A DNA stretch of 64,000 bases. Source: Fructobacillus parabroussonetiae (GTDB taxonomy: Bacteria; Bacillota; Bacilli; Lactobacillales; Lactobacillaceae). Numbering within the stretch: position 1 is the first letter of the stretch; every line of letters starts with the position of its first letter. Where the stretch lies: the NCBI RefSeq assembly GCF_018437265.1, contig NZ_JAAMFL010000010.1, forward strand, positions 1 to 64,000, given 5' to 3'. Below are positions 1 to 64,000 of this stretch, piece by piece. Under the pieces are notes generated by a model. It worked only from the letters and a program-made list of their open reading frames with translations. It ran no database searches and had not been told where the DNA came from. Both the position numbers and the translations under genes were made by a program.

Positions 1-1070
1 GTCTTGAGATAATTATACAGTGGACGATGCATAAAATCTGTCCATTTTATCAGCATACGAGCAGACTCCACAAAATCGTTAACATCTTTAGCATTATCCT
101 TCTCAGCAATGTCCTTTTCGGCCTGGTTAATAATCGAATCAATATTAGCTTTTTTTGTGTCTTTGTCACCTTTTCCCAGTGTATTGTCTTTATCGACACT
201 ATTCTTTAATTTCGTTCGATAATCTTCCAATTTCTTAGTACCATCAAGCTTGGCTTGCCTTGATTCGGCACCTTGCTTCAGGGCGTCGGAAATTTCTTGC
301 TGAACCGCTGGGGCCGTACGCAACTGAATTTTTGGCGTTGGGTAGACAGCTGTGCCACCCGTAGCTTTTCCGCCTGCGTTATTTGAAATATAGGCAACAC
401 GTAAAACAGAGTCAGTCTGTGAGAAAGTATCGGGCAATACAAACGTTTGTGGTGTGTCTTGCGTGTGAGCAAAGACTAATTCGCCAGAAGCAATACGAGC
501 TTGCTGGTTATTATAATTATCTTTATCGGATTGATTAACATAGTTACCCGTTGGTTGTGAAATGGCTGATGCCGTTGAAATTTCTTTGATTTTCTTAAAA
601 GTCGTGCCATCCCCTACTTCAACCCAAATCGAGTTATTCGATCCTCGTGAAGTTAAGGTAATGCTGGTTTTACCACCGATATAAGCTGAAATCAATTGAC
701 CCGTTGACTGATCCTTACGAACGAATACGTTGTTAACCTTGTAATCAACGGACTGGTTACCATCCTTTGCCACGCCAGTTACTGTGGTCAAATTCACCCA
801 CTTACCAACAACGGCCGATTCGGGATCATCGAATTTGACATCATCGATTTGAGCAACATCTTCGTGTGTATCATTGTATTTAGACATGACTTCAGCAGCT
901 TTACTATTATAATCCACTGTCGTGGTAGCTGACGTATCAGCCGAAACCGACACTCCGCCCCCTACTAACGACATCGTCACTGTTGTATTTAAAAATGTCG
1001 AACCCGACAAAATCGCCAATGCTAACAAAGTTAGTTTCGCAAATTGTTTTTTTGTAAAAGATTCTGCCAT
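1..1070 (-). CDS. secreted surface protein, N-terminal part (runs off left edge)
   Basis: The reading frame is open from an ATG at 1070 to base 1 with no stop, giving about 356 residues. The N-terminus has a signal-peptide look: a short basic stretch (FTKKQFAK), a hydrophobic core (LTLLALAILSG, about residues 13-23) and a likely cleavage site near VSVSA/DTS around residue 43. The mature part is Thr/Ser/Asn rich, then turns into a charged helical stretch near the window edge (positions about 60-300). No LPXTG or lipobox is visible, but the C-terminus is missing. AAGGGG lies 7 bases before ATG 1070; a second ATG at 1073 is directly adjacent and less well spaced. I do not recognise the family. 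It is probably a large cell-surface or adhesin-like protein; that function is inference from export signal and composition. Confidence 0.75.
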   Translation of the reverse strand, partial: MAESFTKKQFAKLTLLALAILSGSTFLNTTVTMSLVGGGVSVSADTSATTTVDYNSKAAEVMSKYNDTHEDVAQIDDVKFDDPESAVVGKWVNLTTVTGVAKDGNQSVDYKVNNVFVRKDQSTGQLISAYIGGKTSITLTSRGSNNSIWVEVGDGTTFKKIKEISTASAISQPTGNYVNQSDKDNYNNQQARIASGELVFAHTQDTPQTFVLPDTFSQTDSVLRVAYISNNAGGKATGGTAVYPTPKIQLRTAPAVQQEISDALKQGAESRQAKLDGTKKLEDYRTKLKNSVDKDNTLGKGDKDTKKANIDSIINQAEKDIAEKDNAKDVNDFVESARMLIKWTDFMHRPLYNYLK

Positions 1071-1189
1071 CATCTTGCCCCTTTTATCTGGTTCATTTCG
1101 TTCAATTAATCCTTTAATATCTTAACGGGTTAATCAAAAGAATTGGTTACTGATAAATGGCTTTCTGATGTCGAAAATGTAGTTTTCTC

Positions 1190-1245
1190 GTAACATTTAT
1201 TTCATATAAACGTTACAATAGTACCATTCTAAATAAAAACGTAAA
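1190..1245 (-). promoter_or_regulatory. candidate promoter and inverted repeat of the surface protein gene
   Basis: On the minus strand a TTTACG (1240-1245) and TACTAT (1218-1223) are 16 bases apart. Directly downstream is an imperfect palindrome at 1190-1216: 11-base arms GTAACGTTTAT and ATAAATGTTAC around a 5-base spacer, one G/A mismatch. The leader from here to the ATG is about 140 nt. The repeat could be a DNA operator at the start site or a 5' RNA hairpin. Confidence 0.4.
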
Positions 1246-1294
1246 TTTAATCACATGTTATCTTTTATTTAGAAATATATAAGAATGATTAGAT

Positions 1295-1327
1295 TAAAAA
1301 AGACACCCTCACTCGGGTGTCCTTTTT
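1295..1327 (-). terminator. terminator after camS
   Basis: A GACACCC/GGGTGTC hairpin (1302-1308 and 1315-1321) is flanked by A and T runs, so it can work in both directions. It closes the pcrA-ligA-camS group. Confidence 0.85.
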
Positions 1328-1332
1328 AAGAA

Positions 1333-2472
1333 TTACATAATTGTTGTGGTATAGGATTTATCATCGGACTTGCGGACAAGAATTGCCTGCGTTTCATTTG
1401 CCGTCTTAATGGTGATTTGGACAGGCGCTGAGGAAGGCAAGAACTTCACAGCAGCCGAGCTAACGTAGTTGGCAAAGGCTTCAATCTCTGTTTGAGAATA
1501 GAACTGCGTCGTCACGGTCACCTTCATCGATGTCAACTTTGAATTGGTGAAGTGACCAATGGCCGTTGCACCAGCAATGTTTGGGAAGAAGTTGGCAATG
1601 TCATTCTTAAAATTGGTAAAGCCAGTGTTTTCGTCCGTACCAACAGATGAGCTATCCGAGCTTTCCTTAGGGAAAACAACGGTTTTGTCATTAATGTCAG
1701 TCCAGGCCGAAATGTTCGTACCGGACTTGGAAGTTGCTTCTGAATAGAAGGAACCGCCGCCAAGCGAATCTTCCGAAGCATTGGCATACATGGCAATGAC
1801 AATTGGAATGTTCTTGGCAACACCTGTTTGAGCACGAATTTGTTTAATCAACTTCGGTGCAATTTTCTTACCATAGGCAATGCGATCCGCATCCGAAATC
1901 GACTGGTAGTAATTGGCACCGTACTGTTCCTTCTGGTAGGTGTCTTGCGTGTTCATCGCCACACCAACAACCATACCGGCCAGCTTCAGGTTCGAACCAT
2001 CTTTTGTCATAAAGTCTTGTTCGGTCAAACTCTGAACGTAGATTGGATTACGTGACGAATCGGTTTTCCCGTTATCCTTAGGGTTCAAAGCGGTCAAATT
2101 CGAATCGGTTTGACGGGCCAACAGCCCACTAACCGTATCAGAAGAGAGGTACTGACCTTCTTGGAAGATATACCGTCCCGTCTTAAAATGTGTCTTGGCC
2201 AAGTTCAACAGTCCAGACTCAAAGTCCTTCGTATCAACTGCATTCCCCTGGGAGGTTGCCGTCAATCCACGGGCGGCTGACGTCAGGTAATGACCGTCCT
2301 TAATCACCGTCTGATACTGTCCGGCACCGTTTTGGGTCAATTGAACGCCCTTACTTTTTGAAACAGAAGGCGACAGGGTTGCCCGGTTTAAAAACAAAAA
2401 GAAAAGCACCAGTACAATGATGGCCCCACCTGCAATGAAGAGCCAGGTCCTTAATGATATACGTTTAAGCAT
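1333..2472 (-). CDS. camS: CamS family sex pheromone-type protein lacking a lipobox cysteine
   Basis: The 379-residue product matches CamS, the family of pheromone cAM373 precursors, usually a lipoprotein encoded just after ligA. Here the N-terminus MLKRISLRTW is followed by a hydrophobic segment (about residues 9-28) and then NRATLSPS. There is no cysteine at all in the protein, so it cannot be lipid-modified. It should be held by an uncleaved N-terminal membrane helix or be cleaved by another signal peptidase. Typical CamS regions such as AGMVVGVAMNT and AMYANASEDSLGGG are present. AGAGGA stands 6 bases before the ATG. It starts 27 bases after the ligA stop, so the two are probably cotranscribed. 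The family call is firm; a signalling role here is not shown. Confidence 0.85.
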   Translation of the reverse strand: MLKRISLRTWLFIAGGAIIVLVLFFLFLNRATLSPSVSKSKGVQLTQNGAGQYQTVIKDGHYLTSAARGLTATSQGNAVDTKDFESGLLNLAKTHFKTGRYIFQEGQYLSSDTVSGLLARQTDSNLTALNPKDNGKTDSSRNPIYVQSLTEQDFMTKDGSNLKLAGMVVGVAMNTQDTYQKEQYGANYYQSISDADRIAYGKKIAPKLIKQIRAQTGVAKNIPIVIAMYANASEDSLGGGSFYSEATSKSGTNISAWTDINDKTVVFPKESSDSSSVGTDENTGFTNFKNDIANFFPNIAGATAIGHFTNSKLTSMKVTVTTQFYSQTEIEAFANYVSSAAVKFLPSSAPVQITIKTANETQAILVRKSDDKSYTTTIM

Positions 2473-2499
2473 GAATCGTCCTCTTTACAAAAGCAGGCA

Positions 2500-4551
<2,052 letters not shown>

Positions 4552-4675
4552 TCATTCCTGAAAAGTGCTATGTACGAACCAAGCCTAGATGGACAAAACC
4601 TATTCAAGTTGAACAGGTCAAGTAGTGCCAACAAAGCAAGGTTCTTTTGTTAAAAATAAATGGTGCAAGGACGGC

Positions 4676-6928
4676 TTAATCGGCCTTTTTAATTGGTGCA
4701 AAGGCGGCCAACAATTGCTTAATCCCATCCTCTGGAAAGGCGACTTTGAGCTCTTGATCCTCGGCGGTTCCGGTGACGGCGACAACCGTTCCGATTCCCC
4801 ACTTCTTATGCTGCACCTTATCACCAGCCTGCCAAGACACACCTTCAGCACCGGTCGTCTTGCTTTCGGACTTTTGAACAGCGGAAGCATGAACGGGACG
4901 GCCATTATAAGTCGTTGACGTGGCCCGTAAGAACTTGGAAGACAGGCCAGGCTGGGTTGCTGACGAACCAGCTGGATAGGCCTTCTCAATTAGATCGTCG
5001 GAAATTTCATCAATAAAACGTGATGGCTGGTTGGCCTGGGTCTTTCCGTAAAGCATTCGGGAAAAGGCATTGGTCAAATACAGCTTTTGCTCCGCACGGG
5101 TAATCCCAACGTAGGCTAAGCGCCGCTCTTCTTCCAAGAGATCCTCGTCTTGTGCTGCGCGGCCGAGTGGGAAGAGGCCTTCCTCTAATCCAATCAAGAA
5201 GACCGTGTTAAATTCCAATCCCTTAGCAGCATGCAAAGTCATCAGCGTCACCTGACCCGAATCCTCTTCCACGTTATCCAAGTCGGCCATCAGCGCCGTT
5301 GATCCTAAGAAATCCGTCAGTGGGTTAATCGCGTCTTCAGCGTCTTGATCGTACTTCGCTTCAAATTCCTTGGTCACCGAAATAAATTCATCAAGGTTTT
5401 CCAAACGGGACTGTGACTCCGGATCAGATTTTTGCTGAAGTTCTTTTCGATAACCCGATTGATCTAAAATCAGGTCCGTCAATTCGGAAACATCGAGAAA
5501 TTCGGCTTGCTGGCGGAAGTTATTCACCATCTCAGCAAAGGCCAACAACTTGGAAGCGGCGGCTGGCCGGATATCCGGCGCCATTTCGATTTGATCAATT
5601 GCTGCAAGCATTGGCAGGTTAATCGAATCGGCAAAGGCAAACAAACGGTCAATGGTCGTTTGGCCAATGGCACGCTTTGGCACGTTAATGATTCGTTCCA
5701 AAGCCGCATTGTCGGCGGGATTGGCCACCAAGGAAAGGTAGGCCATAATATCCAGGATTTCCTTGCGGTCGTAGAACTTGTGCCCACCCACGATCGTATA
5801 AGGAATGTTGGCCTTCACCAAGGCTTCTTCCATCGCACGGGATTGGGCGTTTGTCCGGTAAAGAATGGCAAAGTCCGACAGGGACTGTTTCTGTTCGCGC
5901 TGGCCCTTTTGAATCTTGCCAAGGACGTAATAGGCTTCGTCTTGTGCAGACTGTGCTCGGTAATAGGTAATCTTTTCCCCAGCGCCGTTTTCCGTCCAAA
6001 GCTTTTTTGGCACGCGCTCGTTATTGTGATTAATCACATCGTTGGCGGCATCCAAAATATGTTGAGTCGAACGATAATTTTGTTCCAAGAAAACGGACTT
6101 AGCTTCTGGCCAATCCTTTTCAAAGTTCAAAATGTTTTGCATGTTCGCCCCACGCCAACCATAAATCGACTGATCGGCATCCCCAACAACGGCCAGGTTC
6201 TTTGATCCTTTGGCCAACATGTTGACAATCCTGTATTGCGCGTCGTTGGTATCCTGATACTCATCAACGTGCAAATAGCGGAACTGTTCCTGGTAACGCG
6301 TTAGTACTTCTGGCACCTTTTCAAAGAGCTCGATTGTCAGCATAATCAAATCGTCAAAGTCGACGGACTGTGCCTGACGAAGCGCTTTTTGATAGGCCCG
6401 ATACACTTCTGCCACGCGCTCTTCGTAGTAATTACCAGCCTGCTCTGCATAGTCCTTTGCTGTCAACAGCTCGTTTTTAGCGTTTGAAATCGTACCCAGA
6501 ATCGTCCGTGGATCATACTGGTTCGAGTCCAGGTTCAACTCGTTAACCACTCGCTTGACCAAGGTCTTTTGGGCCGACGAATCCAAAATGGTAAAGTTCT
6601 TACCCAAACCGATTTGTTCGCCATCCCGACGCAAAATACGAACGGCCAGGGCGTGAAAAGTCGAAACCCAAATCATTTGCGCCTGTTCAGGATCAACCAA
6701 TTTAGCGATTCGTTCCCGCATTTCTCGGGCTGCCTTATTGGTAAAGGTAATGGCCAAAATCCGCCATGGCCGAACATCTAAATCTTCAATTAAATGGGCG
6801 ACACGGTGTGTCAGAACACGCGTCTTTCCAGAGCCGGCCCCAGCCATAATTAAAAGCGGTCCCTCCGTCGTACGAACCGCTTCGGCCTGCTTGTCGTTCA
6901 TTCCCTTAGTAAGTTCTTCAACCGTCAT
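4676..6928 (-). CDS. pcrA: ATP-dependent DNA helicase PcrA
   Basis: A superfamily 1 3'-5' helicase for repair, rolling-circle replication and clearing of protein roadblocks. At 750 residues it is full length. Visible motifs are Walker A GAGSGKT (residues 30-36), the Walker B/II motif DEYQD, QNYRS, and the late motif LMTLHAAKGLEF. The C-terminal tail (SWQAGDKVQHKKWGIGTVV) is the Tudor-like RNA polymerase-binding domain seen in PcrA. A 136-base gap separates it from ligA with no clear terminator, so readthrough to ligA and camS is likely. Confidence 0.97.
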   Translation of the reverse strand: MTVEELTKGMNDKQAEAVRTTEGPLLIMAGAGSGKTRVLTHRVAHLIEDLDVRPWRILAITFTNKAAREMRERIAKLVDPEQAQMIWVSTFHALAVRILRRDGEQIGLGKNFTILDSSAQKTLVKRVVNELNLDSNQYDPRTILGTISNAKNELLTAKDYAEQAGNYYEERVAEVYRAYQKALRQAQSVDFDDLIMLTIELFEKVPEVLTRYQEQFRYLHVDEYQDTNDAQYRIVNMLAKGSKNLAVVGDADQSIYGWRGANMQNILNFEKDWPEAKSVFLEQNYRSTQHILDAANDVINHNNERVPKKLWTENGAGEKITYYRAQSAQDEAYYVLGKIQKGQREQKQSLSDFAILYRTNAQSRAMEEALVKANIPYTIVGGHKFYDRKEILDIMAYLSLVANPADNAALERIINVPKRAIGQTTIDRLFAFADSINLPMLAAIDQIEMAPDIRPAAASKLLAFAEMVNNFRQQAEFLDVSELTDLILDQSGYRKELQQKSDPESQSRLENLDEFISVTKEFEAKYDQDAEDAINPLTDFLGSTALMADLDNVEEDSGQVTLMTLHAAKGLEFNTVFLIGLEEGLFPLGRAAQDEDLLEEERRLAYVGITRAEQKLYLTNAFSRMLYGKTQANQPSRFIDEISDDLIEKAYPAGSSATQPGLSSKFLRATSTTYNGRPVHASAVQKSESKTTGAEGVSWQAGDKVQHKKWGIGTVVAVTGTAEDQELKVAFPEDGIKQLLAAFAPIKKAD

Positions 6929-7025
6929 GATGCCATCCTAAAAAGTGTATTCTTGCTTCCTATATTTTAGCATAATCTGCCCTTTTTCTCCTGCTCGTCT
7001 CACCCAGTCAACAAGTCAAAAGCAA

Positions 7026-7054
7026 GAAAAAAAGCCCAGAATTCTGAGCCTTTT
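7026..7054 (-). terminator. terminator after the GH73 gene
   Basis: GCTCAGAATTCTGGGC can fold on the minus strand and is followed by seven T residues. It lies just past the stop at 7063. Confidence 0.7.
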
Positions 7055-7062
7055 ACCAGTCA

Positions 7063-7692
7063 TTAATTTGCTAAGTCAAAGCGGTGTAAGTGATATTTTT
7101 CAATGACCTGAACAAGCTTCGTCGCATAATCCGGATCCGTTGCATACCCATCCGTCATTAACCCTTTAGCGGCGTCCTGATAGGTTTGAGCCGACAAGAC
7201 ATGGGCGTATTGCGTTGGATTCCAAGAGGTCCCCTGTTTTAACAACTGTGCATGGGCCAGCATGGAAGCCTGCCAAGTAGGATAGGAAACAAAAGCGGCA
7301 TCCACTGTGACCCAAGAACCATCCTGATACTCTTTGGTTGGCAAGGTAACCGACGACTGCCCAGCCGAGGCCTTGACTCCATAGAGGTTATGGGCTTGAA
7401 CCGCCAGCGCCGACTGGCCAAAGTCCGACTCCAAAGCCGCTTGGGCAAGCGAAATCGAGGCAAAAACGCCATATTGCCGTTGCAGTTGTTGGGCATAGGG
7501 CGCCCAGGACTTTAACTGCTTTGACCGCTGATCCTCGACCTGTGCTTCCTGACGTTCGGCCAAGAATTGCGGTGTTAAGAAAGCAGCGGCCCCCACCAAA
7601 GTCAAGAGAGCCAGTAAGGCGATGAAGTAGCGGCGCCGCTCTTTTTTACCACGGGGTATTTTTAACCACTTTCGCTGTCTTCTTTTGGCCAT
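7063..7692 (-). CDS. GH73 family N-acetylglucosaminidase, membrane-anchored
   Basis: A peptidoglycan hydrolase of the glucosaminidase (GH73) family, acting on the cell wall. A very basic N-terminus (MAKRRQRKW, then KKERRR) precedes one transmembrane helix at about residues 22-40, so the catalytic domain faces outside. The domain (about 65-205) begins YAQQLQRQYGVFASISLAQAALESDFGQS, with E88 in ALESDFG as the expected catalytic acid, and continues with NLYGVKAS and the YPTWQASMLAHAQLL segment. It has no cell-wall-binding repeats, which makes it a minimal 209-residue form. It is a single-gene unit with its own terminator. Confidence 0.9.
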   Translation of the reverse strand: MAKRRQRKWLKIPRGKKERRRYFIALLALLTLVGAAAFLTPQFLAERQEAQVEDQRSKQLKSWAPYAQQLQRQYGVFASISLAQAALESDFGQSALAVQAHNLYGVKASAGQSSVTLPTKEYQDGSWVTVDAAFVSYPTWQASMLAHAQLLKQGTSWNPTQYAHVLSAQTYQDAAKGLMTDGYATDPDYATKLVQVIEKYHLHRFDLAN

Positions 7693-7775
7693 GGCTCCCT
7701 CTCCTTTCTTGGACTTTCTAATTTAAAAGTATACAACTTTTTTGAACAAGACACCAAGAAAGACCCCTGTAGAAA

Positions 7776-7803
7776 GAAAAAAGCCCGGTAAACCGGACTT
7801 TTC
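7776..7803 (-). terminator. terminator after the 130-aa gene
   Basis: GTCCGGT-TT-ACCGGGC stem followed by a T run on the minus strand, just past the stop at 7815. Confidence 0.8.
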
Positions 7804-7814
7804 AAAAGGAAATC

Positions 7815-8207
7815 TTATTTCTTATAGGTCGAACCTTGGACGTTAATGCTCTTCTTATTATCCGCAACTTGGAAGGCAACACCGCGGATGCCACCCTCTT
7901 TGGCTGAATCGGAATTCTTATCATAAAGCAACACCAGGACATTGTCCTCCAAGTAATACTTACCCGTTAACTTTTGACTCGTATTTGACGTGCTGTAAAG
8001 CGTATAGGTTGACTTGGTGAACTTAATGGCCGTTCCACCATCCTTATAGGAATAAACACCCGACATGCTGTTTTGATCTTCGTAGGCCTTATAGCCAAAG
8101 CCGGCAGCAGCCAATACGATCACAACGAGAACAATGATGCCCGTCCACCACTTACTTTTCTTGGACATCTTTTTTGGATTTAATTTACTTAACGAAAGCT
8201 TTTTCAT
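7815..8207 (-). CDS. small membrane-anchored protein of unknown function
   Basis: A 130-residue product with a lysine/serine-rich N-terminus (MKKLSLSKLNPKKMSKKSK), one transmembrane helix (about residues 21-41, TGIIVLVVIVLAAAGFGY) and an extracytoplasmic domain of about 85 residues. The outer part looks like a small beta-rich domain (GVYSYKDGGTAIKFTKSTYTLY). I do not recognise a named family. GGAAGG lies upstream of the ATG. Its neighbours (GH73 hydrolase, yrzB) are separated by terminators, so it appears to be a single-gene unit. Confidence 0.7.
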   Translation of the reverse strand: MKKLSLSKLNPKKMSKKSKWWTGIIVLVVIVLAAAGFGYKAYEDQNSMSGVYSYKDGGTAIKFTKSTYTLYSTSNTSQKLTGKYYLEDNVLVLLYDKNSDSAKEGGIRGVAFQVADNKKSINVQGSTYKK

Positions 8208-8318
8208 GAGTTCTTTCTTCCTTTCCTCTTCTCTCTAGGGTAGTCCTCTGAATTGGAATGTCAAGTTCTTTCGACTCTTTCCAATCAACCAGTCAGAAAA
8301 GCTACCCAAAAAAGTGCT

Positions 8319-8351
8319 CAAAAAAAGGCACACCGACGTGTGCCTTTTTTT
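8319..8351 (-). terminator. terminator after ireB-ruvX-yrzB
   Basis: A perfect GGCACAC-CGAC-GTGTGCC hairpin (8327-8344) flanked by A and T runs. Confidence 0.9.
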
Positions 8352-8649
8352 ATTCAAAGTTAGCATCATCATCCAAGAAGGTGTTCAACACTTCTTCAAC
8401 CATGGCCCATTCGGCGTCGTCTTCGATTGGCAACAAATCGCCATCTTTTGCTTCGCCATCTTCTTCAGGGTTAAAGATGTAGGCCTGTACATCAACCTGT
8501 TCATCTTCTTCAACACCATCTGGTACCAAAAGAATGTAGGACTTATCAAATTCTTCGGAATGGAAGGTAAAGAGGACTTCGTACAAAGCCTCGTCACCGT
8601 TATCATCCACCAGGGTAATCTTATCAATTTCGGGGTTTTCTTTTGCCAT
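8350..8649 (-). CDS. yrzB: DUF1292 (YrzB) family protein
   Basis: A strongly acidic 99-residue protein of the DUF1292 family, conserved in Firmicutes next to ruvX and ireB; its role is not known. The family core is visible: ITLVDDNGDEALYEVLFTF, then KSYILLVP, then an acidic linker and PIEDDAEWAMVEEVLNTF. GGAAG lies 5 bases before the ATG. It starts 18 bases after ruvX ends, so it is the last gene of a three-gene operon closed by the hairpin overlapping its stop. Confidence 0.92.
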   Translation of the reverse strand: MAKENPEIDKITLVDDNGDEALYEVLFTFHSEEFDKSYILLVPDGVEEDEQVDVQAYIFNPEEDGEAKDGDLLPIEDDAEWAMVEEVLNTFLDDDANFE

Positions 8650-8667
8650 TTGCTCTTCCTTTAATTC

Positions 8668-9102
8668 TTAGTTCTTTGTCAGTTTACCATTGGCATCCAA
8701 GTAATTCTGCAAGATGAATTCAGCCGCAATCTTATCGATCACTTTCTTACGCTTTTTTCTTGAGACATCCGCCTCTTCAATCAACATCCGTTCCGCTTGA
8801 ACCGTCGTTAATCGTTCATCTTGAAAGTCGGTCGGCAAGCCGAACCGTTCTTCCACCATTTTGGCATAGGCCCGTGATGCTTCCGCACGAGGTCCTTCTG
8901 AGTTATTCATGTTTTTTGGCAAGCCCAAAACAACGGCTTTGGCGCCGGTTTTTTCGATTAATTCACCGAGTCGATCAAGGCCAAAAATCTTTTCATCCTC
9001 GTTAATTCGGATGATTTCAACACCTTGAGCCGTCCAACCCATGGGATCGGAAACCGCCACACCAACCGTTTTGGAACCTACATCTAATCCAAGTATCCGC
9101 AT
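8668..9102 (-). CDS. ruvX: Holliday junction resolvase RuvX/YqgF
   Basis: An RNase H-fold nuclease of the YqgF/RuvX family, implicated in Holliday junction resolution and in 16S rRNA 5' maturation. At 144 residues it is typical. The first acidic residue is D7 in [16 protein letters not shown]; further motifs are GLPKNM, DERLTT and [12 protein letters not shown]. Its ATG overlaps the ireB stop by one base (TAATG), which implies translational coupling. Confidence 0.95.
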
Positions 9103-9353
9103 TACTTTTTCAAATAGGCGTGCACGAGTTCTTCGATTATTTCGTCACGTTCGTGCCGCTTAATTAAGTTTCTTGCATCGTGCAAGCGCGGAATATAGGC
9201 AGGATCACCAGACATGAGGTAACCGACGATTTGGTTAATGGGGTTATAACCCTTTTCTTCCAAGGCGTCATACACCAACTGCATCGTCTCGTGAATATCC
9301 TTTGGCTCCTGCTGACCGAAGTCGAAAATAGCGGTTTGATCACTTACGCTCAT
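9102..9353 (-). CDS. ireB: IreB family regulatory phosphoprotein
   Basis: A small protein of the IreB (DUF965) family. In Enterococcus faecalis IreB is the substrate of the IreK kinase and limits cephalosporin resistance. The chosen start ATG 9353 gives MSVSDQT, with AGGAG 8 bases upstream; an upstream in-frame codon at 9377 has no good ribosome site. The family core [23 protein letters not shown] and [17 protein letters not shown] are present. T7 is a candidate phosphothreonine by analogy. It is the first gene of the ireB-ruvX-yrzB operon. Confidence 0.93.
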
Positions 9354-9499
9354 CGTACACACTCCTTTCTTTATCAAATCTTAATTGTTTTTCTTTGTCT
9401 CTAGTTTAACACGATTCCATATGCAAGATAATGAAATCCGTCAAAAAGTCCCTGACGGTCTAGACCCAAAAAGAGTCAAGTCGAAACAAGCAAAGGACC

Positions 9500-12181
9500 T
9501 TAGGCTTGGGCAAGCAATTCCTTGGCCTTTTGCAAAGCGGCCGGAATCTGATCCTGGTCTTTTCCACCCGCCTGGGCCAAATCAGGACGGCCACCACCGC
9601 CACCACCAACGATTGGGGCAATGGCTTTCACAACGTCACCGGCCTTGATGCCCTTGCCGTTGGCCGTCTTATTCGCTGCAACCAACAGATTGACTTTTTC
9701 ACCAATGGCAGCTGCCAAGACCAACACGTCTGAGGCGCCTTTGTCACGCCAAGCATCGGCCATTTGACGGAGCCCATTGGCATTTTCAACCGTTACCTGA
9801 GCAGCCACAACGGACAAGCCGTTAATTGCTTCGGCATTCTGCAACAAATCAGCTGCTTGTGCCGCAGCCAATTGCGCTTGCAACGTGGCTAACTGATTCT
9901 TTGCTTCTTTCAGCTCATCTGACAAATCGTTCACGCGGTCTGAAACAGCCAAAAGGTTCGGTACCTTGAGATTCTTGGCGATGTGCTGAAGTGTCTGTTC
10001 CTCTGCTTGGTAATCCGTCAAAGCCGGCAATGCGGTCTTGGCCTCAATCCGTCGAACGCCGGCTGCAACACCCGCTTCTGACGTGATCTTAAAGAGGTTC
10101 AATTCCGCCGTCGACTGGGCGTGTGTTCCACCGTCGAACTCTTGGTTGTAATCACCAATTGACACGATTCGAACCGTGTCGCCGTACTTGTCATCAAAGA
10201 CGGCCACTGCGCCCAACTTCTTCGCTTCATCCAAGGACATTTCCTGCCAAGTAATTGGCAAGTTCTTTTGAATTTGCAAGTTCACTTCGTCTTGAATCTT
10301 GTTTAAGGTTGCCTGATCAACCGGCCCATCATGGTTAAAGTCGAAACGCAAGTACTCTGGTTCAACCAGTGACCCCGCTTGATGAACATCCCCACCAATC
10401 ACATTGCGCAAGGCTTGATCCAACAAGTGGGTTGCCGTGTGGTTCAAGGAAACCGCATGATGGCGTTCCATATCAACCGCCAAATCGACGACCTGGCCAA
10501 CGGTAATATCTTCTGTCAACGTGACTTCATGAATGTTTTGCCCATTTGGACCCGATTGGACGTCACGGACTTCAGCGATAATCGTATCGTTTTCGTCTTT
10601 AACCGTACCAAAGTCGGCAACCTGGCCACCCATTTCGGCATAGAACGGTGTTTGATCGAAAACCAACCAAGCCGTCGTCCCTGCCTTGGCAGCGTCCGTT
10701 GAAACAGCCACGCCGCTCTCATCGTGAGCAATGATGGCCACGACTTTGGCACCGTTAACGGCTGTCTTTGACCAACCAACGTAGGTTGAATCCACCGTCA
10801 AATCAGTCAATGCGGCATTTTGAACACCCATGGCATGTTCTTTTCCACGGGCTGCTCGTGCGCGATCCTTTTGCTCTTGGAGCGCCTCTTGGAAACCAGC
10901 CATATCAACCGTCATGCCCACTTCTTCGGCCTGTTCAGCAGTCAATTCGACTGGGAAGCCATAAGTATCCGACAACTTAAAGGCATCGGCACCAGAGATT
11001 TCCTTTTTACCAGCCTTTTTAGCATCGGCCACGAATTGGTCAAACATAGTTAAGCCGGACTTTAACGTCTTGTTAAAGCGCTTTTCCTCGGCTGTCATGA
11101 TCGATTCAATCAAGCCTTGCTTTTCCTTTAATTCTGGGTAGAAGGCATCGAGTGTTCCAACCATTGAAGGCACAATCTTAGCCAAGAAGTTTTCCTGAAT
11201 ACCAAGCTTTTGGCCGTGCAAAACCGCCCGGCGCAACAAACGGCGAATGACATAGCCCCGTCCTTCGTTTGAGGGCTTGGCCCCGTCTGAGATGGCAAAG
11301 GCGACCGCACGGATGTGGTCAGCAATGACTTTGAAGGAAACGTTGTCTTCTGTATCCTTTGTCGTGTCATAGACTTTGCCAGCAGTCAGTGGCTCCGTTG
11401 CTCGGATAATTGGTAAGAAGAGATCCGTATCGAAGTTCGTCCGTCCGTTTTGAAAGACCGAAACCAGTCGTTCGAGGCCCATCCCCGTATCAATGTTTTT
11501 ATGTGGTAATTCTGGATAAGTACTGTTATCCGTCAAACCTGGTAAGTGGTTAAATTGTGAAAAGACGATGTTCCAGATTTCAAGGTAACGTTCGTTTTCA
11601 CCACCTGGATACATTTCCGGATCGTTTGCAGGCAAATCAGCAAAGGCTTCGCCACGGTCGTAAAAGATTTCGGAGTCAGGACCTGAAGGACCCTCACCAA
11701 TATCCCAGAAGTTATCTTCGACTTCGTAAATGTGACCGTCGGGCAAATCGGTCTTTTCTTCCCAAATTTTCTTTGACTCCTGGTCCTTTGGATAAACCGT
11801 CACGTAAAGCTTTTCCTTATCCAAGCCATACCACTCAGGCGACGTCAACAACTCCCAAGCCCAAGGAATCACTTCTTCTTTAAAGTAGTCACCAATCGAG
11901 AAGTTTCCCATCATTTCAAAAAGCGTGTGGTGACGGGCCGTCTTTCCCACGTTTTCGATATCGTTTGTTCGAATGGCCTTTTGTGCGTTGGTCAAACGTG
12001 GCTTTGGTGGGACAACGGAACCATCAAAGTACTTCTTCAACGTGGCAACACCCGAGTTAATCCACAAAAGCGAGGGATCGTTTTCAGGAATCAATGATTT
12101 TGATGGAACGACCAAGTGGTCTTTTGATGCAAAGAAATCCAAAAACATTTGTCGGATTTCTGCTGATGATAATTCTTTCAT
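9500..12181 (-). CDS. alaS: alanyl-tRNA synthetase
   Basis: Charges tRNA-Ala. The product is 893 residues from ATG 12181, which has AAGGAG 6 bases upstream; the longer in-frame reading from 12217 overlaps the T-box and is rejected. The N-terminal class II catalytic domain (MKELSSAEIRQMFLDFF, HTLFEMMGNFSIGDYFK), the editing domain metal site (HTATHLLDQAL) and the C-terminal glycine-rich GGGGGGRPDLAQAGG segment are all present. Expression is controlled by the T-box leader just upstream. Confidence 0.97.
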   Translation of the reverse strand: MKELSSAEIRQMFLDFFASKDHLVVPSKSLIPENDPSLLWINSGVATLKKYFDGSVVPPKPRLTNAQKAIRTNDIENVGKTARHHTLFEMMGNFSIGDYFKEEVIPWAWELLTSPEWYGLDKEKLYVTVYPKDQESKKIWEEKTDLPDGHIYEVEDNFWDIGEGPSGPDSEIFYDRGEAFADLPANDPEMYPGGENERYLEIWNIVFSQFNHLPGLTDNSTYPELPHKNIDTGMGLERLVSVFQNGRTNFDTDLFLPIIRATEPLTAGKVYDTTKDTEDNVSFKVIADHIRAVAFAISDGAKPSNEGRGYVIRRLLRRAVLHGQKLGIQENFLAKIVPSMVGTLDAFYPELKEKQGLIESIMTAEEKRFNKTLKSGLTMFDQFVADAKKAGKKEISGADAFKLSDTYGFPVELTAEQAEEVGMTVDMAGFQEALQEQKDRARAARGKEHAMGVQNAALTDLTVDSTYVGWSKTAVNGAKVVAIIAHDESGVAVSTDAAKAGTTAWLVFDQTPFYAEMGGQVADFGTVKDENDTIIAEVRDVQSGPNGQNIHEVTLTEDITVGQVVDLAVDMERHHAVSLNHTATHLLDQALRNVIGGDVHQAGSLVEPEYLRFDFNHDGPVDQATLNKIQDEVNLQIQKNLPITWQEMSLDEAKKLGAVAVFDDKYGDTVRIVSIGDYNQEFDGGTHAQSTAELNLFKITSEAGVAAGVRRIEAKTALPALTDYQAEEQTLQHIAKNLKVPNLLAVSDRVNDLSDELKEAKNQLATLQAQLAAAQAADLLQNAEAINGLSVVAAQVTVENANGLRQMADAWRDKGASDVLVLAAAIGEKVNLLVAANKTANGKGIKAGDVVKAIAPIVGGGGGGRPDLAQAGGKDQDQIPAALQKAKELLAQA

Positions 12182-12189
12182 AGCCAACT

Positions 12190-12420
12190 CCTTTAATACA
12201 ATAGAAAAAGCCATCACAAAGAGCGAACGCGTGACCGTGGTACCACCGCTGTTTGTAATGACTGTTAAAGTCTTACCTCAAACCTTGTAACGCCAGGAAA
12301 GCGCCCTTTCGGGCTTGGAAATGGGAGCACGAGCATGGTTTGCTTAACCCCTCTCACCAACCGGAGTCTCGCTAGAAAGCAATGCCATAGTCGCATGACC
12401 ATTCGTTAGCTTTATTATAG
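12190..12420 (-). promoter_or_regulatory. T-box riboswitch leader of alaS with extended -10 promoter
   Basis: The minus strand has TG-C-TATAAT (extended -10, hexamer at 12414-12419). The leader that follows contains a stem I region and the T-box signature GGTGGTACCACGG near 12232-12244, followed by a terminator-like stem and a T run near 12210. The tRNA-pairing bulge reads TGGT, which fits a discriminator A as in tRNA-Ala. A GCT triplet in the stem I 3' side (near 12333) is the candidate specifier; I could not fold it with certainty. Uncharged tRNA-Ala would promote readthrough into alaS. Confidence 0.9.
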
Positions 12421-12453
12421 CATATGCGCCCCATTCATAGCAGATCGGAAAAA

Positions 12454-12483
12454 TAAAAAAGTCGATTCAGTGATCGACTTTTG
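12454..12483 (-). terminator. terminator after the YfnA-type permease
   Basis: GTCGAT...ATCGAC hairpin (12461-12466 and 12473-12478) with flanking A and T runs; between this gene and the alaS promoter. Confidence 0.85.
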
Positions 12484-12491
12484 AAAGAACA

Positions 12492-13907
12492 TTACTTTGA
12501 GTGTTTAACACCATAAAAGGCATAGACCAAGAGGCCAAGAACAAACCAAGCAACTGAATAGAGTTGTGCTTGGTGATCCAAGGTGTAGTAGATATAAGCC
12601 GCCCCGATTGCCGCCAATGCTGGCAAAATTGGATATAGTGGCATTTTGAAGGAAGGCACTGGCAAGTCCTTCCCCTCACGACGTCGCAGGGCGTAAATGC
12701 CAAGTGACACCATAATGAAGGCAATCAAGGTACCGGCTGACATTAAACCGGCTAACTCCGTGAAGGAGAAGACCGAACCAACCAAAACCGCGATAACAGA
12801 CAGGGCAATCAAGGCGTTATTGGGCTGCCCCTTTTTCGAAACACCACCGAGAAAGCCTGGTAATAGGCCATCTCGGCCGAAGGCGTAGAGCAATCGTGAG
12901 CCAGCCATCATCATACCAATCAACCCAGTAAACATACCAGCCAAGGCAACAACAGACAGAATGTGTGACGTCACTGAATGACCAGAGGCAAGCAAGGCCC
13001 AGGCAGCCGGTGCTGCATTATTCGCGTACTTGGTGTAGTGGAACATGCCGACCAGGACAAGGGAAACCGTGACAAAGAGTGCCGTAGCAATAATCAGAGA
13101 ACCAATAATTCCCCGTGGCATCGTCTTTTGAGGATTCTTTGCCTCGGCTGAGTTGGCCGCGATTGAATCAAAACCAATGTAGGCCAAAAAGATTTGTGAA
13201 GCGCCGGCTGCAATTCCCTGCCAACCACCAAAGTCGGTTCCGGGCACATGGGTCGGAACAAAGTGCGCGTAGTTGCTTGGGTGAATGGCGGTCGCCCCAA
13301 CAATGATAAAGAGGACGATCACGCCAACCTTCAACACGACCAGGGTATTTTCGACTTTGGCAGTATTGTTCGTTCCCCGGTAAAGCAGGGTGGCAACAAT
13401 CAACACGGCTAGCAGAGCAAAAAGGTCAATCACCCCACCATTACCAGCTGAAAATGGATTAGCCAAGGCCTTGGGTAGGGACCAACCAAACGAAGACAGG
13501 AAGAGCTTCATGTTAGCTGACCAACCAGAGGCGACAAAGGCAACGGCGATGAAATATTCGGCCAACAACGCCCATCCCGCAATCCAGCCAAAGACTTTAC
13601 CAAAGACGACAGAGACCCAAGAATAAGCCGAACCGGCAAATGGCAAAACAGAAGCGAACTCAGCGTAGGCAAAGGCCGTCAAACCAGAAACAATGGCAGC
13701 CAAAATAAAGGAAATCGTAACCGCTGCACCCGCGTGCGTGGCGGCCACAATTCCCGGTAAGGTAAAGATGGCAGCTCCGACGATCGTTCCGACACCAAGT
13801 GCCAGCATTTCTTTGACACCAAGGGTCTTTTTCAAATGTTGGTCCGATTGTTCGAATGCTGATGGATCAGCCTTTCCAAACCATTTTCCCTGCTTTTTTT
13901 CAGTCAT
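12492..13907 (-). CDS. APC superfamily amino acid permease, YfnA/CAT type
   Basis: A proton-coupled amino acid importer of the cytoplasmic membrane, about 12 or more transmembrane helices over 471 residues. The family signature follows the N-terminus: LGVKEMLALGVGTIVGAAIFTLPG. The sequence resembles the YfnA/cationic amino acid transporter branch, but substrate cannot be fixed from sequence. Start ATG 13907 is chosen because GAGG lies 6 bases upstream; an in-frame ATG at 13919 has no ribosome site. It has its own promoter and terminator. Confidence 0.88.
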   Translation of the reverse strand: MTEKKQGKWFGKADPSAFEQSDQHLKKTLGVKEMLALGVGTIVGAAIFTLPGIVAATHAGAAVTISFILAAIVSGLTAFAYAEFASVLPFAGSAYSWVSVVFGKVFGWIAGWALLAEYFIAVAFVASGWSANMKLFLSSFGWSLPKALANPFSAGNGGVIDLFALLAVLIVATLLYRGTNNTAKVENTLVVLKVGVIVLFIIVGATAIHPSNYAHFVPTHVPGTDFGGWQGIAAGASQIFLAYIGFDSIAANSAEAKNPQKTMPRGIIGSLIIATALFVTVSLVLVGMFHYTKYANNAAPAAWALLASGHSVTSHILSVVALAGMFTGLIGMMMAGSRLLYAFGRDGLLPGFLGGVSKKGQPNNALIALSVIAVLVGSVFSFTELAGLMSAGTLIAFIMVSLGIYALRRREGKDLPVPSFKMPLYPILPALAAIGAAYIYYTLDHQAQLYSVAWFVLGLLVYAFYGVKHSK

Positions 13908-13943
13908 ATTCTGCCTCATACTCTTTTAATCAAACTAGCATTT

Positions 13944-13972
13944 ACTCTACCAGCAGGACCACCTCTTGTCAA
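13944..13972 (-). promoter_or_regulatory. promoter of the YfnA-type permease
   Basis: TTGACA (13967-13972) and TAGAGT (13944-13949) are 17 bases apart on the minus strand, with TGG before the -10 (extended -10). Confidence 0.7.
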
Positions 13973-14003
13973 TTAACAAAGGCGTTTTCCAGCGTTTTCA
14001 ACA

Positions 14004-14036
14004 TAAAAAAGTCAGACCAAATTGGTCTGACTTTTG
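14004..14036 (-). terminator. terminator after the 539-aa permease
   Basis: Perfect 10-base arms GTCAGACCAA/TTGGTCTGAC (14011-14020, 14022-14031) with T run. Confidence 0.9.
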
Positions 14037-14047
14037 ACTCACTCATA

Positions 14048-15667
14048 TTATTCAGCGTTTTCAGCTGGTTCTTCGTAATCAACCGTATCGTTGACTTTCT
14101 TTGCCCGCTTAAAGTACTTCGTGATCAAGTGTGATCCCTTTCCCCAAGCATAGAAGGCCAATGCGACAATGGCAACCATCAAGAAGTCCCATGGATAGTG
14201 AATCCAACCAACACCGTTAAATTCAGTTGAACCGATGTATGATTCAATTGACAAGGCGATTAGGTAGAAGAGCAACCAAGAAGATCCTTGCAACTGCTTC
14301 TTCAAACGTGACCAGGCAAAGCCTTGACGCCATTCGTAGTAGAAGTAGAATGGCAAGCCCAAGATGATAATCATAATGACTTCAATCGTGGTTGGCCACA
14401 TTGCCCAGTAAGTTGCCAATGAAGCCAAAACGAAGGCCAAAGGCGCCATCCACTTCATCGACTTTGACTTGAATGGACGGGTAAATTCAGGCGCCATCTC
14501 GCGAAGGGACATCACCGTCACCGGTCCAGTCAAGTAAGCAATCAGGGTAGCCGTCGAAATAACGGCGGCCAACGTTCCCCATGAACGGAAGAGCGAAACC
14601 ATAATCATGGACAAAACCGCATCCGTCACCATGGCCATACGAGGAATGCCGTACTTTTCGTTAATCTTTCCAATGAATTGCGGGATGTGCTTATCAGAAG
14701 CCATCGCAGCCAAGACACGACCAGTTGAGGCCGCAAAGGAAACACCCGTTCCAAATGGCGAAATAAAGGCATCGGTATAAAGCAAAATAGATAACCAATT
14801 CAAGCCAACCAAGATCGCCAAATCAGCAAATGGTGACTGGAAATCGATACCGTGCCAACCGTACTTTGCAATTTCAGATGGTTCAATCGCCGTAATGAAG
14901 GTTGATTGAATCAAGATGTAAAGCAAGGCCGCAATACTCAAGGAAATCACGATTCCACGAGAGATATCCTTGGTTGGGTTCTTCACTTCAGAACCAAAGT
15001 TAATGATGGTCTGGAAAGCGTTGAACGAGAAGATAATACCTGAAACGGTCGTTGCGGCAAAGATTGGCGCCGTTCCGTAAGGCATAAAGTCGTGCATGTT
15101 TGTTCCATAGTTTGATGGATGGAATGACGCAATGGTCAACATCACAATCGTCAACAATGGCACACCCAACTTAAAGAAGGAAATAAAGGACGTGAACCTT
15201 GTCAAAAGTGACACTGACCAATAGTTCAAGAGCGTAAAGATAATGATAAAGCCGAAGACAACCAGCAACCCTGGGGTTGTGATTTGATTGTTTTCCAAGA
15301 AGTGGTGCGTCCAGTTCGCCCAAGACCATGGCCAAGTGGCCATGTATTGAACGGCTGCCACCGCCTCAATCGGAATTAAGGTAATCAATGACACCCAGTT
15401 GGCCCATGAGGCAATAAAGCCAAGCAAGGAACCGTGGGTGTACTGAGCGAACTTTGACATTCCCCCAGACTGTGGAAACATTGTTCCCAATTCAACGTAG
15501 GTATAAGCAATCACACCGATGACAATGGCACCGACGATCCAAGAAATAATCGCCGCTGGCCCCGCCACTCGGGTGGCCTCCCAAGAACCAAAAAGCCAAC
15601 CGGATCCGATTAATGAACCAAGACCCAGCAGAACCAGCTGCAATAAACCAATTTTATTAGATTTCAT
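14048..15667 (-). CDS. APC superfamily permease, aspartate-transporter-like (YveA/AspP type)
   Basis: A 539-residue amino acid permease with about 12 to 14 transmembrane helices. The opening MKSNKIGLLQLVLLGLGSLIGSGWLFGSWEA has the APC GSxIGSGW motif. Length, the WLFGSW start and the charged C-terminal tail (DTVDYEEPAENAE) resemble the Bacillus YveA/AspP aspartate:proton symporter branch; substrate is inference. The gene stands alone: a terminator follows it, and a promoter with a nested palindrome precedes it. Confidence 0.85.
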   Translation of the reverse strand: MKSNKIGLLQLVLLGLGSLIGSGWLFGSWEATRVAGPAAIISWIVGAIVIGVIAYTYVELGTMFPQSGGMSKFAQYTHGSLLGFIASWANWVSLITLIPIEAVAAVQYMATWPWSWANWTHHFLENNQITTPGLLVVFGFIIIFTLLNYWSVSLLTRFTSFISFFKLGVPLLTIVMLTIASFHPSNYGTNMHDFMPYGTAPIFAATTVSGIIFSFNAFQTIINFGSEVKNPTKDISRGIVISLSIAALLYILIQSTFITAIEPSEIAKYGWHGIDFQSPFADLAILVGLNWLSILLYTDAFISPFGTGVSFAASTGRVLAAMASDKHIPQFIGKINEKYGIPRMAMVTDAVLSMIMVSLFRSWGTLAAVISTATLIAYLTGPVTVMSLREMAPEFTRPFKSKSMKWMAPLAFVLASLATYWAMWPTTIEVIMIIILGLPFYFYYEWRQGFAWSRLKKQLQGSSWLLFYLIALSIESYIGSTEFNGVGWIHYPWDFLMVAIVALAFYAWGKGSHLITKYFKRAKKVNDTVDYEEPAENAE

Positions 15668-15692
15668 AATAACCTTTCATCTCATTTTTCAA

Positions 15693-15755
15693 AGTGACCA
15701 CTCATGTTCGGTCATCCGATGGTCACTATTTTACCAGAATGTGTCAAAAATGCAA
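15693..15755 (-). promoter_or_regulatory. promoter and nested palindrome of the aspartate-type permease
   Basis: On the minus strand TTGCAT and TAAAAT (15728-15733, preceded by TGG) form a candidate extended -10 promoter. Immediately next to the -10 is an 8-base perfect inverted repeat AGTGACCA/TGGTCACT (15693-15700, 15720-15727), and inside its 19-base spacer a second, TCGG-TCAT-CCGA. The half-site GGTCA recurs. It could be an operator at the start site or a structured leader. Confidence 0.5.
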
Positions 15756-15773
15756 AAAGGAATTTTATTCTAG

Positions 15774-15803
15774 CAAAAAACCACCGTCTTACCGGTGGTT
15801 TTG
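15774..15803 (-). terminator. terminator after gntP
   Basis: AACCACCG/CGGTGGTT hairpin (15779-15786, 15793-15800) with T run, just past the gntP stop. Confidence 0.85.
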
Positions 15804-15807
15804 GATC

Positions 15808-17190
15808 TTATACTAAGACCGCCGTTAAAATCAAAATAATGGCCAAACCGGTCAAAGAAATGACCGTTTCCAAAACTGTCCAAATCTGGAAAGTCTGCTT
15901 AACCGTCAAGTCAAAGAATTCCTTGAAAATCCAGAAACCAGCATCGTTGACGTGTGAAGCAATCAATGATCCCGCACCGATTGCCAAGGCAACCAAGACG
16001 AGCAAGAGATCACCGTGCGGGTTGGCTGCCAAAATACCATTGACAACCCCAACGGCCGTAATTCCAGCAACCGTTGCTGAACCAACCGCGATTCGAAGCA
16101 ATGAGGCCACAGCCCATGCAAAGAGGACGATGGCAATTGGTGACATCGAACCCGATGACTGGAACAAATCAGCAATCTTAGCTGACATACCAGAAGTAAC
16201 CAAGACACCACGCAGGGCGCCACCACCACCAACAATCAACAAGATACCAGAAACGGCATTCATTCCTTCATTTAAGGAAGCACCGACCGTCTTCATATCA
16301 CGCTTTTGCATCAGACCCATGGTAAAGATTGCCAAGACCAATGAAATCGTCATGGCAATGGCTGGGTTAGCCAAGAAATCAATCACTTGGTATACCGCAT
16401 CCGGGTTCTTTGGTGTCTTACCACCCGTGACAACCAACTTATAAATCGTGGCAATGATCATGAAGACCAATGGGAAGACAGAAGTCAAGACGGACAAGCC
16501 AAAGGAAGGCGTCTTATCCAAATCGTATTCTTTCACATCCCCAACGGCTTCAATGTGTTCCTTGAACTTGAAGGCATCTGGCGCGTACTTTTGGGCCAAC
16601 TTCGTAAAGATTGGTCCGGCAACAACGGCCGTAATCACGGAAACGAAGAGACCAACCAACAACATCAAGCCAATGTTGGCGTTCAATTGTGAGGCAACAG
16701 CTGTTGGCGCAGGTTGTGGTGGTAAGAATCCTTGGGCTGATGACAAGGCTGCTGTCATTGAAACACCCAAGTAAAGCAATGGCACACCAGCTTCGATGGC
16801 AACCGCAAAGACGATTGGGATCAAAAGAACCATTCCAACACCGAAAATCATTGAGATTCCGATAATGAATGAAGCGAGCAAAACCGCCCACTGCAAACGC
16901 TTCAAGCCAAACCAGGCGATCAGCGTTTTAGCGATTCGGTAAGAACCACCAGCATCGGCAACCAAACGACCAATCATCCCACCAAAGATGAAGATAACGG
17001 CGTTTGAACCAAGGATGTTTCCCATTCCTTGGTTACCTAGGACAGCATCAGGAATCTTTGAAGGGTTCATACCCAAAAGAAGTGCCAATGCAACGGCCGT
17101 AATGACCAAAGAAACGAACGTGTTCAATTTGAATTTGGTGATTAAAAGCAACAAAAGCAAAATGGATAGGATTAACATGATAAATTCCAT
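15808..17190 (-). CDS. gntP: GntP family gluconate:proton symporter
   Basis: Imports gluconate across the cytoplasmic membrane. The 460-residue, highly hydrophobic product has the GntP family features: LSLVITAVALALLLG near the start, GGMIGRLVADAGGSYRIA, and LPPQPAPTAVA, a family signature. It follows gntK by 28 bases, so the two are cotranscribed. No strong ribosome site precedes ATG 17190; an ATG at 17178 is an alternative start. Confidence 0.93.
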   Translation of the reverse strand: MEFIMLILSILLLLLLITKFKLNTFVSLVITAVALALLLGMNPSKIPDAVLGNQGMGNILGSNAVIFIFGGMIGRLVADAGGSYRIAKTLIAWFGLKRLQWAVLLASFIIGISMIFGVGMVLLIPIVFAVAIEAGVPLLYLGVSMTAALSSAQGFLPPQPAPTAVASQLNANIGLMLLVGLFVSVITAVVAGPIFTKLAQKYAPDAFKFKEHIEAVGDVKEYDLDKTPSFGLSVLTSVFPLVFMIIATIYKLVVTGGKTPKNPDAVYQVIDFLANPAIAMTISLVLAIFTMGLMQKRDMKTVGASLNEGMNAVSGILLIVGGGGALRGVLVTSGMSAKIADLFQSSGSMSPIAIVLFAWAVASLLRIAVGSATVAGITAVGVVNGILAANPHGDLLLVLVALAIGAGSLIASHVNDAGFWIFKEFFDLTVKQTFQIWTVLETVISLTGLAIILILTAVLV

Positions 17191-17218
17191 CGTATTTGTT
17201 AGGGCAAAGCCCTACTCC

Positions 17219-18772
17219 TTACTTTTTTTCTGCCGGTCGCGCATGCTTACGCTGGAAAGCGGCAATGTTGTCGTATTCCGTCTGTAACTGACGTGACAGA
17301 CGGATAAAGATTGGGGCTAATTCACGATAAGCCTCAAAGTTTTCAGGTTCTGGTTGATAAGTATTGGACTTACCAATGTACTTTGAGATCTCATAAAGAT
17401 CATCGATTTGTCCAAGTGCCTTTTGCGCAACCACAACAGCTGCCAAAGCCCCTGATTCAAAGGCTTGTGGCACCGTGACGGGCTGTTCAAAGATGTCGGC
17501 AAACATCTGACGCCAAAGTGGTGAGCGGGCAAAGCCACCGGTAGCTTGAATTGACTTGAGAGAGCCAACCACTTCTTCCAGTGCAAGTGACACCATGTAA
17601 ACGTTGAAGGTAATCCCTTCAAGAACGGCACGGAGCATGTTGGCACGCGTGTGCGAGTGGTTCAAACCAAAGAATGAACCACGAGCGTTGGCATCCCAAA
17701 TTGGGGCACGTTCTCCACCCAAGTATGGGTGGAAAAGCAAACCATCCGAACCAGCCGGAATCTTTGAAGCAATTTCAGTCATCAAGTCGTAAGCATCTTG
17801 TCCAAGCAAGGCCGCCGTCGACTTTTCAGCATCGAACAAGTTGTCCTTTGCCCAACGGAAGACATCCCCTCCGTTGTTGACCGGACCACCGACAACCCAG
17901 TGATCCTTGTCCAGTGCATAAGTGAAGGTACGACCCTTTGGATCAATAACTGGCTTATCTGAAACAACACGGATGGCACCCGAAGTACCAATCGTAATTG
18001 CCGCAACCCCTGGTTGGACCGCGTCAACACCAAGGTTTGACAGAGGGCCATCCCCGGCGCCATAAACAAAGGGAACGTCTTCTGGCAAGCCCAAAACGGC
18101 TGCCAATTCCTTGTTCATGCCTGTTTCGTATTCATAAGGCGACACCGTTTCTGGCAACTGATCCTTTGTCACACCAGTCACTTCAAGGGCCTGCTTGTCC
18201 CAATCAAGTTCGAAGATGTTAAAAAGTCCCGTTCCAGAGGCAATCGAAATATCCATCTTGTTTGCACCAAACAAACGGTGGAAGAGATATTCCTTAATTC
18301 CCAAATAGTGAGCGGCGTTCTTATAAATATCTGGTTGATCATTCTTCAACCAAAGCAACTTTGATAAGGGTGCCATTGGGTGAATAGGTGTTCCGGTCTT
18401 TTGATAGATTTCCATTCCCAAACCAGTTGACTTCAATTCTTCCGTGTAATTCACGGCACGAGTATCCGCCCAAGTAATCACTCGGGTCAAAGGATGCCAG
18501 TCCTTATCGAAGGCAATCAATGAGTGCATGGCTGATGAGAAGGAAACGGCCTTAATGGCGTTTCCCTTTCCCAATTCAGCCTTACGGACAACCGCACCCA
18601 GCGCATTCGTGAAGGCCACGAAAATTTCATCCAAATCTTCTTCAGCCATATCGGTGGTATCCCGGTAAAGGGGGTAACCGTAATTAGCCTGTGCAACGAC
18701 TTGGTTTTGGTCATCGAATAAGACGGCCTTGGTGGACGTCGTCCCCAGGTCGATTCCAATCATGTAGTCCAT
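17219..18772 (-). CDS. gntK: gluconokinase, FGGY family
   Basis: Phosphorylates gluconate to 6-phosphogluconate, the entry step to the phosphoketolase route. The product is about 517 residues from ATG 18772 (GGAG 7 bases upstream), beginning MDYMIGIDLGTTSTKAVLFD, the FGGY N-terminal phosphate loop. Further motifs are GAGDGPLSNLG, AITIGTSGAIR and GGFARSPLWRQMFADIFEQPV. Gluconate is inferred from the adjacent gntP and gnd; by sequence alone other FGGY substrates are possible. It is separated from gnd by a terminator and has its own candidate promoter. Confidence 0.92.
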   Translation of the reverse strand: MDYMIGIDLGTTSTKAVLFDDQNQVVAQANYGYPLYRDTTDMAEEDLDEIFVAFTNALGAVVRKAELGKGNAIKAVSFSSAMHSLIAFDKDWHPLTRVITWADTRAVNYTEELKSTGLGMEIYQKTGTPIHPMAPLSKLLWLKNDQPDIYKNAAHYLGIKEYLFHRLFGANKMDISIASGTGLFNIFELDWDKQALEVTGVTKDQLPETVSPYEYETGMNKELAAVLGLPEDVPFVYGAGDGPLSNLGVDAVQPGVAAITIGTSGAIRVVSDKPVIDPKGRTFTYALDKDHWVVGGPVNNGGDVFRWAKDNLFDAEKSTAALLGQDAYDLMTEIASKIPAGSDGLLFHPYLGGERAPIWDANARGSFFGLNHSHTRANMLRAVLEGITFNVYMVSLALEEVVGSLKSIQATGGFARSPLWRQMFADIFEQPVTVPQAFESGALAAVVVAQKALGQIDDLYEISKYIGKSNTYQPEPENFEAYRELAPIFIRLSRQLQTEYDNIAAFQRKHARPAEKK

Positions 18773-18797
18773 GTCACGTCTCCATTTTTGGTTAGTT

Positions 18798-18843
18798 ACT
18801 ATACAAAATCGCAAAGAAAGACACAGTATTGTTACCGCTTACT
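18798..18843 (-). promoter_or_regulatory. candidate gntK promoter with cre-like site
   Basis: TATAGT (18798-18803, minus strand) is a candidate -10 with a weak -35. Upstream at 18830-18843 the minus strand reads AGTAAGCGGTAACA, which matches the CcpA cre consensus TGWAARCGYTWWCA at 12 of 14 positions. Confidence 0.4.
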
Positions 18844-18855
18844 TTACCTTGCAAA

Positions 18856-18883
18856 CAAAAAGCCCCCTCGGTGGGGAGCTTTC
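18856..18883 (-). terminator. terminator between gnd and gntK
   Basis: AGCTCCCC-ACCG-AGGGGGCT stem followed by TTTTTG on the minus strand. It separates gnd from gntK-gntP, so partial readthrough or a second promoter is needed. Confidence 0.8.
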
Positions 18884-18901
18884 AAAATGGTTATTTGAAG
18901 C

Positions 18902-19810
18902 TTACTTAGCTGAATCCATTGCGTGGCCACCGAAGCCGTTACGCAAAGCAGAAACAACCTTTCCAGTAAACGTGTCTTCTTGCAATGAACGGTAACGCAT
19001 AGCAAGTGACAAGTAGATAACTGGTGCAGGAACTTCCAAGTCAAGTGATTCTTCGACGGTCCACTTACCTTCACCAGATGAGTGCATAACGCCTGAAATC
19101 TTTGACAACTTAGGATCGTTAGCAAATTGTTCTTCGATCAATTCCATCAACCATGAACGAACAACGGAACCGTTGTTCCAAAGCTTAGCAACTGCTTCGT
19201 AATCGTAATCGAATTGTGAGGCTTCCAAAACTTCGAAACCTTCGGCGATGGCTTGCATCATACCGTATTCGATACCGTTGTGGACCATCTTCAAGTAGTG
19301 ACCTGATCCCAAACGACCAGTGTACAAGTAACCGTCCTTTTGGGCGATTGATTCGAACAATGGTTCGATTTCCTTCCATGCGGCTTCGTTGTCGCCACCG
19401 ATCATGAAGTTACCACCGTTACGGGCACCTGACATTCCACCAGACGTACCGGCATCAAACAAGTTAATACCAGCAGCAGTCGTGCGCTTGTTTTGTTCAA
19501 GGTTGTCCTTGTAGTTTGAGTTTCCACCATCAATGATGATGTCGCCCTTGTCCATCTTTTCGATCAACGTATCGATCGTTGAGTTCGTTGGCTTTCCAGC
19601 AGGAACCATTACCCAAACAACCTTTGGTGATGGCAACTTTGAAAGCATGTCATCCAATGAGTTCACACCTTCAACCTTGTCTGAGTAAGCATCTGCTTCT
19701 GCGACAAAGTCCTTGTTCAAGTCAAACGCAACAACTTCGTGGCCGTTGTCGACAGCGTTCTTAACCAAGTTAAGACCCATCTTTCCAAGACCAATCATGG
19801 CAAACTTCAT
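18902..19810 (-). CDS. gnd: 6-phosphogluconate dehydrogenase, decarboxylating, short form
   Basis: Oxidises 6-phosphogluconate to ribulose 5-phosphate with release of CO2. At 302 residues it is the short-form family rather than the about 470-residue GndA type. The N-terminal Rossmann motif is MIGLGKMGLNLVKN; DAGTSGGMSGARNGGNFMIGG and KMVHNGIEYGMMQ are the substrate and catalytic segments. It heads the gluconate module and lies divergent to the RpiR-type regulator, with an operator inside its promoter. Confidence 0.94.
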   Translation of the reverse strand: MKFAMIGLGKMGLNLVKNAVDNGHEVVAFDLNKDFVAEADAYSDKVEGVNSLDDMLSKLPSPKVVWVMVPAGKPTNSTIDTLIEKMDKGDIIIDGGNSNYKDNLEQNKRTTAAGINLFDAGTSGGMSGARNGGNFMIGGDNEAAWKEIEPLFESIAQKDGYLYTGRLGSGHYLKMVHNGIEYGMMQAIAEGFEVLEASQFDYDYEAVAKLWNNGSVVRSWLMELIEEQFANDPKLSKISGVMHSSGEGKWTVEESLDLEVPAPVIYLSLAMRYRSLQEDTFTGKVVSALRNGFGGHAMDSAK

Positions 19811-19855
19811 GTGTATTACCTCTTTTTAATATTTCATTTTTTTACTACATGTCCT

Positions 19856-19920
19856 ATTATATGAAAATCTTTTTCAGAACACAAGCGTTAATTGAAAATA
19901 ACTTTCATCTCCGGTATAGT
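19856..19920. promoter_or_regulatory. divergent gnd / rpiR promoters with two matching operators
   Basis: gnd promoter (minus): TTGTGT (19879-19884), 17 bases, TATAAT (19856-19861). Regulator promoter (plus): TTGAAA (19892-19897), 17 bases, TATAGT (19915-19920). Two related 15-base inverted repeats occur: TGAAAATCTTTTTCA at 19862-19876, filling the gnd -35/-10 spacer, and TGAAAATAACTTTCA at 19893-19907, over the regulator -35 and spacer. This layout suggests one protein controlling both directions. Confidence 0.75.
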
Positions 19921-19944
19921 AAAAAAAGATAAAGGACGTTTAAT

Positions 19945-20808
19945 ATGAAAGAAAGTAAATCTCGTGTCATCTTTGCCCAACTTGGCAAAGAGCCCAATAC
20001 CTACAACCAAACGGAACAAAAGCTGGTTGACTACATCACACAAAACATCGATCAGGCCGCTCAAGATACCATTCAGTCGATGGCTGAAAAGACGACTGTC
20101 TCCACCTCGTCGATTTCACGCTTCGTGAAAAAAATTGGTTTTTCATCCTACCGCGACTTTTCAGTGGTCCTTGCCTCCTATCAGCAAAGTAAGCCACCAC
20201 TCGATCTTTTTGGTGAAATTCTCGATGATGATAACACGGAAGCCATCCGTCAAAAAGTCTTCTCTGGTGCGCAAAACGCCCTTACGATGACGGCCGATGC
20301 CTTAACGGCTGAGTCCCTCGAAAAGGCGCTTTCCTGGTTAATCTCTGCGAAGCGGATCGGCTTTTTTGGCATCGGTGGTTCCTCGATTGTCGCCTTCAAT
20401 GCTTATCACAAGTTCTTGCGTACGCCAATCGATGTCATTTCTCATCCGGATTACGACATTCAACTGATGCAGGCCGTTAAGCTAACGCCACAAGATACCG
20501 CCGTTGTGATTTCGCACTCCGGTCGAAACGACGACACCCTTTTCTTAGCACAAAAATTAAAGGAGCATCAAGTCCCCTTCATCGCCATCACTTCCTTTGC
20601 GGATTCCCCCTTGGCGCAAATGGCCGACATCGTGCTCCTATCGCTCGCCGATGAAGTCAATTATCGTTCCGAATCAATGTCTTCACTCATTGCCCAACTC
20701 ACCATTGTCGATACACTCTTCACGTTGACTGGATCAAAGCTGCCCAAAGCAACCCAGTCGGTTGTCGACACCATGCGTGATGTCATTGAGGGAACTAGGC
20801 GACAGTAA
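19945..20808 (+). CDS. MurR/RpiR family transcriptional regulator (likely gluconate regulator)
   Basis: A sugar-phosphate-sensing regulator of 287 residues. The N-terminal helix-turn-helix domain (about 20-80) includes MAEKTTVSTSSISRFVKKIGFSSYRDF. The C-terminal SIS domain (about 125-255) includes IGFFGIGGSSIVAFNAYHKF and VISHSGRNDDTLFLAQKL, where sugar phosphate would bind. It is divergent from gnd and shares a control region with it, so 6-phosphogluconate is the natural candidate effector; that is inference. A strong terminator follows. Confidence 0.92.
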   Translation: MKESKSRVIFAQLGKEPNTYNQTEQKLVDYITQNIDQAAQDTIQSMAEKTTVSTSSISRFVKKIGFSSYRDFSVVLASYQQSKPPLDLFGEILDDDNTEAIRQKVFSGAQNALTMTADALTAESLEKALSWLISAKRIGFFGIGGSSIVAFNAYHKFLRTPIDVISHPDYDIQLMQAVKLTPQDTAVVISHSGRNDDTLFLAQKLKEHQVPFIAITSFADSPLAQMADIVLLSLADEVNYRSESMSSLIAQLTIVDTLFTLTGSKLPKATQSVVDTMRDVIEGTRRQ

Positions 20809-20825
20809 TTCCCACCATCTACCCA

Positions 20826-20857
20826 GTCGGACAGGATCAATCCTGTCCGACTTTTTC
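20826..20857 (+). terminator. terminator after the RpiR-type regulator
   Basis: 11-base arms GTCGGACAGGA/TCCTGTCCGAC around TCAA, then TTTTT. Confidence 0.95.
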
Positions 20858-20890
20858 ATTTTGACCCTTTTCTCGCCAGCCTCATGGGCA

Positions 20891-20924
20891 GAAAAAAAGA
20901 GATGACCCAAGTCGGTCATCCCTT
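20891..20924 (-). terminator. terminator after udk
   Basis: GATGACC/GGTCATC stem (20901-20920) followed on the minus strand by CTCTTTTTTT. Confidence 0.8.
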
Positions 20925-20931
20925 GTAAAAA

Positions 20932-21561
20932 TCATTCTTCTTTTTTCACCATGGCAATGGCTTGATTCATCAACATGTCGATGGCCACATAGTTGCCACC
21001 ACCCTCTGGAACGATGATGTCAGCGTAACGTTTCGTTGGCTCAACAAATTGATTGTGCATGGGCTTAACGGTAGCGGTATATTGTTCAATCACCCCTTCA
21101 ACCGTTCGGCCACGTTCATGGGTATCGCGTTGCAAACGACGAATAAAGCGAATGTCATCATCCGTATCCACATAGACTTTTAAATCCATCAAATCACGCA
21201 CACGGGCATCGTTGAAAAGCAAGACACCGTCGACAATGATCACATCGCCCGGTTCCACATGGGTCGTCTTACTTGATCGTGTGTGTTCAGCATAATCGTA
21301 AACCGGCGTATCGATTGCCTGCTTTTGAATCAGCTTTTCAAGGTCTGCCACGAAACGATCCGTTTCGATGGAGTCTGGATGATCGTAGTTTGTCTTCATC
21401 CGTTCTTCCATCGGCTTGTCTGACTGATCCTTATAGTAGACATCCTGCTGCAATAAAATCGGATTATTGTCCGCTAACCGCGTAATCAGCGCCTTCGAAA
21501 CAGTGGTTTTCCCAGAACCAGAACCACCAGTAATTCCAATTAAAAACGGTTTCTTTGCCAA
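20932..21561 (-). CDS. udk: uridine kinase
   Basis: Salvages uridine and cytidine to their monophosphates. 209 residues, normal for the family. Walker A is GITGGSGSGKTT at the N-terminus; DVYYKDQ, NYDHPDSIETD and DGVLLFNDARVRDLMDLKVYVD are the nucleoside-binding and lid segments. The start codon is TTG at 21561 (GGAGG 5 bases upstream); no ATG fits the family N-terminus. Confidence 0.95.
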   Translation of the reverse strand: MAKKPFLIGITGGSGSGKTTVSKALITRLADNNPILLQQDVYYKDQSDKPMEERMKTNYDHPDSIETDRFVADLEKLIQKQAIDTPVYDYAEHTRSSKTTHVEPGDVIIVDGVLLFNDARVRDLMDLKVYVDTDDDIRFIRRLQRDTHERGRTVEGVIEQYTATVKPMHNQFVEPTKRYADIIVPEGGGNYVAIDMLMNQAIAMVKKEE

Positions 21562-21644
21562 AATAGCCTCCAGTTGCCATGCATGCTGTGTGCCAAAATT
21601 TTATTATCCTGTCTATTTTACGTGATTAAAAAAACAAAAGCTAG

Positions 21645-21674
21645 TAAAAAAGTCGGTCAAAGACCGACTTTTTC
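21645..21674. terminator. terminator after the MFS gene
   Basis: AAGTCGGTC-AA-AGACCGACTT hairpin with flanking A and T runs, directly before the MFS stop at 21675 on the minus strand; symmetric. Confidence 0.85.
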
Positions 21675-23021
21675 TTACTTTTCCACCTTGATTCGACTAG
21701 CTAGGAGATAACCCGATAGCGGAATCAAGATAAACCAGGCCGCCGTTAGATTCAAGGACAGGCCATAGCTGTTGTTCTTGTGGAAGAAGCCAATTAAAAT
21801 TCCTGCAATCAGAATCGACAGCGCACCAATTAACTGGCGCATCGTTGTAATGATCGCCGTTCCATGCGAAATCAAGTGTTTTGGCAACGCGTTTGATGCC
21901 GCCGTAACAGCCGGCATCATGATAAAGGCATTCCCACCTTCAAGTAACATTGCCCCTAGGATGGCCAAGAACAGCCATTTTGTTCCAAAGAAGGCCAACA
22001 TGGCATAGCCCGCCACCATCATCGTTGAACCGATTAAGACAAGCGGACGCAAGCCAATTTGGCCAAGGAGTCGACCGGACTTGGGGTTCAACCAAGACAA
22101 GAAGACGGCCCCTGGAATCATGAGAAGGCCCGACCAAAGCGGTGCGAGGCCAAAGACTTTTTGGAAGTAAAGCGGCATAATCACCGTTGCTGTAATCAGC
22201 CCGGAATAAGACATTCCCGTCAACAACATGGCGGGCAAGTAGCCGCGGTGCTCAAAGACGCGGAGATCTAAGAAGGGGTTATCCTGACGCAGTTGCCGAA
22301 TCACAAAGAAAACAAGCAAGGCGATAGAGACGACCAAAGTCGCCACCAGGGTCAACGACCAGCCCTTACTTGGCAAAATAGAAACCGTGTACAAAACACC
22401 CGCGAAACCAATTAACAAGAAGGCTGACAAGAAATCGAAGTCCCGCTTATTTAACTCGTGAGTATTTTGAATTTGCCCTTGCATGAAAATAATCAAAGCC
22501 AGCAAAACGATGAAGAAAAAGGCAAAAAGCGCACGCCAAGTACCGAATTGCAACACGATGCCAGAGACAATCGGTCCGACTGCCAAAGCCGAAGACATAA
22601 CTAAGCCAACGGCCCCCATCGCAACGCCACGCTTCTCCTTTGGCGTATTTTCCATAATCACTGCCTGGTAGGTTGGGAAAAGCGCCCCAACCGCGACACC
22701 TTCCAGCAAACGGCCAACAATCACACCCAAAAAGTTTGGTGTGACCATGGCAATGGCCGTCCCCACTAGAAAAGTCGCCACAATGAGATTCAACAACTTC
22801 TTCAAGTGTAGATTATCCAAGAGCCATGGTGACAGTGGCATAACCAAAGTCATGGCCACCATAAAGCCGGACGTCACCCACTGAACGGCGGCGGCATCAA
22901 TCCCAAACTGCTTCATCAAAATTGGATAAGCGGTTGTCATCGTCGATTGCGAAATGGACATCGTAAACGAGATAAAGAGTAACACCAGCGAAAATGGCGA
23001 TAACGAGCGAATGTTTTTCAA
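21675..23021 (-). CDS. MFS drug:proton antiporter (DHA2/EmrB-like)
   Basis: A multidrug-type major facilitator of 448 residues with about 14 transmembrane helices. DHA2-like motifs include QWVTSGFMVAMTLVMPLSPWL (motif D2), GRLLEGVAVGALFPT and GPIVSGIVLQFGTWRALF (antiporter motif C and following). Start is TTG at 23021 with GGAGG 8 bases upstream. The substrate is unknown; it may belong to the lincomycin/multidrug exporter group. It lies between udk and ccpA as a single-gene unit. Confidence 0.85.
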   Translation of the reverse strand: MKNIRSLSPFSLVLLFISFTMSISQSTMTTAYPILMKQFGIDAAAVQWVTSGFMVAMTLVMPLSPWLLDNLHLKKLLNLIVATFLVGTAIAMVTPNFLGVIVGRLLEGVAVGALFPTYQAVIMENTPKEKRGVAMGAVGLVMSSALAVGPIVSGIVLQFGTWRALFAFFFIVLLALIIFMQGQIQNTHELNKRDFDFLSAFLLIGFAGVLYTVSILPSKGWSLTLVATLVVSIALLVFFVIRQLRQDNPFLDLRVFEHRGYLPAMLLTGMSYSGLITATVIMPLYFQKVFGLAPLWSGLLMIPGAVFLSWLNPKSGRLLGQIGLRPLVLIGSTMMVAGYAMLAFFGTKWLFLAILGAMLLEGGNAFIMMPAVTAASNALPKHLISHGTAIITTMRQLIGALSILIAGILIGFFHKNNSYGLSLNLTAAWFILIPLSGYLLASRIKVEK

Positions 23022-23102
23022 GGTACTTCCCTCCCCAAATGGTTCTTTTTATTAGTTTAAAAGACCCGGCCCCAAAAGGCAACTAGTTTGTTTTCATTCT
23101 AA

Positions 23103-23130
23103 ACAAAAAGGGAAGAATCCAATCTTCCCT
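23103..23130 (-). terminator. terminator after ccpA
   Basis: GGGAAGA...TCTTCCC stem (23110-23129) then TTTTTG on the minus strand. Confidence 0.85.
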
Positions 23131-23135
23131 CGTTC

Positions 23136-24143
23136 TTACTTTGTTGATTGTCGTTTAACCATGGTATAAGGCAAAAGCACTTGTGCTTCATCCAGCTTTT
23201 CCTTGTCCATTAATTTGGTTAACAGGCGCATGGCGACCGCGCCAATATCATACTTTGGTTGATCAATAGAGGAAATTTCAGGTCGTGCCACCATGGTAAA
23301 CGTCGTGTTATTGGCCGATACGATTGACACGTCCTCTGGCACACGCTTTCCCATGTCCTGCAAGCCATTCAAGATTCCCAGGGCGACTTCATCGTCGTAG
23401 GCAACAACGGCGCTCGCCCCTGTTTGATCAATTGCTTCAGCCAAGTCCTTGCCATCCTGATAAGAACGAGCACCAGCAAAAATCAAGCCTTCATCAACCG
23501 GCTGCTTTGCATCCTCAAGTGCTTGGACGTAACCAGCCCGACGGTAATCTTGATCAATGGCCCGATCCGTGGAACCCAATATCAGAGCAATCCGTTCGTT
23601 TCCAGCCTTCAAAAAGTCCGCCGTCACCTCACAAAAAGCCGCCCGATAATCAATGTTGACAGATGGTAAGACCCGGCCTTGGTCGACAGATCCTGCCAGT
23701 ACGACCGGTACGCCAGTCGCTTGGATGGCCCGTAAGACTTCATCGGACAGCTGACTACCCATGAAAAGCAAGCCATCAATCTGCTTGTCAGCAAGGTTGC
23801 GAACCGCCGTCAACGCCCGCTTGGGGTCATCATCCGTGTTTGTCAACAAGACATCATACTGGTACATGTTGGCAACATCATCAATTCCTCGGGTTAATTC
23901 CGAATAGAAGAGATTGGTCATGTCTGGCATGACCACACCAACCGTCGTTGTCTTCTTGGAAGCCAAGCCACGGGCAACCGCGTTTGGCCGATAGCCCAAA
24001 TCCGAAATGGCGGCGAGGACTTTGTCACGGGTGGCGGGGCGAACGTTTTGTGAGGCGTTGACCACACGAGAAACCGTGGCCAAGGAAACCCCCACGGCGG
24101 CGGCAACATCATAAATTGTGGCGTTCTTTTTTTCTTCGCCCAT
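23136..24143 (-). CDS. ccpA: catabolite control protein A (LacI family)
   Basis: The master carbon catabolite regulator, binding cre sites with HPr-Ser-P. 335 residues. The helix-turn-helix is ATIYDVAAAVGVSLATVSRVVN with the hinge YRPNAVARGLASKKTTTVGVVMPD. Close similarity to CcpA (DMTNLFYSELTRGIDDVANMY, SIDQPKYDIGAVAMRLLTKLM) favours this over a local sugar repressor. A cre-like site just upstream of its ribosome site suggests autoregulation. Confidence 0.92.
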   Translation of the reverse strand: MGEEKKNATIYDVAAAVGVSLATVSRVVNASQNVRPATRDKVLAAISDLGYRPNAVARGLASKKTTTVGVVMPDMTNLFYSELTRGIDDVANMYQYDVLLTNTDDDPKRALTAVRNLADKQIDGLLFMGSQLSDEVLRAIQATGVPVVLAGSVDQGRVLPSVNIDYRAAFCEVTADFLKAGNERIALILGSTDRAIDQDYRRAGYVQALEDAKQPVDEGLIFAGARSYQDGKDLAEAIDQTGASAVVAYDDEVALGILNGLQDMGKRVPEDVSIVSANNTTFTMVARPEISSIDQPKYDIGAVAMRLLTKLMDKEKLDEAQVLLPYTMVKRQSTK

Positions 24144-24156
24144 TTTTCAACCTCTT

Positions 24157-24170
24157 TGAAAGCGCTTAAT
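24157..24170 (-). promoter_or_regulatory. cre site upstream of ccpA
   Basis: The sequence TGAAAGCGCTTAAT (plus strand) is a near-consensus cre centred 20 bases before the ccpA ATG. Its core AAGCGCTT is a perfect palindrome. Confidence 0.75.
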
Positions 24171-24229
24171 TCGCCATTTATCATAGCAAAAAAAAGGCCC
24201 AACCGCAAATGATCGAGTCCCTCACAGCC

Positions 24230-24466
24230 TTAAGAAAACCGGCTTTCTTCGTAATTTTCTGAAACGTCTTCTTGTTTTTTATACTGCTGATAGATAATCC
24301 ACAAAAAGCAGGCGTTCGACACGATAAAGAATGCCGATACCGCAATCAGTGTTCGCATCACACTCAAATCAATATGTAAGGCCCAAACGAACAGGGCTGG
24401 ATAAATCAACAGATTCAAAAAAGCCCAAAGTATCTTCAATCCCGTATAAGCCATTTCTTCTCTCAC
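24230..24466 (-). CDS. small two-helix membrane protein, unknown function
   Basis: Up to 78 residues, with two hydrophobic segments (about 9-28 and 35-58) and a charged C-terminal tail (QQYKKQEDVSENYEESRFS). The start may be GTG 24466 or ATG 24454; neither has a clear ribosome site. It follows sprT by 12 bases and probably rides on the recG-plsX-acpP-sprT transcript. I do not recognise a family. Confidence 0.6.
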   Translation of the reverse strand: MREEMAYTGLKILWAFLNLLIYPALFVWALHIDLSVMRTLIAVSAFFIVSNACFLWIIYQQYKKQEDVSENYEESRFS

Positions 24467-24478
24467 TTCTCTCGTTTC

Positions 24479-25000
24479 CTACCTTGGATAAAGTCGTCCC
24501 CGACAGCGAGCACAACGATAACGCTGCACATCAACCGGGCGGACCCGGTCGATGCTATGCCCATTTTCACAAAGATAGTGGTACTTTCGCTGAACCGTCC
24601 GTCGCGCACCAACATCCGGCGCGTAACGACTGCCACCCACCTGCTGTAAAAGCCGTTTAAAGTCCTGGTCCCTGTGCCGATAACCGCGGCCTGCCAAATG
24701 CAAATGATAGTGGCAAAGTTCATGTTTGATCACGGCGTCGAAATCGGCTCGTTTGGCCATCTTCGGATTAAAATCCAAATGGTGGTCCGATAAATGATAA
24801 CGACCACCCGTCGTTTGTAAGCGACTGTTAAAAACAGCGACATGTCGAAAGGGCTGACCAAAGGAAGAAAGGGACACCTGCTCAACTCGCTCTTGTAAAG
24901 CGACTTGTTCAGGCATCCCGATTGTTTGTTCAAAGGTGGCTTTTTTGCGGACCGCTTTCTTCTTCGACCGTCCGAAAAAATCACTTACCTTGGCGCGCAT
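24479..25000 (-). CDS. SprT-like family zinc metalloprotein
   Basis: A SprT-like protein (YdcK type) with a putative zinc peptidase site HELCHYHLH. The conserved NSRLQTTGGRYHLSDHHLDFNPKM precedes it, and a C-terminal treble zinc ribbon (CENGH...CARCRG) follows. From ATG 25000 it has 173 residues and overlaps the 3' end of acpP by 20 bases; neither this start nor ATG 24916 has a convincing ribosome site. Function in bacteria is not established, so a DNA-protein crosslink role by analogy with SPRTN is only inference. Confidence 0.88.
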   Translation of the reverse strand: MRAKVSDFFGRSKKKAVRKKATFEQTIGMPEQVALQERVEQVSLSSFGQPFRHVAVFNSRLQTTGGRYHLSDHHLDFNPKMAKRADFDAVIKHELCHYHLHLAGRGYRHRDQDFKRLLQQVGGSRYAPDVGARRTVQRKYHYLCENGHSIDRVRPVDVQRYRCARCRGRLYPR

Positions 25001-25232
25001 AAATATAGTCCGTGACTTTGTTCAACGTGGTTAACTCGTTCAAATCCTCATCTGGGATTTCAAGGTCGAATTCATCTTCCACCTCGACGACGAGTTCGAC
25101 CACGTCGATTGAGTCGGCCCCAATCTCCTTGACGAAGTCATGGTCGCCTTGAATTTTGTCCTTGGAGACGTTGAAGCGTTTCGCTACTTCGTCTTCGAGT
25201 TTCGCATAAATCTGCTCTTTCGATAAGGCCAT
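24981..25232 (-). CDS. acpP: acyl carrier protein
   Basis: Carries growing acyl chains in fatty acid synthesis. 83 residues. The phosphopantetheine site is the serine of GADSIDVVELVVEVEDEF. It follows plsX by 64 bases, the usual plsX-acpP pairing in lactic acid bacteria. The C-terminus DYIYARQGK overlaps sprT. Confidence 0.95.
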   Translation of the reverse strand: MALSKEQIYAKLEDEVAKRFNVSKDKIQGDHDFVKEIGADSIDVVELVVEVEDEFDLEIPDEDLNELTTLNKVTDYIYARQGK

Positions 25233-25296
25233 TGTTCTCTCCTCAAGCTAAATCAAATCGAACTAATACTACCACAAATTCAAGGTCTTGCGGCAT

Positions 25297-26328
25297 TTAT
25301 TTTACGTTCTTTTTCACTTTCATCTTTTCGGCGTTCTCTTTAATAAAGTCGGCCGTCTTACCAACGAGGTTTTCTTGAACCATTCGTTCAATTTGTCCCA
25401 TTGAGTTCGCAACGGCTTTGGCCTTTGCCGATCCGTGGGTCTTCACCACCGGTGCTTTCACACCAAGCACAACGGCCCCACCGTTTTCTTGGAAGTCCAT
25501 CTTGTGCTTTAAGCTCTTCAATGCCGGCTTTAACAACAAAGCGCCCAACATACCACGAATTCCGGCGCCCTTGATGGAATCCTTTAATTGCCCCATCATC
25601 GTCAAAGCCGTTCCTTCAATCGCCTTCAAGGTTGCGTTACCAGAAAAGCCATCCGCTACGACAACATCGGCCGTTCCTTCCATGATTTCACGGGCTTCAA
25701 CGTTGCCTCGGAAATCAAAGGCATCGCTTCCCTTCATCAATTGGTGAGCAGCCTTGTGAACCTCATCCCCCTTGTCTTCTTCGCCACCGTTATTGAGGAG
25801 ACGAACACGGGGATGATCAATGCCCATCACCGTTTCGGCATAAAAGCTGCCCAAAATACCATACTGATAAAGGTGGGAAGGCTTGTTTTCAGCATTGGCA
25901 CCAAGATCCATGAACACGAATTCATCATGCTGGCCACCAAAACTTGGGAAAGCCGTTGCCAAGGCAGGGCGTTCCACACCACGAATACGACCAACAATAA
26001 AGATGGCAGAAGCCAAAATAGCCCCAGTATTTCCGGCAGAGAAAAAGGCATCCGCCTCGCCATCCTTCACCGCATTAGCTGCACGAACCATGGAAGAATC
26101 TGGCTTATTCTTCATTGCCTTAACGGGTTCTTCGCCCATTTCGATCTCTTCGCTCGTTCCGATAAGCTTAATTCGGTCCATCTTTTGAATCAGCGGCTTC
26201 ACTTTTTCTTCCGTTCCAAAGAGCAAGAATTCCAGCCCTTCATAACGATCACGAGCGATTTCAACACCCTTCACAATTTCATCCGGGGCAAAGTCGCCAC
26301 CCATCGCATCAATCGCAATCTTAATCAC
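25297..26328 (-). CDS. plsX: phosphate acyltransferase PlsX
   Basis: Converts acyl-ACP to acyl phosphate for phosphatidic acid synthesis. 343 residues, starting IKIAIDAMGGDFAPDEIVKG, the family signature. Other conserved stretches are AFFSAGNTGAILASA, GANAENKPSHLYQYGILGS and VVVADGFSGNATLKAIEG. Start is GTG 26328 (AGGAG 7 bases upstream). It lies 36 bases after recG, the usual recG-plsX-acpP order. Confidence 0.96.
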   Translation of the reverse strand: MIKIAIDAMGGDFAPDEIVKGVEIARDRYEGLEFLLFGTEEKVKPLIQKMDRIKLIGTSEEIEMGEEPVKAMKNKPDSSMVRAANAVKDGEADAFFSAGNTGAILASAIFIVGRIRGVERPALATAFPSFGGQHDEFVFMDLGANAENKPSHLYQYGILGSFYAETVMGIDHPRVRLLNNGGEEDKGDEVHKAAHQLMKGSDAFDFRGNVEAREIMEGTADVVVADGFSGNATLKAIEGTALTMMGQLKDSIKGAGIRGMLGALLLKPALKSLKHKMDFQENGGAVVLGVKAPVVKTHGSAKAKAVANSMGQIERMVQENLVGKTADFIKENAEKMKVKKNVK

Positions 26329-26364
26329 AACAAATCTCCTTACCGTTTTTGTTTCTTTTTTCTT

Positions 26365-28398
26365 TTAATCGAAGTGTCGAAAGGCCGCCATGGTTTCAGA
26401 CAGGTGGGCCACCAAGGCTTGGTTTTCTTCCTGTTCATCCCAGTGGGCCGTTCGTACAAGTTTCAGCGCCTCTTCTTGTGCAATCGTCAGCATGGTTAAA
26501 TCCTTAACGGGATCACCGACTTTGAAATCGGGCATGCCGGACTGCTTCGTTCCCAGAATGTCACCAGAGCCACGCAGTTCCAAATCTCTTTGCGCCAATT
26601 CAAAGCCATCCGTTGTCTCAACCAAAGCCGCCAGACGTTCTTTCCCATAATCGTTTTTTGGATCAGCCAACAAGATAGTATACGACTGCCGGTCACCACG
26701 CCCCACACGGCCACGTAGCTGATGTAACTGTGCGAGGCCAAAACGATCAGCATCTAATATTAACATAACCGAGGCGTTGGGCACATCCACACCGACCTCG
26801 ACCACCGTGGTTGAAACCAGCACTTGAATGTCGTTGTCCGAAAAACCGGCCATCAGCGTGTCCTTATCTTCTTTTGGCAGTCGGCCATGCAAAAGGCCCA
26901 CGGTGTAATCCGGCAAGGCTTCTTGCAAATCCTGGTAAACCGCCGTCACGTTTTGGACATCGAGACTTTCGGATTCTTCAATTAAGGGGGTCACGACATA
27001 GGCCTGTGCCCCTTTTGCCAGCTCACTCTTTAAAAGGGCCAGCGCCTGATCGTATTGCCGATTCGACAGTTGCTTGGTCACAATGGGCTTTCGTCCAGCC
27101 GGCAACTCATCAATGATGGACACTTCCATTTCACCATAAGCTGTAATCGCTAGGGTTCTAGGAATGGGTGTGGCGGTCATCGCCAAAATGTCGGGATTCA
27201 CGCCACCCTCACGTAACTTTGCCCGCTGCTTAACGCCAAAACGGTGCTGCTCATCAATGACAGCCAAACCGAGGTGGTGAAAGTGAACCCCGTCTTGTAC
27301 TAAGGCGTGGGTGCCCACCACGATATCGATTTCGCCTGATTCCAGGTCCTCAAGGATCTGACGCCTTTGGCCAGCCTTCAGACCTGAGGTTAGCAACTCC
27401 ACCCGCAACGGAATGCCCGCCGAGTCAAAAAGTTTTGCCAGACCCTTGGCGTGCTGCTGAGCCAAAATTTCGGTTGGCGCCATGATGGCTGCTTGTGCAC
27501 CAGCCGTCACGGCCGCATACATCGCAATAGCAGCCACCACTGTTTTACCCGAGCCAACATCCCCCTGCAAAAGTCGGTTCATGTGCTGGGGGGCCTGTTG
27601 GTCCGCTAAGATTTCAGCCACCACTCGATTCTGGGCCGCCGTTAATTGAAAAGGCAGCGCATCAACGAAGGCGCGAACTTGTTTCTTATCATAGGCCAGT
27701 GCCTCTCCAAGAAAGGATTGATCGGCTTGTTTGACAAGCTGCAGGCGCAGTTGAAAGAGGAAGAATTCCTCAAAGGCAGCCGAACGGCGGCCTGCCTTCG
27801 ATTCGACTTTGTCCTTTGGAAAGTGGGAATATTCGACCTGGTCATTTTTATCTAATAACCGGTACTTTTCCCGCAAGTCAGCCGGCACGAGGTTTGGCAA
27901 TTGACCACGCAGTTGGCCCCAGGCTTGTTCGACTAATTCGGCAATCGTTTTGGCCTTGATTGCCTTTGAAACCGGATAAATCGGTGCTAATCCATCCACT
28001 GAAGCCGGCACCAGCTTAATGGCCGTCAAAGCGGCTTTGGCTGCGTTATAGGTGCCATAGACCGCAACTTCTTGTCCGACTTCTAAATTCTTTGCAATCC
28101 AGAATTGGTTAAAAAAAGTCACGCGGACATTTTCCCGGTCAACTAAGAGACCAGTGACCGTTTGCGACCGTTTACCAAAACGTCGAACCACGGCCGGCGT
28201 AGAAATCACGCCTTTAAACGTGACTTTTTCTCCATCAAGTGTTTCCGATGGCAGCCGTTCCCCTAAATCATCATATCGATAAGGATAATAAGAAAGCAGG
28301 TCATCAATGGTAAAGATACCGAGTCCTTGCAAAGCTTCTTCTCGCTTTGGTCCAACGCCGCTTAAAACCGAGACTTTATCCGATAAAGCAATTGCCAT
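26365..28398 (-). CDS. recG: ATP-dependent DNA helicase RecG
   Basis: Remodels stalled replication forks and branched DNA. 677 residues. The N-terminal wedge/OB domain is followed by Walker A GDVGSGKTV, the Walker B box as DEQHRFG, TATPIPRTL and QLRGRVGRGDRQS. Typical N-terminus LSGVGPKREEALQGLGI. First gene of the recG-plsX-acpP-sprT cluster. Confidence 0.97.
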   Translation of the reverse strand: MAIALSDKVSVLSGVGPKREEALQGLGIFTIDDLLSYYPYRYDDLGERLPSETLDGEKVTFKGVISTPAVVRRFGKRSQTVTGLLVDRENVRVTFFNQFWIAKNLEVGQEVAVYGTYNAAKAALTAIKLVPASVDGLAPIYPVSKAIKAKTIAELVEQAWGQLRGQLPNLVPADLREKYRLLDKNDQVEYSHFPKDKVESKAGRRSAAFEEFFLFQLRLQLVKQADQSFLGEALAYDKKQVRAFVDALPFQLTAAQNRVVAEILADQQAPQHMNRLLQGDVGSGKTVVAAIAMYAAVTAGAQAAIMAPTEILAQQHAKGLAKLFDSAGIPLRVELLTSGLKAGQRRQILEDLESGEIDIVVGTHALVQDGVHFHHLGLAVIDEQHRFGVKQRAKLREGGVNPDILAMTATPIPRTLAITAYGEMEVSIIDELPAGRKPIVTKQLSNRQYDQALALLKSELAKGAQAYVVTPLIEESESLDVQNVTAVYQDLQEALPDYTVGLLHGRLPKEDKDTLMAGFSDNDIQVLVSTTVVEVGVDVPNASVMLILDADRFGLAQLHQLRGRVGRGDRQSYTILLADPKNDYGKERLAALVETTDGFELAQRDLELRGSGDILGTKQSGMPDFKVGDPVKDLTMLTIAQEEALKLVRTAHWDEQEENQALVAHLSETMAAFRHFD

Positions 28399-28481
28399 TG
28401 ACGCGCTCCTTCCTTCTTTTGATAAGCATTATTTTACCACCAGCAACCTGGAAAAGAAACGGACGACCGGCCTTATCCGCA

Positions 28482-28509
28482 CAAAAAAAGCAGCGCCTTC
28501 GCGCTGCCT
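28482..28509 (-). terminator. terminator after the SemiSWEET gene
   Basis: GCAGCGC-CTTC-GCGCTGC hairpin (28490-28507) followed by TTTTTTTG on the minus strand. Confidence 0.9.
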
Positions 28510-28526
28510 TTAACTGAAAAATCATT

Positions 28527-28847
28527 TTAGTGAATGTAGATCGTAATGATGGTCAACAAGCCGAAGAATATTCCCGGCAGGTTTGAAATAATAATTGGCC
28601 AATCCTTATAAGTCTTCAACCAACCGTAGCCAGTCCAAAGCGTGGCGTTAATCATCGCAACGGCAGGTTGGACAGGGTTAACTGGGTTACCAGAGAAGTT
28701 GGCGATGATTTGTGGGATGTATGACACATACATCAAGATACAAGTGGCTGTAGCGACTTTTGAAAAGAGCTTCAGCATCTTGATTCGCTTTTCGTCGACG
28801 ACCTTCTTTTCTTCCGGATGGACATAATTATCAACACGCATTCCCAT
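28527..28847 (-). CDS. SemiSWEET (PQ-loop) sugar transporter family protein
   Basis: A 106-residue membrane protein with three helices (about 30-48, 60-78, 83-104) and the PQ-loop signature VSYIPQIIANFSGNP. The order MYVSYIPQI...PAVAMINATLWTGYGWLK...IIISNLPGIFFG matches bacterial SemiSWEETs, which work as homodimers to move small sugars. The charged N-terminal 25 residues (HPEEKKVVDEKRIK) are longer than in most. Start ATG 28847 has GGAG 9 bases upstream. Substrate is unknown. Confidence 0.85.
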   Translation of the reverse strand: MGMRVDNYVHPEEKKVVDEKRIKMLKLFSKVATATCILMYVSYIPQIIANFSGNPVNPVQPAVAMINATLWTGYGWLKTYKDWPIIISNLPGIFFGLLTIITIYIH

Positions 28848-29178
28848 GAATTGTATCTCCTATTCCATTATTCGCTTGAATAATTAAATTTATTATAACA
28901 TATTTGTTACATATTCCAGAGTAATTTTGACAATTTGCTCACTTACTATTTTGTGAAAGTCCTTATTTTAAGCAGGTGTATTTTATAAAAAGCCGGTTTT
29001 ATGATTGATTTTGTGTAATTTCAAACATAACATTGGCAAAGCAGTTTATAGCTATTATATCTCTTTGGAATGAAGGCAGTTAAACAAAGGGCATTCGAGT
29101 AAAATAGAAAGAAGAAGCAATAACCATTTCAATTTCGTGCTATTCATTAGCAAGTCATTTAAGAAAGGTGGCCATGCC
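28848..29178. promoter_or_regulatory. 331-base intergenic region with divergent promoters
   Basis: An AT-rich stretch. Toward the SemiSWEET gene (minus) there is an extended -10, TG-T-TATAAT, hexamer at 28892-28897. Toward the coiled-coil gene (plus) TTGGCA (29033-29038) and TATATC (29056-29061) are 17 bases apart. Between about 28920 and 29030 I see no gene or clear element. Confidence 0.5.
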
Positions 29179-29550
29179 ATGACCAAGCAAAACGAGCAAT
29201 TCCCTTCGCACAAGCCCGACTGGGTCACACGCCAGGAATTCCAGGAATTCAAAACCGATGTTAACCAACATTTTGAGCAGATTGATCATCAATTTGCTCA
29301 AGTTGATCTCCAGTTTGGCAGAATCAACAATCGCCTCGACCGAATCGACGATCGACTCGATCTCATCGATGAGAAATTTGCCGTGCGTGATAAACAGTTC
29401 CTTGACATAGAAAAGAATATCGATCGCCGTTTTCACGCACAAAACCAATCACTAATTGCGCGCATCGAACGAAATAATCGGCAGCAATGGGCCTGGAACA
29501 TCACGATCCTACTGGCCATCATCACGCTGGTTGTCACGATGCACCGCTAA
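29179..29550 (+). CDS. coiled-coil, C-terminally membrane-anchored protein of unknown function
   Basis: 123 residues from ATG 29179 (AAAGGTGG 7 bases upstream). After a polar N-terminus there is a long heptad-type coiled coil (about residues 25-90) with a repeating pattern seen in FEQIDHQFAQVDLQF and GRINNRLDRIDDRLDLIDEKF. A single C-terminal hydrophobic helix (about 104-120, WNITILLAIITLVVTM) would anchor it in the membrane with only HR outside. The scheme resembles XhlA-like and other small phage or stress coiled-coil proteins, but no clear homologue is recognised. It has its own promoter and a strong terminator. Confidence 0.75.
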   Translation: MTKQNEQFPSHKPDWVTRQEFQEFKTDVNQHFEQIDHQFAQVDLQFGRINNRLDRIDDRLDLIDEKFAVRDKQFLDIEKNIDRRFHAQNQSLIARIERNNRQQWAWNITILLAIITLVVTMHR

Positions 29551-29565
29551 CAGACGAGAATCAAG

Positions 29566-29594
29566 GGAGCCCTTTTATAAAAGGGCTTTTTTCT
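29566..29594 (+). terminator. terminator after the coiled-coil gene
   Basis: AGCCCTTTTATAAAAGGGCT perfect palindrome followed by TTTTTTC. Confidence 0.9.
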
Positions 29595-29683
29595 TTGGGC
29601 CTTTTTGTGGCCCTAAGTTTAAAAACGGGGGTAACACTGAAGGTAACTAAAAAGCACCAAAAACCTGTCACCCCAATCAATCA

Positions 29684-29724
29684 AAAGAAAAAGCCCGCTA
29701 TCTAGGCGTTCCTAGATAACGGGG
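29684..29724 (-). terminator. terminator after tRNA-Cys
   Basis: A 13-base stem (CCCGTTATCTAGG/CCTAGATAGCGGG) around AACG, followed by TTTTTC on the minus strand. Confidence 0.92.
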
Positions 29725-29728
29725 AATA

Positions 29729-29799
29729 AGGTGGTAACCGGAATCGAACCGGTGATCAGGGTGTTGCAGACCCATGCCTTACCGCTTGGCTATACCACC
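29729..29799 (-). tRNA. tRNA-Cys (GCA)
   Basis: 71 nt. Acceptor arms GGTGGTA/TACCACC, anticodon loop CTGCAAC with GCA, T arm with GGTTCGAATCC. The discriminator base is U, as expected for tRNA-Cys. CCA is not encoded. It is followed by a terminator and stands alone. Confidence 0.96.
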
Positions 29800-29854
29800 A
29801 TCAAGCGTTAAACAACGCTTATGATTATAAAGAAAACGGGCGGCTTTTTCAAGC

Positions 29855-30157
29855 TTAACCCAACTTGTTGTCCAAAAGAACTTGTTGCATCGCCTTTTGA
29901 ATTTCTTCGGGCTTGACCCATTCATCAAAGTGATCCGTTTCAATGGGCAATTGCTCGTAAGTCTTGTTCAGGTAATCCTCGACTTTTAACAAGTGGGACG
30001 AACGGGGAACATTCATCTTTAAAATTCGAACTTCCTTAATGAAGCCGTGATTCGCCGCGTACTCGGCTCGTGAATTTTCCGTCACATTGCCGATCTCATA
30101 GTAGACGCTACCATCGTTTCGTGTGATTTCTTCAATCAAATTAAAGGTCTGATTCAT
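29855..30157 (-). CDS. hypothetical protein linked to YibE/F genes
   Basis: A 100-residue soluble protein with no signal or membrane segment (MNQTFNLIEEITRNDGSVYYEIGNV...). I do not recognise a family. Its first 17 bases overlap the end of the YibF-type gene, so it is translated from the same message and is the last gene of the mutM-to-yibF run. Confidence 0.7.
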   Translation of the reverse strand: MNQTFNLIEEITRNDGSVYYEIGNVTENSRAEYAANHGFIKEVRILKMNVPRSSHLLKVEDYLNKTYEQLPIETDHFDEWVKPEEIQKAMQQVLLDNKLG

Positions 30158-30920
30158 TTAAAATATCCCTTCCTTCTTTTTCAAATGCGTGTTCCACCAT
30201 AAAAATCGCCAACTTAATTGCACAAAGGATGCCAATCATCCCCAACAACATGGTCACCAATTCAAAGAGGAGCAACTTGGCATTCATGAATTCCGCAGCC
30301 GAGTAATGGAGGCGGAAGAACCAAACGAGGAGTGGAATATTAGCCCCAAGCATGCCAAAGAACAAGGTGTTAATCGCCGTTCCAAGAATCTGTGAACCAA
30401 TCACTTGGCCTTGATTGTGAAGGCTTTGTTGCGTAATGGTGGGTGTCCGCTCCACAACTTCGAAAAGGTCGGCCGTCACAGCCATGGCAGCTTCGGCAAT
30501 CGCTCCTAAGGCAGAAATCACCATCACAATGATGGCCAAATTGGAAAAGTCGATGCCCACTGCAAGCGACAGGCCTTCCAACTCATCGGAATTTTCCAGC
30601 GTGTAGCCTTGCAAATGTCCGAGATGCTGGGCCAGATAAGCCAAGAACAAAATCAAAAACAAAACAAGAACGGCCGTCTGCCAGGTGATCGCCAACACTC
30701 TTGGCCGTCCGGCTGATAAATAAATCGCCACCGACAAAATCAAAATGGCCATAATCGGTAAGACAACCATGGGAGCAAATCCCCAATTGACCAAGGTAAT
30801 CAGCAGAAAAATCAACAAACAGTTCAAGAAAAGGCCGAAGAAAGTCAACATCCCCTGTTTACCCGCAACAGCGAGCAGTGACAGAAAGAGAATCACAATT
30901 AATACAACAATCGCATTCAT
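30141..30920 (-). CDS. YibE/F family membrane protein (short partner)
   Basis: A 259-residue polytopic membrane protein (about 7 helices) of the YibE/F family. Family stretches visible are GIDFSNLAIIVMVISALGAIAEAAMAVTADLFEV and SQILGTAINTLFFGMLGANIPLLVWF. Its ATG overlaps the stop of the larger partner (ATGA). Such pairs are common in Firmicutes; the transported substrate, if any, is not known. Confidence 0.88.
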   Translation of the reverse strand: MNAIVVLIVILFLSLLAVAGKQGMLTFFGLFLNCLLIFLLITLVNWGFAPMVVLPIMAILILSVAIYLSAGRPRVLAITWQTAVLVLFLILFLAYLAQHLGHLQGYTLENSDELEGLSLAVGIDFSNLAIIVMVISALGAIAEAAMAVTADLFEVVERTPTITQQSLHNQGQVIGSQILGTAINTLFFGMLGANIPLLVWFFRLHYSAAEFMNAKLLLFELVTMLLGMIGILCAIKLAIFMVEHAFEKEGRDILNESDL

Positions 30921-32002
30921 GACTTTGCCCTCCCTTTTCTAGTTAACAGGCTAGCGGTCAAAAAGGCCGTAACAGGAACGGACCAGACGATACCCAAGGC
31001 CGAAACGACGGTTTGGAGAATCCCCAGATTCATCGTTTGATCAAGAATGTAGCCCCAATTGTTCCCGTTTCGAAGCATCAAGATCACCATTGGAATCGTC
31101 TCGGCAATGAAAATCATGAACAAAACGTTCGTCAAAGTACCGAGAATCTCACGCCCGATGGACAAACCGCCCTGCCAATAATCTGAAAATGGCCGATCAG
31201 CCTTTTCTCGGTGAAGGCCGAAGAGTCCCGCCACAATATCGCCCGATTCGTCCATGACGGCCCCTAACACGCCAATCACCGCTTGCGCATAAAAGATTGG
31301 CTGTGGCACTTGGGTCACGTAAGACATGGTCTCAAAGTGAACACCCGTTGCCCCGGTTAGTGCGATGACAATCGCCATGGCGACTAAGGCAAAAAGCGTT
31401 GCTAAGCAAGTGGCCAGCCAAGTAATCACTGCCTGCCAGCCACGGCCCAAAACCAGGCGGAGGGCAATGGCGGATAGCAGCACCGCCAATATGGCAAAGA
31501 CTGGTAATACTGGCAGGGAACGTACCGACGCATCCCAAAGAATCGTTGCCAAAAACAGCAGGGCATTGATCAAAACCGCCAACATCAAAAAGGAAAACTT
31601 GCGCCGGCTCATCGACAGGTAAAGGCCAGACAGCAATAAGCCAAGCAGCGCAAACAGCAAGGAATCACGTTTGGGCATACCAATCTGATAATCGCCGCTG
31701 ACTTTTTTCATGAGGATTTGATCGCCGACGCGGTATTGATCACTTTCAGCCTGCGAAACCGTCAAGTTGTTATCCACCTTGACCGTGCGCTGTCCGCGGT
31801 TCAATAGGCGCACCGTCAAGCGCTGATTCAATGTACGATCTTGATTGCCGTGCTCATCCGTTTCGCTTTCAACCGACAGTTGCCGGACCGCCGTTACCTG
31901 ACCGACTGGCTGTTGATAGCAAAAACTATCAAAGCGCCCAATCAAAAAGCCGAAAATCGTCACGGCTGCTAAAAAGAGCATTTTTTGCCAACTTGCTTTC
32001 AT
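30917..32002 (-). CDS. YibE/F family membrane protein (large partner)
   Basis: 361 residues. An N-terminal membrane helix and a soluble domain of about 100 residues (SVESETDEHGNQDRTLNQRLTV) precede about 7 membrane helices with the family core YAQAVIGVLGAVMDESGDIVAGLFGLH and REILGTLTNVLFMIFIAETIPMVI. It follows dnaI by 33 bases, so it is in the same run. The domain split (soluble plus membrane here, membrane-only in the next gene) suggests a heteromeric complex. Confidence 0.88.
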   Translation of the reverse strand: MKASWQKMLFLAAVTIFGFLIGRFDSFCYQQPVGQVTAVRQLSVESETDEHGNQDRTLNQRLTVRLLNRGQRTVKVDNNLTVSQAESDQYRVGDQILMKKVSGDYQIGMPKRDSLLFALLGLLLSGLYLSMSRRKFSFLMLAVLINALLFLATILWDASVRSLPVLPVFAILAVLLSAIALRLVLGRGWQAVITWLATCLATLFALVAMAIVIALTGATGVHFETMSYVTQVPQPIFYAQAVIGVLGAVMDESGDIVAGLFGLHREKADRPFSDYWQGGLSIGREILGTLTNVLFMIFIAETIPMVILMLRNGNNWGYILDQTMNLGILQTVVSALGIVWSVPVTAFLTASLLTRKGRAKS

Positions 32003-32035
32003 TCAAACGCCTTCTTCTTTATGAGAGTTTATTCT

Positions 32036-32992
32036 TTAGCGATTCAACCGGCGGTTCTCACCGGCCATCGCCACTGGTTTGGCCAAGTAACGGACACGCT
32101 GCATCAATCGAGCGGCCTTACCAGGTTCCTGACCATCACGCGTTTGGGCCAAGTACTTTTCCAGGGACTGCAAATCAAAGTTGGACGTAAAGCAAGTCGT
32201 CAACTCGTGTTGCATCCGGTATTCCAAAATCACGGCCAAAACGGAATCACGTGACCAGGAAGACAGGGTATCGGCGCCAAGGTCATCTAAAATGAGCACT
32301 GGAGCTTTTTTAGCATCATCAACCAAGGTCAAAAGTGACTGATCGCCATTGTTGCCAAAAGACCCCTTCAAGCGTTCAATCATCGTTGACCAGTGGACCA
32401 TCATCACACCAATGCCATTGTAGGCCAGGGCATTGGCGAAGGCCCCCATCAGATAGGTCTTGCCCACGCCAAAGTCACCCGACAGGTAGACACCAGGAAC
32501 GAACTCACGCTCCCCCACCTGCTCTTTTTGACTGACAAGGGCTGAAAAAGTCGCCACCACGGCAGCCACCGCAGGGGCCCGCCCTTCATCGTCTGCCACT
32601 TCGGCGACAATTTGATTCAAGTCAGCCTTGGCCACGGACTTTGGCACCGCAATCGATCGCAACAATGCCGCCTGACGCAGGGTCTTCTTCGTGGCTTCGG
32701 TTGGTTCATAGGCAACGTGTGGATAGCCTTTTTCAACAACCAAGCGTGGTCGATAACCAGGGTACAAGGCTGGCTTTCCCAACTGCTCCCGCTTTTTCTC
32801 GCGCACAAATTCGAAGAGATCCGTAATGGACACAACGAGCGCGTCTGGCTTGAGGATTTCTTGGTTTTCTGAAAAGAAGTCTTTGACCTCATCATCCGCT
32901 TGAATGGCCTCAAAGGCTTCAGCAGCCTGTGAATGGCCAAGTTTTGGATAACGTTTTTGGAAATCTTTCAGGACGTTTGCTAAATCTTGCAT
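32036..32992 (-). CDS. dnaI: primosomal protein DnaI (helicase loader)
   Basis: Loads the replicative helicase DnaC at oriC and restart sites. 318 residues. The N-terminal domain (FQKRYPKLGHSQAAEAF) is followed by an AAA+ core with Walker A GDFGVGKTYLMGAFANAL and Walker B VLILDDLGADT. It starts two bases after dnaB ends, the usual dnaB-dnaI pair. Confidence 0.95.
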   Translation of the reverse strand: MQDLANVLKDFQKRYPKLGHSQAAEAFEAIQADDEVKDFFSENQEILKPDALVVSITDLFEFVREKKREQLGKPALYPGYRPRLVVEKGYPHVAYEPTEATKKTLRQAALLRSIAVPKSVAKADLNQIVAEVADDEGRAPAVAAVVATFSALVSQKEQVGEREFVPGVYLSGDFGVGKTYLMGAFANALAYNGIGVMMVHWSTMIERLKGSFGNNGDQSLLTLVDDAKKAPVLILDDLGADTLSSWSRDSVLAVILEYRMQHELTTCFTSNFDLQSLEKYLAQTRDGQEPGKAARLMQRVRYLAKPVAMAGENRRLNR

Positions 32993-32994
32993 AT

Positions 32995-34371
32995 TTAATC
33001 CTTTGTCTTGTAGTTCTTCATCAAATCAAGGGTCTTCTTGACAGCATCCGAATCAACGGATTGCTGGCTCGCCGCCTCGTTTGAGGTCAGAGCCGGTTCC
33101 TGCTTGTTCGAACGGCGCTGCCAGTTGGCCGATTTCGATGAACTAGCCTGTTGGCCACGCTGCTGATGCGCTTTGATGGCAGCAACCGCATCTTCTGCTG
33201 ATTGCACGCCGGCCTTTGCCCAAGAATTGGCGATGGCATCAACCAGGTTACGTTTCAAATCCGCCTGATCCATATTAACCAAAACCTGATAGGTCAACAA
33301 ATTAATCGCCGGAACGGGCAAGATTCGCTGATCGAGCAAATCCTTCAACAGGCGTCGCTCACTATTAGTGACGTAGCCGTGGTTTTGCTCTTTAATTTGA
33401 CCAATGAAATCAACTGGTGACAAGTTATTGGCCGCTTGGTAAAGTGCGTCCAATGCCCGGTTCCCCGTCTTCTGGCTGCTTGTCTTCTGAGCGTTAGCAG
33501 CCCCAGACGCATTGGTTGTTGCCGATGAATTTGCTTCCGCTGGCTGATCAACCAGCTGATTTTTTTGCTGCTTCGCTGACCAAGTCTGAGCCAGATAGGC
33601 TAAGAAAGTCCCCTTGTTTAGCTCGTGATCATCCAAGTTAATGGAGCGGGTCACCGCCGTGGCCATTTGGGCCTCATTCAAACCGTACAACACCTGCTCA
33701 GTCAGGATCAACTGTCGAGCCTTTTCGATTTTCTCAGGGGTTGAGCCATGAACCAGCGCGACCATCCCCTCAAAATCGAAGCTCACTTGGTCAAAGCCGG
33801 AAGGCAGGGGGTTCGGCTTCTTCGACTGAACGGCCGTCTTCGGCTTTTGCGTCGTGTCCGGTAAATCAAAAACCGATAGAAAAGTCGCGGAGTGATCACG
33901 CTCATTTGGTAGTGGATGTAAGGCTGGACTTGCAAAGCGTTTGGCAAGCACCTGGTAACGAGCCTCACCAACATAGTGGAAAAGCAAGCCCGAGAGCAGG
34001 TCTTCTTTAAAAAAGTCAGCTGCATTCAAGGGCTTTTGAATCAAATAACGAACGGCTTGCCGCCCGTCCACTTCGCTTTGGTAGTGTCTTAAAAGGCCAA
34101 CGCCCTCCAGGGCACGGCGCGCACGAACAAAGTCCGGCGCTGACATAGACAGGGTATCCAACAACAAATAATGGTTCGAAAAAGTCGTTTTTTGCTCAGA
34201 GGCTGCCGCCTTTTCGGCCACTAAGAACTGGTAGAGGGCAACACCCTTCGGCCCCAAAAATGGTAGGTAGAGGTTAAAAAGGCGACTAAGGTCCGCCGGT
34301 TCGATTTTTTCAACTTGATCAATGACCAAAGAAGCGGCCGCTTGAAAATTCTCGTCGATGCGCTTTTCCAT
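32995..34371 (-). CDS. dnaB: replication initiation and membrane attachment protein DnaB (DnaD-like)
   Basis: Works with DnaD and DnaI in loading the helicase in low-GC Gram-positives. 458 residues with the DnaB_2/DnaD-type domain (PVDFIGQIKEQNHGYVTNSERRLLKDLLDQ) at about 320-400 and a low-complexity Ala/Asn/Gln/Ser linker before it. Its ATG overlaps the coaE stop by one base. nrdR, which usually sits between coaE and dnaB, is absent here. Confidence 0.92.
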   Translation of the reverse strand: MEKRIDENFQAAASLVIDQVEKIEPADLSRLFNLYLPFLGPKGVALYQFLVAEKAAASEQKTTFSNHYLLLDTLSMSAPDFVRARRALEGVGLLRHYQSEVDGRQAVRYLIQKPLNAADFFKEDLLSGLLFHYVGEARYQVLAKRFASPALHPLPNERDHSATFLSVFDLPDTTQKPKTAVQSKKPNPLPSGFDQVSFDFEGMVALVHGSTPEKIEKARQLILTEQVLYGLNEAQMATAVTRSINLDDHELNKGTFLAYLAQTWSAKQQKNQLVDQPAEANSSATTNASGAANAQKTSSQKTGNRALDALYQAANNLSPVDFIGQIKEQNHGYVTNSERRLLKDLLDQRILPVPAINLLTYQVLVNMDQADLKRNLVDAIANSWAKAGVQSAEDAVAAIKAHQQRGQQASSSKSANWQRRSNKQEPALTSNEAASQQSVDSDAVKKTLDLMKNYKTKD

Positions 34372-34970
34372 TAGGCCACCTCCAAGTGCTTGAGGTAATC
34401 TTGTACCTTTTGGGCCAACTCTTCCGCTGTCCCGTTGTTTTCAATCACAACATCGGCCTTTGCTATCTTTTCTTGTACCGGCATCTGAGACTTAATTCGA
34501 GACTGGGCCGCCCATTCATCCAAGTGATCCCGGGCCATGAGCCGTTCCAACTGTTCACGTTCACTGGCTGAAACCACGAGCACCTGATCGAACCAACCGG
34601 TCTTTTCATAGTGCTGTTCAAAAAAGAGCGGAATGGCACAAAAGACAATCGGTTCTTCCTTCATTTTGAAAAAGGCCAGCTGGTCACGAATAGCTGATTG
34701 AATTTCGGGGCTAGTAATCTTGGTTAGTTCTTTCAAAAGAGCCGGGTTAGCAAAGACTTTTTCGCCGAGAGCCTTCCGGTCTAAGACACCGTTTTGAACG
34801 ATTTCTTGCCCAAAGGCCTCCTTGATTTCTTCGAGCGTGTGGGTGCCCGGTTCGACAACTTGGCGAGCCAATAGATCAGCGTCAACGACCCGGTAACCCG
34901 CCTGTCGAATTTGATCGGTTACTGCTGATTTTCCTGAGGCAATACCGCCCGTAATCGCTATCACTTTCAT
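34371..34970 (-). CDS. coaE: dephospho-CoA kinase
   Basis: Last step of coenzyme A synthesis. 199 residues with Walker A ITGGIASGKSAV, VVDADLLARQVVEPG and the lid region. ATGA overlap with the DUF975 gene upstream and one-base overlap with dnaB downstream, so it is tightly coupled in the operon. Confidence 0.96.
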   Translation of the reverse strand: MKVIAITGGIASGKSAVTDQIRQAGYRVVDADLLARQVVEPGTHTLEEIKEAFGQEIVQNGVLDRKALGEKVFANPALLKELTKITSPEIQSAIRDQLAFFKMKEEPIVFCAIPLFFEQHYEKTGWFDQVLVVSASEREQLERLMARDHLDEWAAQSRIKSQMPVQEKIAKADVVIENNGTAEELAQKVQDYLKHLEVA

Positions 34971-35668
34971 GATCCAGCTCCTTCAATCGCTTGTGCAAAA
35001 ACCTGAGTGGAATAAACCACTCGGCATGTATTCAAATAAGGGGTAACAAAAAAGTAGGCCAATCCGCCAGTTAACAGCGCGAGCCTCTGCCAGCCGATAA
35101 AGGACAATTCCAAGAGGAAAAGTTCTCGTTTGCGACCCGTCATCACCCGTCGCGAAATCGTTACGTAATCCGTTAACGATGCCTGCTTTCGGTCAAAAAG
35201 CAGATCCATTTTATAGGCGTAATAGGTCTGAGAGTAGGAGAAGACTTTGACGAGAGCGGGCAGGCCCAAAAAGGACCAGAAGAACAACTGAATTCGTTGA
35301 ACGAAGACCAATAAGAAGGCTTCCAGGAAACGCTTTGGCGCAAAGGCTTGAAAAGCGGATCGGTAGCCAAAATTCTTCGTTGGCTTCTGGAAAAAATCGA
35401 CGATGGCCCATTTGCAAGACCAGGTCAGTAAGAGGAACAAAGCCGAGAAAAAAGTCCGCGTCAAATACCAGTCACTCGTTGCATCCGAAGGCAGGAACAC
35501 ATAGCCGGCCCATGTGAGATAGACCATTCCCCAAAGCAGGAGGGCCTTTACCATCTGAAGCACAATGAGCGGCCAGGTTGCCTTCAAACTCTTCTTATAC
35601 TGTTCTTTTAATTGTTTCTTAGCCGTCAATTTGACGCGACGACGAGAGATGGCTACAAATTTTGACAT
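34967..35668 (-). CDS. DUF975 family membrane protein
   Basis: 233 residues with about five membrane helices and a basic N-terminus (SRRRVKLTAKKQLKEQYKK). The DUF975 signature is visible: YSQTYYAYKMDLLFDRKQASLTDYVTISRRVMTGRKRELFLLELSFIGW. It is inserted between mutM and coaE with an 18-base gap and a 4-base overlap. A second DUF975 gene lies at 47561. Function of the family is unknown. Confidence 0.85.
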   Translation of the reverse strand: MSKFVAISRRRVKLTAKKQLKEQYKKSLKATWPLIVLQMVKALLLWGMVYLTWAGYVFLPSDATSDWYLTRTFFSALFLLLTWSCKWAIVDFFQKPTKNFGYRSAFQAFAPKRFLEAFLLVFVQRIQLFFWSFLGLPALVKVFSYSQTYYAYKMDLLFDRKQASLTDYVTISRRVMTGRKRELFLLELSFIGWQRLALLTGGLAYFFVTPYLNTCRVVYSTQVFAQAIEGAGS

Positions 35669-35686
35669 AATGCTTTCAATGCTTAC

Positions 35687-36517
35687 TTATTTTTTGATTT
35701 GGCACTTCGGGCAAAAAGTCGTTCCCCGTTGCCCGACCTTGATCTTTTTCAAGGTTGTGCCACAACGAAGGCAGGGCAACTTCGCACGGCCATAGACCTG
35801 CAGTTCATTTTGAAAATGGCCCGTTTCCCCATAAATATTGGAGAATGAATGAACCGTTGTCCCGTGATGGGCAGTTGCCCGATCAATTTCTTTAATAATG
35901 TTTCGACGTAATTCGCCAAGTTTGCGAGTCGAGAGCTTATCCGTCGTCGTTTCGGGATGAATCCGCGACATCCAAAGAACCTCGTCCGCATAGATATTAC
36001 CCAAACCCGCGATGTTGGACTGGTCGAGCAAAAAGCTCTTGACCACGCGATGACTCTTCCCAAAGATCTTTTTCATATAGTCGAGATGAAGGTCTTCTTC
36101 GGTTGGTTCGGGACCTAAATTCTTCAAGCCGGAAACGTCTTGCATCTCGCTCCCCGTCTTGACTAAAGTCATGCGGCCAAAGCGACGGGTATCATTATAA
36201 AAAAGCTGCCGATCATCTGCCAAATGAAAGGCGACTTCGGTATGCTTATGGTAATTCGCCCCTTCTGGTTCAACGGAGTACTGTCCCTCCATCCGAAGGT
36301 GTGACACAATGGTTGCTTGATTGGACAGGCGGAAAAGCAAATACTTGCCTCGACGATCGATTTTTTCAATCACCGTTCCAACCAATTCCTTTTTAAAGTC
36401 TGTCAAATCTGACGTAACGACTTTGGGATAAGGGACGTCGACTTTTTCAATCTTGGCCCCTTTCACCAAATTCGTCAATCCGCGGCGGACCGTTTCCACT
36501 TCCGGTAGTTCTGGCAT
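35687..36517 (-). CDS. mutM: formamidopyrimidine-DNA glycosylase
   Basis: Removes oxidised purines from DNA. 276 residues. The mature N-terminus PELPEVETVRRGL carries the catalytic proline and glutamate; the C-terminal zinc finger is CLRCGTTLKKIKVGQRGTTFCPKCQ (about 245-272). It heads the mutM-DUF975-coaE-dnaB-dnaI run. Confidence 0.96.
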   Translation of the reverse strand: MPELPEVETVRRGLTNLVKGAKIEKVDVPYPKVVTSDLTDFKKELVGTVIEKIDRRGKYLLFRLSNQATIVSHLRMEGQYSVEPEGANYHKHTEVAFHLADDRQLFYNDTRRFGRMTLVKTGSEMQDVSGLKNLGPEPTEEDLHLDYMKKIFGKSHRVVKSFLLDQSNIAGLGNIYADEVLWMSRIHPETTTDKLSTRKLGELRRNIIKEIDRATAHHGTTVHSFSNIYGETGHFQNELQVYGRAKLPCLRCGTTLKKIKVGQRGTTFCPKCQIKK

Positions 36518-36829
36518 GGCTTTTCCTCCATCATTGCTAGCATGAACAAGAAAAATAAAGCGGTCAAAAAAAGCTTACTTTCCTTTATCAATAATGATTT
36601 CCTAAAGCTTAATTTTACCACAATTCAAGACAGCGCCCCTTGATTCAAGCGAGGCTTTCATAAAAACAGGTCAATGGATGAAAGCAGAACCGGCAAGACA
36701 GGCCCTTAAAATCCGCTTAAGGCGTCGCCCATTCATTGACAGTCCTGATTAATTAAATTATCATTAGAAAAGCAGTTTTAACGGCAGTTTCTTAACTGTT
36801 CCGTCATTTTAGAAAGTAGGCATTCGTTC
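36518..36829. promoter_or_regulatory. 312-base intergenic region with promoter of the third permease
   Basis: A perfect TTGACA (36736-36741) and TATCAT (36759-36764), 17 bases apart, point right to the permease at 36830. In the leader a CAGTT-TCTT-AACTG hairpin lies near 36784-36797. Nothing else is evident between 36550 and 36730. Confidence 0.65.
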
Positions 36830-38122
36830 ATGGGCAAGGTCAGTCAGCGCACACAAAAAATGGGCTTTATCAGCCTCATCCTATTTGGCATTAACGCCAT
36901 CATTGGATCCGGCATCTTTTTATTGCCCTCGACTGGCATGAAGCTCTTCGGCCCTGCCAGCATTCTGGTTTTGCTCTTTGATGGCTGCCTGGCCTTCTTC
37001 ATCGCCATGTGCTTTGCCGAGTGTGCTTCCTACTTTAAAGAATCCGGTGGCGCCTATGTTTATGCCCGCGAGGCCTTTGGCCGCTTCGTCGGCTACGAGG
37101 TCGGCTTTGTCACCTGGGCCATCTGGATCATTGCCGAAGGAACCATGTACACGGCTTTTGCAACGGCCCTTGGCGGCATTTTTCCGAACTTGGCTAACCC
37201 GACTGCAAAAGTCGTCATTATCCTTTCTTTGTATTTGGCACTGATGGCCTTGAACACCTCGGGCGTTCACCTGGCAACGGTCATGCAAAACATCGTCACC
37301 GTTGGGAAGCTAGTCCCCATCTTTCTCGTCATTTTGGCCGGGCTTTTCTTCATTAAGCCCACGCACTTCGATCCCTTCTTTGTGAAGCAGCTGACGACGG
37401 TACCAAACTTTGCCACAGCCGCCATCACCCTTTTCTACATTTTCTCCGGCTTCGAACGTGTGGTCATTACCGCAGGAGAAATGGAGAACGTCCAAAAAAA
37501 CCTGCCCAAGGCTCTCTTAATTTCCCTTGGAACCGTTGTAGTCGTCTACATCTTGGTCATGGTCACTTCGATTGGCGTGCTTGGTGGCCGACTCGCCAGC
37601 TCCACCGTGCCGCTGAAGGATACCATGCAGGCCGTTGCCGGTAACTTCGGTGCCAACTTGATTTCCTTTGGAACCATTGTTTCAATTGGTGGTATCTGTC
37701 TGGCCTCCTCCTTCGTTTCACCACGGTCCGGTTTGGCCCTTGCTGAAAACAAGATGATGCCAAAGTACCTCACCAAGAAAAACAAGAAAAACGCGCCTTA
37801 CGCCGCCATCATCACGTCATCAACCATCTCCATGATTGTGGCCTGCTCCGGTTCCTTCGCTGTCTTGGCTCAGATTTCAGCCGTTTCCCGTTTTGCGCAA
37901 TTCATTCCGACAATCATTGCCGTTTTGGTCTTCCGTAAGACGATGAAGCAAGACCAAGGCGCCTTCCGCTTACCCGGCGGTCCCGTCATCCCAGTTCTTG
38001 CGCTACTCGCCTCACTTTGGCTGCTCAGCCACGTTTCGCTGACAAACTTACTCTGGGGACTGGGTGCCCTCGTGATTGCGGTGCCATTCTATTTCATGAC
38101 TGGCAGTCACAAAAAGGCCTAA
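36830..38122 (+). CDS. APC superfamily amino acid permease
   Basis: A 430-residue permease with about 12 helices, opening MGFISLILFGINAIIGSGIFLLPSTG. The stretch ESGGAYVYAREAFGRFVGYEVGF is the APC sodium-site region. Substrate unknown; this is the third of four APC permeases in the window. It is a single-gene unit with promoter and bidirectional terminator. Confidence 0.88.
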   Translation: MGKVSQRTQKMGFISLILFGINAIIGSGIFLLPSTGMKLFGPASILVLLFDGCLAFFIAMCFAECASYFKESGGAYVYAREAFGRFVGYEVGFVTWAIWIIAEGTMYTAFATALGGIFPNLANPTAKVVIILSLYLALMALNTSGVHLATVMQNIVTVGKLVPIFLVILAGLFFIKPTHFDPFFVKQLTTVPNFATAAITLFYIFSGFERVVITAGEMENVQKNLPKALLISLGTVVVVYILVMVTSIGVLGGRLASSTVPLKDTMQAVAGNFGANLISFGTIVSIGGICLASSFVSPRSGLALAENKMMPKYLTKKNKKNAPYAAIITSSTISMIVACSGSFAVLAQISAVSRFAQFIPTIIAVLVFRKTMKQDQGAFRLPGGPVIPVLALLASLWLLSHVSLTNLLWGLGALVIAVPFYFMTGSHKKA

Positions 38123-38134
38123 ATAAAACAACAT

Positions 38135-38179
38135 TAAAAAAGCAGTTGGAAATCGATATGATTTCCAACTGCTTTTTTG
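38135..38179. terminator. bidirectional terminator between permease and hicB
   Basis: 13-base arms AGCAGTTGGAAAT/ATTTCCAACTGCT (38141-38153, 38161-38173) flanked by A6 and T6 runs; it serves both converging genes. Confidence 0.92.
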
Positions 38180-38186
38180 TTGAACT

Positions 38187-38588
38187 TTAAAATCCCAAAC
38201 GTTGCGCCAGCGCTTCAGATAGCACTTGTGACACATTAATTTTTTCTTCATTAGCCAACACGTTGAGGTACTTTGGAACAGTTACTGACCGTCGAACGGT
38301 TTGCGACATATTTTCTCGGTACCAGTGTGCCATATTAACAGGAATATAGGCAATCCGTTCATTGTCCTGCAACTCCCAAGCACCGGCGTCCATCACTTCC
38401 GGATACTCTTTTTTGCCATCTAACATTGTTGCGATAGCATCGACCGCCCAATAGGCTGCCTCGTTAAAATCTTTTCCCTCTGTATGCATGCCAGGAATAT
38501 TAGGCGAATATACCGTCACAACACGGCCATCCTCGTCCTTGTATTCCGTCATAATCACGGGATACATAATGGTTTTATTTTGATCCAT
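38187..38588 (-). CDS. hicB: HicB family antitoxin
   Basis: The antitoxin of a HicAB module. 133 residues from ATG 38588 (GGAG 7 bases upstream). The N-terminal HicB fold (YPVIMTEYKDEDGRVVTVYSPNIPGMHTEGKDFNEAAYWAVDAIATML) would cover the toxin; the C-terminal part (RRSVTVPKYLNVLANEEKINVSQVLSEAL) is a ribbon-helix-helix DNA-binding segment for autorepression. It follows hicA by 26 bases. Confidence 0.9.
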   Translation of the reverse strand: MDQNKTIMYPVIMTEYKDEDGRVVTVYSPNIPGMHTEGKDFNEAAYWAVDAIATMLDGKKEYPEVMDAGAWELQDNERIAYIPVNMAHWYRENMSQTVRRSVTVPKYLNVLANEEKINVSQVLSEALAQRLGF

Positions 38589-38614
38589 TTTCTTTCTCCA
38601 CAATTGAATACAAA

Positions 38615-38812
38615 TTAGACTAAGCCAATGTCCTTCATGACTGCACGCTCGGTCCCCTTACTAATCTCTGCGCCATGGCCATGAAATGGAATCTCCGTTG
38701 TACGCCCATCCGCATGTTGATAGCGCCGGTGACTCCCACGACCTTTGGTTTTCACACGTTTGAACCCTTGTTGTAAAACGATCTTTTCTAACTTTTCTGG
38801 CTTGATTGTCAT
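38615..38812 (-). CDS. hicA: HicA family toxin
   Basis: A small mRNA interferase-type toxin with a double-stranded RNA-binding-like fold. About 65 residues. The core GFKRVKTKGRGSHRRYQHADGRTTEIPFHG contains the catalytic histidine in GSHRRY. Start ATG 38812. The chain is complete, so the module looks functional. Confidence 0.9.
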   Translation of the reverse strand: MTIKPEKLEKIVLQQGFKRVKTKGRGSHRRYQHADGRTTEIPFHGHGAEISKGTERAVMKDIGLV

Positions 38813-38825
38813 CAACTCAACTAAA

Positions 38826-38864
38826 GTATATGCATATTATATATACCGAAAAATCATCAGTCAA
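38826..38864 (-). promoter_or_regulatory. hicAB promoter with inverted repeat
   Basis: On the minus strand TTGACT (38859-38864), 17 bases, TATAAT (38836-38841). The -10 lies inside GTATAT...ATATAC (38826-38846), an inverted repeat that could be the HicB operator. Confidence 0.75.
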
Positions 38865-38990
38865 TGAGGTAATCGCTATGATTACACAGGGGCATAACTT
38901 TTTTCCTTTTTAATTTTTTCTTTACACTAATTGATACGTAAATACTTCATAAAAAACATCAATCGATCAAAAATTTAAAAGAAAGCATCA

Positions 38991-39022
38991 AAAAAAGGCC
39001 CCTTCTTTCAAAGGGCCTTTCA
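38991..39022 (-). terminator. terminator after the DEAD-box helicase gene
   Basis: GGCCCTT...AAGGGGCC stem then TTTTTTT on the minus strand. Confidence 0.75.
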
Positions 39023-39051
39023 TTCTTCATAAAAAACAACGGTCTAGCCAA

Positions 39052-40419
39052 TCATTGATCGTGCTTCGTCGCCCACTTTGGCTTTCCTTTGTTCTTCTTT
39101 TTACGTGCTTGGTGCTTCTGTTTGACTTTTTTCAAAGCCTTCGGGTCTTCTTGCTTCTTAGCTGCTGCCTTTCGAGCAGCAAAGCCCTGCCCCGGCTTCT
39201 TAACAGAAGAGGGCTTTTTGTCATCCCTCCGCCGACGGGTAGATGCGACGCTGACTGCCTGAGGACGATCTGAATCATCATCAACAGCCGGCGTTTTCCC
39301 CTGGGTGGATACAACGGGCTTGTTGGTTTTTTTATCGGCAACAGAGCCCCAAGAAAACTTTTCAAGTGGCAAGTCCTCTGGCAAGTACTGCTTCAACAAG
39401 CGGATGTCGTGGTCGTTTCCAAGGGTCAAAACCTGCCCCTTTTCACCAGCACGACCAGTACGGCCCGAGCGGTGAAGGTAGGTTGTCAGGTTACGTGGCA
39501 CTTGGGCGTTGACGACCAGTGGGAGCCCGGTAATGTCGAGGCCACGACCAGCAACATCAGTGGCCAAGAGCAAGTCTAAGTCACCCTTTTTGAAAGCCTT
39601 CAAGGCATCAGCACGCTTCAGGTGTGACTTTTCATTGTTTCCAACCGACATGACCGAGGCGTGTTCGTGGCGCAGGGCTGCTTGAGCAGCCACCAAGGCA
39701 TTGATGGAATTAAAGAAGACCAGTGCCTGCACGTGTCGGCGGGCAAGTTCAATCAAGACTTTGTGGTTGGCACGACCATCAACGTGCAAGTAGGTGTGGC
39801 CAATCGTTTCTGGCGAACGCTGGCCAACGGATACCGGCTTCACCGACTGCCCGAAGAGGCGTTCAACCCAGGCTAAATCGACACCGGATGTGGCGGAGAA
39901 GAGAGAGACTTGTTGCAAATTAGGCAGGCTTTCCGCCAATTTTTCTAATTCGCTAGCATGTTCCTCCGTCAAAGTCGCGTCGGCCTCATCGACGACCAAC
40001 ATTGAAAAGTCCTTTGTTTTCAAGGCATTTCCATCAATCATCGTCTGGATTCGGCCGAGTGTCCCAACCACAACGGCTGGCTTTTCCTTCTTCAGCTTAT
40101 CGGCCTGTCGTTTCCCATTGGCACCACCAATCAAAGCGGCGACTTTGACACCAATTAAGGCAGCATAGGGGCGAATCTCCTGCGCTAACTGCGCCCCCAA
40201 CTCCTGCGACGGCGCCAAAATCAAGAGTTGGTGACTCTTTTTTTTCAAATCAAGTCGTGAGAGCAATGGTAGGGCAAAGGCCAAGGTTTTTCCAGAGCCC
40301 GTTGGCGCTAGGCCAAAGAGCGATTGGCCATCTGCCAGCGGTTCAAAGAGCGCTTCTTGTATCGGCGTTTTCGAGTCAAAATGCTTGTTAAATTCTTGTT
40401 CAAGTTCGGGTAAGATCAT
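39052..40419 (-). CDS. DEAD-box RNA helicase
   Basis: An ATP-dependent RNA helicase of 455 residues, probably in RNA decay or ribosome assembly. Motif I is APTGSGKT, motif II VDEAD, motif III SAT, motif VI HRSGRTGR. Q-motif region FDSKTPIQEALFEPL. The C-terminal 90 residues are very basic (KKVKQKHQARKKKNKGKPKW), suited to RNA binding. Start ATG 40419 has GGAG 6 bases upstream; GTG 40431 overlaps it. The shorter helicase core resembles YfmL/CshB-type proteins. Confidence 0.9.
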   Translation of the reverse strand: MILPELEQEFNKHFDSKTPIQEALFEPLADGQSLFGLAPTGSGKTLAFALPLLSRLDLKKKSHQLLILAPSQELGAQLAQEIRPYAALIGVKVAALIGGANGKRQADKLKKEKPAVVVGTLGRIQTMIDGNALKTKDFSMLVVDEADATLTEEHASELEKLAESLPNLQQVSLFSATSGVDLAWVERLFGQSVKPVSVGQRSPETIGHTYLHVDGRANHKVLIELARRHVQALVFFNSINALVAAQAALRHEHASVMSVGNNEKSHLKRADALKAFKKGDLDLLLATDVAGRGLDITGLPLVVNAQVPRNLTTYLHRSGRTGRAGEKGQVLTLGNDHDIRLLKQYLPEDLPLEKFSWGSVADKKTNKPVVSTQGKTPAVDDDSDRPQAVSVASTRRRRDDKKPSSVKKPGQGFAARKAAAKKQEDPKALKKVKQKHQARKKKNKGKPKWATKHDQ

Positions 40420-40510
40420 GTCATTCTCCACGGCAATATCCGCTGTTTACTTTTCTTTATTATAACAGTCGAGGCCGTCGTCATAAAAAGGCCGAAGCGA
40501 CTTTTCCAAT

Positions 40511-40539
40511 AAAAAAACCTGGTCGCCCAGGTTTTTTCT
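40511..40539 (-). terminator. terminator after obgE
   Basis: AACCTGG-TCGC-CCAGGTT hairpin followed by a T run on the minus strand. Confidence 0.88.
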
Positions 40540-41858
40540 TAATCAGAATATTCAAAGACAAAGTTTGTGTTGTTAATCCGGACGTCGTCGCCGTCCTTGG
40601 CACCAGCCTCACGGAGCTTATCATCAACACCCATGTGGCGCATCTGACGAGCAAAGCGCATCACGGTTGCCTCACGCTGCAAGTTGGTCATAGCGGCCAA
40701 CTTTTCAACTTCAGGACCTGAAACCATCCAGCAATCCAATTCGGCATCCCAATCAACGGATAGATTCACTTGCTTTTCTTCATACTTGTAAAGCTTTGCT
40801 TCACCTTCCGTTTCCTCTTCGACCTTGTAGGCTTCAGGAACCGGTGCTCGGTCAAGCATATCCGCGGTTGCCCGCAACAAGTCATCGACACCTTGATGGG
40901 TCACAGCCGAGATGGCCATGATTTCAGGAGCGACTTTGAGACCTGAGTCTGCCTTGACCTGTTCGACAAAGTGCTGGTAATTCTCTTCAGAATCTGGCAT
41001 ATCCATCTTTGTCGCCACAACAATTTGTGGTCGTTCCAAAATCGTTGGGTCGTACTGTTCCAACTCGGTCAAGATCTTACGGTATTGCGTGTAAGGATCC
41101 TGTCCTTCAATACCAGACATGTCAACTAAGTGCAAAATCACCCGTGTTCGTTCAACGTGTCGCAAGAATTGGAAACCAAGGCCAACGCCTTCGGAAGCAC
41201 CTTCAATCAACCCAGGCAAATCCGCCATGACAAAGTCACGGTCGTCTTTTAGACGAACCATGCCGATGTTTGGATCAATCGTTGTAAAGTGATAGGCGGC
41301 AATCTTTGGCTTGGCGTTGGAAACAACGGAAAGCAAAGTGGACTTACCGGCTGATGGAAAGCCAACCAAGCCAACATCAGCCAGAACACGCAGTTCCAAC
41401 TTAATGTTGCGGACTTGGCCCGGCTCACCGTTTTCGGATAATTCAGGTGCAGGGTTCGCTGGGGTGGCAAAGTGGATGTTACCACGGCCACCACGGCCAC
41501 CGCGGGCAACGATCAATGTTTGCCCCTCGTGCACCATGTCGCCAAGGACTTCCCCCGTATCGACGTCGGTGATGATGGTTCCCTGTGGGACTTTGATGAC
41601 GCGGTCTTCGGCCGAAGCGCCGGTCATTCCCTTGGTACCACCTTTTCCACCAGACTGGGCCTTGAAGTGGCGGTTATAACGAAAGTCCATCAAGGTCCGC
41701 AGACCTTCATCCACCTTCAAAATGATGGAGCCACCATGGCCCCCATCCCCACCAAAGGGACCGCCCATGGCGACGAACTTTTCATGACGGAAGGAGACGA
41801 TACCATCGCCACCCTTGCCGGCTTTTAATTCTACTTGTGCTTGATCAACAAATGCCAT
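40539..41858 (-). CDS. obgE: GTPase Obg (CgtA)
   Basis: An essential GTPase in 50S ribosome assembly and stress control. 439 residues from ATG 41858 (GGAGAGAG upstream); a reading from 41900 lacks homology. The Obg fold begins [24 protein letters not shown]1 is [10 protein letters not shown]3 DLPGLIEG, NKxD as ATKMD, and the C-terminal OCT domain is present ([23 protein letters not shown]). Confidence 0.96.
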
Positions 41859-42050
41859 GAACCGGTCTCTCTCCTTTTTATCCAATCGTGCTACAGACAT
41901 TTAAGTTTATCATAGAACGGTCTGCTTTCCTAGCACTAAAAGGCTGATATAAAAATAATTATACGCTTTTTTACTGGAATGAAAAAGTCGATTGGCGCAG
42001 TCAGGAAATACATTAGAAATCCCGCTGGTTACTTTGAAAAATCCGTCTTA

Positions 42051-42078
42051 TTTTCGGCCACTAATTTTCGGCCACTAA
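42051..42078. repeat. 14-bp perfect tandem duplication
   Basis: TTTTCGGCCACTAA occurs twice in direct succession (42051-42064 and 42065-42078), between obgE and the uvrC terminator. It looks like a small local duplication rather than a functional array. Confidence 0.95.
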
Positions 42079-42110
42079 AAAAGCCAGCAAACTGCTGCTT
42101 GCTGGCTCTT
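42077..42110 (-). terminator. terminator after uvrC
   Basis: AGCCAGCAA...TTGCTGGCT stem (42082-42107) followed by TTTTTTA on the minus strand. Confidence 0.88.
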
Positions 42111-42117
42111 TATCTTG

Positions 42118-43917
42118 TTATTTTTCCACCTTCGACTGTGACAAGGACCAGTGCACTAACTGGGCTGTCTTTTGTGAAAGGCCAAGTGCTTGTAATTCTT
42201 CTGGCGAAGCGGCTTCAATTTTGGATAAGGAACCAAAATTGGTCAGCAACTTTTGCCTGGTCTTTGGTCCCACACCTGAAATGGCGTCCAGACGGGAGGC
42301 CAGCGACTTTTTCGACCGTGATTTACGGTGGAAGGTAATGACAAAGCGGTGCACTTCATCTTGAATTCGCTGGACGAGGAAAAAGCCCTGTGAATGGTGA
42401 TCCAAGAAGACTACTTCTTCCGTCTTACCAGAAATCAAGTCCGCGGTCTTGTGCTTATCGTTTTTGACCATGCCGGCAATTGGGATGTCCAAGCCGAGTT
42501 CGTCTTCCAGCACTTCTTTTGCCGCATGCAACTGAGCAATGCCACCATCCATCAAGATGAGGTCCGGCAGCTCCTCATGCTCCTTTAAAAGTCTTGAGTA
42601 GCGACGGCGAATCACTTCCTGCGTTTCCAGCCACTCGTCAGCATGACTGGTCGAGCGAATTTTATACTTCCGGTAGAGGTCCTTGTTAGGCCGCCCGTCT
42701 TCAAAGACGACCATGGCCGATACAATCTCATCCCCCTGGGTATGCGAGTGATCGAAAGCTTCGATTCGATGGCCCATTGAAATGCCGAGTGCGTCCGTCA
42801 CTTCTTTCATGGCCTGCGTCGTCTTTTGCTCGTTTAATTCCATCAAGCGGAATTTCTCTTCCAAGGAGATTCGAGCGTTCTTTTCGGCCAGATCAAGCAA
42901 ATCTTTTTTCTCACCACGCACCGGCGTTCGAACGGGTAAATCCAAAGCTTCCGCAAGCAAGTTGGTATCCACGACGTCGGGAACGAGCACCTCTTTTGGC
43001 TTTTGAATGTTTTTTTGCAGGTAGAACTGCTGAATATAGGTCGTTAATTCATCGACCCCATCGGACACAACGGCAAAAGTCTGCTTCGACTGACGAATCA
43101 AGCGCGCCTGCCGTAAGAAGAAGACGGAAACCGTCATCCACCCCTTATCCATGTAGAAATTAAAGAGGTCTCGCGGTGTCGAATCCTTGGAGAGCATCCG
43201 CTGACTCTCCACGGTTTCATCAATGTACTTTAGTTGATCGCGCAAATCAGCCGCACGCTCAAATTCCATGTTGTCAGCGGCCGTTGCCATTTCTTTTGCC
43301 AATCGTTTCTTAACGACTTTGGTATCGCCCGAAAGAAAACGTTTGATTCGATCGACCTGTGCATCGTATTCAGCCATCGGCACGGTTTTAAAGCAGGCCC
43401 CCAGGCACTGTCCCATCGAATAATAAAGGCATGGGCGACCCTGACGACCCTTACAACGACGCAGCGGGTAGTTCTTTTCCAAGAAATGCAGCGTCTCCTG
43501 GGCAGCATAAACGTTTGGATAAGGCCCAAAGTAAAAGGCGCCGTCCTTTTTCACCTCCGAGACCAGGGCCAGCCGTGGGTTTCGTTCCTGGGTAATCTTG
43601 ATATAGGGATAGCCGGTTCCGTACTTCAGCCGGATGTTGTAGTAAGGCTTGTACTTTTTAATCAGCTCGTTTTCGAGCAGGAAGGCTTCCTTGTCCGAGT
43701 TCGTCACGATAAAGTCAAAGTCGACGATGTTTGACACCAGTTCGGCTGTCTTTCCATCGTGATCCTGCTTGAAATAGGAGCGCACCCGGTTCTTCAGGTT
43801 CTTGGCCTTCCCAACGTAGATGATTTTACCGGTGTAATCCTTCATCTGGTAGGAACCCGGCTCACTTGGCAAAAGCGTTAATTTATCCTCGATATGTTTT
43901 GAAGTCTTCGCTAACAT
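42118..43917 (-). CDS. uvrC: excinuclease ABC subunit C
   Basis: The dual-incision nuclease of nucleotide excision repair. 599 residues. N-terminal GIY-YIG domain (LLPSEPGSYQMKDYTGKIIYVGKAKNLKNRVRSYF), the Cys-rich region (CKGRQGRPCLYYSMGQCLGAC), a UVR segment, the RNase H-type domain with AFDHSHTQG and LMDGGIAQL, and a C-terminal HhH (LDAISGVGPKTRQKLLTNFGS). A consensus -10 sits 6 bases before the ATG and no ribosome site is present. Confidence 0.96.
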   Translation of the reverse strand: MLAKTSKHIEDKLTLLPSEPGSYQMKDYTGKIIYVGKAKNLKNRVRSYFKQDHDGKTAELVSNIVDFDFIVTNSDKEAFLLENELIKKYKPYYNIRLKYGTGYPYIKITQERNPRLALVSEVKKDGAFYFGPYPNVYAAQETLHFLEKNYPLRRCKGRQGRPCLYYSMGQCLGACFKTVPMAEYDAQVDRIKRFLSGDTKVVKKRLAKEMATAADNMEFERAADLRDQLKYIDETVESQRMLSKDSTPRDLFNFYMDKGWMTVSVFFLRQARLIRQSKQTFAVVSDGVDELTTYIQQFYLQKNIQKPKEVLVPDVVDTNLLAEALDLPVRTPVRGEKKDLLDLAEKNARISLEEKFRLMELNEQKTTQAMKEVTDALGISMGHRIEAFDHSHTQGDEIVSAMVVFEDGRPNKDLYRKYKIRSTSHADEWLETQEVIRRRYSRLLKEHEELPDLILMDGGIAQLHAAKEVLEDELGLDIPIAGMVKNDKHKTADLISGKTEEVVFLDHHSQGFFLVQRIQDEVHRFVITFHRKSRSKKSLASRLDAISGVGPKTRQKLLTNFGSLSKIEAASPEELQALGLSQKTAQLVHWSLSQSKVEK

Positions 43918-43923
43918 AGGTCC

Positions 43924-43929
43924 ATTATA
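43924..43929 (-). promoter_or_regulatory. -10 element immediately before uvrC
   Basis: TATAAT (43924-43929, minus strand) ends 6 bases before the uvrC ATG at 43917, so transcription would start at or next to the A of the ATG, giving a leaderless message. The -35 is poor. Confidence 0.45.
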
Positions 43930-43943
43930 TCCTTTTTAGTAGC

Positions 43944-43972
43944 AAAAAGACCGCCAAAACAGCGGTCTTTAT
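43944..43972 (-). terminator. terminator after pyrG
   Basis: AAAGACCGC...GCGGTCTTT hairpin (43945-43970) with a T run on the minus strand. Confidence 0.88.
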
Positions 43973-43999
43973 TAGACAATTTTATTCAAAATACCCTGA

Positions 44000-45655
<1,656 letters not shown>

Positions 45656-45696
45656 TCATCCCGATGGGTTTCGGTCAACCGTCATTTATAAAATAG

Positions 45697-45788
45697 AAAA
45701 ACTCCCAAGCAATGCTTGGGAGCTATAAACGTCTTCACATTAAATGTGAGCCCTAATATATATTACTGATTGCCCCTAATGATGTCAA
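45697..45788 (-). promoter_or_regulatory. pyrG promoter and CTP-sensing attenuator (reiterative G addition type)
   Basis: Minus strand: TTGACA (45783-45788), 17 bases, TAATAT (45760-45765), 6 bases, then the start GGGCTC (45748-45753). A terminator follows: GCTCCCAAGC-ATT-GCTTGGGAG plus TTTTT (45697-45723). In Bacillus subtilis pyrG, low CTP causes the polymerase to stutter G at the GGGC start; the poly-G tail pairs with the C/U-rich 5' arm of the terminator and prevents termination. All parts are here in matching positions. Confidence 0.9.
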
Positions 45789-45961
45789 GCGTTCCTCAGC
45801 GAATGTCTGATGATTTCTCTAGACCAATTTTCAACCCTTCCAATGCCAAGGGTCGGCATGCCAAGAGGCGTCGAAAATGCCGGCTGTCAGTTCGGATTGA
45901 CTTTGATTAGTCAACCTTGGGAAAGTTCACGACTTTTCTTAACGAAACGCTTTGCTATAAT
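45789..45961 (+). promoter_or_regulatory. promoter region of the GH68 gene
   Basis: An extended -10, TG-C-TATAAT (hexamer 45956-45961), faces right; the -35 is poor. Upstream is an inverted repeat TTGACT-N6-AGTCAA (45897-45914), a candidate operator, and an ATGCC/GGCAT hairpin near 45843-45860. Nothing else is evident. Confidence 0.5.
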
Positions 45962-45997
45962 ATAAGTATTCTAAATTAATCGAAAGTGTACCTGCAC

Positions 45998-47527
45998 ATG
46001 TTTGCTTCTTATTTGAAAAGCATCCAAAAATTCTTCCCCCTCTTTCTCTTCGGCCCGCTGTTCGCCATCGCCATTATCTTAGGCATTCAGCAGGGAACGC
46101 TCGATAAGGCTGGAAAAACGGCCAATTCATCAGCCGTCCACTTCACTAGGGCCAATCTTCATCAGCTACAACAGCAGATGAAAAGCCCCCGCTACCAAAT
46201 GGCGGATTTCGATGCCAATCAATTGGGCCAAACCATCCCCTCTGCCAAAGTCACGGATCAAGATGGCCACCGTCACCAAGTCGTTCTTTGGGACTCCTGG
46301 CCAGTGACGGATCAAAACGGTTATCTAGCTGACTACCACGGCTACCACTTGACCATCGCCCTTTCGGCAATCGATAAGCGGCGGGATAAAAAGGGCGTCA
46401 AGATGGTCCTTCTCGCTCAAAAGGCCAATAGCAAGAACCAGGGGCTCGATTCTTGGCTCTATCTTGGTCCCCTCTTTAACACTTTCACAGAAGGGGCCCA
46501 GTCACCCGACCTATGGTTATCACGCCTAAATAACGAATGGTCTGGTTCCGCCGTGCAGATGCAGTCAGAAGATGACCACATTCGACTGTTCTACACGGGC
46601 GCGATGACCGAATACGGCCAAGCACAAGCCCTGACAACCGCTTCAGTCAGCATTCAGCCAAAAGACGGTCAGAATTGGGCATCTGGCCTGACAATCAACC
46701 ACCAAATGGCAAGCGACCATAAAACGCTCTTTACCGGTGATGGCAAAATTTATCAAAGAAAAAGCCAGCTGACCAACCAAAAGACCGATTCTTTTGCCAT
46801 GCGTGATCCACATTTTGTTGTCGATCACGGGCATTACTACCTGGTCTTTGAAGGTAACACGACGAGTCGACCAGCCCAAACGCTTCAAAACCCGGCCAAT
46901 TTCGGTTCCCTCGCCTTCTTTAAAAAGGATCGCGCTGCAATCGATCAGTCAACCGCAGACACCATCAGCCAGACGAGCAACGTGAGCCTCAAAAGTGCGG
47001 TTGGCACGGCCAATTCCGCCATTGGCTTACTGAAATTAAATCACGATTTCACCGTTAAAAAAGTCGACCAACCCCTCATGGTTTCCTCCGCCGCCAACGA
47101 TATCACCGAGCGGCCTAACCTCTTCAAATACGAGGGCAAGTGGTACCTCTTTACTTGCTTCCAAGGCAAGTCGCTGGCCTCTTCGAACAAGCAGTTTTTA
47201 AACCAAAATTACTTACTCGGCTATGTTTCAACCAACGGCCTCAAGGGTTCCTACCAAAAGCTGAACAAAACGGGCTTGGTCCTTGGCTCCAATGCCAAAC
47301 GCAAGACCAATCGTTTTACTTATGCCTATCTCGTTGTCCCTTCTAAGGTGAAAAAGCAAAGCCAATTTGTGATTACCGCCTTTGCCGGTGACCGAACCTT
47401 CGCCCCTTCTGTTGAATTAAAGCTGAAGGGAAAAACGAGTACGGTGAACAACACGCGAATCCTTAACCAAGGTGCGCTCACCACTGCAGGCCAACGCTAC
47501 CAAACGAATCCTCAAAAATGGACATAA
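45998..47527 (+). CDS. GH68 family fructosyltransferase (levansucrase/inulosucrase-like), membrane-anchored
   Basis: Acts on sucrose outside the cell, transferring fructose to water or growing fructan. 509 residues. A hydrophobic N-terminal segment (about 12-30, FFPLFLFGPLFAIAIILGI) lacks an evident cleavage site and is likely an anchor. Catalytic triad is in place: nucleophile D99 in WDSWP, stabiliser D270 in RDP, acid/base E371 in DITERP, plus EWSGSA (180-185). Spacings match SacB. There is no LPXTG, repeat or glucan-binding extension, unlike the large lactic acid bacterial fructansucrases. Start ATG 45998 is chosen over GTG 45986; both have weak ribosome sites. Levan versus inulin, or hydrolysis only, cannot be decided. 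Confidence 0.88.
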   Translation: MFASYLKSIQKFFPLFLFGPLFAIAIILGIQQGTLDKAGKTANSSAVHFTRANLHQLQQQMKSPRYQMADFDANQLGQTIPSAKVTDQDGHRHQVVLWDSWPVTDQNGYLADYHGYHLTIALSAIDKRRDKKGVKMVLLAQKANSKNQGLDSWLYLGPLFNTFTEGAQSPDLWLSRLNNEWSGSAVQMQSEDDHIRLFYTGAMTEYGQAQALTTASVSIQPKDGQNWASGLTINHQMASDHKTLFTGDGKIYQRKSQLTNQKTDSFAMRDPHFVVDHGHYYLVFEGNTTSRPAQTLQNPANFGSLAFFKKDRAAIDQSTADTISQTSNVSLKSAVGTANSAIGLLKLNHDFTVKKVDQPLMVSSAANDITERPNLFKYEGKWYLFTCFQGKSLASSNKQFLNQNYLLGYVSTNGLKGSYQKLNKTGLVLGSNAKRKTNRFTYAYLVVPSKVKKQSQFVITAFAGDRTFAPSVELKLKGKTSTVNNTRILNQGALTTAGQRYQTNPQKWT

Positions 47528-47558
47528 AAAGAGCACTGCCTTGGCAGTGCTCTTTTTT
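47526..47558. terminator. bidirectional terminator between GH68 and DUF975 genes
   Basis: GAGCACTGCC-TT-GGCAGTGCTC stem flanked by A and T runs, between converging genes. Confidence 0.92.
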
Positions 47559-47560
47559 GC

Positions 47561-48277
47561 TTATTCGGCGCTCGTCGATGCCTTTTCAGCCAAGTCCTTC
47601 TTCAAATAGTCATAGAAACCGGCAAATGTCAGGTACATATATGGCAGCAAGATAATCATCCCAAGTCCCAACACGAGGTTGGCCAAGATCAACCAACCAA
47701 GGAAGGACAACTGCAAGACAAAGTACTCCCATTTGTGTCCATCCATCAATTGACGTGAACGGGTGATGGCATCACGGAAACGAATGCTTTCGCCACTCTC
47801 CTTGGCGTCCTTATAAACATAAAGCGCCTGAGAGTATGAAAAGCTCTTGATGATTCCAGGAATGATCAGAAGCCATGTCCATAAGAAAATCCAAATGAAC
47901 TGCAAAATGGCAATCCCAATCGTTCCTAAGAACAGGCCCTTCGTCTTATAAACTTCAATGGACTGCAAGAATGGGTGTGGCTGCTTTTCCCCATTTCGGA
48001 AAAAGCTCAGCAATGAAAACATGGCCGCTGTGGAAGCAAAGAAAGCCAGGATGGACATGGCCGATCCATCACCAATCGACAGATAAGAACTTTGGCCGTC
48101 AACCCAAGGGAACTCCCCGTGCATCAAGGCCACTGTATCCATCAATTGGAAACTGCGATCACCAATCCAGCTAAAGATCACTGCCGGCAAGGTAACCAAG
48201 ACCAAGTAAATCCAATTGTTTGCTAACTTCTCTTTCGCTGCCGTCTTAATCTGTCGGCGTACGTCCTTTTTTGTCAT
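47561..48277 (-). CDS. DUF975 family membrane protein (second copy)
   Basis: 238 residues from ATG 48277 (GGGAGG just upstream), with five to six membrane helices. The family signature is clear: WLLIIPGIIKSFSYSQALYVYKDAKES and DAITRSRQLMDGHKWEYFVLQLSFLGWLILANLVLGLG. It shares this plan with the copy at 34967 but is divergent in the N-terminal half. Function unknown. Confidence 0.87.
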   Translation of the reverse strand: MTKKDVRRQIKTAAKEKLANNWIYLVLVTLPAVIFSWIGDRSFQLMDTVALMHGEFPWVDGQSSYLSIGDGSAMSILAFFASTAAMFSLLSFFRNGEKQPHPFLQSIEVYKTKGLFLGTIGIAILQFIWIFLWTWLLIIPGIIKSFSYSQALYVYKDAKESGESIRFRDAITRSRQLMDGHKWEYFVLQLSFLGWLILANLVLGLGMIILLPYMYLTFAGFYDYLKKDLAEKASTSAE

Positions 48278-48341
48278 GATTCCTCCCGTGAATTCTTTCA
48301 TATCTCACCCAATATAACATGTTCAACCAGACTTTTCAAAC

Positions 48342-48368
48342 AAAAAAGACGCCCGAAGACGTCTTTTT
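48342..48368 (-). terminator. terminator after the T-box permease
   Basis: AAAAGACG...CGTCTTTT stem with T run on the minus strand. Confidence 0.7.
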
Positions 48369-48373
48369 TATAA

Positions 48374-49750
48374 TTATTTGGCATCCTTACGATGTTTAAT
48401 AAAGTAAACAACCAAAACCAGGGCAAGTAATGAAAAACCAATCAAGAGTGGTACTTGCGTGTCGGGATTCATTGTCATGAAGACCAGGGTAATGATCAAC
48501 ATGAACATGGCAAAGTAGTTCGAAATTGGCGAGAAGGGCAATTTGAAGGGGTGCCCCTCCAAATACTCAGGGTGTTCCTTGCGGAACTTAATTTGCGACC
48601 AAAGAATCACAAACCAAGGAACCATTCCTGGCAAAGTCGAAGCCGAGTAAACCATGACAAAGATCTTTGATGAATCATGCCAAATTAATGGTAACAAGGC
48701 GTTCAACACAATACCCAACAAGATACCGGCAGACATCGCCAAAACGGCAACTTCCGGCACACGGCGCTTCGACAACTTCAAGAACTTTGGTGAAATTTCC
48801 TTGTTCATCGCCAATGTATAAAGCATTCGTGATGATGAGAAAAGGCCAGAATTCAAAGCGGAAATCGCCGCCGTCATCATGACGAAGTTGATGATTCCGG
48901 CAGCAGCCGTAATCCCAACACGGGCAAAAGTCTCAACGAATGGTGAACCAACTTGGTCTAGCTGGTTCCAAGGATAAATCGTAATAATGACGAAGATTGA
49001 GCCAACATAGAAAATCAAGATACGAGCAACGATTGACTTAATTGATTTGACAATCGCTACCTTTGGGTCCTTGGCTTCACCTGCGGTAATTCCAATCAAT
49101 TCAATGGCCTGGTATGACGTCATCACGATTGAAAGGGCAAACATGAAGCCCTTAATACCACCGGCAAAGAAGGCACCGTGTGACCAAAGGTTTGAAAAGC
49201 CAAGGGGATGACCATGGTTTCCCACACCAAGTAAGATAACCAAGAAGCCCAGGATAATCATGAAGACAATCGTCAGGACTTTGATCAAGGAGAACCACGC
49301 TTCCATCGAGCCATAAGCCTTGACCGTAACCAGGTTAGCAGCCGTCAGCGTGGCTAAGACAATCACACCGGTTACCCAGGAAGGAATCCCTGGCCACCAA
49401 TATTCCAGGTAAACCCCAACGGCAATGGTCTCAGAAATTCCGACCATCAACCACTGAATCACATTGGCCCAGACCGTTAGATAACCAGCCGCCGGGTGAA
49501 TATAATGCTTGGCATAGTTGGCAAAGGAACCAACCTCGGGATCGATATACAACATTTCACCCAAGGCGCGCATCACAATATACAAGACCAAACCTGAAAT
49601 CAGGTAGGCCAAAATAACCGATGGACCGGTCCAAGCAATGGTTGAAGAAGCCCCCATAAAGAGACCGACACCAATTGTACCGCCCAGTGCAATCATTTCC
49701 ATTTGGAAAGACGAGAGGGAGCGATTTAATTCTTTATTATTTTCTGCCAT
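48374..49750 (-). CDS. APC superfamily (AAT family) amino acid permease under T-box control
   Basis: 458 residues from ATG 49750 (AGGAG 8 bases upstream), about 12 helices, AAT branch: LNRSLSSFQMEMIALGGTIGVGLFMGASSTIAWTGPSV, then SYQAIELIGITAGEAKDP. The AAT family covers GabP, AroP, LysP, ProY and threonine-type carriers. The leader carries a T-box whose features favour tRNA-Thr (see the leader entry), so threonine is the best guess for substrate; not proven. Confidence 0.88.
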   Translation of the reverse strand: MAENNKELNRSLSSFQMEMIALGGTIGVGLFMGASSTIAWTGPSVILAYLISGLVLYIVMRALGEMLYIDPEVGSFANYAKHYIHPAAGYLTVWANVIQWLMVGISETIAVGVYLEYWWPGIPSWVTGVIVLATLTAANLVTVKAYGSMEAWFSLIKVLTIVFMIILGFLVILLGVGNHGHPLGFSNLWSHGAFFAGGIKGFMFALSIVMTSYQAIELIGITAGEAKDPKVAIVKSIKSIVARILIFYVGSIFVIITIYPWNQLDQVGSPFVETFARVGITAAAGIINFVMMTAAISALNSGLFSSSRMLYTLAMNKEISPKFLKLSKRRVPEVAVLAMSAGILLGIVLNALLPLIWHDSSKIFVMVYSASTLPGMVPWFVILWSQIKFRKEHPEYLEGHPFKLPFSPISNYFAMFMLIITLVFMTMNPDTQVPLLIGFSLLALVLVVYFIKHRKDAK

Positions 49751-49792
49751 AAGAGACACTCCTAAATTTCAGTTCAATCGTTTCTTGTGTTA

Positions 49793-50068
49793 ACAAAAAA
49801 GGCGCCCCTAGCCAAAAAGCTAGGGACGCCGGCGCGTGGTACCACCCAAATTTGCTACGTTAACACACGTAACCTTAATCTGACCGAGGTAACGGTTGGT
49901 CAAACCGGGCATACTTTCACGCGCTACTCGTATGTCATTTCAAAAGAGGTAGTCTTCACTTAGCCCGACCGCCATTCTCACCAACCATGACGTCGCTGTA
50001 TACCGAAACTAACTTACTCGTCCTCTTTACGTTGTGTCTATCATATAAGATACTATCTTTCATTGCAA
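49793..50068 (-). promoter_or_regulatory. T-box riboswitch leader of the AAT permease
   Basis: Promoter: TTGCAA (50063-50068), 17 bases, TATGAT (50040-50045). Stem I base pairs AAAGAGG with CCTCTTT, enclosing the 3' loop GTGAAGACTA. The T-box GGGTGGTACCACG is at 49835-49847 and a strong terminator (CCTAGC/GCTAGG core, T run) follows at 49793-49830. The bulge TGGT requires discriminator A, which excludes Asp (G) and favours reading the specifier as ACT (Thr) rather than GAC. Confidence 0.88.
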
Positions 50069-50136
50069 GCATTTTTATAGAAATATGATAAAAAAATGAA
50101 AAAATTATTGTGACTGGTTTTTAGGGGAGCAAAACA

Positions 50137-50167
50137 AAAAGCGTCCGACATTTCTGTCAAACGCTTT
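50137..50167 (-). terminator. terminator after tRNA-Lys
   Basis: GCGTTTGACA-GAAA-TGTCGGACGC stem followed by TTTTTG on the minus strand. Confidence 0.85.
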
Positions 50168-50205
50168 TTTGGAAATCTCCCAAGGTCTCCTGATAAAAAT
50201 ATCAG

Positions 50206-50279
50206 TGCTTCCGCTCGGATTCGAACCGAGGACCTTGGGATTAAAAATCCCCTACTCTAACCAACTGAGTTACGGAAGC
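50206..50279 (-). tRNA. tRNA-Lys (TTT)
   Basis: Acceptor arms GCTTCCG/CGGAAGC, anticodon loop TTTTTAA with TTT, T arm GGTTCGAATCC. Discriminator A; CCA not encoded. 74 nt including the discriminator, followed by a terminator. Confidence 0.96.
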
Positions 50280-50360
50280 AATCTGTGCCTTAACACATTT
50301 ATATAGTTTACCGAAGGTCCCCTCAAAAAGCAAGCGTTTTTCCGGGACTTTGACTAAAAA

Positions 50361-50912
50361 TTACTTCTCTTCGTCACCATCGGAAAGATCGTCCAAATCA
50401 TCAGATCCAGCCAACTCCGTCAAGTGTTCGTCGATTGATTCATCCTTTGAATCTTCATCATCGGCGTCATCATCGTCGTCAGTCTTTTCTTCTTCTGGCA
50501 CGTCGTCAAAGTCGTCGTCTTCGGGATCGTCATCGTTGTAGTCGATCACGTCATCATCGTTGGCGTTATCGGCAAAGACGTTAACCTTCTTCGTCGTCTT
50601 CTTTTTCTTCTTTGGCTTTTCTTCTTCATCATCAATTTCGTGAATTGATTCATCAATGGCATCCACAGGGTACCAAGCACGTAAAGCCCATTCGTTGTTT
50701 CCAAGGGAAATAAATGAACCATCCGTGTTCAAGTCCGTGTAGAACTGAGACAAACGAGACTGGAAGCTCTCGTCGTCAACGCCCAGGAAGTTTTCAATGG
50801 CTTGAACCAAATCGGAAAAGGCCATGGCCTTCTTTTGTTCTGATAGGATGGCTGTGGCGATTTCCACTAGCGCCATTTCTTCTTTTAGTTGACCGTTTTC
50901 AATTTGTGACAT
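50361..50912 (-). CDS. rpoE: RNA polymerase delta subunit
   Basis: Enhances RNA polymerase recycling and selectivity in Firmicutes. 183 residues: N-terminal HARE-HTH domain (MALVEIATAILSEQKKAMAFSDLVQAIENFLG to ALRAWYPVD, about 12-95) and a long, extremely Asp/Glu-rich tail interrupted by a lysine cluster (KPKKKKKTTKKV, about 103-114). This bipartite charge pattern is the hallmark of RpoE. Confidence 0.96.
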   Translation of the reverse strand: MSQIENGQLKEEMALVEIATAILSEQKKAMAFSDLVQAIENFLGVDDESFQSRLSQFYTDLNTDGSFISLGNNEWALRAWYPVDAIDESIHEIDDEEEKPKKKKKTTKKVNVFADNANDDDVIDYNDDDPEDDDFDDVPEEEKTDDDDDADDEDSKDESIDEHLTELAGSDDLDDLSDGDEEK

Positions 50913-50956
50913 GGCTGGATATCCTTTCGCACTTCTAACTAGTTAATAATACTGAA

Positions 50957-51376
50957 TTATCGGACAAAATGCAAGGAAACCTGGTATTGGCCAACAACTT
51001 CGCCATTCGCTGATAGGGCATAGTCAAGCAGGATTTTACCAGCTCCACTCTCATCGATGGCTTGAACCAATTTGCTGGTGTTGGTGGCCAAAAGCATCAC
51101 ACCGGCGGCCGTTTGATAGGGTTGCTGATCGACTAAGCCCTTTTCAAAAACCAAGCGGGTCTTAGTAACATTTGTTCGGGTAATCGCCACTCGACCCTCT
51201 TCGATTTTAACGAGGACCTTTGTCCTTGGTTGATCTTCTAAGCTTTCGTCATAAGTTAAATACCAGGCCGCACCCTTTTGAACGAGTTTTCCCTGACTTT
51301 GAATCTGGTAGCTTTCATCACCAGCATCCTGATAAATTTTTGATTCAAAGGTCACGTTGACCGTTTGTCCTGCCAT
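50957..51376 (-). CDS. DUF1934 (YwiB) family protein
   Basis: 139 residues, beta-rich, of the DUF1934 family, a calycin-like fold of unknown function found next to rpoE in many Firmicutes. Characteristic pieces are WYLTYDES, RTNVTKTRLVFEKG and GEVVGQYQVSLHF. It is 44 bases upstream of rpoE in the same direction, so the two are probably cotranscribed. Confidence 0.88.
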   Translation of the reverse strand: MAGQTVNVTFESKIYQDAGDESYQIQSQGKLVQKGAAWYLTYDESLEDQPRTKVLVKIEEGRVAITRTNVTKTRLVFEKGLVDQQPYQTAAGVMLLATNTSKLVQAIDESGAGKILLDYALSANGEVVGQYQVSLHFVR

Positions 51377-51452
51377 TCTTTTCCCTCATTTTTCGCAAGT
51401 TTTGCTGCTTTCTATTATAATAGGTATATCGAAGAAGGGAAAGGTGAAACTT

Positions 51453-52796
51453 TTGGAAAAACTAGCCCAAGAAAAGGTCCTTCGTGACCCCATTCACGAC
51501 TTTATCCACATTCAAGATCAACTCATTTTAGACCTGATTAATACTAAGGAATTTCAACGTCTTCGTCGGGTTCAGCAACTCGGTGTGGCCAACACGATTT
51601 TCCACGGTGCCACACACGATCGCTTCGGTCACTGCGCCGGCGCTTATGAGCTCGCCCGTCGAGTAACTGATTACTTTGGCCAGTATTTTGCAAGCAAGAC
51701 GCCAGGCGACGGTTTTTGGAATCCGGAAGAACGCATGGTCACCCTGGCTGCTGCCCTTTTACACGACGTTGGTCACGGTGCTTTTTCACACACCTTCGAA
51801 CACCTTTTCCACACGGATCATGAGGCCATGACCCAGCAAATCATCATGGGCGACACCGAAATTCACCAGGTGCTCTTGCAGGAAGGCCCTGACTTTCCTA
51901 ACAAAGTCGCCTCGGTCATCGCCAAGACCTATCCCAACCCCCAAGTCGTGCAACTGATCTCCTCGCAACTCGACGTGGACCGAATGGATTATCTTCTTCG
52001 CGACGCTTACTATACGGGCGCTTCTTACGGCGAATTCGATCTTTCCCGAATTTTGCGGATGCTGCGACCATGCCAACGTGGCATCGCCGTCAACATTGGC
52101 GGTATGCACGCGGTCGAATCCTATCTGGTAGCGCGCTACCAAATGTATCTTCAAGTTTACTTCCACCCCGTTTCACGAGGCATGGAAATCCTCTTGGAGC
52201 ACTTACTTGGTCGCGTCAAAGAGCTGCTCTCCGCTGGAAAGGAGCCCCAATCATTAGTTGGCCCCTTGCTAGCACCAGTCTTCCAGGAAGATCATGATCT
52301 GACCGTTCACGAGTACCTGCGACTCGATGACAACCTCTTCTTGACGGCAATCAACGGCTGGCAGGATTCGGACGATACGATTTTAGCTGATTTGTCCCAA
52401 CGCTTCTTGGGACGTAAGCCGCTTAAGTCCATCCAAATCAACGAACAATCAGCACCGCATCTCGACAGCTTGGAAAAAATCGTAAAAGAAGCCGGCTTCG
52501 ATCCACGCTACTACACAGCGCGAAACGATGCCTATGACTTACCTTACGACGATTACAAGCCCGCCGCTAAGAAGCCCCGGACACAAATCGAGCTGGTCTT
52601 AGCTGACGGCAGTCACCGTGAGCTTTCGGAACTTTCGACCTTGGTTGGTGCCATCAAAGGCCGTGCCTCGCTGGACCAACGCTTCTTCTTCCCAAGAGAA
52701 ATGCTTGATAACGGACCAGACGATCTTTTCACCGACGTCCACGCCGATTTTCAATCACTCATTAAAAACGACACCTTCATTCCAGGTGAAGATTAA
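51453..52796 (+). CDS. HD-domain phosphohydrolase (YwfO/SAMHD1-like)
   Basis: A metal-dependent dNTP or nucleotide triphosphohydrolase family protein. 447 residues. The HD site is FHGATHDRFGHCAGAYELARR with LLHDVGHGAFSHTFEHLF and SQLDVDRMDYLLRDAYYTG. The start TTG 51453 (product EKLAQEKVLRDPIHDFIHIQDQ) has AAAGGTG 6 bases upstream; GTG 51444 is a possible alternative. The reading from 51357 overlaps the divergent DUF1934 gene and lacks homology, so it is rejected. Confidence 0.88.
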   Translation: MEKLAQEKVLRDPIHDFIHIQDQLILDLINTKEFQRLRRVQQLGVANTIFHGATHDRFGHCAGAYELARRVTDYFGQYFASKTPGDGFWNPEERMVTLAAALLHDVGHGAFSHTFEHLFHTDHEAMTQQIIMGDTEIHQVLLQEGPDFPNKVASVIAKTYPNPQVVQLISSQLDVDRMDYLLRDAYYTGASYGEFDLSRILRMLRPCQRGIAVNIGGMHAVESYLVARYQMYLQVYFHPVSRGMEILLEHLLGRVKELLSAGKEPQSLVGPLLAPVFQEDHDLTVHEYLRLDDNLFLTAINGWQDSDDTILADLSQRFLGRKPLKSIQINEQSAPHLDSLEKIVKEAGFDPRYYTARNDAYDLPYDDYKPAAKKPRTQIELVLADGSHRELSELSTLVGAIKGRASLDQRFFFPREMLDNGPDDLFTDVHADFQSLIKNDTFIPGED

Positions 52797-52799
52797 AAA

Positions 52800-52824
52800 A
52801 GGCTTCCTGTCGGAAGCTTTTTTT
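52800..52824 (+). terminator. terminator after the HD gene
   Basis: GCTTCC-TGTC-GGAAGC hairpin then a T run. Confidence 0.85.
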
Positions 52825-52865
52825 ACCTGCTTACTAATTTTTCAAATACGGCGATTCAGCCAATC

Positions 52866-52926
52866 AAAAAGAGCGCAACATGGTGGCCTCAAAATATGGC
52901 GGGGCAATCCGATGCGCTCTTTTTTT
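52866..52926. terminator. long-loop terminator after pepN
   Basis: AAAAAGAGCGCA and TGCGCTCTTTTT arms around a loop of about 37 bases; a T run on both strands. Confidence 0.65.
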
Positions 52927-52927
52927 G

Positions 52928-55462
52928 TTATTTTGTCAATCCTGCCAAGGCCTTGGCAACAGCAGCTTCCTGCTTTTCCACCAAGGATACTCGGTTCTCA
53001 ATGACTTGCGTATCAACAACAATTTCGCGGGAAAGTCCCGGTTGGTCTTTCTTATCATCAAAGAAGGCTTGGAAGGCTTCGAGCTTTTCACGGCTCTTGA
53101 AGATGCGAGAAATCACCGTGATGTATGAAGAGAACTCCATATCACCACCCAGACGTTCTTCCAACCATCCCCAGTTGGTCTTCAACCAATCCCAAGCCTG
53201 GTCCTGACCAACTGGGTTGGCCAAAACGCCAGCAAACCAGTTTCGCAAGTCTTGCGGCTTGATCACGGCTGGATCTTGGAAGGAAGCCACTAACTCCTTG
53301 ATTTGCAAAGCATTCGGTGTCGCTGCCAGGGCAGCCGACAAGTCACGCTTCAAAGAGGCATTGGCACTTGTTTGATAGGCGGACAAAAGGGCGGCAAAAG
53401 TCTCCTGGCTGTTGTAGTTGACCAGTTCGTTCTTCAAAATTTGTGTTCGACCATCGGCTGGCAATGCCTGGGCAGAGCCGGCTTTCACAAATGTCGCATG
53501 GGCCTTCGCCAACAAGTCGTCATTGTGTCCGTACAAAGCAGCTGCCACAACCGTTGGACGAGCCAACTCGTCAGCCACTGAATCCGTTGCTTTCTTGTCC
53601 AGTCCGAGACGGGCAAAGCTCTTGGCCGAAAGTTGCTGCGTGGAGGCCTTCAAATTCTTCTCTAAGTCAGAGCCAGCAGAGGCAAAGACTTTGACAGCGG
53701 CAATGGCTTGGTAGACAAAGTCTTGCACCAGAGCAGAATCGGAATCGGCCAGTGCTGGCAAAACAGGGAGGATATCAGCATAGCCAATCTCGTTTGCCTG
53801 TGCCAACAACAAAGCGTTTTGCAAGAACTGTGCCTGGTCAATGGCTGAAAGGGCGGCAAGTTGTTGAACTTGTTCGGCCAAAATTTGATCATCGTAAGAA
53901 ACGATGTAGTGACCGGCATTGCCGACGTTCAAACGGAAGGGACCATCCGAAGCCGCCTGCAATTCAGACCACTCGCCCAAATCGGCGCTTTCGTCGGTCA
54001 ACAATTCAGGCAATCCCGCAACGGATGCCTTCAACGGCACTTGCCAAAGTCGATGATCATCTTTTGGCTTTTCGCCTAAGACAAATGGCTTTTGGCTGAC
54101 TTTGACACGGCCATCTTCGATGGAAACAGACAAGACAGGGTAGCCCGGCTGGTCCAACCAGGTCTTCATAATGGCCCCAACGTCTTGGCCAGAGGCGTCG
54201 CCCAAGGCGGCCCAGAGGTCATCCCCCGTTGCGTTGCCATAGGCCTTCTTATCAAAGTAAGCCTTCAATCCCTTCCGCAAGGCATCGTCGCCAATCAAGG
54301 AACGAAGCATTACGAGCAAGTGCGCCCCCTTGGCGTAGACGATGGCAGGGTCAAAGAGCGCATCAATCTCTTCCGGATGATGAACGGCCACGTGAACGGG
54401 CTGAACACCCGGAATGGCATCGCGACGAAAGGCGGATTGTGCATCATTGGCGTTAAAGCTTTCCCAAATGTGCCAGTCTGGCTCAATGGCGTCAATGGCG
54501 ACAAATTCCATCATGTTGGCGAAGGACTCGTTCAACCAGAGCTCATCCCACCACTTCATCGTGACTAAGTCACCAAACCACTGGTGCGCCAATTCGTGGG
54601 CAATCACGGTTGCCACGACCTGCTTCATGGCCAGTTCCGTATTATCGGGATCGACCAGCAAGTAGGCTTCCCGGTAGGTAACCATTCCCCAGTTTTCCAT
54701 GGCCCCAGCCGAAAAGTCCGGCAAGGCGACTTGCAAGGACTGGGCCAGTGGATAAGGCGTCTGGTAAAAGTCCTCATAAAAGTCAATGGAGCGCTTAGCG
54801 ATATCCAAGGCAAAGGCCAAATCCTTTTTTGGATGGGCCTTCGTGGCATAGACACCGACTTTGATACCGGACTGACTGGTCGTTTCAACCGATTGGAAGT
54901 CCCCAAAGGCAAAGGCCACCAAATAAGTCGACATCTTCACCGTCTTTTCAAAGTAATGCACGCCATCAACCACTCGCTCTTCTGGCATGTTGGCAATGGC
55001 GACTTCTCCAGGCTGTTCGTCAAACTTCAAAGCCAAGGAGAACGTGGCCTTTGCTTCAGGCTCATCAATACTTGGAAAGGCCTGTCGTGCAAAGTAAGTC
55101 TCAAACTGCGTGGAAACAACCTGCTTGTCTTGCCCATCAACCAAATAATAGGAAGGATAGATACCGTTCATGTTATCCGTCAACGGTGCTTCGTATGCTA
55201 ACTCAATCGTTTGTTGGCCCGCCTCTTCGACTTGGAAGCGAATTTGATCCGTTGGATCATCGACGACAAAGTCGACGGCCTGTCCGTTGACTTTGACAGA
55301 AGAAACCGTCAAGTCGTGCTGGTGTAAAGCAATTGATTGGCGCTTGGCAGTCCCCGTAACGACTGTCTTCCCCTGAATCAACTTGGCCTCGCGGGAGACG
55401 TCGATAAACAGATCATAGTGTTCTGGTTGGAAAAAATCATAGAGACGTTCAATACTTGCCAT
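52928..55462 (-). CDS. pepN: aminopeptidase N (M1 family)
   Basis: A broad-specificity zinc aminopeptidase for peptide nutrition. 844 residues from ATG 55462 (AAGGTAGG 7 bases upstream). The exopeptidase motif GAMENWGMVTYRE and zinc site HELAHQWFGDLVTMKWWDELWLNESFA are intact (HExxH-18-E). The C-terminal ERAP-like helical domain is present. No signal peptide, so cytoplasmic, as in Lactobacillus and Lactococcus. Confidence 0.97.
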   Translation of the reverse strand: MASIERLYDFFQPEHYDLFIDVSREAKLIQGKTVVTGTAKRQSIALHQHDLTVSSVKVNGQAVDFVVDDPTDQIRFQVEEAGQQTIELAYEAPLTDNMNGIYPSYYLVDGQDKQVVSTQFETYFARQAFPSIDEPEAKATFSLALKFDEQPGEVAIANMPEERVVDGVHYFEKTVKMSTYLVAFAFGDFQSVETTSQSGIKVGVYATKAHPKKDLAFALDIAKRSIDFYEDFYQTPYPLAQSLQVALPDFSAGAMENWGMVTYREAYLLVDPDNTELAMKQVVATVIAHELAHQWFGDLVTMKWWDELWLNESFANMMEFVAIDAIEPDWHIWESFNANDAQSAFRRDAIPGVQPVHVAVHHPEEIDALFDPAIVYAKGAHLLVMLRSLIGDDALRKGLKAYFDKKAYGNATGDDLWAALGDASGQDVGAIMKTWLDQPGYPVLSVSIEDGRVKVSQKPFVLGEKPKDDHRLWQVPLKASVAGLPELLTDESADLGEWSELQAASDGPFRLNVGNAGHYIVSYDDQILAEQVQQLAALSAIDQAQFLQNALLLAQANEIGYADILPVLPALADSDSALVQDFVYQAIAAVKVFASAGSDLEKNLKASTQQLSAKSFARLGLDKKATDSVADELARPTVVAAALYGHNDDLLAKAHATFVKAGSAQALPADGRTQILKNELVNYNSQETFAALLSAYQTSANASLKRDLSAALAATPNALQIKELVASFQDPAVIKPQDLRNWFAGVLANPVGQDQAWDWLKTNWGWLEERLGGDMEFSSYITVISRIFKSREKLEAFQAFFDDKKDQPGLSREIVVDTQVIENRVSLVEKQEAAVAKALAGLTK

Positions 55463-55582
55463 CAATATACCTACCTTTTTATTAAAGAATTATGATAAAA
55501 TCTCACGTTAGATTCATTATAGCGAATGTTGCCCAAAAAGAAAAGATATCCTGGCAAAAGAAAGCTAGCTGCTTTGAAACTT

Positions 55583-55612
55583 TTGACACATTTTTGCATT
55601 CCACCATATAAT
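55583..55612 (+). promoter_or_regulatory. promoter of the Na+/H+ antiporter gene
   Basis: TTGACA (55583-55588) and TATAAT (55607-55612) with 18 bases between. Confidence 0.75.
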
Positions 55613-55655
55613 AGAAGGAACGAGACAGTGTTTTCGCTATTGTAAAGGAAAGAAA

Positions 55656-57728
55656 ATGGCCCAACTTTATTTAATTGCCCTCCTACTCATTGCCGTGATT
55701 GCGGCCAATATCATTAAGCCGTTCATCCCCCGTGTACCAGAAGACCTGGTCCTCATCGTGGTTGGCGGCCTCTTTACCTTCATCCCTGTCTTTCGAGACT
55801 TTGCCCTCGATCCGGAATTCTTCCTCTTTTTGATCATTGCCCCGTTGATGTTTCAAGAAGGACAGGGCATCTCCTTTGCAACGATGAAGAAACACTTTAA
55901 CGCCATCTTCCAACTGTCGGTTATTCTCGCCCTCTTCGTCGTCGCCGTTGTGGCCCTCATTACCGACAAGATTCAATCGGCTTGGCCATTGACTTTGGCC
56001 ATCGCTTTGGCAGCCATTGTCGTGCCAACCGACGCCGTGGCGGTTAAGTCCATGACCACGGGTCTCAAGATGCCAAAGGGCTTGAACCAATCACTGGAAC
56101 TCGAGTCCCTTTTCAACGACGCCACTGGTATTGTCTTGCTGGATCTGGCCCTTTCCGTCTACAAGCAAGGTAGTTTTAACCTGGTGGAAGGGGTTAGCCA
56201 CTTCCTCATCGTGGCCCTTGGCGGCTTGATTATCGGTGCCTTGGCATCCGGGCTCATCGTAGCACTCCGCCTCTACCTCTCCTTCCATGCTTCCTCAGCT
56301 CAGGCCACCACGATTCCGCTGAACATTTTGACACCCTTTGTCATCTACTTACTCGCCGAACACTTCGGCGTCTCTGGCATTTTAGCCGTTGTCGCTGCCG
56401 GCATTGTCCACAATTACGAGCAATCCCGTCTACAGCTCATCGCAACCGAATCCCGTGTCGTATCCGCAACCATTTGGCAAACGCTAACGACTCTCTTAAA
56501 CGGTGTCGTCTTTGTTATTTTGGGGCTGTCCCTGCCAAAAATTCTCAAGTTAATCGGGGACTTTGGCTTTGAAAAGTCGCTTGGGCTCTTCGGCCTGGCC
56601 TTCTTGATCTATCTGGCCATGTACGGCGCCCGTTTCTTCTGGGTCTCTGCGCAAAAACAAGATCGCTTAACCGGCTTCTTTGGCCAACACCAAACCAAAG
56701 ACCGGTTGCAGCGGGCGCAGATTTTTGGCGTTGCAGGCGTGCACGGTGCGGTGACTTTGGCCCTGGCGATGTCCTTGCCGACGACCGTCCACGGAAAGCC
56801 ACTGCCTTTCTTAAATGAGATCTTACTCGTGGCCACCTTGGTCATCTTAATTTCATTGATTGTTGCCGCCCTCATCCTGCCACGACTTTTGGAAGAGGAA
56901 GAGCAGGTCTTTAGCGAAGAAGAGTTAAACCAGACCCGTTCAGACATGATTGATTCCGCCATCGTTAAAACCGAGCAGCGGATTCATGATCACGATACGA
57001 AGGCCGCCATTGCCCAGGCCCTACAGACCCAAAAATTGACGATTGGCCACCCAAAGAGTCATGACGAGCAAGCCTCCCTGACCCTTCTGACCAAAGTCTC
57101 GGACGAACTGCAAGCTTACCTCGACGACTTGATTAGTCAAGGCTACGACCAGGATACGGTCGAACGCTACATTCGCTTTTTGCAGCGCGGACTTTTGTCA
57201 CCGGCTAACTCCAGACATCCCCTTGCCCGCATCAACCAGCGCCTTCACCACTGGAAGCACGAGTTCTCATGGCATTTGAAGACGCGGACTTTTACAAAGG
57301 GACAACGCTTGCGTTATCAGCAAGAACTCATGGCCCGCAATCCACAGGTAGCGGCCAAAGTCGCACAGTGGAAGGATGGGCGCCAAGCCATGCTTGCCTT
57401 AAATGACGACGTCCAAAAAGAGGCGGACCGTCTTTTGACAAAGGCTCTAGAAAGCGAACTTGAGGCCCATCAAGACACGGAAAACATTGCCGAAGTACGC
57501 CAATTACTCGAGCGTTTCTTCCGCATTGTGGCCCACGACTACCGCAAGGGCAACGTTTCTGTGCCGACAGCCGACTACATTCAGGCCTTTGCTGATGAAT
57601 ACAGCTACCTTTCGGCGCAATTAGCAGCCGGCAAAGTCAAGAACGCCGTTGCCAACGAGTTATACACCGAAATCAACCAAGCACAAACCCTTCTACTGAT
57701 GGAACAAGGCGAAGGTGAAAACGAATAA
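55656..57728 (+). CDS. Na+/H+ antiporter, CPA1/NhaP type
   Basis: A sodium-proton exchanger of 690 residues. The N-terminal 400 residues hold about 12 helices with the ion site ESLFNDATGIVLLDL and PTDAVAVKSM. The remaining about 270 residues are a soluble, helical regulatory tail. Possible roles in pH and salt balance. It is a single-gene unit with strong promoter and bidirectional terminator. Confidence 0.92.
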   Translation: MAQLYLIALLLIAVIAANIIKPFIPRVPEDLVLIVVGGLFTFIPVFRDFALDPEFFLFLIIAPLMFQEGQGISFATMKKHFNAIFQLSVILALFVVAVVALITDKIQSAWPLTLAIALAAIVVPTDAVAVKSMTTGLKMPKGLNQSLELESLFNDATGIVLLDLALSVYKQGSFNLVEGVSHFLIVALGGLIIGALASGLIVALRLYLSFHASSAQATTIPLNILTPFVIYLLAEHFGVSGILAVVAAGIVHNYEQSRLQLIATESRVVSATIWQTLTTLLNGVVFVILGLSLPKILKLIGDFGFEKSLGLFGLAFLIYLAMYGARFFWVSAQKQDRLTGFFGQHQTKDRLQRAQIFGVAGVHGAVTLALAMSLPTTVHGKPLPFLNEILLVATLVILISLIVAALILPRLLEEEEQVFSEEELNQTRSDMIDSAIVKTEQRIHDHDTKAAIAQALQTQKLTIGHPKSHDEQASLTLLTKVSDELQAYLDDLISQGYDQDTVERYIRFLQRGLLSPANSRHPLARINQRLHHWKHEFSWHLKTRTFTKGQRLRYQQELMARNPQVAAKVAQWKDGRQAMLALNDDVQKEADRLLTKALESELEAHQDTENIAEVRQLLERFFRIVAHDYRKGNVSVPTADYIQAFADEYSYLSAQLAAGKVKNAVANELYTEINQAQTLLLMEQGEGENE

Positions 57729-57729
57729 C

Positions 57730-57773
57730 AAAAAAGCGTGATAGTCATATTTGACTCATCACGCTTTTTTTAT
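57730..57773. terminator. bidirectional terminator between the antiporter and DUF1054 genes
   Basis: AAAAAAGCGTGAT...ATCACGCTTTTTTT hairpin between convergent genes. Confidence 0.9.
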
Positions 57774-58384
57774 TGGACTTTTTTTAACGTTTCGTATAAA
57801 GGCACTAAGGTTGTTAACGTTTCCAGCAAGAAATCGGCCAGTTGCTCCGGTTGGTTATCGAGCAGAGGAGAATCAACGGGAATTTGTCGGCCAATTAACA
57901 CTTCGGCGGACTTAACTCGGCCATAGCGTTGCACCAGTTCGCCGTATGTCGCCAACGGCGCCTGATTGTTTTCCATATGGTTATTGGAAAGGACAAAATC
58001 CGTTGGGAGTCCCGCAACAAGCGTTGCAAGGCTGTCTAACTCCTGGGCAATGCGAGGACCGTCGGCCTTCGTCTTTTTCATGTTTTCTTCGACTGCCAAA
58101 TACAGATAAAGATGGTCGTCCCAGAGGCCGAATTCGAAATGGGCTTCCATCTTATAGCCCCGTTTATTTGGCGCAAAGGCCACCCAGGTATTTTCAGGCG
58201 GATTCACCTTGCGCATCTTGTGTTTGGCCACATGGGCAACCCAGGGCCGACCGTCTGCCAGTAAAATCGGCAGGGCTTTGTCAGCAAAGGCCTCGAATTT
58301 TGGATCAATGATCGACCGGATTTTTGCCATTCGCCCATCCAAAGTCGGATCATCAAAAACTTCAAAATCAGACTTCTGAAACAT
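57770..58384 (-). CDS. DUF1054 (YktB) family protein
   Basis: A 204-residue soluble protein of the DUF1054 family, unknown function. Visible signatures are RMAKIRSIIDPKFEAFADKALPIL, HKMRKVNPPENTWVAFAPNKRGYK and HFEFGLWDDHLYLYLAVEENMKKT. Its start overlaps the end of the YihY-type gene by 17 bases, so the two are cotranscribed. Confidence 0.92.
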   Translation of the reverse strand: MFQKSDFEVFDDPTLDGRMAKIRSIIDPKFEAFADKALPILLADGRPWVAHVAKHKMRKVNPPENTWVAFAPNKRGYKMEAHFEFGLWDDHLYLYLAVEENMKKTKADGPRIAQELDSLATLVAGLPTDFVLSNNHMENNQAPLATYGELVQRYGRVKSAEVLIGRQIPVDSPLLDNQPEQLADFLLETLTTLVPLYETLKKVQ

Positions 58385-59225
58385 CTTGTTCCCCTCTCAT
58401 TCCTCGGAATCCTGATAACCAGTTCATCACCACAAAACCAATGACCAAAATGGCCGCCACAAGGTTTAGCCAAAGCAAAAAAACAATGATCGAGGTCAGC
58501 GATTGATAAAAGCCGTACTTACCAAATTGGAAATTAGCCAAGAGAGCAAAGACCTTGTTCAGACCGTTTAGCAAGCCTAAGTCTAATAAAGAGCCAATCA
58601 AGGAAGCCAAGAATGGTGGCCGCGCTGCCTTGGCCGGCAGCTGATAATTCATCCAAAGCAGCACCAGCCAAAGGCCAATCAACAGTAACCATCGAGTCGG
58701 CGTCACCCAGAAGGCCAGGCCTGTAATTTCATGGAGGTAAATGCCCAGAATGTTACCCGAAAAGACCAAGACGGTAAAGATGACCAACATCAAGACCAAC
58801 CATAGGAAGGACCAGAAGCGGGCCAAAATAGGCAGGCCGGGCTCTTCCACGTTGGCGATCCGATTAAAGGCTTCCCGTAGCACGGTAATGACGCGCGAGA
58901 GCGACCAGAAAATAAAGAAAATCGACAGCGACCAGTAGGACTGGGTATTCGTTTTGGCAACGCTCGTCAAAACGGGATTCAAGAAATCGTTGACGGAACT
59001 AGGCAAAAAGTCCCCCATCATCGCCGCAAGATGTTCCGTTGAAACATGCAGCTTGGAAATTAGCAAGACCACCGCAATCAGCAAGGGAAAGAGCGTCAAT
59101 AGGAAATAATAGGCAAAAGTCGGCCCCACCATTCCCACCTGCGAACGTGAAAAGTAAGTGATCAATTCATTAATATGGAGCTTTTTATCCAGGAAAGCCC
59201 AGGATTTTTTAATTGATTTCGTCAT
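58368..59225 (-). CDS. YihY/virulence factor BrkB family membrane protein
   Basis: 285 residues with about six membrane helices. Family stretches: ITYFSRSQVGMVGPTFAYYFLLTLFPLLIAVVLL, SLFFIFWSLSRVITVLREAFNRIAN and GFYQSLTSIIVFLLWLN. The family includes proteins once annotated as ribonuclease BN, a role not supported for these. It heads a two-gene unit with the DUF1054 protein. Confidence 0.9.
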   Translation of the reverse strand: MTKSIKKSWAFLDKKLHINELITYFSRSQVGMVGPTFAYYFLLTLFPLLIAVVLLISKLHVSTEHLAAMMGDFLPSSVNDFLNPVLTSVAKTNTQSYWSLSIFFIFWSLSRVITVLREAFNRIANVEEPGLPILARFWSFLWLVLMLVIFTVLVFSGNILGIYLHEITGLAFWVTPTRWLLLIGLWLVLLWMNYQLPAKAARPPFLASLIGSLLDLGLLNGLNKVFALLANFQFGKYGFYQSLTSIIVFLLWLNLVAAILVIGFVVMNWLSGFRGMRGEQDVSEV

Positions 59226-59245
59226 AGTATCCCTATTATATAAGA

Positions 59246-59272
59246 AAAAGACGCCTTTCGGCGTCTTATTTT
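59246..59272 (-). terminator. terminator after nox
   Basis: AAAGACGCC-TTTC-GGCGTCTT hairpin with an adjacent T run on both sides, past the nox stop. Confidence 0.8.
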
Positions 59273-59286
59273 ACATTTGATTCACT

Positions 59287-60648
59287 TTAGACAGATGGTG
59301 TCTGGCCCAAAGCCGTTTGTGCGGCCAAGTTGAGCACGGACCACTGGCGATCAAAGCCAGGTTGGAAGAAGAAGTCGGCTTCTGCCAAGTCTTCCAATGT
59401 CATCTTACCCTTGATTGCCAAGGCAATCGTGTTGGCGTGAGCCGTCACGTCTTGCTTTGACAAGATTTGGCCACCCAAGATTTCGTGATTTTCAGGGTTG
59501 AAAGTCAACTTAACCAAAATTTCAGGGTTACCATCCGTTACGAAGGTTGGACGAACCGTTGCCTTGTAAAGCGATGACGCAACGTTCAAGTTCATCTTTG
59601 CGGCGTTATTGGCGTTGACACCAGTGGTAGCCAACTTATAACCAAAGACAGACAAGGCAGAGGAACCATTCACACCAGCAAAGGCACGGGCAGGCTTTTC
59701 AATACCAATGTTTTCAACAACGTAGCGGGCTTCGCGACGAGCCGTTGAAGCCAAGGCAATGGGTGCTGCCTGACGGGCTGGTGCAAAGAGTGGCTTGATG
59801 GCGTCGCCAATGGCAAAGACGTTCTTTGCAGAGGTTTGCAAGTAGGCGTTCGTCTTAATAAAGCCACGGGCATCCAAGTCAACCGCGCTTTCCAAATACT
59901 GCGTATTAGGCTTAACACCAGCAGCCACAATGACCAAGTCAGCATCAAAGCTTTGTCCTTCGTCATCCTTGACGGCTGAGACGGCACCTTTCCCTTCAAA
60001 GGAAGCCACGCCGTGACCAAGATGCAAGTTCACGTTGTGTGATGTCAATTCATCGGCAATTGGGCCAGCCAATTCTTCATCCAAGTAGTTACCCAGTGGT
60101 CGGTTAATCATGTCGATCACCGTGACCTTCTTACCGGCTTCGGCGAAGACTTGGGCAGCTTCGATTCCGATGTAACCCGTTCCAACAACCACAACGTTTT
60201 GAACGGATGCATCGTGCAACTTTTCGTCAATCTTTGTGGCCCAGTCGCGACCGCGCATCAAGAAGACGTTGTCCAAGTCGGCTCCTGGTACTGGCAAAGT
60301 CATTGGCGTCACACCAGAAGAGATGATCAACTTATCGTATGAGTCCGTCAACTTCTTTCCAGTGTTTTGATCCAAGACCGTCACTTCTTGCTTGTCCGTG
60401 TCGATGGCTTCCACTAAGTGGTTGGCCAAGACTTTGCCACCGTACTGCTCAATGTCAGCAGGCTTGAAATTGCGAACGGCATCACGTTCCGTCACTTTTC
60501 CTTCCAAGAAAAGTTCCATTCCACAGGACATAAAGGAAATGAAATTTCCGGCTTCGTAAACGGTTACGTCAACGTCGTCATAGCGTGTCAACAACTCGTG
60601 TGCTGATTCGTGTCCACCGTGGGACGCACCAATAATAACAACTTTCAT
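59287..60648 (-). CDS. nox: FAD-dependent NADH oxidase (water-forming type)
   Basis: Reoxidises NADH with O2, important in heterofermenters using fructose or pentose phosphates. 453 residues. FAD Rossmann motif at the N-terminus (VVIIGASHGGHESAHEL), redox-active cysteine C42 in FISFMSCGMELF, NAD motif VVVGTGYIGIEAAQVFAEAG and the FAIGDAIKP segment. The single active-site cysteine fits the Nox/peroxidase family; water versus peroxide product is inferred by family. The promoter carries an inverted repeat. Confidence 0.92.
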   Translation of the reverse strand: MKVVIIGASHGGHESAHELLTRYDDVDVTVYEAGNFISFMSCGMELFLEGKVTERDAVRNFKPADIEQYGGKVLANHLVEAIDTDKQEVTVLDQNTGKKLTDSYDKLIISSGVTPMTLPVPGADLDNVFLMRGRDWATKIDEKLHDASVQNVVVVGTGYIGIEAAQVFAEAGKKVTVIDMINRPLGNYLDEELAGPIADELTSHNVNLHLGHGVASFEGKGAVSAVKDDEGQSFDADLVIVAAGVKPNTQYLESAVDLDARGFIKTNAYLQTSAKNVFAIGDAIKPLFAPARQAAPIALASTARREARYVVENIGIEKPARAFAGVNGSSALSVFGYKLATTGVNANNAAKMNLNVASSLYKATVRPTFVTDGNPEILVKLTFNPENHEILGGQILSKQDVTAHANTIALAIKGKMTLEDLAEADFFFQPGFDRQWSVLNLAAQTALGQTPSV

Positions 60649-60681
60649 GATATAAAGCCTCCATGTTTTTCAACTTGTTGC

Positions 60682-60708
60682 GATAAACACATTATAGTTT
60701 GTTTTATC
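60682..60708 (-). promoter_or_regulatory. inverted repeat across the nox -10
   Basis: GATAAA (60682-60687) and TTTATC (60703-60708) flank the minus-strand -10 TATAAT (60691-60696). A candidate operator; the match to the Rex consensus TTGTGA-N6-TCACAA is poor. Confidence 0.4.
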
Positions 60709-60755
60709 ACAGAATAAAAGAGTCAATTTCGTAAAATACAAACTAGACCTTTTGC

Positions 60756-61472
60756 TTAGAACAGCAGTCCAATGCCGTAGTGAATGGCGATGGTAACGAG
60801 TCCAACCCAAATATTTCGCCAGACCGCACGCTTAACCATTCCCTGTGAAAATAGGGCCGATAACAGGCCGGTGAGCGCCGAGGCGACAACCGTCGCGAGA
60901 ATGGCCGCTAAGTACTGGTATTCCACCGGGAAAATCAACAGGGCAACCAATGGGAAAACCCCACCTAGAGCCGCTGAAAAAGTCGATGAGATGGCTGCTG
61001 CAACTGGTGAAACGTAGTGACCAAGTGTCATGTCATACTTGACTGAAAGAACCGTTTCCAACGGTTTTTCGGCTAAGAGTTCACAGGCAATCGCCTTGGC
61101 CGTTTCAGGGCTGACCCCTCGATCCGTGTAGAAAGCCGCCACGTCTGCCACCTGTTCGTCAAAATCCGTTTTTAGCCGCGCCTTTTCGCGGACGACGGCG
61201 ACTTTTTCAGAGTCTGACTGAGAAGACACAGCCGCAAATTCACCTGAACCCATTGAAAGCGCACAGGCAAACAAGTCGGAAAGGCCGGCCAAGACAATCA
61301 CTAGGCGGTTTGAAGTCGCTGCGGCAACGGAGAAGACCACCCCAACAACGGTCAAAATACCATCGTTTGAGCCCAAGATACCGGCACGAATCGTGTTCAG
61401 CCGTTCTTCCATCGTTTGGCCAGACTGCTTATTGGCACGCTTCGTCTGCCATTTTTTAAAGATTGCTGTCAT
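60756..61472 (-). CDS. VIT family metal transporter (Ccc1/VIT1-like), second gene
   Basis: A 238-residue membrane protein of the vacuolar iron/manganese transporter family. MEERLNTIRAGILGSNDGILTVVGVVFSVAAAT matches the family start; about five helices and a soluble middle helical region (SEKVAVVREKARLKTDFDEQ). It starts 11 bases after the first VIT gene ends, so it is the second gene of the operon. In yeast and plants these proteins carry Fe/Mn; direction here is unknown. Confidence 0.9.
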   Translation of the reverse strand: MTAIFKKWQTKRANKQSGQTMEERLNTIRAGILGSNDGILTVVGVVFSVAAATSNRLVIVLAGLSDLFACALSMGSGEFAAVSSQSDSEKVAVVREKARLKTDFDEQVADVAAFYTDRGVSPETAKAIACELLAEKPLETVLSVKYDMTLGHYVSPVAAAISSTFSAALGGVFPLVALLIFPVEYQYLAAILATVVASALTGLLSALFSQGMVKRAVWRNIWVGLVTIAIHYGIGLLF

Positions 61473-61483
61473 GCTTTTTCTCC

Positions 61484-62158
61484 TTACTTAAAGAGTGACC
61501 CGATTAAGAAGGTCACGACCATGGTCAAAATACCGGAAAGAAGGTTTCGAATTGCCCCCTTCGTTCGGTTGGCACCGTTGACAACCGCTGCTAGATACCC
61601 CGTAATTAACAGGGCAATCAGCACAGCAAGGAAGGTTGCCATGATCCGCAGGCTAGGCGAAGCCACGGCCATAAAGACCATTGGCAAAGCAGCCCCGGTT
61701 GGAAAAGTCACAAAGGACACCAAGGCCGCTCCACCAGCAGACACCTGCGATTTAAGGGAGAAACCATGCCGTTCTCGGACTGTTGTTTCCAAGGGGTCCT
61801 TTGCCATCATTTCTTCCGTGGCCTGATTGGCTAATTCTTCTGAAATACCATCGGCCTGATACTTTTCTTTAACAAAGTTAAATTCGTTCTGATAATCATT
61901 TTTCAAAGCGAGCTCTTGGCTCTGACGGGCTTTTTCTTGTGCATCGTGTGAGGATTGCACGGACACAAACTCCCCCATGGCCATCGAGACCATACCAGCC
62001 AGCGTCCCGGCAAAACCTGACAGCATAATCGCTGATAAGCTTTGCCCGGCTCCGGCAACACCAACAATAATTCCGGCAACTGATAAAATCCCGTCGTTTC
62101 CGCCCATGACACCGGCACGCACCAGGTTGTTATGCGCCATTAAGGATTGCTTTTCCAT
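61484..62158 (-). CDS. VIT family metal transporter, first gene
   Basis: 224 residues, a paralogue of the next gene: NNLVRAGVMGGNDGILSVAGIIVGVAGAG and the same middle soluble segment (QELALKNDYQNEFNFVKEKYQ). It has about five helices. It is divergent from the Fur-family regulator and is driven by the promoter with tandem operators. The two proteins may form a heterodimer. Confidence 0.9.
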   Translation of the reverse strand: MEKQSLMAHNNLVRAGVMGGNDGILSVAGIIVGVAGAGQSLSAIMLSGFAGTLAGMVSMAMGEFVSVQSSHDAQEKARQSQELALKNDYQNEFNFVKEKYQADGISEELANQATEEMMAKDPLETTVRERHGFSLKSQVSAGGAALVSFVTFPTGAALPMVFMAVASPSLRIMATFLAVLIALLITGYLAAVVNGANRTKGAIRNLLSGILTMVVTFLIGSLFK

Positions 62159-62178
62159 AAAACTCTCTCCTGTCTAAT

Positions 62179-62225
62179 TAAGAATGGTTCTAAGTTATTA
62201 TACTAAGAAAATTTCTAAATGTCAA
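62179..62225 (-). promoter_or_regulatory. VIT operon promoter with two matching operators
   Basis: Minus strand: TTGACA (62220-62225), 17 bases, TATAAT (62197-62202). Two copies of the palindrome TAAGAA-N3-TTCTAA are present: 62179-62193 just past the -10, and 62204-62218 filling the -35/-10 spacer, 25 bases apart start to start. This matches a Fur-family repressor layout. Confidence 0.8.
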
Positions 62226-62251
62226 TCATTTGTATTGTTTCATTCTAATGT

Positions 62252-62279
62252 TATAATTGACATGAAGTTAATATTAACT
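62252..62279 (+). promoter_or_regulatory. promoter and leader palindrome of the Fur-family gene
   Basis: -10 TATAAT (62252-62257) faces right with TTGTAT upstream as a weak -35. The perfect 14-base palindrome AGTTAATATTAACT (62266-62279) immediately precedes the ribosome site AGGAGG. Confidence 0.6.
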
Positions 62280-62290
62280 AGGAGGTTAAC

Positions 62291-62692
62291 ATGCTGAATC
62301 CATTAAAAAACGTTCTACAAGAACATCAGCTAAAAGCGACGAGTCAGCGTTTGACTTTGCTTGAATACATGATGACCCATGACAACCACCCAACAGCCGA
62401 AATGATCCACAATGATTTGCCCCACATTTCCTTAGCCACGGTTTACAACACCTTGGAAAAGTTTGTTGAGAAAAAGTTAGTCGTGATTATCGACGGGATT
62501 TCGGACGGCAAGCGTCACTATGACGCGGCCGACCACCCCCACTACCACGTCATCAACACCAAGACAAACGAAATCATCGACGCTGCCAACTTTGACCCAG
62601 CGCCATTAATCAAAGCTGCTCAAGCTGCGACCGGCCTCAAAATCACCGAATACCGCATCGATCTCTACGGAGTTGAAGCGGATGAAAAGTAA
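62291..62692 (+). CDS. Fur/PerR family regulator lacking structural zinc cysteines
   Basis: A 133-residue Fur-family DNA-binding protein (helix-turn-helix at ISLATVYNTLEKFVEK). The PerR-type metal ligands are all in register: H33, D78, H84, H86 and D97. The structural CxxC pair at the C96/C99 positions of B. subtilis PerR is replaced by N89 and T92, and the second CxxC is missing because the chain is short. There is no cysteine in the protein. It lies divergent to the two VIT genes, so it probably controls metal storage or efflux. GGAGG is 5 bases before the ATG. Confidence 0.9.
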   Translation: MLNPLKNVLQEHQLKATSQRLTLLEYMMTHDNHPTAEMIHNDLPHISLATVYNTLEKFVEKKLVVIIDGISDGKRHYDAADHPHYHVINTKTNEIIDAANFDPAPLIKAAQAATGLKITEYRIDLYGVEADEK

Positions 62693-62708
62693 TCATAATC
62701 AAACCATT

Positions 62709-62752
62709 AAAAAAAGACCAATCGGATAATGATTATCCGATTGGTCTTTTTC
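62709..62752. terminator. bidirectional terminator between the Fur gene and the PBP gene
   Basis: AAAAGACCAATCGGATAAT and ATTATCCGATTGGTCTTTT arms form a long perfect hairpin between convergent genes. Confidence 0.95.
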
Positions 62753-62756
62753 AATT

Positions 62757-64000
62757 TTATGATTGGTTATTGGCAACAACCATTTGCCAGAAGGCTTCAA
62801 TGATTTGCTTAGCGATTCGGCCGTTGGTTCCATCCAGGTAAGAATCCATACCAGGAATGGCCAAAGACATGGCAAAGGGTGTTCCAGGTACATAAACCAC
62901 CATGGACTCCGTAAAGGTCGTGTTACCATTGGTCGTCGTTTCCGCCGTTCCCGTCTTCGCATAGACTTTTGGCGTCATGTTGTGCAAAGCCGTACCCGTG
63001 TTATGGGAAGAAGAACCGTTGGCGACTTGGTACATTCCGTCCTTAATGACTTTCCACTCGTCATCCGTCAACGAAACTTGCGACTGCAGAGTTGGCTCCG
63101 CCGTCCAGACGGTCTTTTGATACTTAGCATCCTTATCCGTCTGCAAAACGGATCCAACCAAGTGTGGCTGAACAAGGTAGCCACCGTTGGCAATCGCTGA
63201 AACATAGCGAGCCAATTGCAAAGTCGTATAGGAATCATACTGTCCAAAGGACTCGTACAAATACTTACCAATGTTCGATCCGGTCGTCAGCCCCTTGTAT
63301 CCGGCTGTTTCGCCTTCAACATCAATACCGGTCTTCGTACCAAGACCGAACTGTCCCAATCCATTACGAAGCGTCTGGAAGGCGTCGGAGCGAAGGTGAA
63401 GGGACGAGCCAGATGAATAGGTTTGTCCACCAATCTTCATACCCAATTGAACAAAGTAGGTGTTGGAAGACGTTTCCAAAGCGGTCCGGGCGTCAATTGG
63501 CGTTGGCGTACCATTCTTGTTCCAGTAAGAAGTGATTTCAGGCGTTCCCTGAATCTTAATCGCCTGATCGTTCATCGTGTTTGACGTCGGCGTCACAACC
63601 CCTCGTTGGAATCCGGTAGCCAGAATGGCTGGCTTGACAACCGACCCCATGACAATGGCCTGGTTAATATTACCCAGTTGGTTGGCTGTTTTCTTTCCCG
63701 TTGAGGAATCACGGCTCACACCGGCCATGGCATAAATACCACCGGTATAAGGGTTAATCACTGTCGAGTAAGCACCCTGCACATTACCGCCAGGTAGGTT
63801 GTCTTCCAGTATTTGTTGGACTTTCTTTTGGTACTCGGCATTAATGGTTAACTTCAACGAATCACCGGACTGGCCCTCATACTTAATTGACGACGTCTTC
63901 AGGTTTCCCAAAGTCGTCACCATTGTCTGTGATGGTGAGCCCTTTAGCAAGGATTCGTACTGCTTTTCCAAGGCTGACGTTCCGACTGGTTCGTTTTGTG
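62757..64000 (-). CDS. class B penicillin-binding protein, C-terminal part (runs off right edge)
   Basis: Transpeptidase of septal or side-wall peptidoglycan synthesis. The frame is open to base 64000 without a start codon in context; residues QNEPVGTSALEKQYESLLKG lead into the visible 404. The transpeptidase motifs are in order: SVVK (nucleophile S in GSVVKP), SSN, and KTGTAE. The C-terminus ends shortly after the domain, with no PASTA repeats visible. Most likely PbpB/Pbp2b-like; the N-terminal part is outside the window. Confidence 0.9.
   Translation of the reverse strand, partial: QNEPVGTSALEKQYESLLKGSPSQTMVTTLGNLKTSSIKYEGQSGDSLKLTINAEYQKKVQQILEDNLPGGNVQGAYSTVINPYTGGIYAMAGVSRDSSTGKKTANQLGNINQAIVMGSVVKPAILATGFQRGVVTPTSNTMNDQAIKIQGTPEITSYWNKNGTPTPIDARTALETSSNTYFVQLGMKIGGQTYSSGSSLHLRSDAFQTLRNGLGQFGLGTKTGIDVEGETAGYKGLTTGSNIGKYLYESFGQYDSYTTLQLARYVSAIANGGYLVQPHLVGSVLQTDKDAKYQKTVWTAEPTLQSQVSLTDDEWKVIKDGMYQVANGSSSHNTGTALHNMTPKVYAKTGTAETTTNGNTTFTESMVVYVPGTPFAMSLAIPGMDSYLDGTNGRIAKQIIEAFWQMVVANNQS

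Follow-up and report, generated by a model that had tools for sequence, protein, structure and literature searches.

A cysteine-free PerR-like regulator beside paired VIT transporter genes in Fructobacillus and its relatives

RESULTS AND DISCUSSION

Genes and promoter at the locus

The window analyzed here, a 64,000-nucleotide stretch of Fructobacillus parabroussonetiae DNA, carries a perR-like regulator gene (62291..62692, + strand) that is divergent from two VIT1/CCC1-family transporter genes, VITa (61484..62158, − strand) and VITb (60756..61472, − strand). This arrangement had been recognized in a sequence-only reading of the DNA, and domain searches confirm it: PF01475, the Fur-family domain, is matched once, by the 133-residue regulator (E 2e-19; 70.3 bits against a cut-off of 23.1), and PF01988 twice, by VITa (224 residues, E 4.4e-54) and VITb (238 residues, E 4.4e-48). 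The VIT1 domain is full length in both transporters, covering model positions 1-214 and 1-213 of 214, and the solved VIT1 structure 6iu3 places both in the same family over nearly their full length (E 5e-9 for VITa, 3.3e-13 for VITb). Unlike 6iu3, which we take to be VIT1 from Eucalyptus, the proteins described here are two paralogues, 31% identical, encoded side by side in a bacterium. The setting is that of Fructobacillus. Regulators from eight named Fructobacillus species or strains share 84-98% identity with that of the window; F. papyrifericola is the nearest of the eight, with 82.6% DNA identity across 5.7 kb of the region. Among the genomes compared, G002, G004, and G005-G010 agree with named records at 100% across roughly 3.4 kb.

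An npr-like gene (59287..60648, − strand) begins 107 bp beyond VITb on the same strand and is probably the third gene of the unit. The closest solved chain to its 453-residue product is the NADH peroxidase 1joa (445 bits, E 1.9e-132), compared with 299 bits (E 6e-88) for NADH oxidase, and the translation contains H10 and C42, presumably the functional His10 and Cys42 of NADH peroxidase. The best NCBIfam model is an NADH oxidase, matched far under its cut-off (335.8 versus 600 bits). No terminator was picked up by a pattern scan in the VITb-npr interval, and a terminator-like stem lies just past npr (59248..59267, − strand; consensus scan); a 19-pair terminator stem follows the regulator gene (62711..62751, + strand; pattern scan). 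In all, 9 terminator-like sites were returned, where shuffled sequence would give 4.7. The order VITa-VITb-npr recurs in 13 of 13 loci examined from Fructobacillus and the groups g39 and g6 (the window, L001-L008, L070-L072, and L074); npr is absent near the VIT pair in the examined loci of g16, which we take to be Leuconostoc, and of g7, g18, and g29, and the g16 orthologues are located elsewhere. Judged by gene order, npr is probably cotranscribed with the VIT pair.

The VIT promoter (62197..62225, − strand) was earlier called near perfect, and it is: TTGACA-17-TATAAT agrees with the consensus at 12 of 12 bases. On the other strand, a TATAAT at 62252..62257 (+) was read from the sequence as the −10 element of the regulator gene.

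The regulator is best read as PerR

Relatives of the regulator were sought in 350 genomes of the family, 317 of which gave a match at an E value of 1e-5 or better. We read 38 close regulators (at least 54% identity, the window's included), 43 more distant ones, and 11 second Fur paralogues. The close set comprises 13 from Fructobacillus (every genome searched in the genus, each of which has the close regulator), 18 from g16, two each from g39 and g6, and one each from g7, g29 (G174), and g18 (G207); 37 of these proteins are intact. A second Fur-family protein is present in 8 of the 18 g16 genomes.

The five regulatory ligands of Bacillus subtilis PerR are H37, D85, H91, H93, and D104. With the correspondence set by alignment to 2fe3, the window regulator has all five regulatory metal ligands, H33, D78, H84, H86, and D97, and no cysteine, as the first reading had stated. 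Neither these five residues nor N53 varies among the 37 intact cysteine-free proteins. The residues canonical for PerR are N61 and D104, with R and E in their places in Fur (PMC8638851, in the text available); the same 37 proteins have N53 and D97, the PerR-type rather than the Fur-type pair.

The closest solved chains by sequence are PerR 4i7h and 2fe3. A structure model (pLDDT, 81; pTM, 0.62) has the Fur fold but is less certain in the C-terminal half, where the zinc site would be. Foldseek ranked the PerR chains 2fe3 and 3f8n first by E value, whereas by TM-score some Fur chains fit slightly better (1mzb, 0.80; PerR 3f8n, 0.77), and the NCBIfam PerR models match below their cut-offs (best, 81.5 versus 180 bits). 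On these comparisons the regulator is best read as PerR, the peroxide repressor. An Irr-like heme sensor is less favored; Irr models match, but score below PerR.

The known members of the VIT family either export their substrates or sequester them. This bears on the idea of a Fur-type iron sensor, which would hold the VIT genes repressed at high iron and release them at low iron, VIT being then an importer or an iron-sparing device. The Fur fold of the model agrees with such a sensor, as does the finding of no other Fur-family protein in any of the 13 Fructobacillus genomes, which leaves this regulator as the sole one found in each. Set against it are N53 and D97 in place of the Fur-type R and E, the known direction of VIT transport, and the boxes at peroxide genes in relatives described below; we regard a Fur-type sensor as very improbable. 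On the subject of iron efflux, PMC7762939 describes MbfA, a protein with a VIT1-like domain.

Loss of cysteine marks one branch of the family

All 37 intact close regulators lack cysteine and with it the Cys4 structural zinc site, whereas the 54 other Fur proteins read (43 distant regulators and 11 paralogues) have four or five cysteines each. In the cysteine-free proteins the first cysteine pair is replaced, the C-terminal tail after G127 is 3-10 residues long compared with 10-27 in 15 four-cysteine relatives, and the segment ahead of the recognition helix has 4 residues fewer than its counterpart in most four-cysteine rows. Four-cysteine rows from g35 also have the short segment, and from this form it appears that the shortening may have preceded the loss of cysteine.

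In a tree of 89 family proteins (family-only rows without an outgroup from other phyla, and without the G207 protein and two identical rows), the cysteine-free proteins form one clade on a long stem with support of 100/100. Among the family members read, this tree indicates that cysteine loss marks one branch, that of Fructobacillus, Leuconostoc, and relatives. The regulator had been called zinc-free and unusual. Of the first term, the lack of cysteine stands, and the absence of zinc would be its consequence. The second holds inasmuch as a single cysteine-free clade was seen in the family, but a PerR without the cysteine motif is on record in Leptospira (see below), and 15 of 15 relatives from outside the family (L009-L023; 14 cyanobacterial and 1 flavobacterial; 26-35% identity) are also without CxxC, though with 2-5 cysteines each, so the absence of CxxC is not unique to this clade.

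The regulator of G207 (L093, g18) is broken by a stop codon, and the 84 readable residues before the stop hold no cysteine. VITa and VITb adjoin it, and the other g18 members read have the four-cysteine form; the odd placement may reflect transfer or a mixed assembly.

Matches to the close regulator on plasmids were all below 60% identity. Separately, the Leuconostoc suionicum plasmid NZ_CP015248.1 (loci L195 and L193) carries a four-cysteine Fur-like regulator whose neighbors are annotated as a Dyp-type peroxidase, an FAD-binding oxidoreductase, and a heavy-metal P-type ATPase; a 6-kb stretch of the g16 genome G143 (L195) is 99.7% identical to this plasmid.

A conserved operator accompanies the VIT pair

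PerR boxes are 15 bp long and of the TTAGAATnATTCTAA type, and the box found in relatives of the window has the form TTAGAATnATTCTAA, with TTAGAATNATTCTAA as its perfect palindrome. Two palindromes of identical pattern had been proposed for the VIT promoter. Both are present: the 15-mer TAAGAANNNTTCTAA, one step from TTAGAATNATTCTAA, occurs twice, 25 bp apart, once as the conserved operator O1 (62179..62193, − strand; TAAGAATGGTTCTAA on the + strand), 3 bp downstream of the VIT −10 element, and once inside the promoter spacer (62204..62218, − strand; TAAGAAAATTTCTAA on the + strand). No further exact match occurs in the assembly, which spans 1.22 Mb and is 93% complete. When one mismatch was allowed, the genome-wide count was at background (13 matches, the exact ones included, versus 14 for a reversed-pattern control).

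In the 260 bp upstream of the close regulators, a TTAGAANNNTTCTAA-like site with at most one mismatch is present in 35 of 38 cases (0.05 expected from dinucleotide shuffles) and one with at most two mismatches in 36 of 38 (1.2 expected). Both genomes that lack it, G327 and G305, also have no VIT genes next to the regulator, and the site is thus found in 36 of 36 relatives with the gene pair and in neither of the two without it; absence of the operators from relatives with the pair, named earlier as the refuting observation, was not what we saw. No exact box occurs anywhere in the G327 or G305 genome. Both are Leuconostoc-type (L086 and L090) and have an intact cysteine-free regulator, no match to ahpC, and only a distant npr paralogue.

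A second site lies 52-55 bp away on the regulator side in 22 of the 36 genomes and 74, 173, 173, and 174 bp away in four Fructobacillus genomes; nine have the VIT-side site alone, and in the window the second match is the spacer site. Accordingly, 26 of 36 VIT-bearing genomes have an operator, O2, within the promoter of the regulator gene itself at no more than two mismatches, in forms such as TTAGAAACATTCTAT and TTGGAATAATTCTAA. At the equivalent position of the window (62234..62248, + strand; ATTGTTTCATTCTAA), 55 bp from O1, there are four mismatches; the left half has decayed and only the right half is retained. The sequence-only reading had missed both O2 and the npr gene behind VIT. In F. 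papyrifericola (L001, upstream of 4001) the regulator-side half-site TTTCATTCTAA is present twice, apparently through a short duplication.

Whether both sites in the VIT promoter form a tandem operator essential for regulation can be judged from the spacer copy. Two exact copies 25 bp apart, the sole ones in the assembly, speak for it, and a second site as good as the spacer site is unlikely by chance (0.05 expected over the 38 regions), so the spacer site may be a real local gain. It is nevertheless confined, at up to two mismatches, to the window's own genome, and is missing from the 12 other Fructobacillus genomes. We therefore reject the tandem operator as a conserved feature and consider it quite unlikely that regulation depends on both sites.

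Among the 43 more distant, four-cysteine regulators, 10 are also divergent from VIT genes (in one, G213, the contig ends after a single VIT gene). A site with at most two mismatches was found at 10 of 10 and one with at most one mismatch at 5 of 10, counted over 300-350 bp upstream without a shuffle control. Since these relatives have the same kind of box, cysteine was lost without visible change in the operator. The circuit had been suggested to be specific to this lineage; that applies to the loss of cysteine, but not to the circuit, which these four-cysteine, VIT-divergent relatives share in other genera.

The same box stands at peroxide genes in relatives

Across 42 genomes, 18 places with an exact site that is not next to the regulator were read. 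The box is 18-33 bp upstream of ahpC-ahpF in G222, G317, G206, and G018, and roughly 60-115 bp upstream of an NADH peroxidase gene in G279, G292, G143, and G337. It also occurs at Dyp-type peroxidase genes in two genera (L120 and L121), 26 bp upstream in G018 and at the start of the gene in the four-cysteine genome G046. In another four-cysteine genome, G079 (L122), it lies 41 bp upstream of an operon for an ABC ATPase and a UPF0014 permease, a pair that we take to be possibly a FetAB-like iron exporter. In both g39 genomes, G050 and G082 (L110 and L111), it is flanked by genes for a cation-efflux protein and an Nramp protein, a hint that the box may be connected with metal transport in this genus. 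The other five places (L119 and L124-L127) are inside genes or far from a plausible target.

Searches for ahpC and npr covered 34 genomes. ahpC is present in 11, and a box with at most one mismatch stands at 10 of these, one of which (G079) has a four-cysteine regulator; none was found at ahpC in G266. npr orthologues of at least 74% identity, all in Leuconostoc-type genomes, have a box with at most two mismatches in 8 of 9 cases, and paralogues of 32-38% identity in 0 of 9 read (a count without the NADH-oxidase-like matches in G143, G279, G056, and G017). Homologues of 50-57% identity have the box in 1 of 12 cases (G003). Eleven of these 12 lie behind a VIT pair; the remaining one, a 50% homologue in G252, is without a box (3 mismatches), as is the npr promoter of the window (best, 4 mismatches). 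If npr is read from the VIT promoter, the 11 VIT-linked genes would be expected to lack sites of their own, and control of npr in the window would likewise rest on such read-through. In the window genome, then, the box is convincing at VIT, half present at the regulator's own promoter, and not seen at npr.

Ferritin/Dps-type genes were considered as cotargets and rejected, with no box of at most two mismatches at any of the nine copies read (five further matches fall outside this count). ahpC was not found in the seven Fructobacillus genomes searched, nor ferritin/Dps in the five searched.

These results support the earlier proposal that a PerR-like regulator controls a unit for detoxifying metal or peroxide, and the evidence favors peroxide over metal as the signal, in that the same box occurs at peroxide genes and npr lies behind VIT. 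Lactic acid bacteria often hold high levels of manganese, and a Mur-like sensor, repressing when loaded with Mn2+ and releasing its targets when Mn2+ is lost, independently of peroxide, would suit that physiology. The manganese uptake regulator structures 5fd5 and 5fd6 are among the matches to the model, and the box between the cation-efflux and Nramp genes points in the same direction, though only in the two g39 genomes. Several findings nevertheless make a manganese sensor unlikely: the boxes at ahpC, NADH peroxidase, and Dyp-type peroxidase genes; the top rank of PerR both by sequence and by E value of the model; and D97, a PerR-type residue. An efflux gene corepressed by manganese would, moreover, be shut at high manganese, the wrong direction for detoxification.

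Proposed circuit and its relation to known systems

We consider it probable that a PerR switch without a structural zinc site represses VITa-VITb-npr and its own gene and is released by peroxide. The dimeric regulator, with Fe2+ or Mn2+ in the His/Asp site, would bind O1, which overlaps the start of VIT transcription, and O2, in its own promoter, and repress both; a site placed like O1, 3 bp beyond the −10 element, is suited to repression. H2O2 would oxidize a metal-binding histidine of the iron form, the regulator would leave the DNA, and VITa-VITb-npr would be transcribed. The VIT pair would then clear the cytoplasm of reactive metal, Fe2+ being the likeliest, and the NADH peroxidase would destroy H2O2. 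Repression, the identity of the metal, histidine oxidation, the direction of efflux, and cotranscription of npr are elements that we infer.

Iron is favored as the VIT metal because of PerR-linked iron efflux in B. subtilis and the H2O2 response of Lactobacillus reuteri; manganese is possible. To our knowledge, B. subtilis PfeT, which is an ATPase and not a VIT protein, does not share an operon with a peroxidase. It resembles the unit proposed here as a metal efflux system derepressed by H2O2 through PerR, and pfeT mutants are not more sensitive to H2O2 (both from the available text of PMC9993123). In L. reuteri the predicted iron transporters pcl1 and pcl2, ahpCF, and perR rise with H2O2 under anaerobic conditions; pcl1 and ahpF do not respond to it under microaerobic conditions, and they respond also to HOCl. 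The portion of that article to hand (PMC6722424) does not identify pcl1 or pcl2 as VIT proteins.

The regulator shares with PerR of B. subtilis and Streptococcus pyogenes the five ligands, the diagnostic N and D residues, and a box of the TTAGAATnATTCTAA type, and also, in relatives of the window genome, the ahpC and peroxidase targets. It differs from them in having no CxxC pairs, a shorter tail, and a shorter segment ahead of the recognition helix, and in that the convincing target in the window genome is VIT, with npr behind. PerR of Leptospira interrogans (5NL9) is likewise without the cysteine structural metal motif (PMC8638851, available text); it is distant from the present regulator (58 bits for the NCBIfam PerRA model; 5nl9_A ranks 32 in the structure search), and no link to VIT is described in the accessible part of that paper. 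The four-cysteine relatives in other Lactobacillaceae (for example, G014, G246, G021, G096, and G122) have the VIT-divergent arrangement and the same kind of box but keep the CTNCG...CPxCQ-type cysteines. A regulon reconstruction for this family predicts NADH peroxidase as a PerR target; the word VIT is absent from its main text, and cysteine loss is not discussed in the portion seen (PMC3616900). We found no literature on VIT with Fur-family regulators in Lactobacillus or Leuconostoc, nor any title dealing with a cysteine-free PerR from these bacteria, in a search that most subscription journals lie outside.

Precedents thus exist for a PerR adjoining VIT pairs, for control of NADH peroxidase by PerR, and for PerR proteins without the cysteine motif, and what is new here is the version of a known circuit that lacks the zinc site, in one branch of the lactic acid bacteria. 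PerR proteins that have the structural zinc site can be compared with natural counterparts that lack it, in a single bacterial family and at a similar operator, so that the contribution of this site to stability and to sensing of thiol oxidants becomes directly testable. The shared operators and the adjoining NADH peroxidase gene would also tie bacterial VIT transporters to peroxide defense. More tentatively, one ancestral loss of the zinc site could have left a thiol-free PerR that reads H2O2 solely through metal-catalyzed histidine oxidation, is deaf to thiol oxidants and zinc stress, and in Fructobacillus guards a single operon encoding a possible VITa/VITb heterodimer and NADH peroxidase.

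Near-matches elsewhere in the window genome

Seven of the 11 one-mismatch matches in the window genome are inside genes, and three lie 27-47 bp upstream of a gene. One of these three is 27 bp upstream of a multicopper oxidase gene (L032; C8:136326-137798). Across 11 readable promoters of this gene, 6 have nothing better than 4 mismatches; the site has 3 mismatches in G009 and G003, and 2 in the window genome, G006, and G008. On this distribution the multicopper oxidase gene is a possible extra target.
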